This document shows, in pieces, positions 1-47,875 of a DNA stretch of 47,875 nt. Position 1 is the stretch's first letter. Every line of letters starts with the position of its first letter. Made by a program: the position numbers and the translations under genes. Below the pieces are notes generated by a model. That model was not told the origin of the DNA and made no database searches. It worked only from the letters and a program-made list of their open reading frames with translations. The DNA is from an uncultured Pseudomonadota bacterium (lineage in GTDB: Bacteria > Pseudomonadota > Gammaproteobacteria > Steroidobacterales > Steroidobacteraceae), in assembly GCA_903929455.1 (NCBI GenBank), contig CAIYVA010000181.1:1-47875 (forward strand), in the 5' to 3' direction.

Positions 1-635
1 CCACGTGCGCTCGGATCCGCGATCTGGTGCGCCGCTTAGATAACGTGCCTGAAGAGCTGGAAGACCTAGAGACCATTCTCTCTGACATTTACTTTTGTAA
101 CTTCTCTGTTTTTCAATCACTGCCAGACTCGTGGGCAATCGGCCAAGTGTTTCCGATCATGCCCATCCATCGGCTCGATGAGCGACCCACTCGCAATGCG
201 GTACTTGCTGACATCACCTGCGATTCAGACGGCAAGATCGACCACTTCGCCTCGCGGCGGGACACCAAACGCACCCTAGAACTACATGAACTCAAGCAGG
301 GTGATGATTATTATTTGGCGGCTTTCTTGGTTGGCGCCTACCAAGAAACCTTAGGGGACTTACACAACTTATTTGGCGACACCCATGTCGTTCACATCCG
401 CTTACTGGAAGAAGGTGGCTGGTGGATCGAAGAAACGGTCAAAGGCGATACCGCTTTACAGGTATTGAGCTACATGGAATATGACACCGATGAGCTATAC
501 CCCAGGCTCGCTAGGGACTGCGAACGGGCTGTGCGCGAACAGCGCCTAACGGTCGCTGAAAGCCAAAAGCTGAAGCGATTTTATGAGACGGAGCTCCAAG
601 GCTATGCGTATCTGGAGCCTGGCTTAGAAAGCTAA
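1..635 (+). CDS. speA: Biosynthetic arginine decarboxylase, C-terminal part
   Basis: This is the C-terminal third of biosynthetic arginine decarboxylase, the PLP enzyme that converts arginine to agmatine in putrescine synthesis. The reading frame is open to the left window edge (first full codon at base 3), so the start lies outside; the family is about 630 residues and roughly 210 are present. Recognisable SpeA signatures are the FSVFQSLPDSWAIGQVFPI block, the PIHRLDE block and DITCDSDGKID, which belongs to the C-terminal part of the PLP-binding alanine-racemase-like fold. The GTG at 27 is an internal valine codon. No downstream gene is close enough to be clearly co-transcribed. Confidence 0.95.
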   Translation, partial: TCARIRDLVRRLDNVPEELEDLETILSDIYFCNFSVFQSLPDSWAIGQVFPIMPIHRLDERPTRNAVLADITCDSDGKIDHFASRRDTKRTLELHELKQGDDYYLAAFLVGAYQETLGDLHNLFGDTHVVHIRLLEEGGWWIEETVKGDTALQVLSYMEYDTDELYPRLARDCERAVREQRLTVAESQKLKRFYETELQGYAYLEPGLES

Positions 636-1029
636 GGGCAGCTGTCGGGGTGCGCAAACCGCGCCCGGCGACATCGCAGCCCGACCCTACGTGCTTTTCG
701 AGCCCTTAATGGTGCAGCGCACCCAAAATAAGGGCCCCCAGAGCCCCTAAAATTGCGTCCCCCCAAGGGAGCGCGTAGGATCGATCACGGTTGTATTCGC
801 AAGCTCTGCTTTTACGGGCGGCATTTGGTGAATTCATGTCTATCTCGCATCGACATGGTCTCACGCTCTCCCGCGCAAGTTGATCGGCGCACGACCTAAG
901 GTTCGGACGGCGGTGACCGTCGATGTGGCAACACCACTCGATAACACTTCAGTCTGTGTTTTGAAGCTCGCGATGCCCGCAGCATTTTTGTCGCTGTGAG
1001 GTCGCCCGATTGAGAGAGAGAGTGATTCG
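636..1029. other. Intergenic region, speA to RRM gene
   Basis: No convincing gene lies in these 394 bases. The stretch holds a hairpin at 702-735 and the presumed long leader of the RNA-binding protein gene, ending in a purine-rich GAGAGAGAG run just upstream of its ATG. I see no clear sigma-70 promoter. Confidence 0.5.
702..735 (+). other. Two-part hairpin downstream of speA
   Basis: A seven-base outer stem (GCCCTTA at 702-708 pairing with TAAGGGC at 729-735) encloses an inner hairpin GGTGC-AGC-GCACC at 711-723. It lies about 70 bases after the speA stop. There is no T-run after it, so it is not a classical intrinsic terminator; a 3'-end RNA structure is the simplest reading. Confidence 0.35.
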
Positions 1030-1347
1030 ATGACGACCATTTATGTTGGAAACCTGCCCTTCTCCGCTACGGAAGACGAAATCCGAGCACTGTTTGAAGG
1101 TCACGGCACAGTTGAGTCGGTGAAGCTGATCAATGACCGCGAGACCGGCCGCCCACGCGGCTTCTGCTTCGTGGAAATGGCCGGCGGCGATGCCCCCAAG
1201 GCGATTGCTGAAATGAATGGCTTCAACATGGGCGGCCGACCGCTCCGTGTGAATGAAGCACAAGAGCGACCTGCTCGCGGACCCCGCGGTGGTGGCGGCG
1301 GCTACGGCGGTGGTCGTGACGGTGGCGGCGGCTACGGCGGTCGTTAA
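1030..1347 (+). CDS. RRM-domain RNA-binding protein with glycine-rich tail
   Basis: A 105-residue single-RRM protein, presumably a cytoplasmic RNA chaperone that binds single-stranded RNA. RNP2 is the IYVGNL block near residues 4-9 and RNP1 is RGFCFVEM near residue 45, where the usual RGFGFVEM has Cys for Gly. The last 30 residues are an RGG/GGYGG-type low-complexity tail, as in plant and cyanobacterial glycine-rich RNA-binding proteins. The start has a purine-rich stretch (GAGAGAGAG) about 8-10 bases upstream. The gene is monocistronic, with a strong terminator 34 bases after the stop. Proteins of this type are often cold-regulated; the long leader would fit that but does not prove it. Confidence 0.9.
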   Translation: MTTIYVGNLPFSATEDEIRALFEGHGTVESVKLINDRETGRPRGFCFVEMAGGDAPKAIAEMNGFNMGGRPLRVNEAQERPARGPRGGGGGYGGGRDGGGGYGGR

Positions 1348-1380
1348 GATCACAGACAAGACGCAAGTAGGGATCGACCT

Positions 1381-1406
1381 AAACCCCGCCTCCGGCGGGG
1401 TTTTTT
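1381..1406 (+). terminator. Intrinsic terminator after RRM gene
   Basis: A nine-base perfect stem AACCCCGCC / GGCGGGGTT with a three-base loop (TCC) is followed by a run of T to 1406. This is a textbook rho-independent terminator for the RRM gene. Confidence 0.95.
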
Positions 1407-1508
1407 TGTGCCCTACATTACGACGCAGACAGAGGAACCGCTAACTCGGTACACTGCGAGCCCGCGACCGCCTGATCGGTTAGGCGGTGATTTAAAGGAA
1501 AGCGCCTC

Positions 1509-2378
1509 ATGATGGTTCGATGGATGCTGGCCGCGCTTGGGTCAGCACTGACGCTGTGTCCTGTGATGCTGGAAGCCGCGCCCGGGACAAAAGACAACAG
1601 CACAATCGGCGGCCAAGACTCGGCTACCTATGATGCGCTCATGCATCTTGCGGCATCACCACATCGCACACCGATGCAGCGCGCTCACGATCATGATCGC
1701 CACCCGATAGAGACACTGACGTTTTTCGGTATCAAGAAAAACATGACTGTCCTCGACGCATCACCTGACAGTAACGGTTGGTATACCGAGCTATTAGCCC
1801 CTTTATTACGTGATCAAGGCCAGTATGTGGCCGCCCTCTGGGATGCGAAGTCAGATAGCCCCTATGAGCGCGCGGCTTTACAGACTTTCAAGGCAAAGCT
1901 GGCTGCCAGACCCGACCTCTACAGCAAAGTGAGCGTGGTGGCATTACAGTCCCCCCACTCGCTACACCCTGTTAAACCACGGACCGTCGATCTGGTCGTC
2001 AGCATCCAAGCGCTACATCTGTGGCTACTACATGACACTGCACCGGCGATGTTAGGTGCGCTGTATACAGCCTTAAAGCCTGGTGGTCTATTGGGACTCG
2101 TTGACAACCGCGCTGATCCCCTCAGCCCCACTGATGCGCATGCCAAATTAGGTTACGTCAATGAGGCTTATGCGATTGACCTGATCAAAAGCGTTGGCTT
2201 TGAGTTTTTAGAGGCGTCGGATGTTAATTCGAATCCAAAAGACGCTCGCGACTATGATCAAGGCGTTTGGGCGTTACCCCCTACCTACCGCATGGGCGAC
2301 AAGGACCGCAGCAAATACACTGAGATCGGCGAGAGCGATCGATTTACCCTGAAATTCCGTAAGCCCTCAGCGCGCTAA
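1509..2378 (+). CDS. Exported class I methyltransferase-like protein (COG4798 type)
   Basis: A 289-residue protein beginning with a signal peptide (MMVRWMLAALGSALTLCPVMLEAAPG). The mature part resembles the predicted methyltransferases of COG4798: an HDRHPIETLTFFGIKKNMTVLDASP-like opening (residues about 58-85), where a Rossmann-fold GxG would normally bind S-adenosylmethionine, then ALKPGGLLGLVDNRA near residue 190 and a C-terminal DQGVWALPPTYRMGD segment typical of the family. The SAM motif is degenerate here (VLDASPDSNGWYTE). Substrate and true activity are unknown. TAAAGGAAAG lies 8-14 bases before the ATG. It stands alone between the terminator at 1406 and the Nudix gene. Confidence 0.8.
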   Translation: MMVRWMLAALGSALTLCPVMLEAAPGTKDNSTIGGQDSATYDALMHLAASPHRTPMQRAHDHDRHPIETLTFFGIKKNMTVLDASPDSNGWYTELLAPLLRDQGQYVAALWDAKSDSPYERAALQTFKAKLAARPDLYSKVSVVALQSPHSLHPVKPRTVDLVVSIQALHLWLLHDTAPAMLGALYTALKPGGLLGLVDNRADPLSPTDAHAKLGYVNEAYAIDLIKSVGFEFLEASDVNSNPKDARDYDQGVWALPPTYRMGDKDRSKYTEIGESDRFTLKFRKPSAR

Positions 2379-2463
2379 CTGCTCAACTGATGAATGGGCG
2401 GTCTCTGCTGATCCAGTAGACAATTGATTACCGACACGCCACCACCGAGCCCACTGACCCACC

Positions 2464-3024
2464 ATGCCAACACACAAACCGCCCGCTAGGCCTGCAGCCG
2501 TCATCCACCAGCAGCAACGCATATACAGCGGTCGAGTGATTGATTTAGATCTTGTCGATGTGGACTTGCCCAACGGCCACCGGACATCTTTAGAGCTCAT
2601 CAGTCATCCCGGCGGCGCTGCGGTGGTCGCTTTAAATGAACGTCAAGAAGTCTGCTTGCTGTACCAGTATCGCCAAGCCGCGGAAGGCTGGCTGTGGGAA
2701 GTGCCGGCCGGCAAACTCGATGGCAAGCCACCCGAACAGACCGCCCGAGCAGAACTCGCCGAGGAAGCAGGCTTAACTGCGCGTGATTGGCGGTCTCTCG
2801 GTACGGTGGTGAGCTCCCCCGGGGTGTTCAAGGAAGTGGTGCATTTATACTTGGCGCAAAACCTAACGCCGGTTCCACCAAACCCAGAACCATCAGAAGT
2901 ATATGAAATCGCTTGGATTTCTCTGAAAGAGGCGCTGCGTCAGGCACTTACGGGCGAGTTGCGTGACGCAAAATCGGTCATCGCGCTGTGTCGCGCCGCA
3001 CATTGTGTCGGGATCACGTTCTAA
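2464..3024 (+). CDS. Nudix hydrolase, ADP-ribose pyrophosphatase-like
   Basis: A 186-residue Nudix protein of the ADP-ribose pyrophosphatase (NudF) type, expected to hydrolyse ADP-ribose or related nucleoside diphosphates to AMP plus a phosphosugar. The N-terminal half has the VALNERQEVCLLYQYR strand of this subgroup and the Nudix region follows PAGKLDG at about residues 81-105. The box keeps ExxEEAGL, so the metal-binding Glu triad is present, but the upstream invariant Glu is replaced and the Arg of the REU core is Ala, with one residue fewer in the loop. No good ribosome-binding site precedes the ATG. It is co-directional with the preceding gene but 85 bases away. Confidence 0.85.
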   Translation: MPTHKPPARPAAVIHQQQRIYSGRVIDLDLVDVDLPNGHRTSLELISHPGGAAVVALNERQEVCLLYQYRQAAEGWLWEVPAGKLDGKPPEQTARAELAEEAGLTARDWRSLGTVVSSPGVFKEVVHLYLAQNLTPVPPNPEPSEVYEIAWISLKEALRQALTGELRDAKSVIALCRAAHCVGITF

Positions 3025-3106
3025 CGTAGTATTGTCCAGTGCGCGAAGCCCTCGGTCGCCATACGATCGACCCTCACCTACCACACACGTGTACTACAGA
3101 GCGCCC

Positions 3107-3394
3107 ATGCTGAAGCAAATGCTAGACACTGGCTCTGGACATGTGACGCACGATGATCGCGGCAATGCGGTTTGGTCGTGGGACAGTCAAACCGAGTATG
3201 CGGTCAACCCAGTAGACTTGGCGGTGGTCGCCGATGCCAACGAGAACCGATCGACGCTCGAGCGCTCGTCTAACTACGCAGGCTTCAACCCGTATCAAAG
3301 CGGTCTAGTTCAAAAAGAAGCGCGCGCACCCCGTCGCGATCTGCGCGAACTCTCCCGCTGGATTGAGCAACGCAACAAACTCGCCGCACGCTGA
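3107..3394 (+). CDS. Small conserved hypothetical protein
   Basis: A 95-residue soluble protein starting at the ATG of 3107; the frame is open further upstream but that part overlaps the Nudix gene and looks non-coding. It reads GNAVWSWDSQTEYAV, then SNYAGFNPYQSG and a basic C-terminus RRDLRELSRWIEQRNKL. From memory, similar short proteins with a central G-(F/Y)-NPY motif and an RRDLRxLSxWI tail occur in beta- and gammaproteobacteria with no assigned function. No membrane segment or catalytic motif is evident. Coding is supported by length, composition and this pattern. Confidence 0.65.
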   Translation: MLKQMLDTGSGHVTHDDRGNAVWSWDSQTEYAVNPVDLAVVADANENRSTLERSSNYAGFNPYQSGLVQKEARAPRRDLRELSRWIEQRNKLAAR

Positions 3395-3501
3395 TTTGGC
3401 TTCAGTAGAGGTGCCGACCGCGGCGCCTATTCCGACCCCTATCCCATCGCCTAGCCGGCACCGATCACTGAACGATCGCACTTCGCTTAATCGAGCCGGC
3501 C

Positions 3502-4203
3502 TTACTCGCTACCCAATCGATCAATCAGCTCAACCACCGCAGTGAGTGTGGCGACCTCGTGATCGGCAGGCGCCAACTCGGTAGGCCACAGGCCACCGCC
3601 TCTGTTCATCCACACCGAACGAATACCGGCGGCACGCGCGCCATGCACATCCGCCCAGGCATCATCACCGACATGCAACACCGCAGCAGCGGGCAACTGC
3701 GCACAGGCCAACAGCTGCGCATAGACCCGCCCATCCGGCTTGGCAGCCCCGACGCTTGCGGCATCAATGGAGGCTGCGAAATAATGCCCCACACCCACGC
3801 GCCGTACACAGGCATTGCCATTCGTCACAGCATACAGCGGCACGCGCGCCGCCAATGCTGCCAACGCCTGATCCACCTCCGGATACAAGGTCACCTGATT
3901 GCGTGCCTGTAAAAACACATCAAACGCCTTCTGAGCGATTGCCTCGGGATACCCAGTCTTGGCCATTACCCGGCGCAACGACTCCAGCCGAATAAAGGTC
4001 ATATCATGCGATTGACTGGGGACCTCACGCACCACCGTCTGGCGTAGCTGTGCCAACGCCTGATCATCCCATTGGGCCGCCACGCGCGGCGCATGGTCTG
4101 ATAGCCAAGCCCGCAAGGTAGCCTCGGCCTGTACCAAAACGGGCGGGGTGTCCCACAAGGTATTATCCAGATCGAGCGATACCGCGCGCACAAGTGTCTT
4201 CAT
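3502..4203 (-). CDS. HAD-family phosphatase, YigB-like
   Basis: A 233-residue haloacid dehalogenase-type phosphohydrolase. Motif I is DLDNTLWD (nucleophile Asp11, general acid Asp13), an alpha-helical cap follows, motif II is AVTNGN near residue 128, and motif IV is HVGDDAWADVHGARAAG near residues 177-193. The layout resembles E. coli YigB, a phosphatase active on FMN and on 5-amino-6-(5-phosphoribitylamino)uracil in riboflavin synthesis; the substrate here is inferred only. The gene starts 23 bases from the divergent glpQ-like gene, so both promoters must overlap coding sequence or be very compact. Confidence 0.85.
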   Translation of the reverse strand: MKTLVRAVSLDLDNTLWDTPPVLVQAEATLRAWLSDHAPRVAAQWDDQALAQLRQTVVREVPSQSHDMTFIRLESLRRVMAKTGYPEAIAQKAFDVFLQARNQVTLYPEVDQALAALAARVPLYAVTNGNACVRRVGVGHYFAASIDAASVGAAKPDGRVYAQLLACAQLPAAAVLHVGDDAWADVHGARAAGIRSVWMNRGGGLWPTELAPADHEVATLTAVVELIDRLGSE

Positions 4204-4226
4204 AGCGGTATTATCTATCGGAACCT

Positions 4227-5207
4227 ATGTGCCCGTCACCGTCAAAAAAGCCCCCCGCCACACGCCCACTGGTGATCGCGCACCGCGGCGCCTCTGGTTA
4301 TTTGCCAGAACACACGTGGGTCGCTAAAGCCTACGCTCACGCACTTGGCGCTGACTGCCTAGAACAAGACGTGGTGCTGACCCGCGATGATGTGCCCGTC
4401 GTGTTTCATGATCTGGTACTGGAGGAAGTCACTAATGTGGCGGCTCTTTACCCTAAACGTATGCGCGCCGATGGCCACTGGTATGTCATCGATTTTGACT
4501 ATGCTGAACTGCGCCAACTGGAAGTGCACGAACGGATTACGCCCGCCGATGGCAAACCGGTCTACCCAGAGCGTTTTCAAGGAAAACTGGGTTTTAAGAT
4601 TCAGTCGCTCGCCGATGAACTCGAGTTCATTCAATCATTGAATCGATCAACCCGGCGGCCAGCCGCGGTGTACACCGAGGTCAAAAGCCCCGCTTGGCAC
4701 CATGCCCACGGCAAGGATCTCTCCGTTGTCGTCCTCAAGGTGCTGGCAGAATTCGGCTATCGAGACCCAGAGGACGCCGTCTGGCTACAGTGCTTTGATG
4801 CCGCCGAGAACGTCCGCATTCGATTCGAGTTGGGCTGCAAACTCAAACTGATTCAGTTGATTGGTGCAAACGATTGGAACGAATCGACCACCGACTACGA
4901 CGCTATTCGCACGCGTGCGGGCCTCAAAGAGGTCAGTCGCTACGCGCAAGGGATTGGCCCTTGGATCCCTCAGATCGTCACCTGGCCATCCGTGGGCGCG
5001 ACCCCCGTATTCTCCAGCCTCGTACACGATGCGCACGCTGAAGGCTTGGCGGTGCACCCCTACACTTTCCGAGTGGATGATTTACCGACCCACGCTCCCA
5101 ACAGTGTAGCCGTGCATCAAGCCCTTTTTGAACAGGCCGGCATTGACGGCTTATTCACTGATTTCACGGATGTGACGCTGTCCTATCTAAAAACGCTATA
5201 CCCATGA
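4227..5207 (+). CDS. Glycerophosphodiester phosphodiesterase, GlpQ family
   Basis: A 326-residue GDPD-family enzyme that hydrolyses glycerophosphodiesters to glycerol 3-phosphate and an alcohol. It matches the E. coli GlpQ pattern closely: VIAHRGASGYLPEHT (catalytic His19 and Arg20), LEQDVVLTRDDVPVVFHD (metal-binding Glu/Asp and second His), YTEVKSP, LQCFDA, LIGANDWNE, HPYTFR and GLFTDFTD. GlpQ proteins are normally periplasmic, but this one starts with a Pro/Lys-rich segment and no hydrophobic signal, and an in-frame stop at 4203-4205 rules out a longer N-terminus. It overlaps the next gene by ATGA, so the two are translationally coupled. Confidence 0.93.
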   Translation: MCPSPSKKPPATRPLVIAHRGASGYLPEHTWVAKAYAHALGADCLEQDVVLTRDDVPVVFHDLVLEEVTNVAALYPKRMRADGHWYVIDFDYAELRQLEVHERITPADGKPVYPERFQGKLGFKIQSLADELEFIQSLNRSTRRPAAVYTEVKSPAWHHAHGKDLSVVVLKVLAEFGYRDPEDAVWLQCFDAAENVRIRFELGCKLKLIQLIGANDWNESTTDYDAIRTRAGLKEVSRYAQGIGPWIPQIVTWPSVGATPVFSSLVHDAHAEGLAVHPYTFRVDDLPTHAPNSVAVHQALFEQAGIDGLFTDFTDVTLSYLKTLYP

Positions 5208-5863
5208 ACGAACTGACTCTCGTGATTGGCAACTACAACTACAGTTCGTGGTCACTACGACCGTGGGCCTTGATGGCACACTTGGGATTAAGCTTTACCA
5301 CCAAACGAATTGCGCTCGATACGCCCACCTTCGCCAGCGAAGTAGCGCAGGTGTCTCCGACCGCGTGCGTACCCGTACTGCAGCATGGCGCAGACGTCAT
5401 TTGGGAGTCGATCGCTATCCTAGAGTACGTCAGTGAATTAGCCGGTGGTCGTGGCTGGCCCACGGACGCTAAGGCGCGCGCTCACGCACGAGCAGTCAGC
5501 GCTGAAATGCACGCGGGCTTTAGCGCGCTGCGAAGTGCTTGGCCAATGAACATCCGAGCGCGCCACAAGACGACCGTCGTGACGGATGCCATGACATCAG
5601 CTGTCAGCCGCATCGATGCAATTTGGCAAGACTGTCGCGCCCGACAGGCCGCCCCAGGACCTTGGCTATTCGGCGAGTACAGCGCTGCAGATGCCATGTA
5701 CTTACCCATGGTCTTTCGTTTTAACACCTATGGCGCCACTGCGCTAAGTCCCGTGGCTACTGCCTATATGGAGACCGCCTTGTCTGATCCGGCCATCACG
5801 CCATGGATTTCCGCAGCACATGCGGAAGCGGAAAAGATCGAAGCTTACGAGGCCATCGGCTAA
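5204..5863 (+). CDS. Glutathione S-transferase family protein
   Basis: A 219-residue cytosolic GST-like protein. The N-terminal thioredoxin fold holds NYNYSSWSLRPW (residues 9-20) with the Ser expected to activate glutathione, VPVLQHG (cis-Pro) and the ESIAILEY motif binding the gamma-glutamyl group. The C-terminal helical domain contains the PWLFGEYSAADAMYLPMVFRF block. This combination resembles the YfcF/maleylacetoacetate isomerase-like clade common in proteobacteria. The ATG overlaps the stop of the phosphodiesterase gene (ATGA). Substrate unknown. A long shared hairpin follows the stop. Confidence 0.9.
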   Translation: MNELTLVIGNYNYSSWSLRPWALMAHLGLSFTTKRIALDTPTFASEVAQVSPTACVPVLQHGADVIWESIAILEYVSELAGGRGWPTDAKARAHARAVSAEMHAGFSALRSAWPMNIRARHKTTVVTDAMTSAVSRIDAIWQDCRARQAAPGPWLFGEYSAADAMYLPMVFRFNTYGATALSPVATAYMETALSDPAITPWISAAHAEAEKIEAYEAIG

Positions 5864-5879
5864 TAAACGACTCGACGGT

Positions 5880-5911
5880 AAGGCCGACTGAACCCCTGTT
5901 CAGTCGGCCTT
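5880..5911. terminator. Bidirectional hairpin between convergent genes
   Basis: A perfect 14-base stem (AAGGCCGACTGAAC / GTTCAGTCGGCCTT) with a four-base loop lies between the GST stop (5863) and the leftward TonB-receptor stop (5917). T-runs are poor on both sides, but position and strength indicate a shared transcription terminator. Confidence 0.8.
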
Positions 5912-5916
5912 AAATA

Positions 5917-8685
5917 CTACCGACCCATCGTGTACTTCACCTCGAGGCGAAAGCTACGCCCGTACGGATTGTAGTCAAAAATATCGTACGGCTGGCTGGT
6001 GAGACCATTGTATGTGTTGTCTGTCGGCGGCATGGCGTTGAACAGATTGATGGCCGTACCAGACACTTGAAAGCGCTTAGACACCTGGTACCGCACGCTT
6101 AAATTAAATACGGTCCAAGGCGGCAAAGTACCTGCACCCGGCGTGCTATACCCCTCAGCATACAAAGTCGCCAAATTGTTAGGCGATCGCCCACTGCGCG
6201 TGAAGTAGAGCGTGCCGCTTAAGTCTTCTCGATCCCACGTAATGGAGCCATTTAATTTCGTCTTGAAGTCGTAACTCCAGTAGGGGTTACGCAGCAAGTC
6301 AATCACCGTATCGCCGGAAAACTGCTGGTAGGTATGCTTCAACATATCTGTGTAAGCAAGTTCTGCCTTAAAATCACCGACCGCGCCTGCATGCCACTGA
6401 TAGTTGCCGGTCAGCGTGAGCGCATCCAGTGACTCTTCAGCGACGTTCTGCTTAGGTAAGTAAACAGCCAATAGCACATCGTTCTGATCGCGCGTTACTT
6501 GAGACAAGGCCTGCACGCAGGTCGGTGAATTAATATCAAGCTGCCCGAGTCGGCAGGACGCCTCTGTTTTAAGAAGCAAGTCACTGCTTTGACCCGCCAC
6601 CTCATTGCTGATCTTCCAGTGCAAATAATCGATATCCAGTGTTGCGTGAGCAATCGGCGTCCACACGATCCCGGCATTCCACACCTTAGCCGTGATCGGC
6701 TGAAGCTTGGTATTTCCACCGGTTTCTCCAAAGATAGATGCACCATATGGACAGTTGGCCAAGTTGGCACCGGTATAGCCATTCACGGCGCACTGCCAGT
6801 AATCGGTCGCACCCGTGTAGAAACCACTGAGGCCCTGAAATTGATCCGACAAGGTCGGTGCTTTAAACGCTGTCCCGTAGCGCGCGCGGGCAAGCACCGT
6901 GTTGGTGGGCCGATACTCGAGCCCCAGCGTATAGGTGGCCTTATGCAAACTACCACCCTCGATGTGATAGCCGTCATAGCGACCCGAGGCGTTCACCGTT
7001 AGCTGGTCGACGACCGGTAAGCGAAGCTCCGTCGTCAGCGCCGATCGCGTCCGACTACCAAACGAGGCGCCACCAGAGGTGTAGCCAAAGAATGCGTTAT
7101 TGGCAAAACCGCTGTCTGGCAAGTACTCCCAACTCTGACGACCCCCCTCGAGAACAATCGCGATGCCCGCGTCACCACCTGGTAGCGCAAACAAAGTGGG
7201 ATTAGTCAGTTGCGCACGAAACAGTGTGTTCTCTGTCAGCGAATGATTGACCGAAAACCCAGTAAATCCGGCGTACTGCGCCGGTGTCACAGGATGATAA
7301 AACGCCGCATAGTCAGGTGTGTACACACCCCCAATCTCAGGCGACCCATAGTTCTCGCCAAAGATCGGCGCGAAGAACGCCTCCAGTGGGGTGGTTAATA
7401 GCTGAAAACTTTTTTCGGTCAGCTTTTGCTGGTTGTACACCGCGCTCAGATCGTAGCGCCAGTTATTCACAATGGTCCCACGCGCACCGATAGTGCCACG
7501 CCACATATTGGTAATGCTGCTGCTATACGTCTTATCTAAATTGCCCACTTCCTCAGGCGAGAAAATATGCTGCATCACCATGTAGTCGCCAATATTAGGG
7601 TCGTAGAAGTAGGAGTATGGGCTGCTACTGTCGTAAGTTGAATTGAACGTACTCGCGCCGTTGGAAAAGTACGTCTTGTCATTGCTCAGCAATAGATCTG
7701 AGTACAGCTCAACATGCTGATTCATATCTAACGTGGCATGCACATAGCCCTGCATGCTTTTATCGCCGTTACTGAGCGTGTAGTAACCGGCTTTCGTGGT
7801 GCCACAGTACTGTCCACGCGATACTCGCGTGCGAAGAGCCACGGACCCACCAAACTGGGAGGTGACGCCGGAGCACTTATTAGGATCTAAGAAGTAGTAA
7901 GCGTCACTACCATCGCCGTTCGGACCGAAGTAACCGTACACGAGATAATCACGCTCTGCCGTTTGCGGCGTTGTGCCATTAGCAAAGTAATTGGACGTGA
8001 GGCCGCGCTGATAACCCCAGATCGGCGTGGTGTCATCGTATTGCGCACCCGCCAGCACATACAAATTCCCGATTCGGAAACCATCAGCAAGTGAGAACGT
8101 TTTTTCAACACCGCCGCCCTTAGACGTAAAACCATAGCGAGCATCTGCCTCAAGCGAATCGACTTGCTTCTTTAAGACGACATTGACCACACCGGCAATG
8201 GCATCCGAGCCATACAGTGACGACTGCCCACCAGGCAGAATGTCAATGTGATCGACCAATGCCATTGGAATGCCGCCAATGCTGGTGAAGGTATCCGTGC
8301 CGTTATAGAGCGCTGGATAGTCAGATAACGGCAGTCCATCAATCAGATATTTAACGTAACTAGGAGACAGGCCAAACATGCTGAGCGTTTTAGCACCTTG
8401 CGTGAAACCGCCTGAGAATTGCGCTCCCTGCACCGTGCCTGTTGAGAAGCTGCTTTGCTGCAAGGCATCTGCGACACTGGTAAAGCCACGGGCTTGTAGG
8501 TCCTCTGCGGTGATCACAGTCACAGGCGTCGCCGTTTCCATTTTGATTTGTGGAATCAGCGATCCGGTCACGACCACTTCTTCCAGCGCCTCCTTAGCGA
8601 CCGGCTTTTGCTGGGCTAAGGCCACGCTCACCCACGCGCTAAGCAAAAGCCCTAAGACACGAGAGCGTGTTAGACGGGTTCCCAT
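5917..8685 (-). CDS. TonB-dependent outer-membrane receptor 1
   Basis: A 922-residue TonB-dependent receptor. The signal peptide (LLLSAWVSVALAQ) is followed by a TonB-box-like EEVVVTGSLI near residue 36, a plug domain (about 45-175; TPVTVITAEDLQARGF, LIDGLPLSDYP, VDHIDILPGGQSSLYGSDAIAGVVNVVLKK) and a 22-strand beta-barrel with many Tyr/Asn-rich strands, ending in an aromatic/basic strand (SFRLEVKYTMGR). The substrate is unknown; such receptors import siderophores, vitamin B12, oligosaccharides or peptides using TonB-ExbBD energy. The start is set by ATG with AAGGA 11-15 bases upstream. There is no FecR/FecI pair or transporter beside it to hint at the ligand. Confidence 0.93.
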   Translation of the reverse strand: MGTRLTRSRVLGLLLSAWVSVALAQQKPVAKEALEEVVVTGSLIPQIKMETATPVTVITAEDLQARGFTSVADALQQSSFSTGTVQGAQFSGGFTQGAKTLSMFGLSPSYVKYLIDGLPLSDYPALYNGTDTFTSIGGIPMALVDHIDILPGGQSSLYGSDAIAGVVNVVLKKQVDSLEADARYGFTSKGGGVEKTFSLADGFRIGNLYVLAGAQYDDTTPIWGYQRGLTSNYFANGTTPQTAERDYLVYGYFGPNGDGSDAYYFLDPNKCSGVTSQFGGSVALRTRVSRGQYCGTTKAGYYTLSNGDKSMQGYVHATLDMNQHVELYSDLLLSNDKTYFSNGASTFNSTYDSSSPYSYFYDPNIGDYMVMQHIFSPEEVGNLDKTYSSSITNMWRGTIGARGTIVNNWRYDLSAVYNQQKLTEKSFQLLTTPLEAFFAPIFGENYGSPEIGGVYTPDYAAFYHPVTPAQYAGFTGFSVNHSLTENTLFRAQLTNPTLFALPGGDAGIAIVLEGGRQSWEYLPDSGFANNAFFGYTSGGASFGSRTRSALTTELRLPVVDQLTVNASGRYDGYHIEGGSLHKATYTLGLEYRPTNTVLARARYGTAFKAPTLSDQFQGLSGFYTGATDYWQCAVNGYTGANLANCPYGASIFGETGGNTKLQPITAKVWNAGIVWTPIAHATLDIDYLHWKISNEVAGQSSDLLLKTEASCRLGQLDINSPTCVQALSQVTRDQNDVLLAVYLPKQNVAEESLDALTLTGNYQWHAGAVGDFKAELAYTDMLKHTYQQFSGDTVIDLLRNPYWSYDFKTKLNGSITWDREDLSGTLYFTRSGRSPNNLATLYAEGYSTPGAGTLPPWTVFNLSVRYQVSKRFQVSGTAINLFNAMPPTDNTYNGLTSQPYDIFDYNPYGRSFRLEVKYTMGR

Positions 8686-8731
8686 GACAGTGCATCCTTA
8701 TAATTGTGTCGCGAAACATTTGTTACATTTT

Positions 8732-8760
8732 TGTTTACATCAAGGCCAAAACAAAGTCAA
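8732..8760 (-). promoter_or_regulatory. Candidate promoter of TonB receptor 1
   Basis: On the minus strand TTGACT (8760-8755) is followed after 17 bases by TAAACA (8737-8732), a good -35 with a weak -10, about 47 bases upstream of the receptor start. The downstream part holds two similar AC-ATTT(TT)GTT units (8716-8735), which could bind a regulator. Confidence 0.35.
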
Positions 8761-8780
8761 CGTTTAGCCAGTCCGAGCGC

Positions 8781-9596
8781 TCAGTCCTCAGACCACCCCA
8801 TGACGGGCGCGCCGATTCGCACCTCACCCACCGGGGCACCTGCCAGTACACCATTCATTCCAAAGGTGACGCCGCGAAGACGAGGATCAAAACGAAAGCG
8901 CTTAAGGGCAGGCATAGGATCAGAGGCAGGTACGCCGGTATCCTGATCAATCGACGGCACCTGACAGCGCGTGCAAGGCTTGACCAGTCGAATGCGTATC
9001 GTACCGATGGCGAGTATCGAGATGTGATCTTCAAAAAAAGGCGCCAGCCCCTCAATCACAATATTTGGACGAAAGCGGTCCATTGGTACGGGCTCGGGCA
9101 AGCTGCGGTTGAGATCACTCAGAGAGCTGCTACTACAGACCAAAACCGGATACCCATCGCTGAAGGCGATTGCAGAAGCCGAGTCCCCCACGTAGCTTGG
9201 GTCGGCATAGCGCTCGCTGCGAGGCGATACGCGAACCAAGCGCGCTTTGATCTGGAGCGCGTCATACAGCCAAGTGGCGACGTGATCTCCAGCATCCCAC
9301 GCAACAAGCACATCGTCCCACACCTGCACGCGACACTCCGAGCCGCCAACAAACGCATGGATATTGATCGCTACAGAGCCGGGATACGACAGGCTAAGGC
9401 CGGACTCAGTGACTAAAGCCTGCAGACAGGCCAAAGAAGGATGCGTTCGCTGCGACAAGAAACGGCCCCGTTCATCAGTGAGCATCCATGTTCGATCGTC
9501 TTTTAATCCATAAGGCCCTAAGCGCGCCATCGTCAGAGGCACCGCCCGAGCGCCTTTCAGCGGATAGATAAAAAGTCCAGCCACGCGAGGCGTCAT
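8781..9596 (-). CDS. MOSC-domain protein, YcbX-like
   Basis: A 271-residue protein with the MOSC N-terminal beta-barrel domain (VAGLFIYPLKGARA, DRTWMLTDERGRFLSQR) followed by a MOSC domain. The conserved MOSC cysteine lies in KPCTRCQVPSID near residue 220. YcbX-type proteins are molybdenum-cofactor enzymes that reduce N-hydroxylated substrates; the same role is inferred here. The ATG at 9596 is preferred to an upstream TTG (9614) because GAGGGG lies just before it and the protein then begins directly with the first domain strand. It is the last gene of the leftward operon, 33 bases after apt. Confidence 0.85.
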   Translation of the reverse strand: MTPRVAGLFIYPLKGARAVPLTMARLGPYGLKDDRTWMLTDERGRFLSQRTHPSLACLQALVTESGLSLSYPGSVAINIHAFVGGSECRVQVWDDVLVAWDAGDHVATWLYDALQIKARLVRVSPRSERYADPSYVGDSASAIAFSDGYPVLVCSSSSLSDLNRSLPEPVPMDRFRPNIVIEGLAPFFEDHISILAIGTIRIRLVKPCTRCQVPSIDQDTGVPASDPMPALKRFRFDPRLRGVTFGMNGVLAGAPVGEVRIGAPVMGWSED

Positions 9597-9629
9597 CGTC
9601 CCCTCAGGCGCCAACGGAGTGAGAAAAGC

Positions 9630-10142
9630 TCAAGCTGTCATTACACTGTGTAAGCGATGCGCGCTCAAGCGCGGCCGTCCTCGCAACGCCACGAGTTCCA
9701 TAATGACCGCCAGACCGACCACCTCCACGCCTAAGCGGGTGACAAGCTCACTGGCCGCGACCAGCGTACCTCCGGTTGCCAACACATCATCTACAATCAA
9801 CACACGACTTCCGGGTGCCAGCGTATTGCGCTGCGCTTGCAGACAGGCGTCGCCATACTCCAACTGGTAATTGACTGACTCCACGGGACCCGGCAACTTG
9901 CCCAGTTTTCGAAGTGGCATAAAGCCCGTACCCAACTGAGCGGCCGCTAACACACCAAAAATAAAACCGCGCGCCTCAACACCCGCCACCATATCAATGC
10001 GCTCAGATAAAAACGGCGCTACCAATTGACGCACCGCCTCCTGTAGCGCGGCGTGATCGGCCATCATCGGTGTCAAATCTCGAAATAAGACGCCTCGTAC
10101 GGGAAAGTCAGGCACTGCGCGAATGTAGTTATCAAGCTTCAT
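9630..10142 (-). CDS. apt: Adenine phosphoribosyltransferase
   Basis: A 170-residue enzyme converting adenine and PRPP to AMP in purine salvage. The family pattern is complete: DFPVRGVLFRDLTPMM at residues 12-27, EARGFIFG at 56-63, the flexible loop, and the PRPP-binding VLIVDDVLATGGT at about 114-126. Length is normal. The start lies two bases from the stop of the ATP-grasp gene, so it is co-transcribed and probably translationally coupled. Confidence 0.97.
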   Translation of the reverse strand: MKLDNYIRAVPDFPVRGVLFRDLTPMMADHAALQEAVRQLVAPFLSERIDMVAGVEARGFIFGVLAAAQLGTGFMPLRKLGKLPGPVESVNYQLEYGDACLQAQRNTLAPGSRVLIVDDVLATGGTLVAASELVTRLGVEVVGLAVIMELVALRGRPRLSAHRLHSVMTA

Positions 10143-10144
10143 TA

Positions 10145-11182
10145 TTAGCCTTCCTCATTCGCGCGCCACGCTGCCTGATAACCTCGCCCCAAAGACAATA
10201 GACGCGTCAGTAACCCATCATAATCTAGGCCGGCCGCATGAGCAGAGCAGGCAAAGTCCTCCTGCTCGGCTAGATTCGGATTTGCATTTGCCTCGAGCAC
10301 ATACACACCGCCATCCGCTCGCACTCGAAAATCCATGCGCGCATAACCGGTCAAATGCAGCGTTCTATAAATTCGTCGTGCCATCCGAGCCAAGGTGTTT
10401 GCCAATCCATCGGGGAGATCGGATGCACAGTCGGTGCGGATTCCATGGGCAACCTGATAGCGGCGATCCCACTTGACCTTGCGAGTGGCAATTGACGCTT
10501 GACCAGCGGACAGCGACCCGAAATGGAGCTCCCACGGCGGCAACGTCGTTAGTCGATCATTACCGAACACGCCGACATAGATTTCCCGTCCTTCAATGTA
10601 CTCCTCAACCAACGCATCGCTGTTGGTCTGCGCATGAACAAACTCGATGCGCTCTTGCAAGCTTTTGGCATCAAAACAAACGGAAGCCTGCGCGATACCC
10701 AAAGACGCGTCATCAGTCGCTGATTTGACAAAAAGCGGGTAACGTAACTTGGAGGGAAATCGAATGCGCTTGCCTCGCTCAAATACAGCAAATTGCGGTG
10801 TGGGGATTCGGTGGTAGCTTAACAACTGTTTCGACAATACTTTGTCGCGCGACAACATCAGGCCACGCGGATTGCAGCCTGTGTAAGGTTGCCTTAATAA
10901 CTCTAAGTACGCGACCACATTCTGGTCGTATAAGGTAATACCATCAAACTCTTCCAACAAATTAAAGACGACGTCTGGACACCACGCTTGTATGGTGTCA
11001 CGAAGCACAATCAAACTATCGTAGAGCCCAATGCATTGCACCTCATGCCCCAGTCGGCGTAGGTGAGACACCACATCAAACTCGGTCTGCCACTCATCAA
11101 TCGCAGATTGTGGCTGCCCTTTCAGCGTGTCGGGCGGAACCAAGCTGCCATGCACGAGCACCAGAACACGTAATTTTTTCAT
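10145..11182 (-). CDS. ATP-grasp ligase, D-Ala-D-Ala ligase-like
   Basis: A 345-residue protein of the ATP-grasp superfamily related to D-alanine-D-alanine ligase. A Rossmann-like N-terminal domain begins MKKLRVLVLVHGSLVPP; the ATP-grasp core holds YTGCNPRGLMLSRDKVLSKQLL, PLFVKSATDDASLGI, LVEEYIEGREIYVGVFG and the metal-binding C-terminal MDFRVRADGGVYVLEANANPNL. This subfamily is distinct from Ddl and its amino-acid or peptide substrates are unknown. The ATG at 11182 is preferred over a start 60 bases upstream because it gives the usual N-terminus and follows the preceding stop as TGAAATG. Its position between a phosphatase/ADP-ribosylglycohydrolase fusion and apt does not reveal the substrate. 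Confidence 0.82.
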   Translation of the reverse strand: MKKLRVLVLVHGSLVPPDTLKGQPQSAIDEWQTEFDVVSHLRRLGHEVQCIGLYDSLIVLRDTIQAWCPDVVFNLLEEFDGITLYDQNVVAYLELLRQPYTGCNPRGLMLSRDKVLSKQLLSYHRIPTPQFAVFERGKRIRFPSKLRYPLFVKSATDDASLGIAQASVCFDAKSLQERIEFVHAQTNSDALVEEYIEGREIYVGVFGNDRLTTLPPWELHFGSLSAGQASIATRKVKWDRRYQVAHGIRTDCASDLPDGLANTLARMARRIYRTLHLTGYARMDFRVRADGGVYVLEANANPNLAEQEDFACSAHAAGLDYDGLLTRLLSLGRGYQAAWRANEEG

Positions 11183-11183
11183 T

Positions 11184-12764
11184 TCAGAAAGACGCAACGG
11201 GTCTGTCTGCAGCCATCGGAACGATGGGCGCAGCGGAGACATCGGTTAAAGCAGCGAGCAACAACCGATCGGCCACTGAGGAGATACGATCGCGCTGCAT
11301 CAGGGCGACAGACCAATGCGGGGGAATGGATGAGAAGCCATAGATCGCGCCCGCTAACTGTCCCACTAACGCACTATTGATGTCAGCGTCGTGGCCGAGA
11401 TTGACGGCACACAGTACGGTGTCGCGGAAGTTCCTGCCCTGACTCAAGCACCAACGAAGCACACGCACAGTGTCGACAATCGTGCCCCCAGCCAAGGCAG
11501 ACCATTCAGAGGCTGTGCGTGCCTGCTGCGGATCCTCCGCCAGCACGGCCAAAAACGCAGGCGTCAGCGGATGCCGCACCCAAAGCTCTGGTAGCGGACA
11601 AAACTCAGGGGACAATAGCTCAGCGGCACTCGCACCCTGCAATGCCCCCAGCACGAGTGCGGCGATATAACGACTGGCATCCACCACCATCGGCGCATCG
11701 TGGGTTAATCGGGCCAAGCGCTCCGCAAGCAATAACGCCGCTTCGGGATCGACCAGATGGGAAGCGGCGACAACACCCATTCCGAGCAAAGGCTCGCGAT
11801 TAAGCCGCAGTCGCTCAACACTGGATGACCCATCGACGGCAGATTCCTGATTGAGGAAAGACACCGTAGGCGCGGTGATCCCAACACACTGGCCCGTTGC
11901 TGAGTCTGTCCCTAGACGCTGCCAGTCGCGTAACCGCCGCCGATAGTCTTCGGCGTCAAAGCCTGGATGCTCCAAAAGACTATCCGCCAACATCAGTGGC
12001 ATCGCGGTGTCATCGGTCCACGCGCCGCGCGGCAAATCGAAAGGACCACCACCGAGCAAGTCACGGATCGGCATAAACGTGCCGGCGGTCCGCGCCTGTG
12101 CAGGGGCTGCCAAGGCATCACCGAGTGCAAGCCCGTACAACAGACCTTGATAGCGGTCGCGCATATGCGCGGTGATATCCTCAAAGGGAAATGACACCGC
12201 CTCATGCGTCAGCACCGCCGATACCTCGCACCATTGGCGAATATAGTCAGCCTGCTCTTCGGTTTCTGGCGTGCGCGGAAACTCTCGGTGGCGCGAACTA
12301 TCGCGCCACAGTTGGGTTAGCGCGGCCAGCGCCTGCTCACCATCCGCTAGGCGCCGCGCGAGGTAACAGCCAATGACCAGACCGGTGCGGCCTATGCCGG
12401 CGTGACAGTGCACATAGACACAATGTCCATCTGCGAGCGCTCGATCAATCTCATCTAAGATGCGATTCATCTGCAAAGCATCCGTCGGCAACCCATGATC
12501 TAGTATCGGATGCCGGGAGTACACGACCGGACGATGAGCATCTACGAGAGCCGTCGGCGGCAACAGCGCATCGTAGGGTTCTAACTCACCATGGCACGTC
12601 AGATCGATCCACCAACTGACACCCACCGCCATCAAATCGTCGAGTCGATCAAAGGTGCGAGCCTCGGTACGCGCACCCGGATAACGGCCCGCCAGAATGC
12701 GCCCCGGCTCTACCCAATACGTCTGTTTCGGCGCATCCAGCGGCTTGGCCTTTACTCCGGACAC
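11184..12764 (-). CDS. Fusion: dual-specificity phosphatase + ADP-ribosylglycohydrolase
   Basis: A 526-residue two-domain protein. Residues about 15-180 form a cysteine phosphatase of the dual-specificity type: the P-loop is [10 protein letters not shown] with nucleophile Cys120 and Arg126 (Cx5R). Residues about 204-500 form an ADP-ribosylglycohydrolase (DraG/ARH) domain with [11 protein letters not shown], the Mg-binding WTDDT (249-253) and the C-terminal [18 protein letters not shown] (from about 456), where the usual DADT reads DADI. It could therefore remove both phosphate and ADP-ribose from targets; this is inferred from domains. The GTG start has GGAGG five bases upstream and overlaps the ttcA 3' end by 13 bases. 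Confidence 0.88.
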
Positions 12765-13627
12765 GCGTCCTCCGCCGCCCTAATGCGCGTGGCTTCAAGC
12801 GCAGCAAAGTCAAACAAGGCAGCATCAGCCAACTGCGAGGGCGCCACATCTCGTAGTGCCGAGAAAATAGACTCCACCCGGCCCGGCTGTTCGCGCTCCC
12901 AATCTTTCAGCATCTGACCAATCACCTGACGCTGTAGCGTCGTCTGCGAGCCACACAGGGTGCAGGGAATGATCGGGAACTGACGCGCTTTCGCGTACCG
13001 CGCGATAGACCGCTCAGGCACATAGGCGAGTGGCCGAATGACTATATGACGCTGATCATCAGACAGCAGCTTAGGCGGCATCGCTTTCAGCTTGCCACCA
13101 TGGAAAAGATTCAAAAAAAGCGTTTCTAAGATGTCGTCGCGATGATGTCCCAGAGCAATCTTGGTGCAACCATGCTCGCTGGCATAGTGATAAAGCGCGC
13201 CGCGCCGCAGACGCGAGCACAAACCACACATGGTCTTACCCTCCGGTATGACTCGCTTCACGACCGAGTAGGTATCCTGCTCAATCACATCCCAAGGCAC
13301 ACCCAGCTGGGTCAGATACTCTGGAAGAATGTGCGCAGGAAAACCAGGCTGCTTCTGATCTAAATTGACGGCCAGCAGCTCAAAACGAACGGGCGAACTG
13401 CGCTGTAGTGACAGCAGCAAATCCAGCAGCGTGTACGAGTCTTTGCCGCCAGATAGACAGACCATTACCTTGTCGCCCTCGGCGATCATGGCATAGTCAT
13501 CAATCGCCTTGCCGACTAAGCCGCGCAGCTCAGCCTGCAAGCGCTTAAAATTTTTGGAAGCCCTTTCAGCGCTCGAGGGAGCGGCCCGCGTACTGGGGAA
13601 AGGGACTAAGTGCGTACCGGTATCCAC
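12752..13627 (-). CDS. ttcA: tRNA 2-thiocytidine(32) synthetase
   Basis: A 291-residue TtcA, which thiolates cytidine 32 in a subset of tRNAs using ATP and an iron-sulfur cluster. The PP-loop [14 protein letters not shown] is at residues 59-72, the paired cysteine motifs are CGLC (134-137) and CTLC (222-225), and [14 protein letters not shown] follows at 160-173. All are conserved, and length fits. The GTG at 13627 has AAAGGA about four to ten bases upstream. It begins eight bases after the carboxypeptidase stop and its 3' end overlaps the phosphatase/ADP-ribosylglycohydrolase gene. Confidence 0.97.
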
Positions 13628-13635
13628 GCCATCCT

Positions 13636-15138
13636 TTAGGGAATTGATTCGAAGTACTTCGCTTCCAAGTAGCGAAGCGCAGGAGCGGACGATAGTGGCC
13701 TATCAGTGGCCTCTTTCACAAGATCCTGTACCGTCATGCGGGCACCGACTTCATATACATGCGTGCGCAACCAACTGGACAGACCCGAAAAATCACCTCG
13801 CGCCAACTCAACATCAAGTTCCTCGCGATCCGACCGCAGGCGCTCCCATAACTGCATGGCGATCAAACCACCTAGGGCATACGCCGGGAAATAACCAAAC
13901 TGGCCAACGTACCAATGGATATCCTGAAGACAGCCATCCACGTCGTTGCTTGGCTGTATACCCAACCTCGAGAGCGACGCCTCATTCCATGCCTCTGGTA
14001 GCTGAGCCACCGACAACTCACCAGAGAGCAGTTGTTTTTCCAGCTCATAGCGCATCATGATGTGTGCAGGATAAGTGAGTTCATCCGCATCCGCACGACT
14101 CAAACCATGATGAACCCGTGTCAGATGACGGTAGAGATTCTCAACCTCCCACTCGGGACCACTCACGCCATAGTGTTTTTCAAGCAACGGCTTTAAGTAA
14201 CTTAAAAATGGTCGACTGCGAACCACCATTTTTTCAAAAATCAGCGACTGGCTTTCTTCTAAGGCCATGCCGCGGTTGCGACCTACCGGCTGGCTACGCC
14301 ACTCAGTGGGCAGACCTAAGTCATACAGCGCGTGACCAGTCTCATGCAATGCACCAAGCAAGCCCTGGAAGGGATCCGTCGGGTTAAATCGCGTGGTGAT
14401 GCGAATATCCCCTGCCATACCCTCTGTGAAGGGATGCTCACTCTCATCGAGCCTGCCGCGATCAAAGGGGAACCCTAAGGACTTCATGACCTCAACGCAC
14501 AGTGCGCGCTGTTTAGACGCTGGAAACTTACCCACCAAGGGAGCGACGGGTCTGGATGCTTGCTCTGCGAGCGCATCACGCACCATGGCTGGCAAACGAT
14601 GGCCCACTGCTTTAAACAAGCCGTCGATCTCGGCGGTGGTCACCCCCGGGCTAAACTCGTCGATCAACGCATCATAAGGGGAGAGCCCTAGATGACTGCC
14701 TAACAGCGCTGCCCGATCACGCGTGAGACTGACGACCTCAGCCAAATGCGGCGCCACGTCTGCAAACTGCCCACTGCGTCTGGCCTCCAACCAATGGATT
14801 TCAGCGCGCGCACTCGCCTTGGCGAGACGCGAGATCAAATTATTGGGCGTGGCGATCGCATGGTCGCGTTGGCGGCGCATCTCGCGGAGATTGGCGATCT
14901 GCCAATCTTCTAGCATCTGACCGTTGGCCTGGGCGCGATCGAGCAGCCGAGATACCTTAGGCGCGGTCAGGAGCGCGTGACACTCCATCTCGATGGCAGC
15001 CAATTGGTCGCCGCGGACATCAGCGCTGCCACGCGACATCATCACAGCAGCATCCCAGCGAAGCAGCGCGAGCGCGCCCCGAAACGCGTGGAGACGGCGA
15101 AATTCTTCCTCGAGCTGCTGATAAGGCGAAGCGGCCAT
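13636..15138 (-). CDS. M32-family metallocarboxypeptidase
   Basis: A 500-residue carboxypeptidase of the Taq/Pfu M32 family, cytosolic, removing C-terminal residues with a broad preference. The zinc site is HETGH at about residues 265-269 ([16 protein letters not shown]), with downstream family blocks [14 protein letters not shown] (third ligand Glu), [12 protein letters not shown] and [17 protein letters not shown]. Length matches the family. ATG at 15138 with GAAGGA upstream is chosen over a start 84 bases earlier that adds a tail unlike the family. It is the first gene of the leftward operon ending with the MOSC gene. Confidence 0.93.
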
Positions 15139-15388
15139 GGTTCCTTCAAAGCTGGCGAAGGTGACCTGAGAGGGAGTCAGTGGCCGCACACAGGCGGCTG
15201 TCAGGTCACCAGTGTTAAGCACCAGCGAAGCGCAGTATATCAGCGAGGAGCCCTAAAGGCACGCCCATATCGACTTAACTAATTGTTTTTGTTATAAATA
15301 ATTTTATTTCCGGTATGGAATGCCGGTGGTGGCGATCAAATCACCCCCCCTATCCTGGCCATTGACCGTGGCCCGCGATCGACGCCCC

Positions 15389-16369
15389 CTACGCCAAGAC
15401 AGTCCGTACAAAATCGGTCAGCAGGATCTGCGGACTCGCCAACACCTGCTGGCCTAACACCGAATTCCAATAGGACTCGGAGCCATGCGCCAGACGCCAC
15501 TCGTGCAAGCGGCGGGTATAGCGCTGCAACTCATACTCAGCCGTGATGCCAATGGCGCCGTGGATGGCATGTGCCGTGGCAGCAGTGAGTTGCGCCGCCT
15601 CGCTGGTGCGGGACTTCGCTACCGCACTGGCCAACAAAGAAGGAACGCGTCGCCCACATTGAAAAGCGGATTCCGCAGCAACCAGGGTCGCCGCCACGTG
15701 CTCCGCCATCACACTCAACTGATGCTGGATGGCCTGAAATTTACCAATCGACTTACCAAACTGCGACCGATCATTGCCGTACTGCAGCGTCAGATCAAAG
15801 ACGCGCTTAGACGCCCCCGCGATGAGCCCCGCATGCAAGACCGCGCCAAGTGCCTGCATATCCACACTCACCAAGGGCCGCACGGCTCGCGCCTGCCCCA
15901 CAGTCCAACTGAGCGAGGCAGTCATACTGCCGCGCACACCGGTAGGAACACGAACAGCCTGCGCCACCGGGAGCAACAAAAACGCATCCTGATGAGCGCC
16001 TAAGACATAGTCCGCGGTCATCGCAAAGGGAACGAGAGAAGCAGTGATATCACCCTGATGGCTGTTGGTCAGTGCCGGGGCGAATGTGATCGTGCCAGAA
16101 GGACGATCCAGAGGCGCCAGCAATAAACGCGCCACCATCGTCGATGCGATAGGTAACGGCAGCGCGGTCGCACCAAACAACATCACGATCGGATAAAACT
16201 CGCTCATCTGAAGGCCAGCACCGCCCTCCTCTTCAGCGGCCAGCAAATCAAAAAAGCCGCCTTCCTCTAACGCTGCATAGAGTGCATGGGCGCCGTGACC
16301 GGCTTCGGCCGAGCGCACCGCCTCCACCGCATGTGCACTCAATATCGCGTCAATGGCTTCCAAAAACAT
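15389..16369 (-). CDS. Acyl-CoA dehydrogenase, small/partner subunit
   Basis: A 326-residue, N-terminally reduced acyl-CoA dehydrogenase-fold protein. The C-terminal helical domain is clear: RVFDLTLQYGNDRSQFGKSIGKFQAIQHQLSVMAEH (FAD/dimer contacts, residues about 190-225) and HAIHGAIGITAEYELQRYTRRLHEWRLAHGS near the end. The catalytic Glu position is not evident, as in partner subunits of heteromeric acyl-CoA dehydrogenases in actinobacterial and proteobacterial steroid and side-chain degradation. It follows the larger subunit gene by 12 bases and is the last gene of the three-gene operon. Substrate unknown. Confidence 0.85.
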   Translation of the reverse strand: MFLEAIDAILSAHAVEAVRSAEAGHGAHALYAALEEGGFFDLLAAEEEGGAGLQMSEFYPIVMLFGATALPLPIASTMVARLLLAPLDRPSGTITFAPALTNSHQGDITASLVPFAMTADYVLGAHQDAFLLLPVAQAVRVPTGVRGSMTASLSWTVGQARAVRPLVSVDMQALGAVLHAGLIAGASKRVFDLTLQYGNDRSQFGKSIGKFQAIQHQLSVMAEHVAATLVAAESAFQCGRRVPSLLASAVAKSRTSEAAQLTAATAHAIHGAIGITAEYELQRYTRRLHEWRLAHGSESYWNSVLGQQVLASPQILLTDFVRTVLA

Positions 16370-16381
16370 AACTGTCCTTGT

Positions 16382-17539
16382 TCAACGCAGCCCAAGGCCG
16401 CGCGCGATCATGCCGCGCAAGATTTCGCGCGTACCACCCCGCAATGAAAACGCTGGCGCTGCCTGACTGACATAAGCAAGCGCACGATAGAGCTCCGGAT
16501 CAATCGCGGCACCAGGCTGACTGCCAAGAGAGGCCTCTATCAGATCAGGTATCGACTGCTCAAAGCTGGTCCCCAAATCCTTCACCAACGCCGCCTCCAC
16601 CACCGGACTCTCACCACGCGCCAACTTACTGGTCGTCGTGATTGACATGTGCCGTAGCGTGACCAGATGTGCGGTTAAACGGCCAATCGCTACCACCTGC
16701 TCATCGCTCGCAGTCCCCGCTTTAAGCGCCGCGATCCAACAATCAAGCAGCACGATGCTTGAATACAGCCGCTCTGGACCGCTGCGCTCAAAGGCAAGCT
16801 CCGCCGTCACCTGCTCCCAACCTTGACCGGGCATGCCAATCAACGCGTCCTCAGGCAAAAACACATCATCAAAAAACGTCTCGCAAAAATGCTGATCCCC
16901 CGACAGATCCTCAATGGGACGGATGGTCACGCCAGGTAAAGACAAATCAATAATGAATTGCGACAAGCCTTGGCTACGATCGGCGGGCGTGCCTGAGGTG
17001 CGCACCAAGGCAATGCTGTAGTGGCAGCGGTGACCATGCGTGGTCCAAACCTTGCGACCATTTAACCGCCAACCGCCCTCTACCGGCGTCGCTCGACTGC
17101 CCACACTCGCGAGATCAGAGCCGGCATTAGGCTCGCTCATACCGATACAAAAAAAAGCCTCTCCCCGACAGATGCGCGGCAAGTAGAAGGCTTTTTGCTG
17201 CTCCGTCCCATACTTTAAAATGAGGGGGCCGCTCTGACGATCGGCAATCCAGTGAGCAGCCACAGGCGCACCCACTGCCAATAACTCTTCCACCAACACA
17301 AAGCGCGAAAAGGCATCAAGCTCAGCGCCGCCATAACGCTTAGGCAAGGTCACTCCAACCCAACCCCGCGCGGCAAGCCTCTGACTAAATTCGCTATCAA
17401 ATCCTGCCCACGAGCGTGAACGGATATCGGCTGGTGCCTGCGAAAACTGGGATTGCAAAAAGACCTTCACCTCAGAGCGAAAGGCTTCTGCCGCTGGCGG
17501 CAGAGCGGCCAAACGGAATTGGTCTAGTAAATCAGCCAT
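16382..17539 (-). CDS. Acyl-CoA dehydrogenase, catalytic subunit
   Basis: A 385-residue acyl-CoA dehydrogenase with the full three-domain layout: helical N-terminus, beta-barrel middle domain with CIGMSEPNAGSDLASV (residues 131-146) and WTTHGH, and C-terminal helices ending FSLRGGTREILRGMIARGLGLR. The ELAFERSGPER segment (about 247-257) resembles the FadE26-like subgroup, which pairs with a smaller subunit and carries the catalytic base. The adjacent 326-residue gene is the probable partner. FAD-dependent alpha,beta-desaturation of an acyl-CoA is expected; the acyl group is unknown. The ATG overlaps the stop of the enoyl-CoA hydratase gene by one base (TGATG). Confidence 0.9.
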   Translation of the reverse strand: MADLLDQFRLAALPPAAEAFRSEVKVFLQSQFSQAPADIRSRSWAGFDSEFSQRLAARGWVGVTLPKRYGGAELDAFSRFVLVEELLAVGAPVAAHWIADRQSGPLILKYGTEQQKAFYLPRICRGEAFFCIGMSEPNAGSDLASVGSRATPVEGGWRLNGRKVWTTHGHRCHYSIALVRTSGTPADRSQGLSQFIIDLSLPGVTIRPIEDLSGDQHFCETFFDDVFLPEDALIGMPGQGWEQVTAELAFERSGPERLYSSIVLLDCWIAALKAGTASDEQVVAIGRLTAHLVTLRHMSITTTSKLARGESPVVEAALVKDLGTSFEQSIPDLIEASLGSQPGAAIDPELYRALAYVSQAAPAFSLRGGTREILRGMIARGLGLR

Positions 17540-18333
17540 CAGTCAGCAAACCTCGGTGGTCGCTTTTCCTTAAAGGCACTGACCGCCTCACGATGCTCCG
17601 CTGTTTTGTGTGCCAACGCCTGAAAGCCAGCAGATAACTCCAACAAGGTATCAAGACGAGTATGCAATCCCTCGCGCATCAGTCGCTTGGTCATGCGAAC
17701 CGCCTGAGGGGCATTCGCAGCGATACGATCCGCCAATTCGTTAGCGGCCGTCAGCAACTCATCGTGCGGCACCACTCTCGACACCAAATTCCAAGCTAAC
17801 GCTGTCTGCGCATCAATCACGTCAGCGGTGAACGACATCTCAGCCGCTCGCGCTAGGCCAATCACGCGTGGCAGTAACCAAGCTCCGCCATCTCCCGCAA
17901 CAATTCCCAACTTGACAAAGCTTTCTGCAAATTTTGCTTTTTCAGACGCAATACGGATGTCACACATGCACGTCAGATCAAGACCTGCGCCCATGGCGTG
18001 ACCATTGACCGCGGCAATGACCGGCACATCCAAATTAAATAACGCCAGCGGTAAGCGCTGAATGCCACGACGATATTCATCTCTAATGGCCAAGCCTTCA
18101 ACATCCGGCGCGGCTTGGCGGATCATTTCATTGATGTCGCCGCCTGCACTGAAGGAGGGCCCGTTACCGGTTAAAATCACAACGCGTACACTTGAGTCAC
18201 GCTGGATTCGCTCGATCGCCACCAAGAACTCATCAACCGCGGTATTACCCGTTAATGGATTACGCCGTTCTGGCTGATTCATCGTCAACGTCACAACGTG
18301 TCCGCGCTGCTCGTATAAAAGAAAAGTATTCAT
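17539..18333 (-). CDS. Enoyl-CoA hydratase/isomerase family protein
   Basis: A 264-residue crotonase-fold protein, first gene of the operon. Recognisable are the CoA-binding GNGPSFSAGGDINEM (residues about 57-71), the oxyanion-hole VNGHAMGAGLDLTCMCDIRIASE (113-135) and FVKLGIVAGDGGAWLLPRVIG (143-163). One hydratase Glu position reads Asp here (AGDGGAW), so hydratase versus isomerase activity is open. With the dehydrogenase pair downstream it would supply the dehydrogenation and hydration steps of a beta-oxidation round; thiolase and hydroxyacyl-CoA dehydrogenase are not in the window. Confidence 0.9.
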   Translation of the reverse strand: MNTFLLYEQRGHVVTLTMNQPERRNPLTGNTAVDEFLVAIERIQRDSSVRVVILTGNGPSFSAGGDINEMIRQAAPDVEGLAIRDEYRRGIQRLPLALFNLDVPVIAAVNGHAMGAGLDLTCMCDIRIASEKAKFAESFVKLGIVAGDGGAWLLPRVIGLARAAEMSFTADVIDAQTALAWNLVSRVVPHDELLTAANELADRIAANAPQAVRMTKRLMREGLHTRLDTLLELSAGFQALAHKTAEHREAVSAFKEKRPPRFAD

Positions 18334-18577
18334 GGGTCGTTTAAAACTCGTTGTCAGAAAAGGTGGGTAAGATCACCTACGGGGCGAGCCAGCGGTCGGT
18401 CGCCTCAACGCCCGTTTAGTTGACCACACTCCCATTGGTTTAAGGGCACAATAATCGCTCGCTTTTTGCTCGGAATTACCCGACAAGACCACTCAAATGA
18501 CGGCAGTCGAGACGCGGCAGTCAACCGTACCCAGACTTAAACAACCAAAGCCTAAGACCGCCATCAGCAAAACGCGA
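18334..18577. other. Intergenic region upstream of the beta-oxidation operon
   Basis: I see no gene in these 244 bases, which must hold the promoter of the leftward crotonase operon and the 3' end of the DUF192 transcript. A direct repeat GGCAGTC lies near 18500 and 18515. No clear terminator or promoter is visible. Confidence 0.4.
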
Positions 18578-19063
18578 CTAGTGCGTCGCGAAGGCCGGGT
18601 GGTGGACGCGAGCCCCAGGCTTAATACCCAAGGCGTCGCTGGTGCCTCCCGCCAACTCTAAGACACCCAGTGTCACGCCCATCGAACCAATTGGCTCGAG
18701 CGACAAGGGGGTCGCTTTTTCGGCAATGCGAATCACTCGTCCGTCAGGCGCTATAAATAGCAAGTCGAGTGAAATGAGCGTGTTCTTCATCCAAAAAGAG
18801 GCGATCTGCGGGGTATCGAATAAGAACAGCATGCCCTTGTGGGCAGGCAATGACTTCACATACATCAAACCCTGCTCATGACGCGCAGGTGTAGAGGCCA
18901 CCCACACGGTAAACACATACGATCGTCCACCGACATCCACTTGGATATCAGTCTTTGGAAAATGGGACAACGGCTCTTGAATAGGATCGTGCGCCACGGA
19001 TGGCGCCGCCATCACGGCGAATAAGCAGCCAGCTAACAATACACCTACCCATCGGCGGCTCAT
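18578..19063 (-). CDS. Exported DUF192 protein
   Basis: A 161-residue protein with a signal peptide (MSRRWVGVLLAGCLFAVMAAPSVAH) followed by one DUF192 domain: VWVASTPARHEQGLMYVKSLPAHKGMLFLFD, SFWMKNTLISLDLLFIAPDGRVI and VLELAGGTSDALGIKPGARV. The family is small, periplasmic and has no settled function. ATG at 19063 overlaps the upstream stop (ATGA) and places the signal peptide at the N-terminus, so it is preferred to a start 45 bases earlier. Last gene of the padR operon. Confidence 0.92.
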   Translation of the reverse strand: MSRRWVGVLLAGCLFAVMAAPSVAHDPIQEPLSHFPKTDIQVDVGGRSYVFTVWVASTPARHEQGLMYVKSLPAHKGMLFLFDTPQIASFWMKNTLISLDLLFIAPDGRVIRIAEKATPLSLEPIGSMGVTLGVLELAGGTSDALGIKPGARVHHPAFATH

Positions 19064-19563
19064 CCGATCACCAGCGGCGGACCACTCGGTAAAGGCTCTG
19101 GTTCCCATAAAAGCTGTCCACGAAAATCAAAACGGGTGATGAGTATGGCATCTTGGCCTGCGCCGAGCGCACGGATAGGCTCCATACAAAAGCCATGGGC
19201 CTCTATCTGCCAACGATGCGGCGGGCGCTCGCCCTCAGGCGTAGGCAGGCTGGTTTGGCTTACCTCGTCCAGAGTGCATTTGTCATCGCCTTGCGTGCCG
19301 TAAAAACCAACCCCCTCACGAATCAAGGTCACATTGACAGGCACATGACGCGCGGATGCCCCCTCGGCCAACGCGGGGATACCAAAGAGAAGTGTTAAGT
19401 GCTCCTCGCCGACAGAGCCTTTGAAAGTGACCCGAAGACCTCGGCGGTCGGGTCGATTCATACCATCACACGCCAGATCCTCCGCCACCCAGTGAACAGC
19501 GGCATCTAATGCGCCCTGCAGACGTGCATCCACATAAGCCGTGGGTACATCCACGCAACTCAT
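19060..19563 (-). CDS. Hypothetical protein in padR operon
   Basis: A 167-residue protein I do not recognise. It is acidic, has four cysteines (residues 3, 32, 95, 125), no signal peptide and no membrane segment. Segments such as GLRVTFKGSVGEEHLTLLFGIPAL and a C-terminal ITRFDFRGQLLWEPEPLP suggest alternating beta strands. It overlaps both neighbours by ATGA (PadR upstream, DUF192 downstream), so it belongs to a translationally coupled three-gene operon and is probably under PadR control. Confidence 0.7.
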   Translation of the reverse strand: MSCVDVPTAYVDARLQGALDAAVHWVAEDLACDGMNRPDRRGLRVTFKGSVGEEHLTLLFGIPALAEGASARHVPVNVTLIREGVGFYGTQGDDKCTLDEVSQTSLPTPEGERPPHRWQIEAHGFCMEPIRALGAGQDAILITRFDFRGQLLWEPEPLPSGPPLVIG

Positions 19564-19979
19564 GATGCGGGCTCATCCGTTGTCGCTAAAGCAGCATCCA
19601 CAAAAACACGCATCTGACCCCACATCAGCTGCCATTGCCGTAACGCCGCCTGACCGGTTGGGGTAATGCGGTAGTAGCGACGTGCCGGACCTGCATAGGA
19701 AGGCACCACTCGGCTACTCAATAACTGACGCGCGGAGAGCGAGCGAAGCACCGGATAGAGCCCGCCCGCTGTCATCGGTCGACCTTCCGGGGTGAGCGCC
19801 TCTAGCCGCTTGGCGATTTGGTAGCCATAGAGGTCTTCATTGGCGGCCTCGCACAGCGCCAACAGCACCAGCGAGATCAAACCGGCATTCAGTTCTTTCT
19901 GAAATTTTCGGGATAGGTCAGCCGCCGCCCCAAGATCGGCTGCCAAATCCAGTTCGCCTGATGAAATCCGATGCGCCAT
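19560..19979 (-). CDS. PadR-family transcriptional regulator
   Basis: A 139-residue DNA-binding repressor of the PadR family. The winged-helix core reads LNAGLISLVLLALCEAANEDLYGYQIAKRLE, MTAGGLYPVLRSLSARQLLSSRVVP and RRYYRITPTGQAALRQW, the standard pattern (residues about 32-115), with an N-terminal extension of about 28 residues and a short C-terminal helix. It lies divergent from a lipoprotein gene across a nested AT-rich palindrome, the likely operator for autoregulation. The effector is unknown; PadR proteins often respond to phenolic acids or antibiotics. Confidence 0.93.
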   Translation of the reverse strand: MAHRISSGELDLAADLGAAADLSRKFQKELNAGLISLVLLALCEAANEDLYGYQIAKRLEALTPEGRPMTAGGLYPVLRSLSARQLLSSRVVPSYAGPARRYYRITPTGQAALRQWQLMWGQMRVFVDAALATTDEPAS

Positions 19980-19999
19980 AGGCTCCTTTATAGCTTAAT

Positions 20000-20041
20000 T
20001 ATTAATAGTATTACAATATCACTAGTAATAATCTATTAATA
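20000..20041. promoter_or_regulatory. Nested inverted repeat, candidate PadR operator
   Basis: TATTAATAG and TATTAC (20000-20014) are mirrored by GTAATA and CTATTAATA (20025-20041) around a ten-base AATATCACTA centre; only the two-base AT at 20031-20032 breaks symmetry. It occupies the promoter gap between padR (start 19979) and the lipoprotein gene (start 20123), as expected for a repressor operator controlling both directions. Confidence 0.6.
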
Positions 20042-20122
20042 CAAATGCAAATACAGCCGCGCCCTATGCGCGGATGGACGCCTCTGCTACGGTCAGGGCT
20101 CTCTTGTTTACAAGCAACGGCC

Positions 20123-20653
20123 ATGAGCAAAGACCACCCACACATCCCTCGTCGCAACCGAGCCTTGCGGCTGACTCTGGGCTGGGCTGCTTTAGTGGGT
20201 GGCCTGCTAAGCCTAAGCATCGCCGCCTTAACAGGCTGCGCCACGCTGACGCCTCACTTCAGCGCACCGCACCTATCTATTGTCGGTGTCTCCATTTTGG
20301 ACATTCATCGGGACGAACAGCGCTTCAAAGTGCGCATGCATGTGCAAAATCCCAATACATTGGCGTTGCCCATTAAAAGTATCAACTACACGTTGCAACT
20401 GGAAGGGGATGATTTTGGCACCGGTGCCGCCACCGACGCGTTCGTCGTGCCAGCCTCCGGTGAGACCGATTTTGATATGACGGTCACCACTCATCTCGCA
20501 TTCTCTCTGCTGACCCTGTTACCGCGCCTCAAAGATCACTCGCAGTCGATCAGTTACCGCGCGACCGGCACCATCAAGACGGGTCTCGCCTTCATGACGG
20601 TCGTGCCCTTTGATGAGCGCGGTCAATTTTCACTCGGCAAGCACGGTCTCTAA
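20123..20653 (+). CDS. LEA type 2 family lipoprotein
   Basis: A 176-residue envelope protein with a lipobox LTGC (Cys39) after a hydrophobic segment (WAALVGGLLSLSIAAL), so probably lipid-anchored. The mature part is an LEA14/WHy-type beta domain: LSIVGVSILDIHRDEQRFKVRMHVQNPNTLALPIKSINYTLQLEG, PASGETDFDMTVTTHL and ISYRATGTIKTG. The domain is known from desiccation- and stress-related proteins. ATG at 20123 is preferred to a start 78 bases upstream because it gives a normal lipoprotein leader. The M14 peptidase gene follows 39 bases later. Confidence 0.85.
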   Translation: MSKDHPHIPRRNRALRLTLGWAALVGGLLSLSIAALTGCATLTPHFSAPHLSIVGVSILDIHRDEQRFKVRMHVQNPNTLALPIKSINYTLQLEGDDFGTGAATDAFVVPASGETDFDMTVTTHLAFSLLTLLPRLKDHSQSISYRATGTIKTGLAFMTVVPFDERGQFSLGKHGL

Positions 20654-20692
20654 CAACCGTTGCGTGGCTCCACATCACCGACAAGGCTCATC

Positions 20693-23530
20693 ATGCGCCG
20701 TTTCATCCAAAGTATTGCCGCGACGTGGTTGGCGATGGCCAGTCCCACCACCGTCCAGGCCGATGTCGCAGAGCCTGGCTCCCTCGAAGACATTGCACGC
20801 GCCACCACGGAACCGCGCTTCTTATCGCCTTGGGTAGACACTATCCCCGCCTCTGCCACGGTTCCCTCACCGCGTGCGTTCCTACACCGCATACCGGGTG
20901 CTGCCGGTGAGTTGGCCAACTCCGAAACCACCTATGCGTATTTCAAAGCGCTCGCCCAGGCATCACCACGCGTCAAGTTATTTACCATCGGCCGCTCTGA
21001 AGAAGGCCGCGACATCATGCTGTTGGCTATCGCTGATGAAGCGGGTATTGGTCAATTAGATGCCCTCAAAGCGGCCACCGCAGCGCTAGCAGACCCTCGC
21101 ATCACGGATGAAGCAAAAGCAAAGCAACTCATCGATACCGCCCGACCTATTTATTACTTCAATGCGGGCCTGCATTCAGATGAAACCGGATCGACCGAAT
21201 CGGTGATGGAGCTGGCGTATCGGCTGGCAGTGTCGGATACCCCCATGATCAGCCGCATCCGTTCTGAGCTCGTGGTGCTGATTAACCCTGTCTCAAGTCC
21301 AGATGGGCGCGACAAACAGGTCGATTGGTTTTATGCCTATCTAAAAGGAAAAACCGATCGCGCCACTCTGCCGCGTCAGGCACCGCCCTATTGGTCAAAA
21401 TACGCTTTCGTTGATATCAATCGCGACGCTCACCAACAAACGCACGAGACAACCAAAGCCGTGCATCGCATGTTCTTTGATTGGCACCCGACCATCGTGC
21501 ATGACCTGCATGAGTCCGTGGCGCTCTTAATGACATGGAATGGAACGGGCCCTTACAACCCCAACATTGATCCCATCACCTACAGTGAATTCCAAGAGAT
21601 GAGCTTTCACGAAGTGCAAGCACTGACCAGTCTGGGGATGCCGGGCGTATCGACGTGGAACTTTGGTGAGGGCTTCTCGCATTTGTTTCTCGAATCCATC
21701 GCCATGAATCACAATGCGATTGGTCGAGGATATGAGACCTTTGGCAATGGCACCGCCGAGACACTGCAATGGCAGCTGGGTCCGCAAGATACGAGTACCG
21801 AGTGGTATCGACTATTGCCACCACCGGCCGAGACGTTCTCGTGGTCTGCGCGAGACAATGTCAATTACAACGAGACCGGTGCTTTGGCGGCACTCGATTT
21901 CACCGCAGCGCACGCCAAGGAACTGCTCGCTAACTTTTATCGCAAGAGCGCCCACTCATGGCAAAAAGGCCGTCATGAGGCTCCCTACGCTTTCATTATT
22001 CCTGCGGATCAAGGGGATCCCGCCCGCGTGGCCACTTTAGTCGGGCGCTTGCTAGGACAACACATTGAGGTGAGTCGGGCGACCGAGGCTTTTAGCCTGA
22101 ATGAAGGCAACTACCCCAAAGGTACTTACGTGGTGCGTCTCGATCAGCCCTACCGCAACTACGCCGTTGATTTGCTCATGCCGCAACACTACCCCAAGGA
22201 CGGTAGCGAGCCTTATGACGATATCTCTTGGGCGCTCACGACACACTACCACCTAAGTGCCATTGCCAGTGCCGATACGCGCGTGCGAACGCTTGCCTTA
22301 GATCCTGTGACCACAGCACCTGTCATTCAAGGCGCCGTGTCGGGTAACGGTCCTGTCTACCTGTTAAAAGACACCGGACAAGAAAGCCTACTCGAGGCAC
22401 GATTCGTATTAGGCGCTCTCCCAGTCAACATCGCCGAGCAGACGTTTACTGTTGACGGTGAACACTATCCAGCGGGCTCTTGGATCATCACCGATCAACC
22501 GGGTGCCAAGACGGCGATGCGCAAGCTAGCCGACACCTTGGGCCTCTCTTTTGGCAGCAGTGCCACGATGCCAGTGGTCCCATCCCATCGTGCGCCACTG
22601 CCACGAGTCGGTGTGTGGGTCCCGTGGGCGGATACGGATTCGATTGGTTGGGTGCGCTATTCTTTGGATCAGCGGCACATCCCCTATACCTATCTACGTG
22701 ATGAAGACATCCGCGCGGGACATCTAAAGCAACGCGTGGATGTGCTGCTGTATGGCCACGTGGATTTGGAATTGGCCGAACAAATCCAAGGGATCCCTAA
22801 GGCCTGGGGCCCCATGCCATTTAAAAAGACGGCTACCACCCAGAGCTTTGGCACACCCGCATCCTCAGATGACATCACCGGTGGCATCGGTGGCACGGGC
22901 CTTCAACACATCAGTGACTTCGTAGAGCAAGGCGGTTTGTTCGTAACCTTAGGCAACGGCACGATGCTCGCACTGGAATCCGGTCTTGTACGCGGCGTGC
23001 GGCGCGACTTGGGCGGGGTACCGCGCAATAGCCAAGGTGCTGGCGGCGATGCGGCGGCCGCTTCAAGCCAAGCGGTCACGCGCACACCAGGCGCGCATCT
23101 TAAGGTCAATTTTGTGCGCCCCACGCATCCGATTGCCTATGGTTATTCGACCGACAGCTATGTGTTTCGGCAAAACTTCCCGCTGTACAGCGTGCCACGC
23201 CGTTGGCTGACCATGGCCTATTGCAACACCTGCCTTGATGGCCCAATCGATACAAGAGGTGTGGTCATGCAATGGGGGACCAGTGATGGCAGCTCTATGC
23301 TGGTCAGTGGCCAAGTGTGGGGAGAGGCGGGCCTTGCGGGTAGGCCAGCGATTATGGACATACCCGTGGGCAAGGGCCATGTGGTGACTTTTAATTTTAA
23401 TCCGCTGCATCGCGATATGAATCGCGGCGATCAGCGCTTACTGTGGAACACGCTCATCAACTGGCGCTCTATTGTGACGACGGCAGAAACCTCACCGACA
23501 GATACCCGCGCCCCCGCGAATCTACATTAA
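20693..23530 (+). CDS. Exported M14-family zinc carboxypeptidase, large
   Basis: A 945-residue secreted peptidase. The N-terminus looks like a signal peptide (MRRFIQSIAATWLAMASPTTVQA). The M14 domain contains YYFNAGLHSDE (zinc ligands His161 and Glu164), INPVSSPDGRDKQ, DINRDAH and VHDLHES (third ligand, about His273). A long C-terminal part (about 610-930) has a Rossmann-like VGVWVPWADTDSIGWVRYSLDQ opening and an ITGGIGGTGLQHISDFVEQGGLFVTLGNG block, like the glutamine-amidotransferase-like domain fused to such peptidases. ATG at 20693 with AAGG upstream is preferred to a TTG 33 bases earlier. Role: periplasmic or extracellular peptide breakdown (inferred). Confidence 0.9.
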   Translation: MRRFIQSIAATWLAMASPTTVQADVAEPGSLEDIARATTEPRFLSPWVDTIPASATVPSPRAFLHRIPGAAGELANSETTYAYFKALAQASPRVKLFTIGRSEEGRDIMLLAIADEAGIGQLDALKAATAALADPRITDEAKAKQLIDTARPIYYFNAGLHSDETGSTESVMELAYRLAVSDTPMISRIRSELVVLINPVSSPDGRDKQVDWFYAYLKGKTDRATLPRQAPPYWSKYAFVDINRDAHQQTHETTKAVHRMFFDWHPTIVHDLHESVALLMTWNGTGPYNPNIDPITYSEFQEMSFHEVQALTSLGMPGVSTWNFGEGFSHLFLESIAMNHNAIGRGYETFGNGTAETLQWQLGPQDTSTEWYRLLPPPAETFSWSARDNVNYNETGALAALDFTAAHAKELLANFYRKSAHSWQKGRHEAPYAFIIPADQGDPARVATLVGRLLGQHIEVSRATEAFSLNEGNYPKGTYVVRLDQPYRNYAVDLLMPQHYPKDGSEPYDDISWALTTHYHLSAIASADTRVRTLALDPVTTAPVIQGAVSGNGPVYLLKDTGQESLLEARFVLGALPVNIAEQTFTVDGEHYPAGSWIITDQPGAKTAMRKLADTLGLSFGSSATMPVVPSHRAPLPRVGVWVPWADTDSIGWVRYSLDQRHIPYTYLRDEDIRAGHLKQRVDVLLYGHVDLELAEQIQGIPKAWGPMPFKKTATTQSFGTPASSDDITGGIGGTGLQHISDFVEQGGLFVTLGNGTMLALESGLVRGVRRDLGGVPRNSQGAGGDAAAASSQAVTRTPGAHLKVNFVRPTHPIAYGYSTDSYVFRQNFPLYSVPRRWLTMAYCNTCLDGPIDTRGVVMQWGTSDGSSMLVSGQVWGEAGLAGRPAIMDIPVGKGHVVTFNFNPLHRDMNRGDQRLLWNTLINWRSIVTTAETSPTDTRAPANLH

Positions 23531-23543
23531 GGCTTACTGACGC

Positions 23544-23900
23544 CTAAGGCTTTGGCTCAAAGAGGGCGTAATGCTTGCGGCAAGACTCTATGGTCTCCCA
23601 CGTACCGGAAAAGCCCGCCGGTATCACAAAGGCATCACCGCCCTGATACTCGAACACCTCACCGTTATCCGACACCAATTGCACTCGACCAAATAATAGA
23701 TAGCAGAACTCATGCTCAGTGTAGTGAATGCGCCACCGACCCGGTGCGCTTCCCCACATGCCACAGTGAAACTGCTCCGTATCGTCAGAATAGCGATGAT
23801 CAATGGTCGGCTGCGGATTACCAGCAAGCAATTTTGCATCATCAATAGGAAGGTTGCTGGCAACGTAACTCGCGAAACTAACCGGCAGATGTTTAGCCAT
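23544..23900 (-). CDS. Cupin-domain protein (EutQ-like cupin)
   Basis: A 118-residue single cupin. The fold is seen in GRWRIHYTEHEFCYLLFGRVQLVSDNGEVFEYQGGDAFVIPAGFSGTWETIE, with HEFCYLL as a degenerate first cupin motif and an ethanolamine-utilisation-type WGSAPGRWR opening. Partner and reaction are unknown; such proteins are often sugar-acid or metabolite binders. ATG at 23900 follows GAGGTGCGTG; a GTG immediately before it is an alternative start. It is convergent with the M14 gene, with only 13 bases between stops. Confidence 0.85.
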   Translation of the reverse strand: MAKHLPVSFASYVASNLPIDDAKLLAGNPQPTIDHRYSDDTEQFHCGMWGSAPGRWRIHYTEHEFCYLLFGRVQLVSDNGEVFEYQGGDAFVIPAGFSGTWETIESCRKHYALFEPKP

Positions 23901-24018
23901 CACGCACCTCGCTGCGTCTAAAGACCGTCAGGACACTGCAAAGATGTAGTGCATTTTAATATGTGAGAACAATCGTCTAGCCCTACCAAAGCCAAGCGCA
24001 ATAAAAGCACGCCGCCAC

Positions 24019-25935
24019 CTAAGCTGGATCGTCACCCAGATAGTCCTCGTATGGCCGCCCCAGTGCGCCGGCAAGCGGCGCAAGACATGACTCAACATGG
24101 CGCCAGTCGTTAAGGGAATCGCTATAAATAGGACGCCGTACTTGCTCAGAACTGACCGTTCGCACGACTCTCTCATTCGTGTGAAATGCCAAGCAAGCCG
24201 GCTCAAAATCAAGACTGCAGTACGCAAGAAGTCGCCTCACTTCCGTCTCCAAGTCAGCAACCACACGCTCATAAATCACACGATGCACTTTGCCTGGAGA
24301 CACAAGATCGAAGTGCGCCATCAGCGCCATATACTTTTGGTAGTAATCACCAATATCAGACAAGTCATAGCTAAACGACTGTCCGCGGGCAAATAATTGC
24401 TTGAAACAAGAAAAGCCGCAGCTCATCGGATGCCGACGGGCATCAATGATCTTTGCGTTGGGAAGAATCAGCTGGATAAACCCAGCATGGGCGAAATTGT
24501 TAGGATTTTTATCAATAAAGCACGGTCGATCTGACAGACGGTTGGCTCTCGTCTGCTGTAGGTAGCGCTCTCCAAGCTCACGCACCTGATCTCTCCCCAA
24601 CTCCAGCAAGCGCTCCGGATAAGTAGAATCCTTGATTCTAGAAGCTCCCCCACCCACCTCAGCCGCCAAAACTGCAATATTCGGGAGCTCCGCCGTCCCC
24701 TCAACCTGACTATGGCTAGCCAGTATTTGTTCCAGCAGCGTGGAACCAGCGCGCGGCAGCCCAACGATAAAGATCGGATCCGCATCCGTGCAACCCCAAC
24801 CAGCGCGTGCCGCGAAGAATGCCGGAGTAAACACCTCTTTCGCTCGAGATACACCCTGTGTAATTTCAGATGGATCGTATGGATCCACCAGACGACGTAG
24901 CGTATTCCCACGTTGATAGTGATCGAACGAGAGCAGATGCTCACGGCGATCCTCGAGCGCCTTACCAACAGCGAATTCGAAATGCAACCGTCGATCAACT
25001 GACAGATCAGGCCGCTGCAATTGGACAGTCATCGCCTCAAGGTCTGCATCATCGAAACGATAGGTTTTTAAATTTGCCAAGCTCCAATAGGCCTCACCAT
25101 TGTCGGGCATGAGCTCAATGGCGGCACGATAGGCTGAGACACTCCTGTTATGCTCTCCAGCACCACGAAGGACATGGCCGTAACTCATCCAAGACTCGAG
25201 ATGCTTAGGATGATCTTTAATGAGCTCAGCCAAAACCTCGATAGCACGCGCTTGCTGGCCAACCAATGAAAGTGCAGATGCAAAGAGATGGCGATACGAT
25301 CGATCATCAGGGGAAACCGCCAGCAGTCTCTCTAACTCAGGTAAAGCGGCGGCGCCTTGCTGTTGCCATACCAGTGCTTGCGCCAAGTCGAAGCGGGCTC
25401 GAAGAAAAGCAGGTTCGATTGCCAAGCAGTGGCGTAGCGTTTGCTCAGCCTGCCGATATGTCTCTTGGCGCATTTGAATTTCGGCTAGTAGCCGGAGCGC
25501 TACCGTGTCGGTCGGTGCACGCGTTAGTTGTGCGCGCACAAGACTCTCGGCGATGGTTAAACGCTTCTCCGCAATGGCTTTATCCACTTCCCACAGATGC
25601 TTATCCGCAGGCGCCAACTGCGTATATCGCAGATAGGCCTGATCAGCCGCTGTGAGGTCACCTATGAGGCTTAGATACTGGGCCAATTCGCGCCATGCAT
25701 CGGCGAGCCCCGGCTGCAACTCAAGCGCACAACGTGCAGCAACAATGGCCTCATCCGGCCTCGCGGCACCATAGGCACGAGAGAGCTCGAACTGAAGATC
25801 TGCCCGTTGCGGCTGGCTCGCTACTAGGGCCTCGAGGACCTCTATTTGGCCGGCGTGATCCCCCAAGGCGCGTCGGGCACTTGCCAGCAAAAGGGAGGCA
25901 GCCACATGGTTAGGTGCTTGCCTAAGAATCTCCAT
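24019..25935 (-). CDS. TPR protein with C-terminal sulfotransferase domain
   Basis: A 638-residue protein: tandem TPR helices over residues 1-290, then a sulfotransferase domain. The PAPS 5'-phosphosulfate loop is FIVGLPRAGSTLLEQIL (388-404) and the 3'-phosphate site is DARRHPMSCGFSCF (498-511), followed by YDLSDIGDYYQKYMALMAHF as in this family. It would transfer sulfate from PAPS to a substrate held by the TPR part; the substrate is unknown. The start is uncertain: the helical reading frame continues upstream of the ATG without a normal start, and a possible frameshift lies near 26007 (see findings). Divergent from the AspH-type gene. Confidence 0.88.
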   Translation of the reverse strand: MEILRQAPNHVAASLLLASARRALGDHAGQIEVLEALVASQPQRADLQFELSRAYGAARPDEAIVAARCALELQPGLADAWRELAQYLSLIGDLTAADQAYLRYTQLAPADKHLWEVDKAIAEKRLTIAESLVRAQLTRAPTDTVALRLLAEIQMRQETYRQAEQTLRHCLAIEPAFLRARFDLAQALVWQQQGAAALPELERLLAVSPDDRSYRHLFASALSLVGQQARAIEVLAELIKDHPKHLESWMSYGHVLRGAGEHNRSVSAYRAAIELMPDNGEAYWSLANLKTYRFDDADLEAMTVQLQRPDLSVDRRLHFEFAVGKALEDRREHLLSFDHYQRGNTLRRLVDPYDPSEITQGVSRAKEVFTPAFFAARAGWGCTDADPIFIVGLPRAGSTLLEQILASHSQVEGTAELPNIAVLAAEVGGGASRIKDSTYPERLLELGRDQVRELGERYLQQTRANRLSDRPCFIDKNPNNFAHAGFIQLILPNAKIIDARRHPMSCGFSCFKQLFARGQSFSYDLSDIGDYYQKYMALMAHFDLVSPGKVHRVIYERVVADLETEVRRLLAYCSLDFEPACLAFHTNERVVRTVSSEQVRRPIYSDSLNDWRHVESCLAPLAGALGRPYEDYLGDDPA

Positions 25936-26162
25936 GGCGCGGCGACTGGCAGCGGCAGGGTCGCTGTCGACCAGACTGGCGGCACTCAGTAACGCAATGT
26001 CTAAGGCCCCGTCAGAGTGTTCGATGACATTCCCTCTCGTAAGATGGCATTGCTACTATTGACCATTATATACAGTGCGCTCATCTGAAAATCGATGGCA
26101 CCGCTGTAATATTCGGATACGCTTAAGGTAACGGGGCCATCGGCGGTCCCAAGGAGAGTCGG

Positions 26163-27470
26163 GTGAATAATCGCACGTCTACACCAGTTCCCGAGGAGGC
26201 CATTGTTGGGATGGTGCACGCTGCGCGAGCGGCGAGCAATGCAGGCCGAGACGACGAGGCCGGGCGGCTACTACAGCGAGCCGCAGAACTCGCGCCCAAC
26301 CACCCATTTGTTAACAACGAGTGCGGGGTGCGTGCAGCCCTTCACCAGAAACCAGAGGAAGCACGCGCTTTCTTCTCCAAGGCAGTGGCGGCTGATGCGA
26401 GCCAACCGGCCTTATGGTCCAATCTCGCCAGCGCGCTCCATACACTTGGTTTGTACGATGAAGAGAGCGACGCTATTGAGAAGGCGCTGGTATTGGAGCC
26501 ACGCCACTTGTCCTCTCTACTGCAAAAAGGCGCCCTATTAGAGGCGATCGGCCAACCAAGGAACGCAGCGACTGCGTATCGCAATGCACTGGCGACGATA
26601 CCGCCTGACGCGATCGTCCCTCCATCGGTGGAAGCCGCCGTAACGCGTGCTAAGAAAGTCGTGTCGGAAAACCTAGAATCGCTACAGTTAGCGATGGAAG
26701 AGCGACTTGCCCCTATACGACAACGCTACAGTAGCGACCAATTTAGACGAGCCGAACGATGCGTTGATCTATTAACTGGTCGAAGAAAACGGCACGATTC
26801 CCAGCCTACCTTCATGCATTTCCCGGAGTTGCCGACCATTGAGTTCTTTGATCGAAATATGTTCCCATGGTTAGAGCCCATCGAGGCAGCAACCGAAGCT
26901 GTACGATCTGAACTACTCAGTGTACTTAGCGCCGATCGCGCGGGACTTGAGCCTTACGTCGCCTATCCGCAGGGCGTACCCCTTGATCAGTGGGCGGAAC
27001 TTAATCAGTCGCGCCGTTGGAGCGCCTATTTTTTATGGAATCAGGGTGAGGCGCAACACTCACACCTTGCGCGCTGCCCGAAAACAGCTGCGTTACTCGA
27101 GAAAACGCCGCGCTGCGAAGTGAATTACAGAGCCCCCACCGCTTATTTCTCTATTCTCGATGCCAAGACACGCATACCCGCACACACCGGAGTCACGAAT
27201 ACGCGTCTGACGGTGCATCTACCACTGATCGTACCACCCGGATGTGGTTTTCGGGTCGGTAGCGAGATACGTGAGTGGATTCCAGGCCAAGCGTGGGTTT
27301 TTGATGACACCATTGAGCACGAGGCGTGGAATGAGTCTGATGCACCACGCGCTATTCTGATTTTTGACATCTGGAATCCACTGCTCACCGAGGCGGAGCG
27401 TGAAGTCGTGCGAGCGACCACCGAGGCCTACGGGGACTTTTATCATGGTGCGCCAGAGGTAAAGTCTTAA
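26163..27470 (+). CDS. TPR protein with aspartyl/asparaginyl beta-hydroxylase domain
   Basis: A 435-residue protein: TPR repeats (residues about 15-150), then an AspH-type Fe(II)/2-oxoglutarate hydroxylase domain. The iron ligands are His341 (HTGVTNTRL) and His386 (FDDTIEHEAWN); the 2-oxoglutarate site is expected around Arg348, HLPLIVPPG and Arg396, and the domain closes with LIFDIWNP. Animal AspH hydroxylates Asp/Asn in EGF-like domains; bacterial substrates are not known. The GTG start has AAGGAG seven bases upstream. It overlaps the next gene by one base (TAATG). Confidence 0.9.
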   Translation: MNNRTSTPVPEEAIVGMVHAARAASNAGRDDEAGRLLQRAAELAPNHPFVNNECGVRAALHQKPEEARAFFSKAVAADASQPALWSNLASALHTLGLYDEESDAIEKALVLEPRHLSSLLQKGALLEAIGQPRNAATAYRNALATIPPDAIVPPSVEAAVTRAKKVVSENLESLQLAMEERLAPIRQRYSSDQFRRAERCVDLLTGRRKRHDSQPTFMHFPELPTIEFFDRNMFPWLEPIEAATEAVRSELLSVLSADRAGLEPYVAYPQGVPLDQWAELNQSRRWSAYFLWNQGEAQHSHLARCPKTAALLEKTPRCEVNYRAPTAYFSILDAKTRIPAHTGVTNTRLTVHLPLIVPPGCGFRVGSEIREWIPGQAWVFDDTIEHEAWNESDAPRAILIFDIWNPLLTEAEREVVRATTEAYGDFYHGAPEVKS

Positions 27471-27988
27471 TGATGGACACAACACGAATAGCACTCGCAA
27501 GCGCAGTCGCAATCACAGCCTGTTGGGCACCGGCCTATGCGACATCACTCATATCAGAGGCTGAAACAGGCAGTGAAGCTCACTGGCATACGTGCGCCAC
27601 GATTGCTGATTCTGGGCAAAGACTAAAGTGCTACGACCATCTTGCTGGGCGCGAAGAATCTTCTCCCATGACACAGTCAGGCACGATCACCTCGGAGGCA
27701 CAGAAAAGAAGCGCGCCAAGCGTAGCAACGCGCGATACCTTTGGCCTGACAGAAAAAATTGCGACACCTACGCCCCAGACAGTAGACGCCGTCGTGACCG
27801 CAATGCGTCGTTCTGCCGATAATAAGATCATCGTTTTATTAAGTAATGGCCAAGCATGGGAGCTGCTCGATGGCGGCGACAGCCGACTAGACATAAGCGC
27901 GCACGTCGTGATCCGTCGAGCAGCCCTTGGGTCTTTTCTGATGACGCTGGAGGGCGGACGGACACATCGCGTGCATCGTCTGAGCTAG
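27470..27988 (+). CDS. Small exported hypothetical protein
   Basis: A 172-residue protein with an N-terminal signal peptide (MDTTRIALASAVAITACWAPAYAT, ending near residue 24). The mature part contains a C-x6-DSGQRLKCYDHLAG motif, known from many short exported proteobacterial proteins, and a C-terminal ILLSNGQAWELLDGGDSRLDISAHVVIRRAALGSFLMTLEGGRTHRVHRL beta-rich domain. No function is assigned. The ATG overlaps the hydroxylase stop (TAATG), so translation is coupled; the pair ends at the strong terminator at 28033. Confidence 0.78.
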   Translation: MMDTTRIALASAVAITACWAPAYATSLISEAETGSEAHWHTCATIADSGQRLKCYDHLAGREESSPMTQSGTITSEAQKRSAPSVATRDTFGLTEKIATPTPQTVDAVVTAMRRSADNKIIVLLSNGQAWELLDGGDSRLDISAHVVIRRAALGSFLMTLEGGRTHRVHRLS

Positions 27989-28032
27989 AAGACCACTCGG
28001 CATAGCGCGACTTTTCCAACCGTGACACCAAA

Positions 28033-28058
28033 AAAAAGCGGGCTTTCGCCCGCTTTTT
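28033..28058. terminator. Bidirectional intrinsic terminator
   Basis: AAAAAGCGGGC and GCCCGCTTTTT form an 11-base stem with a TTTC loop. It has A's before and T's after, so it works for the rightward AspH operon and for the leftward TonB receptor 2 that ends at 28082. Confidence 0.95.
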
Positions 28059-28081
28059 ATCAGCCTGCTTTCAACGCAAAC

Positions 28082-31009
28082 TTAGAACTGCACAGTCATA
28101 TGTGCATAGACATATCGACCGAGCGAATCATACGCACCTGGAAAGGTATTTCCATTACACGATGGTGTACAGCCATTACCCGTCAGGACAATCGGCGGAT
28201 TCTTATCGGTGAGATTATTCATGCCGAGACGCATCGTGACGCCAGACGCCACGCTGAAAGCACTGGACAAGTCCAAATAGCTGTAGCTACCGATATTCGT
28301 GTAGTAACCGGGCGTGTAATCCCCAGACATTAAGGGATTGCTGCTCGTATTGTCATAAGCCGCTGAACCAAAGAAGCGCCAGCGCAAATTGACATCCACA
28401 CCATGCCAAGGTGTTGTCCAGGTGGTATTCACCACTGATCTCCATTTTGGGTTTGATGTGCCGCAGGTGTTGCCGAAATACCCAGCACAGTTATAAGAGG
28501 CAGAGCCCGTGTAAGGCTGCCCTTCTAACTTGGCCAGATGAGTGGCATTAACCTGGAAGCCCAACGTGCCCCAACGATCCATCTTCAGACGGTAGCTACC
28601 CGTGAAATCCACACCGGCGGTGGCGGATGTTCCGCTATTCACCGCTAGGTCGGATACATAGGCCGCCGGATCCGTCCACAAGGACCCTGTAGGCGAGCGA
28701 TGAACGAGGCTACAGAAGTCCTGATTTCCTTGCACATAGCACTGATTCAAGATCACATTGGAGCCAATTGCTCCAATGACGTTCTTGATCTTAATATCGA
28801 AATAATCCACGCCCAACTTGAGGCTTTCAATTTGATGAGGCATGAACTGCAAGCCCACCGTATAGGTATCGGCCGTTTCAGGCTTCAGATCGGGATTACC
28901 GCCCACTAGGCCTTGATACTGACCCGCCGGGTTGGGACGGACATTAGGCGGACAAGTGGCAGGTGGGGTGTCCACTGCGCAGGGGTCAGACGATCCGTCT
29001 AACGCGATTACCTGTGAAGTGTACAAGTCGCCAATCGAGGGCGCTCGCACAGCACGCTGATATCCTGCGCGCCACCGGACGTCTTTAATCGGCGACCACT
29101 CAAGACCTAACTTGTACGTGTTCGTGTTGAACCCAGTGGTGTAGGACGAATATCGATACCCCACTTCCGCGCTCAGCGATTGAGCGAAGCGCTGATTCTC
29201 GGCAATGGGCAGTGACCACTCCGTGAACACTTCCGCAACATGGAAGCCACCGGTTAACGGCACCGCGGGTGCGCCATAACCTGCAGCGTCGGGCCCAGAA
29301 CCATCAGGCGCCAAGGTTTGGCTCTCAAGATCTGGGCTGTAGCTCATATGCTCATTTCGGTACTCGGCGCCGAAGTTTGCTTGCACGCCATGCGCAGCCA
29401 AAGGGAACTGCCAACCATACTTCGACAGATCGCCAGTGAGCGAAGCCGAGACAATCTGCTCAGTGACATTGCCGCTCTGCTGCAACGGAACCGATAGATA
29501 CTTCAGGGCTGCTGCAGTTACGCCGCCCGGCACAAACACGTTCCATGGCACGCAGCCGGCTCCCGATGCGCAGACAGGTGAGTCAACAGTGCCCACCACA
29601 TCTAAAGCAAGGGTCATACGAGTGTTAGAAAGGTAATTTGAGTCAATATTACGAGTATCTACCAAGCTCTCTTGTGCAGAAACGTCATAGTTCCACGCAT
29701 CATTAATACTGCCTTTTGCGCCGAGTAAGAAGCGAACGCTATTGTTAAGGAAGTCAGTGTTGCGGTTTCCACCCTCCACGTTTCGGCGGAACAGAAGCAA
29801 GTCCACGTTGTCGCCCGGCACCGCTTGCCCATTGCGCACATCAGACGAGCAAATCGAGTTCTGCCACGTCGCAGACTGCAAGAAGGGATTGGTGGCACAG
29901 TTCAATGTCACCGGAAGACCAAAGGCGCCACTCGGGGCAACCTGCGCCACGGTGGAATTTCGCATGTACATGAACTCTGAATAGACGTTCACATGTGAAT
30001 TGATGTCGTAATTAAGGAACGCGCCTGCCGTCCAACGCTGGTTGGGTCTTTGTTGGTAATTCAAGGGGCCATAGTTGTAATAATCGTTACCACCGAAATC
30101 ACGGACGAGTCCCGATTGTTGATCGACTGTCTTGAAAAAGTAAGATGAGCCGTAGTAACCTAAAAACGTTCCCCCTTTGTTGGTAATGGAACCACCACAA
30201 TACGGCTTCGCTCCACCCGAAGCGGCATTTAGGGTACACGAGCTATAGTCGTATTTGCTTTGCAATACGGCGGCCGCGGTGTTGTACGTCGCGTACACCG
30301 TGGCATTGCCCTTACCATCGGCAAAGTTCGCGCCCGCTATGAACGACAAGTCCTTCTGGCCACCAGCGGTCACATTGCTAGACGGCAGCGGATCACCCGC
30401 TTCTTTGACAATGGAAGCAATGCCGTTGTTACTCTGCTTGTGCATGAACGTGCCATAGTTGGCATCGAATTGAACCCCTTCGAAGTGGTTATTCAGCACA
30501 AAGTTAACAACGCCCGCCACCGCGTCAGCACCGTAGACCGAGGATGCGCCACCTGTGAGCACATCGACGCGCTGAATAAGTGCAGCCGGCACCTGATCGA
30601 TATCGGAGTAATTACGACCATCGGTGGAGCCAGGTCCTAAGCGACGACCATTGACCAGCACCAAGGTGCGCGAGGGGCCCAAGCCACGGAGGTCAACGGA
30701 GGCGGTACCGTCAGCCCCATTCGATACGTTGGCGTTTTGACCAGCAAACACCGAGGGCATCTGATTCAAGATGTCTTCTACGCGCGACAGACCGACGGCG
30801 GCGATATCATTCGCGGAGATACTTTGAACTGGACTGATAGAGACGTCGTTTAAAGTTCTAAGGCGCGATCCAGTGATCACGACATCTTCAAGCACAGGAC
30901 CTGCGTCAGATGGTTTTGGCGCTGTCTGGGCAAAAGCCGCCGAAGACGCCGCAATGGCCATGGCCGCCAATGTGTAATGTACGGCACGGTGCAAATTGTA
31001 ATTTTTCAT
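28082..31009 (-). CDS. TonB-dependent outer-membrane receptor 2
   Basis: A 975-residue TonB-dependent receptor. Signal peptide MKNYNLHRAVHYTLAAMAIAASSAAFAQ, TonB-box-like LEDVVITGSRLR near residue 43, plug domain about 50-190 (ISPVQSISANDIAAVGL, DLRGLGPSRTLVLVNGRRL, RVDVLTGGASSVYGADAVAGVVNFVL), barrel to the end with the family GVDYFDIKIKN and GNPDLKPETADTYTVGLQF blocks. The ATG at 31009 with GGAG upstream is preferred over an ORF start 84 bases earlier. Substrate unknown. The plug wording (VNGRRLGPGSTDGR) is common in receptors of peptide-using and sphingomonad/xanthomonad-like bacteria. Confidence 0.93.
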   Translation of the reverse strand: MKNYNLHRAVHYTLAAMAIAASSAAFAQTAPKPSDAGPVLEDVVITGSRLRTLNDVSISPVQSISANDIAAVGLSRVEDILNQMPSVFAGQNANVSNGADGTASVDLRGLGPSRTLVLVNGRRLGPGSTDGRNYSDIDQVPAALIQRVDVLTGGASSVYGADAVAGVVNFVLNNHFEGVQFDANYGTFMHKQSNNGIASIVKEAGDPLPSSNVTAGGQKDLSFIAGANFADGKGNATVYATYNTAAAVLQSKYDYSSCTLNAASGGAKPYCGGSITNKGGTFLGYYGSSYFFKTVDQQSGLVRDFGGNDYYNYGPLNYQQRPNQRWTAGAFLNYDINSHVNVYSEFMYMRNSTVAQVAPSGAFGLPVTLNCATNPFLQSATWQNSICSSDVRNGQAVPGDNVDLLLFRRNVEGGNRNTDFLNNSVRFLLGAKGSINDAWNYDVSAQESLVDTRNIDSNYLSNTRMTLALDVVGTVDSPVCASGAGCVPWNVFVPGGVTAAALKYLSVPLQQSGNVTEQIVSASLTGDLSKYGWQFPLAAHGVQANFGAEYRNEHMSYSPDLESQTLAPDGSGPDAAGYGAPAVPLTGGFHVAEVFTEWSLPIAENQRFAQSLSAEVGYRYSSYTTGFNTNTYKLGLEWSPIKDVRWRAGYQRAVRAPSIGDLYTSQVIALDGSSDPCAVDTPPATCPPNVRPNPAGQYQGLVGGNPDLKPETADTYTVGLQFMPHQIESLKLGVDYFDIKIKNVIGAIGSNVILNQCYVQGNQDFCSLVHRSPTGSLWTDPAAYVSDLAVNSGTSATAGVDFTGSYRLKMDRWGTLGFQVNATHLAKLEGQPYTGSASYNCAGYFGNTCGTSNPKWRSVVNTTWTTPWHGVDVNLRWRFFGSAAYDNTSSNPLMSGDYTPGYYTNIGSYSYLDLSSAFSVASGVTMRLGMNNLTDKNPPIVLTGNGCTPSCNGNTFPGAYDSLGRYVYAHMTVQF

Positions 31010-31560
31010 TCGCCTGCTCCCAAATACTATTGTTTGATTCGAAGTAAGAATCGATTCTGTGCGATCTGTTCCCAACAGCGCCCGCAGATGCACTACTCAT
31101 CGCTATTATTAATTCTTTCATATTACGCGCAGTTGTAATGTAGTGGCAATGAACCCGTGTTAAAAAAGCCTAAAAAACGTGATTGCCGACTCTTTTTGTT
31201 GCTAAATAGCAACACTTTGTCATTAAACCCGACCATGCTGTGGATCTAGCGGCCACGGATCAGATCCTCCGCTCACCTCAGGCCTTGCTCCGATCAACTC
31301 GGGCGCGGTGAGGCCCTTCTCAAAAGCTTGCTCGCTTACCTGCAAAAACTCAGGTTCGCTTTGCCAAACGATTCGTGCCCAATTTGGTCGTTGGCGACCG
31401 GCACACAAGATAGTGGAACCCGTGCCGCTCGACGGCTAGTCAGACAGGCTCACCGCCGACAGCAAGCCAGCCACGACCGCCCTGCAAAATCCCCCACCAT
31501 CGAAAGACGATATTCACATACCGCTGTTACAGTCACGCCATTCTCTATAGATTGAATCCC
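31010..31560. other. Regulatory gap between TonB receptor 2 and metallophosphoesterase
   Basis: About 550 bases separate these divergent genes. It holds a perfect palindrome (31197-31214) and an open minus-strand frame 31223-31435 that looks weakly coding (see findings). AT-rich tracts on both sides would suit promoters; I do not assign them. Confidence 0.45.
31197..31214. promoter_or_regulatory. Perfect palindrome upstream of TonB receptor 2
   Basis: TGTTGCTA-AA-TAGCAACA, an eight-base perfect inverted repeat with a two-base centre, 188 bases upstream of the receptor start. Preceded on the plus strand by TTTTT but not followed by a T-run. The size and symmetry suit a dimeric repressor or activator site. 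Confidence 0.4.
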
Positions 31561-32439
31561 ATGCACCGCCACCGACGTCTACTGATTCCCTTGCTGCTGG
31601 CCTTTGGGCTTACCGATCCCGCCTATGCTGGCGTGAAGGTCTATGCGGCCGGCGACATCGCTGAGTGTGACGCATCGATACAAAAAAGCGCTGCTGCACG
31701 AACGGCAGCATTAATTCCCGATGACGGCATTGCGTTGGTGTTAGGCGACACCACCTACCCCAACGCAGATGCCAATACCTTAAACAGATGTTACGAACCG
31801 ACGTGGGGTCGCTTTAAAGCATCAAGCTATGTCGTGCCCGGCAATCATGATTACGTCAACGGTGAGCCCACCGATTTTTTGGCTTACTTCGGCGCACGAA
31901 ATCCCGGCAAAACATGGTTTCGGGCTCCCTTAGGGGAGTCTTGGTGGGTCATTGGGCTCGACAGCAACTTAAAGGAGCCCGCCCTCACGCAACAGCACGC
32001 GTGGCTCATGCGCGAACTGGCCACCATCAAGGGCGATGGCAAATGCATTGTCGCTCTTTGGCATCACGCTCTGTTTTCCACCGGATTGCACCATGGCGAT
32101 GGCGAGCTGATGAAGCCCGCCTGGCGGGTGCTCGATGCTGCGGGCGCTGATCTGGTGCTCTCTGGGCATGAGCATTTTTATGAATCATTTGAACCGCTGG
32201 ACGCGAATGGGCATGCACAGACAGTCGGCATCCGCGAATTTGTCGTGGGCACCGGTGGCGGACGGCTAGCCGATCTGTCCTTTCACACCAACCATCGAGT
32301 CTACACACGCCGTTATGGTGTCCTAAAATTGGACTTGGAATCAGATCACTACCGTTGGGTCTTTGAGACGATCGGCCACAATCACCTCGATGCGGGATCG
32401 GCACACTGCCGAAATGCCGTGCCTGACAACACTCATTAA
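31561..32439 (+). CDS. Exported calcineurin-like metallophosphoesterase
   Basis: A 292-residue exported phosphoesterase. Signal peptide MHRHRRLLIPLLLAFGLTDPAYAG; then the five metallophosphoesterase motifs: GDIAEC (residues 31-36), GDTTYPN (62-68), GNHDYVN (94-100), LWHHALF (166-172) and SGHEHFYE (201-208). This layout resembles purple-acid-phosphatase-like secreted enzymes of bacteria. Substrate unknown. The TTG nine bases upstream is an alternative start. It precedes bufA by 28 bases on the same strand, so the phosphatase may be co-transcribed with the bufferin operon. Confidence 0.9.
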   Translation: MHRHRRLLIPLLLAFGLTDPAYAGVKVYAAGDIAECDASIQKSAAARTAALIPDDGIALVLGDTTYPNADANTLNRCYEPTWGRFKASSYVVPGNHDYVNGEPTDFLAYFGARNPGKTWFRAPLGESWWVIGLDSNLKEPALTQQHAWLMRELATIKGDGKCIVALWHHALFSTGLHHGDGELMKPAWRVLDAAGADLVLSGHEHFYESFEPLDANGHAQTVGIREFVVGTGGGRLADLSFHTNHRVYTRRYGVLKLDLESDHYRWVFETIGHNHLDAGSAHCRNAVPDNTH

Positions 32440-32467
32440 TCACTCTTATTTTGACTGGGGAGAACCC

Positions 32468-32737
32468 ATGACCGATACAACCCGATGCGCTTTACGAAGT
32501 GGCTCCGCCATCGCAGCTGCCGCCGCTTTGTTGTTCACCTCCATCGCGATCCCAGTCGCACACGCTACTGAGGCCAAACTACAATGTGATGGTGTCAATG
32601 CCTGCAAGGGCACCTCCGCTTGTGGCACCGCCAACAACAGCTGCGCTGGTCAAAACGCCTGCAAAGGCCAAGGCTGGCTGCTGCTCACGCAAGCCGACTG
32701 TGACGCTGCCAAAGCGAAAATTAACCCGCCCGAATGA
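32468..32737 (+). CDS. bufA: Bufferin precursor peptide, BufA2-like
   Basis: An 89-residue precursor of a bufferin, a RiPP-type copper-binding peptide. An N-terminal Sec-type signal runs to about residue 34 (AIAAAAALLFTSIAIPVAHA). The mature part has six Cys (40, 46, 52, 59, 65, 78) in CDGVNACKG / CGTANNSCAGQNACKGQGW, with the paired (V/Q)NACKG units of the BufA2 type. In described bufferins the MNIO enzyme BufB with BufC converts core Cys to thiooxazoles that chelate copper; the same is inferred here. GGGGAGA precedes the ATG by five bases. ATGA overlap with bufB. Confidence 0.85.
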   Translation: MTDTTRCALRSGSAIAAAAALLFTSIAIPVAHATEAKLQCDGVNACKGTSACGTANNSCAGQNACKGQGWLLLTQADCDAAKAKINPPE

Positions 32738-33579
32738 GTTCTCGCCCACCGGCTACCCATGCCTGCAGGCCACTGATCGGCGTCGGCGTGGGGCTCAGGC
32801 CCGCGCACTATGAAGCCATTTTGCAGAGCGCACCGCGCATTGATTGGTTTGAAGCGCTCACAGAGAACTACTTAGTAGGCGGCGGTCAGCCGCTCTATTA
32901 TCTAGACGCCATTGCCGAGCGTTACCCGGTTGCCTTGCACGGCGTGTCGCTCTCGATAGGCTCCACGGATCCTCTCAATCTTGCCTACCTCCAAGATCTA
33001 AAGGAACTGGCAGCACGCTGCCATGCGTCGATGATCTCAGATCATTTGTGTTGGACAGGAATACGGGGCATCAATTCCCATGACCTACTCCCACTGCCCT
33101 ATCACGAGGAAGCCCTTCAGCACCTCATCCCCCGCATTCGCCAAGTACAAGAGATTTTAGAGCGCCCACTGGTGCTGGAAAATATCTCGCGATACATCAG
33201 CTTCGTAGACTCTACGTTCAGCGAATGGCATTTTTTATCGGAACTCACTCGCAGAACCGGTTGCCGCCTGCTGCTCGACATCAATAACATCTATGTGAAC
33301 GCTCATAATTTTTCTTTTTCGGCGACCGACTTTATAGACGGCATCCCCATCAACGCAGTTGAGCAGTTTCACATTGCCGGCTACAGCACACAGAATGCTC
33401 TCCTCATTGACTCGCATGATCAGTCAGTCAGCCCGCCGGTTTTTGATCTACTCGCTCACGCGATCAATCGCTTCGGCGTAAAACCCGTTTTATTAGAGAG
33501 AGACGATCGCATACCCGCTCTCAGCGAACTGACGGGTGAACTTGATAAAGCGCGGCAGCTTTTAAGTGACGCGCATTAA
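32734..33579 (+). CDS. bufB: MNIO-family (DUF692) peptide-modifying oxidase, BufB
   Basis: A 281-residue DUF692/MbnB-family enzyme, a multinuclear non-heme iron oxidase with a TIM-barrel fold that uses O2 to modify Cys residues of a precursor peptide. The N-terminal GVGVGLRPAHYEAIL, WFEALTENYL and HGVSLSIGSTDPLN are family signatures; candidate iron ligands include His69, His104 (SDHLCW), His116, Glu149 (VLEN), Asp182 and Asn184 (LDINNIYVN), His213, and Glu255 (LLERDD). The start codon overlaps the bufA stop (ATGA) and it overlaps or abuts bufC, so the three are coupled. Confidence 0.93.
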   Translation: MSSRPPATHACRPLIGVGVGLRPAHYEAILQSAPRIDWFEALTENYLVGGGQPLYYLDAIAERYPVALHGVSLSIGSTDPLNLAYLQDLKELAARCHASMISDHLCWTGIRGINSHDLLPLPYHEEALQHLIPRIRQVQEILERPLVLENISRYISFVDSTFSEWHFLSELTRRTGCRLLLDINNIYVNAHNFSFSATDFIDGIPINAVEQFHIAGYSTQNALLIDSHDQSVSPPVFDLLAHAINRFGVKPVLLERDDRIPALSELTGELDKARQLLSDAH

Positions 33580-33589
33580 ACAGTCCAAC

Positions 33590-34384
33590 ATGCCACTGCG
33601 CCAACTACAAACGGCTGTCCAGAATGCCATCATCCATAACGATGTCGGGCCGCTGCACGCATCGCACGTGCTGGTCTTAGACACGGCATCGGCTATAGGC
33701 GTTTATCAACAGGCCTATCGCACTCGACTGCGCGATACTCTACACAGTCACTATCCAATGCTAGCAAAGCACTTGGGGTTCGCGGCTTTTAATCAGCTCG
33801 CAGATGTCTATATTGGACGGCATACCCCTGAGACTACATCCCTTCGTGACTATGGAGACAGGCTCGCCGCGGCTTGTCTCAGCGACTTACCCAGCGATCA
33901 GGCCGAGACCGTCGCGGAACTGGCCTCCTTTGAGTGGAAGCTCGCACATGCTTTTGATGCCTTAGAAGGCTCACCGGTCACCGTCTCCCAACTATCGACC
34001 ATCGAGCCCAGCCGGTGGGCAGACCTTCGCTTTACGGGCGTGCCTAGCCTTCTGCGCCATCGGGCCACCACCCCAGCAGTCACGCTCTGGCGGCAGTTGC
34101 ACCAGACTGACACCGACAGTCACGCCACGACCGGCGCGCTATCGGCAGTCCGACAAGCGAGCGAGCACTCTCCCACTGACTGGGTGATCAGTCGCATAGG
34201 CCGTGAAGTTCGTTTTCGATCTATCCCCCCGGATGAGTCCGCCGCCCTAGACATCCTGCTGTCCGGACTGAGCTTTGCTCATCTGTGCGAGCATTTGGCC
34301 GATACACATCACGAGGCGACCGCGAGCACCGCGGCCACTTGGCTCAAAACCTGGGTCGAGGCTGGCTGGCTAGAAACGGTATAA
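33590..34384 (+). CDS. bufC: DUF2063 partner protein, BufC
   Basis: A protein of about 264 residues with the DUF2063 putative DNA-binding-like N-terminal domain (LRQLQTAVQNAIIHND, VYQQAYRTRLRDTLHSHYPMLAKHLG) and a C-terminal helical and winged-helix-like region. In bufferin and methanobactin operons such a protein (BufC/MbnC) forms the heterodimer with the MNIO enzyme and holds the precursor peptide. ATG at 33590 gives the usual N-terminus; a GTG at 33566 overlapping the bufB 3' end by 14 bases is an alternative. The stop codon lies within the TATAAT preceding the M3 peptidase gene. Confidence 0.88.
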   Translation: MPLRQLQTAVQNAIIHNDVGPLHASHVLVLDTASAIGVYQQAYRTRLRDTLHSHYPMLAKHLGFAAFNQLADVYIGRHTPETTSLRDYGDRLAAACLSDLPSDQAETVAELASFEWKLAHAFDALEGSPVTVSQLSTIEPSRWADLRFTGVPSLLRHRATTPAVTLWRQLHQTDTDSHATTGALSAVRQASEHSPTDWVISRIGREVRFRSIPPDESAALDILLSGLSFAHLCEHLADTHHEATASTAATWLKTWVEAGWLETV

Positions 34385-34385
34385 T
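34380..34385 (+). promoter_or_regulatory. Consensus -10 box at the bufC stop
   Basis: TATAAT spans the bufC stop codon, 30 bases before the M3 peptidase GTG. No good -35 lies 17 bases upstream (CGAGGC), so this is only a candidate internal promoter for the peptidase. Confidence 0.3.
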
Positions 34386-34415
34386 GCTTCGCTACTCAAA
34401 AGAGGAATCTTGCAC

Positions 34416-36605
34416 GTGCGTACTCTTGTCCGCTTCACGACTGTTGGTCTTACCCCTCTTATTCTTTTGTTGAGTCTGACGATGTCTCACAGCACAGCCG
34501 CCCTACCCACCGAATCGGCATCCAATAGCCTGCTGCGCCCTTGGAGCGGCCCCTATGGCGGTGTGCCACCCTTTGATCAAATTAAAGTGGCTGAGTTTCC
34601 ACAGGCGTTCACGGTTGGCATGCAGGAACAGCTCGCGGACATCGCGCGCATCACGGACACTCAACGAGCAGCTACGTTTGATAACACCATTGCGGCACTC
34701 GAGCGCTCCGGTCGGACCTTAGATCGCGTGTACAGGCTCTTTGGCATTTATGGATCAACCTTAAAGGATGACCAAGTTCAAGCCATTGAGAGCGAGTGGG
34801 CACCTAAGCTCGCCCAGCAAGCGGATCTGATCACGCAGAACACCGCGCTTTTCAAACGAGTGGAGGCTGTCTATACGACGCGCGAACACAGTCAGTTAAG
34901 CGCCGAGCAAAAACGCCTGACGTGGGTGGTCTATACCAACTTTGTGCGTTCTGGCGCACAACTCGATGCGCCCGCAAAAGAAAAGCTGTCCGCATTGAAC
35001 CAACAATTGGCTACGCTCTATACGCAATTCAGTCAGCGACTGCTCAATGATGAGAATGAGCACTGGCTCGCCTTAAAATCCGAGGCCGATTTCGCGGGGC
35101 TTCCAGACTCAGTGCGCGCTGGTTTGATCGCTGGCGCCGAGGCGCGCGGGATCGATGCGCTCGGTGCGGTCTTAAACACGCGATCCAGTGTAGAGCCTTT
35201 CTTGGAGTATTCGACGCGACGGGATCTGAGAGAGACGGTGTGGCGTACTTTCATTGGCCGCGGTGATCAAGCGGATAAAAACAATACGAAGGACATCATC
35301 ACTCAGATTCTGGCACTGCGTGCAGAGCGTGCGCAGTTATTAGGCTTCAAGACCCACGCCCATTGGCGTCTCGAGGACTCAATGGCCAAAACGCCGGAAC
35401 ATGCCATGGCACTGATGGAATCCGTTTGGCCTGCTGCGGTCGCACGCGTGCGGGAGGAAGTCGCTGATATGCAGGCAGTGGCCGACCAACGCAGCGCACG
35501 CGAGGGCACACCAGCCATCCGACTCGAAGCGTGGGACTACCGCTATTATGCCGAGCTCGTACGCGAACAAAAGTATGATCTAGACTCGAATAAGGTAAAG
35601 CCTTACTTGCAGCTTGAGAAACTGCGCGAGGGCATGTTTTGGGTCGCAGGCCAATTATTCGGCTTTTACTTTAAGGAAGTACCCGCGGGTCAAGTGCCGG
35701 TTGCTCATCCAGACATCCGAGTGTTTGAGGTGACCAATGCAGCACATGAACATGTTGGGCTTTGGTATTTTGATCCTTATGCGCGTCCGAATAAAGAATC
35801 AGGCGCATGGATGAACGAATACCGATCGCAGGAGCGTTTTTTAAAACCTGTGACCACCATCGTGTCCAACAACTCCAATTTCGTAAAGGGCAAGCCAGGT
35901 GAGCCCGTGCTGATTAGCTGGGAGGATGCGACCACCCTATTCCATGAATTTGGTCACGCCCTGCATGGCTTATCTTCCCACGTTACTTATCCCACGCTTG
36001 CGGGTACGTCGGTTGCACGGGATTACGTCGAGTTCCCCTCGCAGCTCTTAGAGCACTGGCTCTCTACACCTGAGGTGCTTAATCGCTTTGCACTGCATGT
36101 GGACACCGGCCAGCCTATGCCAGCGGCACTGGTGCAAAAAATCCACAGCGCAGCTACATTCAACCAGGGTTTTAAAACGGTCGAGTACTTATCGAGTGCT
36201 TTAATTGATATGAAATTGCACTTGAGCGGTAAGCGCGTCATTGACCCGGATACGTTTGAGGCTGAGACACTCGCGGCGCTCGGCATGCCCAGAGAGATCG
36301 TGATGCGGCATCGCACCCCGCAGTTTGGTCACATATTCTCGAGTGATGGCTATTCGGCTGGTTACTACAGTTATTTGTGGGCAGATACCTTATCGACGGA
36401 CGCATGGGAGGCCTTCATGGAAGCGGGCGGCGCGTATGATCCAGCGGTTGCCAAACGACTACGCGAGCACGTATTTATGATTGGCAACACGGAGGATCCG
36501 GCTGACGCCTATCGCGCATTTCGAGGTCGTGATCCAGGGACGAGCGCTTTGATGCGGCACCGCGGCTTTCCTGTCAAAGAGACGCATCCAAACACACCGA
36601 AATGA
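34416..36605 (+). CDS. Exported M3-family oligopeptidase, Dcp-like
   Basis: A 729-residue zinc metallopeptidase of the M3 family (peptidyl-dipeptidase/oligopeptidase). A hydrophobic signal (TTVGLTPLILLLSLTMSHSTAA) opens it, then the long helical N-domain and the zinc site HEFGH at residues 510-514 (TTLFHEFGHALHGL). The FKTVEYLSSALIDM region and the terminal SAGYYSYLWADTLSTDAWEAF segment are family blocks. GTG at 34416 is chosen because AGAGGA lies nine bases upstream; a TTG at 34410 is the alternative. It follows bufC by 31 bases. Expected to cleave short peptides in the periplasm. Confidence 0.92.
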   Translation: MRTLVRFTTVGLTPLILLLSLTMSHSTAALPTESASNSLLRPWSGPYGGVPPFDQIKVAEFPQAFTVGMQEQLADIARITDTQRAATFDNTIAALERSGRTLDRVYRLFGIYGSTLKDDQVQAIESEWAPKLAQQADLITQNTALFKRVEAVYTTREHSQLSAEQKRLTWVVYTNFVRSGAQLDAPAKEKLSALNQQLATLYTQFSQRLLNDENEHWLALKSEADFAGLPDSVRAGLIAGAEARGIDALGAVLNTRSSVEPFLEYSTRRDLRETVWRTFIGRGDQADKNNTKDIITQILALRAERAQLLGFKTHAHWRLEDSMAKTPEHAMALMESVWPAAVARVREEVADMQAVADQRSAREGTPAIRLEAWDYRYYAELVREQKYDLDSNKVKPYLQLEKLREGMFWVAGQLFGFYFKEVPAGQVPVAHPDIRVFEVTNAAHEHVGLWYFDPYARPNKESGAWMNEYRSQERFLKPVTTIVSNNSNFVKGKPGEPVLISWEDATTLFHEFGHALHGLSSHVTYPTLAGTSVARDYVEFPSQLLEHWLSTPEVLNRFALHVDTGQPMPAALVQKIHSAATFNQGFKTVEYLSSALIDMKLHLSGKRVIDPDTFEAETLAALGMPREIVMRHRTPQFGHIFSSDGYSAGYYSYLWADTLSTDAWEAFMEAGGAYDPAVAKRLREHVFMIGNTEDPADAYRAFRGRDPGTSALMRHRGFPVKETHPNTPK

Positions 36606-36636
36606 AGCAGGGCTTATTAGCCGATTGGTCAGACTC

Positions 36637-36661
36637 GGCGTGGCTTTAGTAGAGCCACGCC
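36637..36661. terminator. Hairpin between convergent M3 and namZ genes
   Basis: GGCGTGGCT and AGCCACGCC form a nine-base stem with a seven-base loop. The loop contains the namZ TAA stop (36646-36648), so the structure straddles the end of that gene and lies 31 bases after the peptidase stop. No T-run follows, so termination in either direction is a guess. Confidence 0.45.
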
Positions 36662-37854
36662 CCTGCCCACTCCTCACGCCACGCTTGCTCGTCCTTAGCG
36701 GCCATCCACTCCAGATCGCGCGGGGTGGCTGTAGGATCATCGACCCACTCGCGTAGCCAAGGGCCTCCATTGATGACATCAATGGCCAATCGTCCTTGCG
36801 CGTACTCATACGGAAAATCACGCCACAACGGATAATCCGGTCGCAGTGCGCGAAGCGCCTTAAAGGCAATGGCCATTAACCGCCAAGGCTTAAAAGCGTT
36901 ATGGTCATAAGTGCCGTCATCTAAATGAATCTGCATGCCACTGCACAACTGCCCCACATGCTTGTGGAATGTGGGCTCAAACCAGCATGTGCGTAAGCGA
37001 CAGCCTGCTAGCCACTCAGGCGCGAGGCAATGCATGTGTGCTAACCAATCATGCGCATCCACATCGGGGGCGCCGAACATTTCTAAGGGACGCGTCGTCC
37101 CACGTCCCTCCGACAGAGTCGTTCCTTCCAATAACACGGTACCTGAGTAAGCTCGCGCCATCGACAGGGATGCTGCATTGGGACTGGGATTAACCCACGC
37201 ACGCTCTCCCAGTGGCCAGCCAAAGCCTGGGCCGCTATCAGGCGCCCAACCGAGCATTGGAACGACGTCATAATCGACGTTTAAACCAAGCTCGCGAATA
37301 AACCAATGACCCGCTTCGCCTAAAGTGAGGCCGTGGCGCATCGGCAGCCGTCCGGCACCCACAAAACTCTCGTGTCCCGCCTGCAAGGCCAAGCCTTCTA
37401 CCATCCGCCCCGCTGGATTGGGACGATCCAGCACCCACACCGTTTTGCCATGCTCTGCTGCGGCTTCCAACAGGTAACGAAGCGTGGTTAGAAAGGTATA
37501 AATACGACAACCTAGATCTTGCAGGTCAATCAACAACACATCGAAGCTACGCATCATCTCATCGGTAGGCTTACGCACCTCGCCATAGAGACTAAATACG
37601 GGGATGCCTAAACGCGGATCTAAGTAGTCCGTGGATTCGACCATATTGTCCTGCTTGTCGCCGCGAAGCCCGTGCTGCGGTCCGAAAGCGGCGGTTAAGG
37701 TGATATCAGCGGCAGAGGCCAATGCGTCCATCGCATGCGTCAGATCTTTGGTCACAGAGGCTGGATGGGCTAACAGGGCCACCCGACACCCTGATAGGCG
37801 TCGGCGTCGCACCGGATCTGACAGCAGTTGATCAATCCCAAAATCCATGGGCAT
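36646..37854 (-). CDS. DUF1343 protein, NamZ-like exo-beta-N-acetylmuramidase
   Basis: A 402-residue DUF1343 family protein. B. subtilis NamZ of this family removes terminal N-acetylmuramic acid from peptidoglycan fragments, so a role in muropeptide recycling is inferred. Family signatures are GIDQLL at the start, ALLAHPAS, FGPQHGLRGDKQDNM, PVFSLYG, LLIDLQDLGCRIYTF, VLDRPNPAG, LPMRHGLTLGEAG, WVNPSPNAASLSMA, LLEGTTLSEGRGTTRPLEMFG. There is no signal peptide. It follows the DOMON-like gene by five bases, a pairing I recall from other proteobacteria. Confidence 0.9.
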   Translation of the reverse strand: MPMDFGIDQLLSDPVRRRRLSGCRVALLAHPASVTKDLTHAMDALASAADITLTAAFGPQHGLRGDKQDNMVESTDYLDPRLGIPVFSLYGEVRKPTDEMMRSFDVLLIDLQDLGCRIYTFLTTLRYLLEAAAEHGKTVWVLDRPNPAGRMVEGLALQAGHESFVGAGRLPMRHGLTLGEAGHWFIRELGLNVDYDVVPMLGWAPDSGPGFGWPLGERAWVNPSPNAASLSMARAYSGTVLLEGTTLSEGRGTTRPLEMFGAPDVDAHDWLAHMHCLAPEWLAGCRLRTCWFEPTFHKHVGQLCSGMQIHLDDGTYDHNAFKPWRLMAIAFKALRALRPDYPLWRDFPYEYAQGRLAIDVINGGPWLREWVDDPTATPRDLEWMAAKDEQAWREEWAGAWLY

Positions 37855-37859
37855 TGATC

Positions 37860-38408
37860 CTACGCTATGCGCAGGACAAATCCCCGTCGATCATGAAAAT
37901 CGGGGCGATTCAGTGGATGATGCGCTGCAAAATAATGCAGAACGCCATCGACCCCCTCGATGACGGCGGATAAACCGATCTGCAACGGTGACGCCGGCCA
38001 AGCACCAGCGCGCAGTCGCACAATCAAGGTCGCCTGCGCTTCGGAGACCGTGCTCGTGATCAGCGGCACGACGGTGTCAGTCGACTGCGCGATCGTCCGA
38101 TAGTCCGAAAATTGATAGGCCGCATAGCCGCCGGACGGTGCCCAGTTAAATTCACGGTAGCCGGGCTGATCCGCTTCAGCAACAAAGGTCTCAAAACAGG
38201 TGTGTTGCCACAACTCATCGGCCTGATGAGTCTGAGCATAAGGAGGGAGCAAACAGTGATCGAGTGCGCCTGTGAGATCGTAACGACACTCCACAGCCCC
38301 ATTTGAAAAGCACGTCACCGTAACATTCACCGTGACCGGCAACGATGCTTTAGGCACTGTGGGATGTGCCATCAGCTGCGTCGTCAAATGTGCACGAATA
38401 GGATCCAT
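37860..38408 (-). CDS. DOMON-like domain protein
   Basis: A 182-residue single-domain protein of the type annotated as DOMON-like. Key segments are DELWQHTCFETFVA, GYREFNWAPSGGYAAYQFSDYR and LQIGLSAVIEGVDGVLHYFAAHHPLNRPDFHDR. Function is unknown; DOMON folds bind haem or sugars. Just upstream of namZ with a five-base gap, suggesting a shared transcript and possibly a sugar-related role. No signal peptide is evident. Confidence 0.82.
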   Translation of the reverse strand: MDPIRAHLTTQLMAHPTVPKASLPVTVNVTVTCFSNGAVECRYDLTGALDHCLLPPYAQTHQADELWQHTCFETFVAEADQPGYREFNWAPSGGYAAYQFSDYRTIAQSTDTVVPLITSTVSEAQATLIVRLRAGAWPASPLQIGLSAVIEGVDGVLHYFAAHHPLNRPDFHDRRGFVLRIA

Positions 38409-38471
38409 ACGTTTAGACTACGCTGTCGATTGTGAAGCCGCGACTCAATTGAATTCCCTCGCTAAGAATTT

Positions 38472-39125
38472 TTAGTTTGTGCGTCTAAACGTGAGGTTAT
38501 AGCGAAACGGTGGGACGCTCATTCGAGAGTCCGCTTTTAAGGCGCGCACCGCGTGGTAGCCCAGTCGCGCGCTTCGCCCCCATACCAATATGTCGCCATC
38601 CTCTACCGGCACCGGGATGGAGGTGCCGGTACGGACAGCGCCGTGCCACACAAATACCGCAGGCAAGCCGATGGAAACCGACACAATCGGGTGACTGAAG
38701 TTTGCTTCATCCTGATCGCGATGGGTGCCCATTTTCGCACCGATCGCATAGCGGTTAATTAAGCAACAGTTCGGGTTAAAATCCAAAAACCCAGCCGCCG
38801 CGGCCGCTCTTTGCGCCAGATCTGAAAAATTTGCCGGCATTGTTGGCCACGTCCGGCCTGTCATCGGGTCCACGCCAACATAGCGATAGCCTTTTATGTC
38901 CGAGTGCCAACCCTGTTCACCAACATTGCTGATGGCGACAGACATCGTCCCTCGGTTAGGCGTGGTGAGATGCCGAAAAGGCGCTAACACCACGACGTCA
39001 CCGATGGCAGCGCGCAACGGCTGCGTATCGACAAATTGCCTTAGCAAAACCACATCGGGCGCAACCGCAATCGCCACAGGCGCAAAGCCCGTCAAAAGAT
39101 CTGCGCCCACGGTCGCTAAGCTCAC
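38472..39125 (-). CDS. alkB: DNA oxidative demethylase AlkB
   Basis: A 217-residue Fe(II)/2-oxoglutarate dioxygenase that reverses 1-methyladenine and 3-methylcytosine damage. The signature block NPNCCLINRYAIGAKMGTHRDQDE (residues 117-140) holds His135 and Asp137; His191 is the third iron ligand; the 2-oxoglutarate arginine motif RYNLTFR (208-214) ends the protein. The GTG start lies five bases after the fba stop, so it is probably co-transcribed with fba. No ada or other repair gene sits beside it. Confidence 0.96.
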   Translation of the reverse strand: MSLATVGADLLTGFAPVAIAVAPDVVLLRQFVDTQPLRAAIGDVVVLAPFRHLTTPNRGTMSVAISNVGEQGWHSDIKGYRYVGVDPMTGRTWPTMPANFSDLAQRAAAAAGFLDFNPNCCLINRYAIGAKMGTHRDQDEANFSHPIVSVSIGLPAVFVWHGAVRTGTSIPVPVEDGDILVWGRSARLGYHAVRALKADSRMSVPPFRYNLTFRRTN

Positions 39126-39130
39126 TCGTG

Positions 39131-40168
39131 CTAGACGTATCGCTTAGCCATTGATTCCATCGGAATGGGTTTAATACGATCCGCGTGTCCCGCACAACCG
39201 AACGCTTCAAAACGATCTTTACAGATGGCACGCGCCGCTTTGGTCGCAAGGCTCAAATACTTTCTCGGATCAAACTCACTGGGATCTTTTGCAAAAGCCT
39301 GACGAATCGCACCCGTCATAGACAAGCGAATATCAGTATCGATATTGATTTTTCGCACGCCGCTTTTGATGCCACGCTGGATCTCTTCGACTGGCACGCC
39401 ATAGGTTTCTTTGATATCGCCGCCATTGTCACGAATCACCTTGAGCCACTCTTGCGGCACACTAGATGAGCCATGCATCACCAAATGGGTGTTAGGGATC
39501 GCCGCATGGATCTGCACAATGCGATCCATCGCCAAAATGTCACCAGTTGGCTTGCGCGTGAACTTATAAGCACCGTGACTGGTACCAATGGCGATCGCTA
39601 ACGCATCAACACCGGTCTTCGCTACAAAATCTTTCGCCTCAGCTGGATCAGTCAACATCATGTCGTGTGTGAGAATTCCTTCCGCACCACCACCATCTTC
39701 TTCCCCGGCCTGTCCAGTCTCTAAAGAACCTAAGCAACCCAACTCGCCTTCAACCGACACGCCGATTGAGTGCGCCATATCACACACCAACTTGGTCACA
39801 CGCACGTTGTATTCATAGTCAGCTGGCGTCTTGGCATCTTCTTTCAAAGAGCCATCCATCATGACGGACGAGAATCCGGAGCGGATGGATGCCAAACAAA
39901 CACTCGGTGCCGCACCATGATCTTGGTGCATCACAAGAGGGATATCAGGATGCGATTCGATCGCCGCCAACACCAGGTGCCGCAGATACGGCTCACCCGC
40001 ATACTTTCTTGCACCCGCTGAGGCTTGCAGAATCACCGGGCTTCGGGTCTCCTCGGCGGCCTCCATGATGGCCCTGACTTGTTCCAGGTTATTGACGTTA
40101 AAAGCGGGAACCCCATAATTATGCTCAGCCGCATGATCGAGCAACTGCCGCAGTGAAACCAAAGCCAT
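39131..40168 (-). CDS. fba: Class II fructose-bisphosphate aldolase
   Basis: A 345-residue zinc-dependent aldolase splitting fructose 1,6-bisphosphate to the two triose phosphates. The [13 protein letters not shown] opening, MHQDHGA (zinc-binding His about residue 84), [58 protein letters not shown] and INIDTDIRL are class II, Calvin-cycle-type subfamily features; length fits. AAGGAG lies four bases upstream of the ATG after a six-base hairpin. A close alkB follows. Confidence 0.97.
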
Positions 40169-40368
40169 GTGATCTCCTTAAAACCCTGTGGTTTTCTCAG
40201 TACCCCGGTACCCGGCTAACGGCGCGAAGGGCGAATACCCCTAGTTTACATACATCAGCGGCATAGGCGTACCCATCCCGATGCTTCAAAGCGCCGACGA
40301 CGACTGACTGATCGGTGGTACCACCTGACAGGGACGCCCTATTAGGCCATGGCGTGAAAGCCCAACGG
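40169..40368. other. fba leader and edge of the accessory island
   Basis: The 200 bases between fba and the coupling-protein gene hold the fba leader, with an AAAACC-CTGT-GGTTTT hairpin (40180-40195) just before the Shine-Dalgarno and a GGTACC-centred repeat near 40205. I find no convincing gene, promoter or attachment repeat. Confidence 0.4.
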
Positions 40369-41952
40369 TCACGCGAGAGGATCTTGAACCGAGGCACGGT
40401 GAGTAGACGGCGTCTGACAGCGGACCAAGGTCCATTCAGGCGTTGAAGCCAGTTTCAGATACCCCACCAAGTCGGGTAACTGCTCAAGCTCTGAGGGCAA
40501 AACGGCAGGCTCGACTGAGCGCTGCAGGGTGCGACTCTCAGACCGATGGGCTCCTTTCAGCCAGCCCATCGGTCGACTCTTAGACACCTGCTCGCGGATC
40601 ACTTCACGCTCACCGATCAGACGGGCCGCAAAGCGTGCGGTACCCCCTTGCTCACTGGCTGAGCAGCGCAGAATCAGACTATTTCCACAGTTCTCAACAA
40701 TGGTTTGTGCTGCATGATGGCCATAGGTCGCAGACACCTGCGCAATTGACTGAAAGCCGAGCACACAGCGACCGCCAAACTTCCTTAAGCGCGCGAGCGC
40801 GTCCTTCAATCCCTCAATGGGCCCTAAGGCATCTAACTCGTCGACCACAAACCACAACCGATGATCCGCTTCGCCTGCGCTCATCGCTTCAAAAATGGCC
40901 AACCGCATCCACGTCGAGATCAGAGAACGCAATGAAGCGATTTGATCTGCCTGATAGGGCAAGAACAAGACACCACGGCCATCTCGCACAAAGCGACGAA
41001 TGGAAAACCCACGGGCGTTCTGCTGATGAATATATGCCAAAGGCGCCAATACGCTCACCAGGACCGTGCGCACTGAGGCAAACATACGCTCATTGCCAGA
41101 CTGCAAAAAAGGCTGCGCCATACTGCCTTCTAACAGCACAGTCAGTTCCTCAATCGGCGCCGAACGACATAGACGAAGGAGCTCCTGCAAATCACGTAGG
41201 CCGCCTTCGTGCGTGCGCGCGAGTAGCGCGCTAAAAAATACACGGGCATATTGATTCCACTGCTGATCACCAGAACCGGCCTCTGGGATAAGAGATCGCG
41301 CCATCTGATCATAGTCGTAAGGCGCGCAGAGCTCCGCATACAGATCCCAGCATAATGAACGCTGATCAAATGGATTTAAGATCACATCACCGCGATCTGC
41401 GTTATAAAAATCTCTGAGATAGCCGCCATCCGGATCGGCAAAGACCGCCCGATCGCCTCGATGCAGCGCCCCGTCCAGCAACTCACGGATCGCTGTACTC
41501 TTACCTGTGCCGGTCGTGCCGAGGATTTTGAAATGCTTCGTTTCGCTCTCAAAAGCAACCGCTTGACCGGCCAACGTTAACTGCTGGCCTATGGATCGAA
41601 CAGATGGAGACAGGCCTAGGGAAACCAAACGCGTCCCACGCTGCACGCTCAATCGGTTGCGACCGGCCATGTCTCTACCGGCTAACCAGAACCCAAGTAG
41701 TGGTACCGCAAGCACTGACATCGGCGCCGATAGGATCGGTAAAACCCCGATCCGCGTCATGAGCCACCGAAGGGCTGCACCAACCAGCAGACCGACTGGC
41801 AAGATGACCACGGCCATGAGCACAATTTTCGGAAGGTACGATGCACGCGCCCCACGCGCTCGAAACCCAGCGTACAGACCCAATACACAGAGCCCGTACA
41901 GTAGGCAGCCACCGAACACCCCTCCTCCTAACACCATAGGCACCAACGACAC
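40369..41952 (-). CDS. Type IV coupling-protein-like ATPase (TraD/TrwB family)
   Basis: A 527-residue membrane ATPase related to conjugation coupling proteins. Two or three hydrophobic segments occupy residues 1-92; then a P-loop GTTGTGKST (145-153), Walker B FVVDE (368-372) and GFQSIAQVSATYG, typical of the TraD/TrwB RecA-like domain that pumps DNA into a type IV secretion channel. A GTG start is used. Apart from the RadC-like gene beside it there are no other conjugation genes, relaxase or mating-pair genes in the window, so it looks like an orphan from an integrative or conjugative element. Confidence 0.85.
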   Translation of the reverse strand: MSLVPMVLGGGVFGGCLLYGLCVLGLYAGFRARGARASYLPKIVLMAVVILPVGLLVGAALRWLMTRIGVLPILSAPMSVLAVPLLGFWLAGRDMAGRNRLSVQRGTRLVSLGLSPSVRSIGQQLTLAGQAVAFESETKHFKILGTTGTGKSTAIRELLDGALHRGDRAVFADPDGGYLRDFYNADRGDVILNPFDQRSLCWDLYAELCAPYDYDQMARSLIPEAGSGDQQWNQYARVFFSALLARTHEGGLRDLQELLRLCRSAPIEELTVLLEGSMAQPFLQSGNERMFASVRTVLVSVLAPLAYIHQQNARGFSIRRFVRDGRGVLFLPYQADQIASLRSLISTWMRLAIFEAMSAGEADHRLWFVVDELDALGPIEGLKDALARLRKFGGRCVLGFQSIAQVSATYGHHAAQTIVENCGNSLILRCSASEQGGTARFAARLIGEREVIREQVSKSRPMGWLKGAHRSESRTLQRSVEPAVLPSELEQLPDLVGYLKLASTPEWTLVRCQTPSTHRASVQDPLA

Positions 41953-42042
41953 TCGACCTGCTCACTAAGGAGGGTTAGTACGCCACGCGGAGAGCGAGCG
42001 GTCGCGATGAATTTCTGATTATTTACACAGAAATGCGCATGC

Positions 42043-42519
42043 TCACAGAAGACCTCGCTCTGCCAAAGAGACGATCTCGCCACCGGCGATAATTAAATGA
42101 TCGAGAACCCGAATATCAACTAGCGCGAGCGCCGCAATGAGGCGTCGCGTGATGTGTTCATCCGCTCGACTGGCCTCAGCAACCCCGGACGGATGCGGAT
42201 GACACAAAATCACAGCAGCTGCATTTCTAGCGAGAGCTAACTTCACCACTTCGCGTGGATGTACGCTCGCACTGTCGATCGTGCCTCTGAATAGCTCAAT
42301 GAGCTCGATGAGCCGATGCCGCGTGTCTAACAGCACCACCACAAACACCTCGTACTCAAGGGCGCCTAGCTTGAGTGCGAGGAAGTCTCGGACTAACGCA
42401 GGATTGGATAGCGACGTGCCGCGCCGCAGTCGGCTTGACAGGGCTTGCTTAGCAGCCAAAACGATCTCGTCGGTTGAAACGGGAGTAAAACCTCCCTCCG
42501 CGCGCGCTTTGTAGAACAT
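42043..42519 (-). CDS. RadC-family JAB-domain protein, short mobile-element type
   Basis: A 158-residue MPN/JAB protein of the short RadC type that rides on plasmids, ICEs and phages. LSNPALVRDFLALKLG is the usual opening of the MPN domain; the metal motif reads CHPHPSGVAEASRADEHI, keeping both His and the Asp, but with Pro where HNHPSG normally has Asn. It ends AERGLL as usual. ATG at 42519 with GGAG five bases upstream is chosen over a start 96 bases earlier, giving the family length. Function (possibly a metallohydrolase) is not established. Same direction as the coupling-protein gene, 90 bases downstream. Confidence 0.88.
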   Translation of the reverse strand: MFYKARAEGGFTPVSTDEIVLAAKQALSSRLRRGTSLSNPALVRDFLALKLGALEYEVFVVVLLDTRHRLIELIELFRGTIDSASVHPREVVKLALARNAAAVILCHPHPSGVAEASRADEHITRRLIAALALVDIRVLDHLIIAGGEIVSLAERGLL

Positions 42520-42673
42520 CGCATCTCCGTTGGCGAGCCTCTCTGTTTTACGCCGATGGCGTGACAGCAGGATCGTCAAACGGTAGCGCGCCGCACTCGA
42601 CAACACCCGTCGCATTTCGGGTGTGATTATTGAATAACAGGACGGTCGAAAAGCCTACGAGCAAAGCCGTCGC

Positions 42674-42715
42674 GAACGGACGGGTTGATGGCAACCCACG
42701 CCCGTCTGGCCGTTC
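42674..42715 (-). terminator. Long imperfect hairpin after sucD
   Basis: Outer GAACGG / CCGTTC and inner GGGTTG-ATGG-CAACCC pair to form an imperfect hairpin about 13 bases downstream of the sucD stop. No T-run follows on the minus strand, so it is a candidate terminator or 3' stabiliser of the sucCD transcript. Confidence 0.45.
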
Positions 42716-42727
42716 TTAATTTATCGA

Positions 42728-43603
42728 TTACAAGACAGATTTAAGCAATCGCCCCATATCTGCCGGGTTACGAGTCACTTTAATCCCACACTCTTCCATC
42801 ACGGCCAACTTCTCTTGAGCGGTGCCCTTACCACCCGAGATGATCGCCCCCGCATGCCCCATGCGCTTGCCAGGCGGTGCCGTAACGCCAGCAATAAAGC
42901 CCACCACCGGCTTGGTCATGTTGCTCTTAATCCAGCGAGCGCAGGTCTCTTCATCATCACCGCCAATTTCACCGACCATGATGACCGCGTCGGTCTCAGC
43001 ATCTGCATTGAAGAGCTTCATCACGTCGAGGTGCTTAAGACCGTTGACAGGATCACCGCCAATACCAACACAGGTCGACTGACCGAGTCCTAACTCCATC
43101 AATTGCCCAACGGCTTCATACGTTAAGGTACCCGAACGGGATACCACGCCAATACGGCCTTTTTTGTGAATATGCCCAGGCATGATGCCGATCTTAATTT
43201 CTTCTGGGGTGATCACGCCTGGACAGTTAGGGCCGACCAAGATAGTCGATCTCCCTCGCATGCGATCGCGGGTGTTAATCATATCCCGCACAGGCACGCC
43301 TTCTGTAATGCAGATCACCAGTTCGATGCCGGCATCTACCGCTTCATCAATGGCGGCTGCGGCAAACGGTGGTGGCACATAAATGACCGAGGCCGTCGCA
43401 CCCGTTTGTTGCATGGCCTCTTTAACGGTCCCGTAGATAGGAATGCCCTCAAAGTTCTCGCCTGCCTTGTTGGGGTTCACACCGCCGACAAAGCATTCTT
43501 TTCCGTTCGCATAATCGCGACACATGCGGGTATGGAATTGCCCCGTCTTGCCGGTGATCCCTTGCGTGAGGACCTTGGTGTGCTTATTAATTAAAATACT
43601 CAT
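42728..43603 (-). CDS. sucD: Succinyl-CoA synthetase, alpha subunit
   Basis: A 291-residue alpha subunit of ADP-forming succinyl-CoA ligase, a TCA-cycle enzyme. [11 protein letters not shown] at the start binds Co[11 protein letters not shown] and [10 protein letters not shown] follow, and the phospho-histidine active site is [13 protein letters not shown] (His about 247). Full length. It starts nine bases after the sucC stop, in one operon. Confidence 0.98.
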
Positions 43604-43612
43604 GGCTACTCT

Positions 43613-44782
43613 CTACTTCTGGACGCTGATGGCAGCGACAATTTTCTGGGCGGCATCGGCCATGTTGTCAGCAGAAATAATAGGCAGACCGGACTTTGCC
43701 AGTAATTCCCGACCCAGCTCCTCATTGGTTCCTTTCATGCGGACGACCAATGGGACTTTCAAATTGACTTCGCGAACCGCAGCAATCACGCCCTCAGCAA
43801 TGGTGTCGCAGCGCATAATCCCGCCAAAAATATTGACTAGGATGCCTTTAACCGCAGGATTTTTAAGCATGAGCTTGAATGCTTCGGTGACTTTCTGCGC
43901 GGTCGCGCCACCACCCACATCTAAGAAGTTGGCAGGCTCGGCACCATACAACTTAATGGTGTCCATGGTCGCCATGGCCAGACCTGCGCCATTCACTAGG
44001 CAGCCAATGTTGCCGCCAAGTGAAATGTAGGAAAGGTCAAACTTGGAAGCCTCGATTTCCGCAGGATCCTCCTCATCCAGATCGCGCATTGCAACAATGT
44101 CTGGATGACGGAACAAGGCGTTTGAATCGAAGTTAAGTTTGGCATCGAGCGCGAGAACTCGACCATCTCCTGTGAGAATGAGCGGGTTGATCTCGGCGAG
44201 CGAGGCGTCACATTCAGTGAAGGCTCGATATAAGCCCTGCATAAACGCACGCGCCTCAGCCAGAGAGGCGTCCGGAACCCCGATTTTGCGTGCCGTCATC
44301 TCCGCATCCGCATCGGTCAAGCCAGTGCGCGGATCGATCGCTACTTTAAAAATTTTCTCAGGTGCATGCGAGGCGACTTCCTCGATCTCCATGCCCCCCT
44401 CGGAGCTTGCCATCAGCGTCACCCGCTGCGTGGCTCGGTCGACGACCATGCCGACATACAGCTCTTTACGGATGTCAGCGCCTTCTTCAACCAGCAGCCG
44501 CTTAACTAGGCGCCCCTCAGGACCCGTCTGGTGCGTAATCAGCGTCATCCCTAGAATGTTGGCTGCCTCTTTGCGCACATCGTCGATCGACTTAACGACT
44601 TTAACGCCGCCGCCTTTACCGCGACCACCTGCATGAATCTGGGCTTTGACTACCCACACTTTTCCACCGAGATCGTGCGCCGCCTTAACGGCCTCTTCCA
44701 CGGAAAAGCAAGCGAAGCCTCGAGGCGTCTGCACACCGTACTGACGGAGGATTTCCTTGCCCTGATACTCGTGAATATTCAT
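43613..44782 (-). CDS. sucC: Succinyl-CoA synthetase, beta subunit
   Basis: A 389-residue beta subunit with an ATP-grasp domain that binds nucleotide and succinate. [58 protein letters not shown] and [28 protein letters not shown] are standard. Full length. The promoter should lie in the 366-base gap upstream; no close upstream gene exists. Confidence 0.98.
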
Positions 44783-45148
44783 AACTAACTACCTAATCAA
44801 TATGCTTTGTAACCGAACGGGCGCCTACCGAGAACCCGCTCGCTCGCCTTGTGACACCATACGACAATTGCGGGCTCATATATATATGCAACATTTAACA
44901 ACTGTGAGGCGCTCGCACTGGCAGACCTATCCTGCATTCAGTCGCGTGAACTCTGCGACCGGCTAAAAGGTTGCCGCCGTGGGGGACAAACACCATAGAC
45001 CGACACAATATAGGGCAGATCAAGGCTACGCATCAATTGCCAACGACCTGATCTGATTGTTTCTCTATCGGGCCATTTTTTTCGCCAGAGGACGGCACCG
45101 CTACGCACCGAGCAGGCTGACTTTTAGGAAGACTCCAACCACAGAACA
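44783..45148. other. Intergenic region upstream of sucC
   Basis: No gene is seen. The stretch includes an AT-rich tract with alternating TATATATA near 44879-44887, likely part of the sucC promoter, and the 3' end of the leftward formyl-CoA transferase transcript. I cannot assign exact promoter boxes or a terminator. Confidence 0.4.
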
Positions 45149-46396
45149 TTAGACAGCCTTCTCCGCTCGTAACGCCGCCACTTCGCTTGGCGTAAAGCCT
45201 AGCTCTGCCAAAATCTCAGCGGTGTGCTCGCCCAGAAGTGGGGAACGGGTGACTTCGGTGCTGCTATCAGACATTTTTATCGGATTACCAACGGTCAGAT
45301 ACGTGCCGCGTGTCGGATGATCCACCTCCACGACCGTACCAGTCGCTCGGAGCGAAGGCTCAGCCATGAGCTCTTCCATCGACAAGATCGGACCGCACGG
45401 AATATCGTGCGCGCTAAGCAGTCTCATCGCCTCAAATTTTGTCATGCGCTTAGTCCACTCCTCGACTGCCGAGAAGATTTCGGTGAGCCGCGGCAAGCGA
45501 GTGGCAGGCGTCGCAAAGTTAGGATCAGTGAGCCATTCTGCTTTGCCAATCACTTGGCAGATTGCCCCCCACACCTGTGCTTGCGCCACAAAATATAGGT
45601 AGGCATTAGGGTCTGTCTCCCAGCCCTTACACTTCACAATCGTGCCTGGCTGCCCACCACCTGATGCATTACCAGCGCGCGGCACTGCGGATCCAAAGTG
45701 GCCGGCAGGGTACTGCGGATATTCTTTCATAAAACCATCGCGAGCCAGCCGCTGCTGATCACGTAGCTTGGTACGGCATAAATTCAACACACCATCCTGC
45801 ATGGCAGCCATGACTTTTTGTCCACGCCCTGTTGTCGTGCGTTGGTAGAGCGCAGCTACAATACCCAGAGCGAGATTAAGCCCAGTGCCACTGTCACCTA
45901 TCTGTGCGGCAGTCACTAAGGGCAGCCCACCCTCAAATCCAGTGGTTGAGGCAGAACCACCTACGCACTGGGCAACATTCTCGTAGACCTTGCAGTCCTC
46001 ATAGGGGCCCGGACCGAAACCTTTAATAGAGGCGACAATCATGGTGGGATTCAATGCTTGTATGCGCTCCCACGTAAAGCCCATACGATCAAGAGCGCCT
46101 GGGGCAAAGTTCTCGACCAACACATCGCATCGCTTAATTAACTTCTCAAGTACAGCCTGACCACTTGCGCTTTTGGTGTCTAAGGTGATGGAACGCTTAT
46201 TGTGATTGAGCATTGTAAAGTAAAGGCTATCGACATCCGGAATGTCCCTTAACTGCTCTCGGGTGATATCGCCTGCACCCGCTTTTTCAACTTTAATAAC
46301 ATCTGCACCGAGCCACGCTAATAGCTGCGTACAGGTAGGGCCTGACTGCACATGAGTAAAGTCTAAAATCTGGATGCCATCTAACGCCTTACTCAT
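45149..46396 (-). CDS. frc: Formyl-CoA:oxalate CoA-transferase
   Basis: A 415-residue class III CoA-transferase. It matches the pattern of Oxalobacter Frc and E. coli YfdW closely: [79 protein letters not shown] (catalytic Asp168), [14 protein letters not shown], the Gly loop [18 protein letters not shown] and [14 protein letters not shown]. It would activate oxalate by CoA transfer from formyl-CoA. Oxalyl-CoA decarboxylase is not in the window, so it may lie elsewhere or the enzyme may use other acids. Confidence 0.92.
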
Positions 46397-46780
46397 AATT
46401 ACTCTGTTCCTTTGGTCGCACTGATGCTCTAAGACATCACATCTTTCCTCACATTGACGCTCATTCTATGACGCCACGGTGAAATTCGCGCTAACAAGCA
46501 TCATCTATCAAGCGCACTCGAGCGGCCGTTAGGCCTCTACAATCCCTCGCGCCGTGTATTACATTAAATAATTGATTTATATGAAGTTATACGGCGTGTT
46601 GTAGCGCGCCAACGCAACAGACCGCACCCATTCGCATGCACCTTCGCTGCAATAGGCTGAATGGAACCGACTTAATCAGGGCCCTGCGAGCTTAAACGGC
46701 ATCGCCAGTCACACAGGGCCAGCAAGGATCTCGGCTGAGCACGAAAGCCTGCCACGCGCAGAAAAACCGATCACGCCGAC
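46397..46780. other. Intergenic region upstream of frc
   Basis: No gene is seen in 384 bases. An AT-rich core (46556-46590) is flanked by CGCCGT (46549-46554) and ACGGCG (46590-46595), an imperfect inverted repeat that may be an operator in the frc promoter. A GGGCCCTG palindrome near 46679 is of unknown meaning. Confidence 0.4.
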
Positions 46781-47875
46781 TTAAGGTAGTAGCAGTGCGC
46801 GAAAATCATTGACGTTAGTTCGGGTGGGACCTGTTATGAGCAGATCCTCTACTGCCGCAAAAAAAGAATAGGCGTCATTGCGATCTAAATACGCGCGCGC
46901 ATCGATGCCTAGATCGCGAGCACGCCTTAGCGTGCTCGGGCTCGCTAGAGCGCCTGCATTGTCTTCTGTACCATCAATGCCATCGGTATCAGCAGCCAGC
47001 GCATACACGCCATCCAGACCATCCAGAGCGAGCACCACGCTCAACAAGAACTCAACATTGCGGCCGCCGCGACCCGACCCACGCACCGTCACTGTGGTTT
47101 CGCCGCCAGAGAGCAACACGCAGGGGCGCGCAACAGGCTGACCGCGCAGAAGCACTTGTCGGGCGATGTCGGCCTGCGCATAGCCGACTTCGCGCGCCTC
47201 CCCTTCCAAACGATCACCCAGAATCACTGGAGTAACTCCATGCGCTTTTGCGACCGCAGCGGCAGCCTCTAGCGAAGCCCGCGGTGAAGCAATCAAGCGA
47301 TAGTCAGTGCCCAATAAACGCCGATCGTTAGGCTTGATCGTCTCATGCACACCTGCCTGCAAGTGAGCACGCACACTTGCTGGCAAAGAAATATCGTAAC
47401 GCTCTAATATCAAAAGCGCATCCGCCGCCGTCGTGGGATCAGCGACAGTCGGCCCAGACGCAATGATCGCTATGTCATCTCCTGGCACATCTGAAATCGC
47501 CAGAGTGACCACCTTGGCAGGCCAACAGTTCGCTGCTAACTGACCACCTTGCAACTGTGATAAATGCTTGCGAACACAATTGATGTCACTGATGGTGGCT
47601 CCAGATATCAAGAGTGCGCGATTCACCGCTTGCAGATCTGCCAGAGAGACGCCCTCTACGGGCAAGGCCAGCAGTGCCGAGCCACCACCCGATATTAAGC
47701 ACAGCACCAGATCCTCTTCACTCAGGTCAGCTGTCATTGCAGCGATCCGTCTGGCCGCTTGATGGCCAGCCTCATCCGGCACTGGATGACCAGCTTCTAC
47801 CACTTCAATTTGCTTGGTCGGCAGGCTATGCCCGTACCGCGTCACCACCAAACCTTCCAGCGCATGATCCCAAAC
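46781..47875 (-). CDS. Glycerate 2-kinase (MOFRL family), N-terminus beyond window
   Basis: The last 365 or so residues of a GckA/TtuD-type glycerate kinase that phosphorylates D-glycerate to 2-phosphoglycerate. The frame is open to the window edge (VWDHALEGLVVTRYGHS...), so the start lies outside. Signatures are EAGHPVPDEAG, LCLISGGGSALL, SDVPGDDIAIIASGPTVADPTT and the MOFRL domain LLSGGETTVTVRGSGRGGRNVEFLL, AADTDGIDGTEDNAGA, NDAYSFFAAVEDLLITGPTRTNVND. Lying next to frc, it fits glyoxylate/oxalate conversion via tartronate semialdehyde and glycerate. Confidence 0.95.
   Translation of the reverse strand, partial: VWDHALEGLVVTRYGHSLPTKQIEVVEAGHPVPDEAGHQAARRIAAMTADLSEEDLVLCLISGGGSALLALPVEGVSLADLQAVNRALLISGATISDINCVRKHLSQLQGGQLAANCWPAKVVTLAISDVPGDDIAIIASGPTVADPTTAADALLILERYDISLPASVRAHLQAGVHETIKPNDRRLLGTDYRLIASPRASLEAAAAVAKAHGVTPVILGDRLEGEAREVGYAQADIARQVLLRGQPVARPCVLLSGGETTVTVRGSGRGGRNVEFLLSVVLALDGLDGVYALAADTDGIDGTEDNAGALASPSTLRRARDLGIDARAYLDRNDAYSFFAAVEDLLITGPTRTNVNDFRALLLP

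Follow-up and report, generated by a model that had tools for sequence, protein, structure and literature searches.

Bufferin operons, a set of three bacterial genes described only recently, yield an exported small peptide with altered cysteines that probably captures surplus copper, and the locus examined here raises the question of whether such a cluster is a working bufferin operon, which cysteines of its precursor would be modified, and under what control it stands. It lies in a 47,875-nt stretch of DNA analysed here as a whole (the window). Thousands of Buf1 and Buf2 precursors have been collected previously (PMC12452194), and the locus appears to be one bufferin among these thousands, intact and ordinary except for its lysine pattern and its missing control genes. 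Taking together sequence comparison, structure models and analogy to characterised systems, we regard it as highly probable that the locus is a functional Buf2 bufferin operon, the peptide of which would be oxidised at its inner cysteines and hold excess periplasmic copper.

Organization of the bufABC operon

The operon consists of bufA (32468-32737, + strand), which encodes an 89-aa BufA2 precursor (NF050166, E 3.3e-23, 81.7 bits against a cut-off of 60), bufB (32734-33579, +), which encodes a 281-aa MNIO (DUF692) maturase (bufferin maturase model NF050167, E 1.6e-105, 352.2 bits against 310; PF05114, 346.1 bits), and bufC (33566-34384, +), which begins with a GTG codon and encodes a 272-aa DUF2063-type partner of PME type 1 (PF09836, E 4.7e-16, 59.3 bits against 27.2). 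This order of precursor, DUF692/MNIO protein and DUF2063 partner was proposed in an earlier note on this DNA and is borne out by the coordinates and the NCBIfam and Pfam matches, as is the proposed coupling of bufA to bufB by an ATGA (32734-32737) that combines the stop of the former with the start of the latter. All three reading frames are intact and each overlaps the next, with an overlap of 14 nt between bufB and bufC (33566-33579). The whole assembly yields a single BufA2 match (E ≤ 1) and a single BufB match, i.e., one bufferin cluster was found, and a profile search of the assembly gave no DUF2282 protein (BufA1, PF10048) over cut-off. A calcineurin-like phosphoesterase gene (31552-32439, +; PF00149) ends 28 nt before bufA, and an M3 peptidase (Dcp-like) gene with a TTG start (34410-36605, +; PF01432) begins 25 nt 3' of bufC. 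The phosphoesterase gene is considered here as context and not as a bufferin component, and it is perhaps now co-transcribed with the buf genes.

The precursor had been described as BufA2-like, and comparison with both precursor families agrees with this, since BufA scores over the NF050166 cut-off and gives no PF10048 match. Its six mature cysteines (40, 46, 52, 59, 65 and 78), their x5-x5-x6-x5-x12 spacing and the repeated NACKG units, present in two exact copies, are likewise as described. An additional seventh cysteine, Cys7, which is Ser in the nearest relative, falls within the signal-peptide region and is rightly omitted from the count of mature cysteines. Residues 1 to about 33 form an Ala/Leu-rich stretch that is conserved in the alignment and, judged by eye, is likely a Sec signal peptide, with a putative cut after A-H-A. 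The six cysteines align with those of 38 relatives in a 39-row alignment of frames preselected for having six Cys. The wider precursor sample comprises the 104 frames scoring above 60 bits among 114 matches, ten low-scoring DUF2282-like ones being omitted. In 105 six-Cys cores, collected with a regular expression that itself imposes the six Cys and does not fit the single frame of the 104 that lacks C4 (L080), the C5-C6 gap is 12 residues in 97 and 13 in eight. The structure model of BufA is poor (pLDDT 63.5), too weak to judge the putative C40-C78 disulphide.

BufB was aligned with 3BWW, TglH and MbnB, and its N and D-x-H motifs line up with those of 3BWW. Fourteen of its residues (E40, E44, H69, H104, D117, E149, D182, N184, N185, H213, D226, H228, E255 and D257) are invariant in 109/109 BufB rows, five of 114 having been removed by a length filter, and among them are those that we take, from MNIO structures generally, to be the iron ligands. 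Thus, BufB does not lack the presumed iron-ligand set on which the earlier note had made its reading depend. The N and D-x-H motifs, which supply the site-3 residues, correspond to N175/D242/H244 of HvfB, the Ala variants of which are inactive (PMC13419390). Tyr217 of the window BufB occupies a position at which 55 of 58 non-redundant rows have His; its interpretation as a lost iron ligand was rejected, the sister genome (G013) having His, the loci L080 and L143 Tyr, MbnB Phe and TglH Gly at this site. Asp258, which follows the presumed catalytic Asp257, stands where 3BWW has Phe and, by motif matching through 3BWW, at the position of FonB-Phe250; a Phe to Asp exchange at this MNIO position is given for Cys-Lys enzymes (PMC13097082). 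The same 58 rows, which include some BufA1-type loci, have D at position 258 in 40 cases, A in nine, T in six and G in three.

For BufC, no PDB relative was found by sequence at E ≤ 1, and the score against the NCBIfam HvfC model (25.5) is far below the cut-off of 142. An AlphaFold2 model built on an alignment of 42 of 59 non-redundant BufC proteins reached a pLDDT of 90.7, and a Foldseek search with it returned 3dee first (E 1.4e-6, TM 0.75 on the target) and TglI second. The 3dee structure is that of NGO1945, a type-1 MNIO partner whose two domains are named in PMC12452194, and the predicted fold places BufC among the DUF2063-RRE partners of PME type 1.

Relationship to known MNIO systems

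Because the curated models are passed, the presumed iron site is conserved and BufC has the predicted fold of a type-1 partner, assignment of the locus to the Buf2 ("Cys-Lys" captophorin) clusters of the bufferin family is supported by sequence and model, and with it the bufferin-type operon proposed earlier. The Buf2 bufferins (Buf_6/12Cys, BufA2) share with the window a six-Cys precursor with a signal-peptide-like N terminus, an MNIO, a DUF2063 protein and the order A-B-C; however, C3 and C4 of the window precursor are not followed by Lys and no doxX gene adjoins the cluster. In the account of PMC12452194, doxX is a core but not obligatory gene of Buf2 clusters. The absence of a DoxX-type gene nearby, already noticed earlier, is confirmed: none occurs in the window cluster, and the only DoxX protein of the assembly (PF07681, E ≤ 0.001) is encoded on another contig (C103). 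The Buf2 system studied in PMC12452194 is that of C. vibrioides; the BufA2 model gave no match on the Caulobacter control genome. The Cys-Lys captophorins as presented in PMC13097082 have the NACKG motifs and the Asp at the FonB-Phe250 site in common with the window, in which, unlike in these, the Cys-Lys arrangement is confined to two of the inner four cysteines.

Other relatives are more distant. The BufA1/DUF2282 bufferins use the same enzyme superfamily and partner type, but the window precursor does not match PF10048. With the oxazolin/fontiphorin captophorins (EGKCG, Lys-Cys), the window shares the MNIO-PME1 pair and a precursor that is likely of Sec type; it differs from them by having no EGKCG repeats and by an Asp instead of Phe next to the catalytic Asp, and BufB does not pass the HvfB model (251.8 against a cut-off of 360). 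Methanobactin MbnABC shares the MNIO fold and aligned motifs, whereas the window system has a precursor with a likely signal peptide and a DUF2063 partner, and BufB falls short of the MbnB model (69.2 against 325).

Predicted maturation and the Cys-Lys pattern

By analogy to characterised relatives, BufA would be made with a Sec signal peptide doubling as leader and be handed by BufC, through its DUF2063 and RRE-type domains, to BufB, the mixed-valent diiron centre of which would oxidise C46, C52, C59 and C65 to 5-thiooxazoles with the loss of four hydrogens each. The outer C40-C78 pair would probably form a disulphide after export, and the mature peptide would sequester excess copper in the periplasm. 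The reaction, export, disulphide and copper role assumed here are those of the relatives: a loss of four hydrogens per Cys and thiooxazole formation are described for HvfBC (PMC13419390), FonBC (PMC13097082) and MmrBC (PMC12538549), and in BufA1 the first and last Cys form a disulphide while the central ones are modified (PMC12452194). The Buf2 modifications are presented as not yet identified in PMC12452194, where agreement is reported only for the mass lost at each Cys and for the band at 305 nm. The BufA1 analogy and the Cys-Lys pattern together narrow the likely sites to the four inner cysteines, without settling them.

These four putative sites are not equivalent. C2 (Cys46, codon 32603-32605, +) and C5 (Cys65, 32660-32662, +) are followed by Lys (C46-K47 and C65-K66), as in 105/105 and 104/105 cores, respectively. 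C3 (Cys52, 32621-32623, +) and C4 (Cys59, 32642-32644, +) are atypical, with Gly and Ala in place of the Lys that follows them in 87/105 and 90/105 cores, respectively. The resulting pattern after the inner cysteines, K-G-A-K, contains two Cys-Lys motifs, the minimum among the 105 cores. A larger collection, for which the regular expression forces Lys at C2 and related sequences were counted individually, comprises 120 distinct cores, with a Lys count of four in 94, three in nine and two in 17; this prevalence of four or two indicates that C3 and C4 tend to lack Lys jointly. The class lacking both comprises 12 of 106 BufA-BufB pairs (families f1 and f15) and takes three changes, gains or losses, on a quick 106-row BufB tree that carries long-branch warnings, at least two of them by its starred branches.

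Either the +1 Lys is dispensable at C3 and C4, or each product has two thiooxazoles along with two thiols. In the latter case BufB would act at C46 and C65 only, C52 and C59 would remain thiols, and the resulting mixed thiolate/thiooxazole site would differ in its metal preference. The near-universal Lys after C2 and C5, its joint lack at C3 and C4 and the three changes that this class takes on the tree speak for such half modification, as does a BufA2B2C2 model in which the substrate Lys is set on BufB2-Asp251 (PMC13097082). However, C52 and C59 are kept, and with C4 missing from only one of 104 frames the inner cysteines seem to be selected; the related FonB accepts, and even prefers, small residues after Cys (PMC13097082), and Asp258 is retained. 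We consider half modification rather unlikely and favour oxidation at all four inner cysteines. No tendency of residue 258 to vary with the count of Cys-Lys motifs was seen by eye, e.g., L034 and L035 have Ala258 yet four inner Lys. The role of the +1 Lys in the choice of Cys is a question raised from a model in PMC13097082, and the natural K-x-x-K precursors of the window, its congeners and other lineages provide a test of whether this residue picks the modified Cys in Buf2.

Possible loss of an ECF sigma/anti-sigma/DoxX block

The surroundings of the operon were compared in 15 genomes of the genus, the window's own included, the sigma factor being sought within the fetched stretches and the anti-sigma protein across genomes. 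Five genomes (G001, G005, G008, G010 and G012) have doxX directly upstream of bufA on the same strand and, divergent from doxX, genes for an ECF sigma factor and an anti-sigma factor, which in G010 match PF04542/PF08281 and DUF3379 (PF11859), respectively. The anti-sigma protein occurs in 8/15 genomes, namely these five and, as the last three, G003, G007 and G011, but was not found in G000, G013, G004, G002, G006, G009 or G014; in all, it is the first-named eight that carry the pair. In the last three (loci L150, L149 and L147, respectively), bufB is faced by the sigma pair but has no adjacent BufA2 gene; the latter is on another contig, at 0.3 to 1.2 kb from a DoxX gene, and precursor and maturase genes seem to have become separated. 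Altogether, the ECF sigma/DUF3379-type pair stands divergent from buf genes in L154 (4428-5866, - strand), L155, L151, L152, L125, L147, L149 and L150. Beyond the genus, sigma and anti-sigma genes lie near BufA2 in three loci of the family (L113, L114 and L123) and in one (L039) of 80 named loci, taken from 135 candidates and mostly of Pseudomonas; no doxX was found in these 80 with the G010 protein as query, a search of low sensitivity.

In the window and in its sister G013, the locus is without sigma, anti-sigma and doxX genes. The phosphoesterase gene is separated from bufA by about 30 nt in G013, close to the 28 nt of the window, and by about 2 kb with other genes between in G010 and G001. 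The short gap fits a deletion of the sigma/anti-sigma/doxX block, the direction of which we infer.

A candidate promoter accompanies this block. The motif GTAA-N17-CGGTCT has 18 copies in 473 kb of the relatives' stretches, a count that is partly circular because the motif was derived from eleven such regions; in the same 473 kb, each of twelve other spacers gives 0 or 1 copies and the reversed pattern 1. Twelve of the 18 copies have a sigma gene on one side and either doxX or a buf gene on the other, divergent pairs occur in G001, G010 and G012, and exact copies are present in seven of the eight genomes with the sigma pair, G008 being the one without. Among 19 distinct BufA2 loci of the order that were fetched later, six have the motif, which lies 181-215 nt ahead of the C1 codon in the orientation of the buf genes, and 13 do not. 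The 80 named loci (842 kb) have one copy of the motif and one of the control; the window and G013 have none, and the window's own assembly has two copies against three of the control, which is chance level. The sigma-F motif of Caulobacter, GTAACC-N16-CGAA (PMC3511200), is similar with a different -10 part. A sigma-70 scan of 31000-34600 gave six sites against a shuffle mean of 1.9 (sd 1.3), three of them just upstream of bufA (two overlapping at 32300-32329, one at 32423-32452); these are possible promoters, with 9-of-12 matches too weak to rely on. Without the block and behind the phosphoesterase gene, the operon would have its metal response, if any, through another promoter.

Control of bufferins by ECF factors is already known from Caulobacter, in which two DUF692 clusters are copper-induced under the ECF factor SigF (PMC8224329), with copper or chromate as inducers of these SigF-controlled clusters over the two reports (PMC8224329, PMC3511200). 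Genes for a sigma factor and the anti-sigma factor NrsF are reported in Buf1 but not Buf2 clusters in PMC12452194, and a literature search of limited reach found no pairing of DUF3379 with bufferins. The congeners thus offer a candidate ECF sigma/DUF3379 regulon and promoter for Buf2, and the window lineage would be a natural case without it. Combining this loss with the lysine pattern, one could picture a rebuilt bufferin, freed from ECF sigma/DUF3379/DoxX and GTAA-N17-CGGTCT control and carrying two thiooxazoles beside two free thiols. We think this combination improbable; if true, it would imply a different inducing signal and a metal site unlike those of known bufferins.

Alternative functions

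The related mmr cluster of Microbulbifer is reported as not expressed under copper (PMC12538549), and a copper response is thus not to be presumed for the window operon. It is conceivable that the bufferin serves against a metal or stress other than copper (candidates are gold, cadmium, chromate and mercury), as hinted by related gig/bufferin operons and MerC fusions (PMC12452194) and by the response of the Caulobacter SigF regulon to chromate and further metals (PMC3511200, PMC8224329). However, for the captophorins in the papers cited here it is copper that was studied and that is bound, and we give such a role little credence compared with copper sequestration.

Alternatively, the operon could be in decay, left over in a small genome (its assembly is 2.4 Mb) that has lost regulator and doxX. 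In addition to the missing anti-sigma match in the genome, sigma and doxX genes in the stretch and motif in the window, this would accord with the long BufB stem (0.63 changes per site on the quick tree) that the window shares with G013 and with a BufC only 51% identical to that of G013, against 77-80% for BufB. However, BufC is the less conserved protein in 6/6 pairs compared (ten chosen, four lost to filters), the three frames are intact, their overlaps are retained and the presumed iron site is complete. The dN/dS values against G013 are 0.12 for bufA, 0.10 for bufB and 0.14 for bufC, at a dS of 1.0 to 2.7 that is near saturation. Because these values are low, decay is very unlikely in spite of the long common stem, and a functional operon remains the preferred reading.

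Least probable of all is an operon of four or five genes with the M3 peptidase as an enzyme that would trim or recycle the bufferin. In its favour, the M3 gene follows bufC by 25 nt in the same orientation, and its orthologue accompanies bufB and/or bufC in one stretch in ten of the 15 genus genomes (G000, G001, G004, G005, G007, G008 and G010-G013); however, the stretches of G002, G006 and G014 retain M3 and NamZ genes while having no buf genes and, among the 80 named loci (flanks of up to 5 kb), only L032, which is G013, has M3. The peptidase was therefore rejected as a fourth bufferin gene and is seen as an old neighbour; G003 and G009 have only distant M3 relatives.

Other genes of the window

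The M3 gene and a convergent NamZ exo-muramidase gene (together 34410-37854 in the window) occur in 12/15 stretches of the genus, with or without buf genes and sometimes kilobases apart. For two long frames of the window, 1509-2378 (+) and 37860-38408 (-), Pfam gives no match at E 1e-5; next to NamZ, in the corresponding position, G013, G002 and G014 have a frame comparable in size to the latter (cluster c14). Farther away, the window encodes an ADP-ribosylglycohydrolase with an N-terminal DSP-type phosphatase domain in a single frame (11184-12764, -) and a TrwB/TraD-type conjugative coupling protein (40369-41952, -; PF10412, 335.5 bits).
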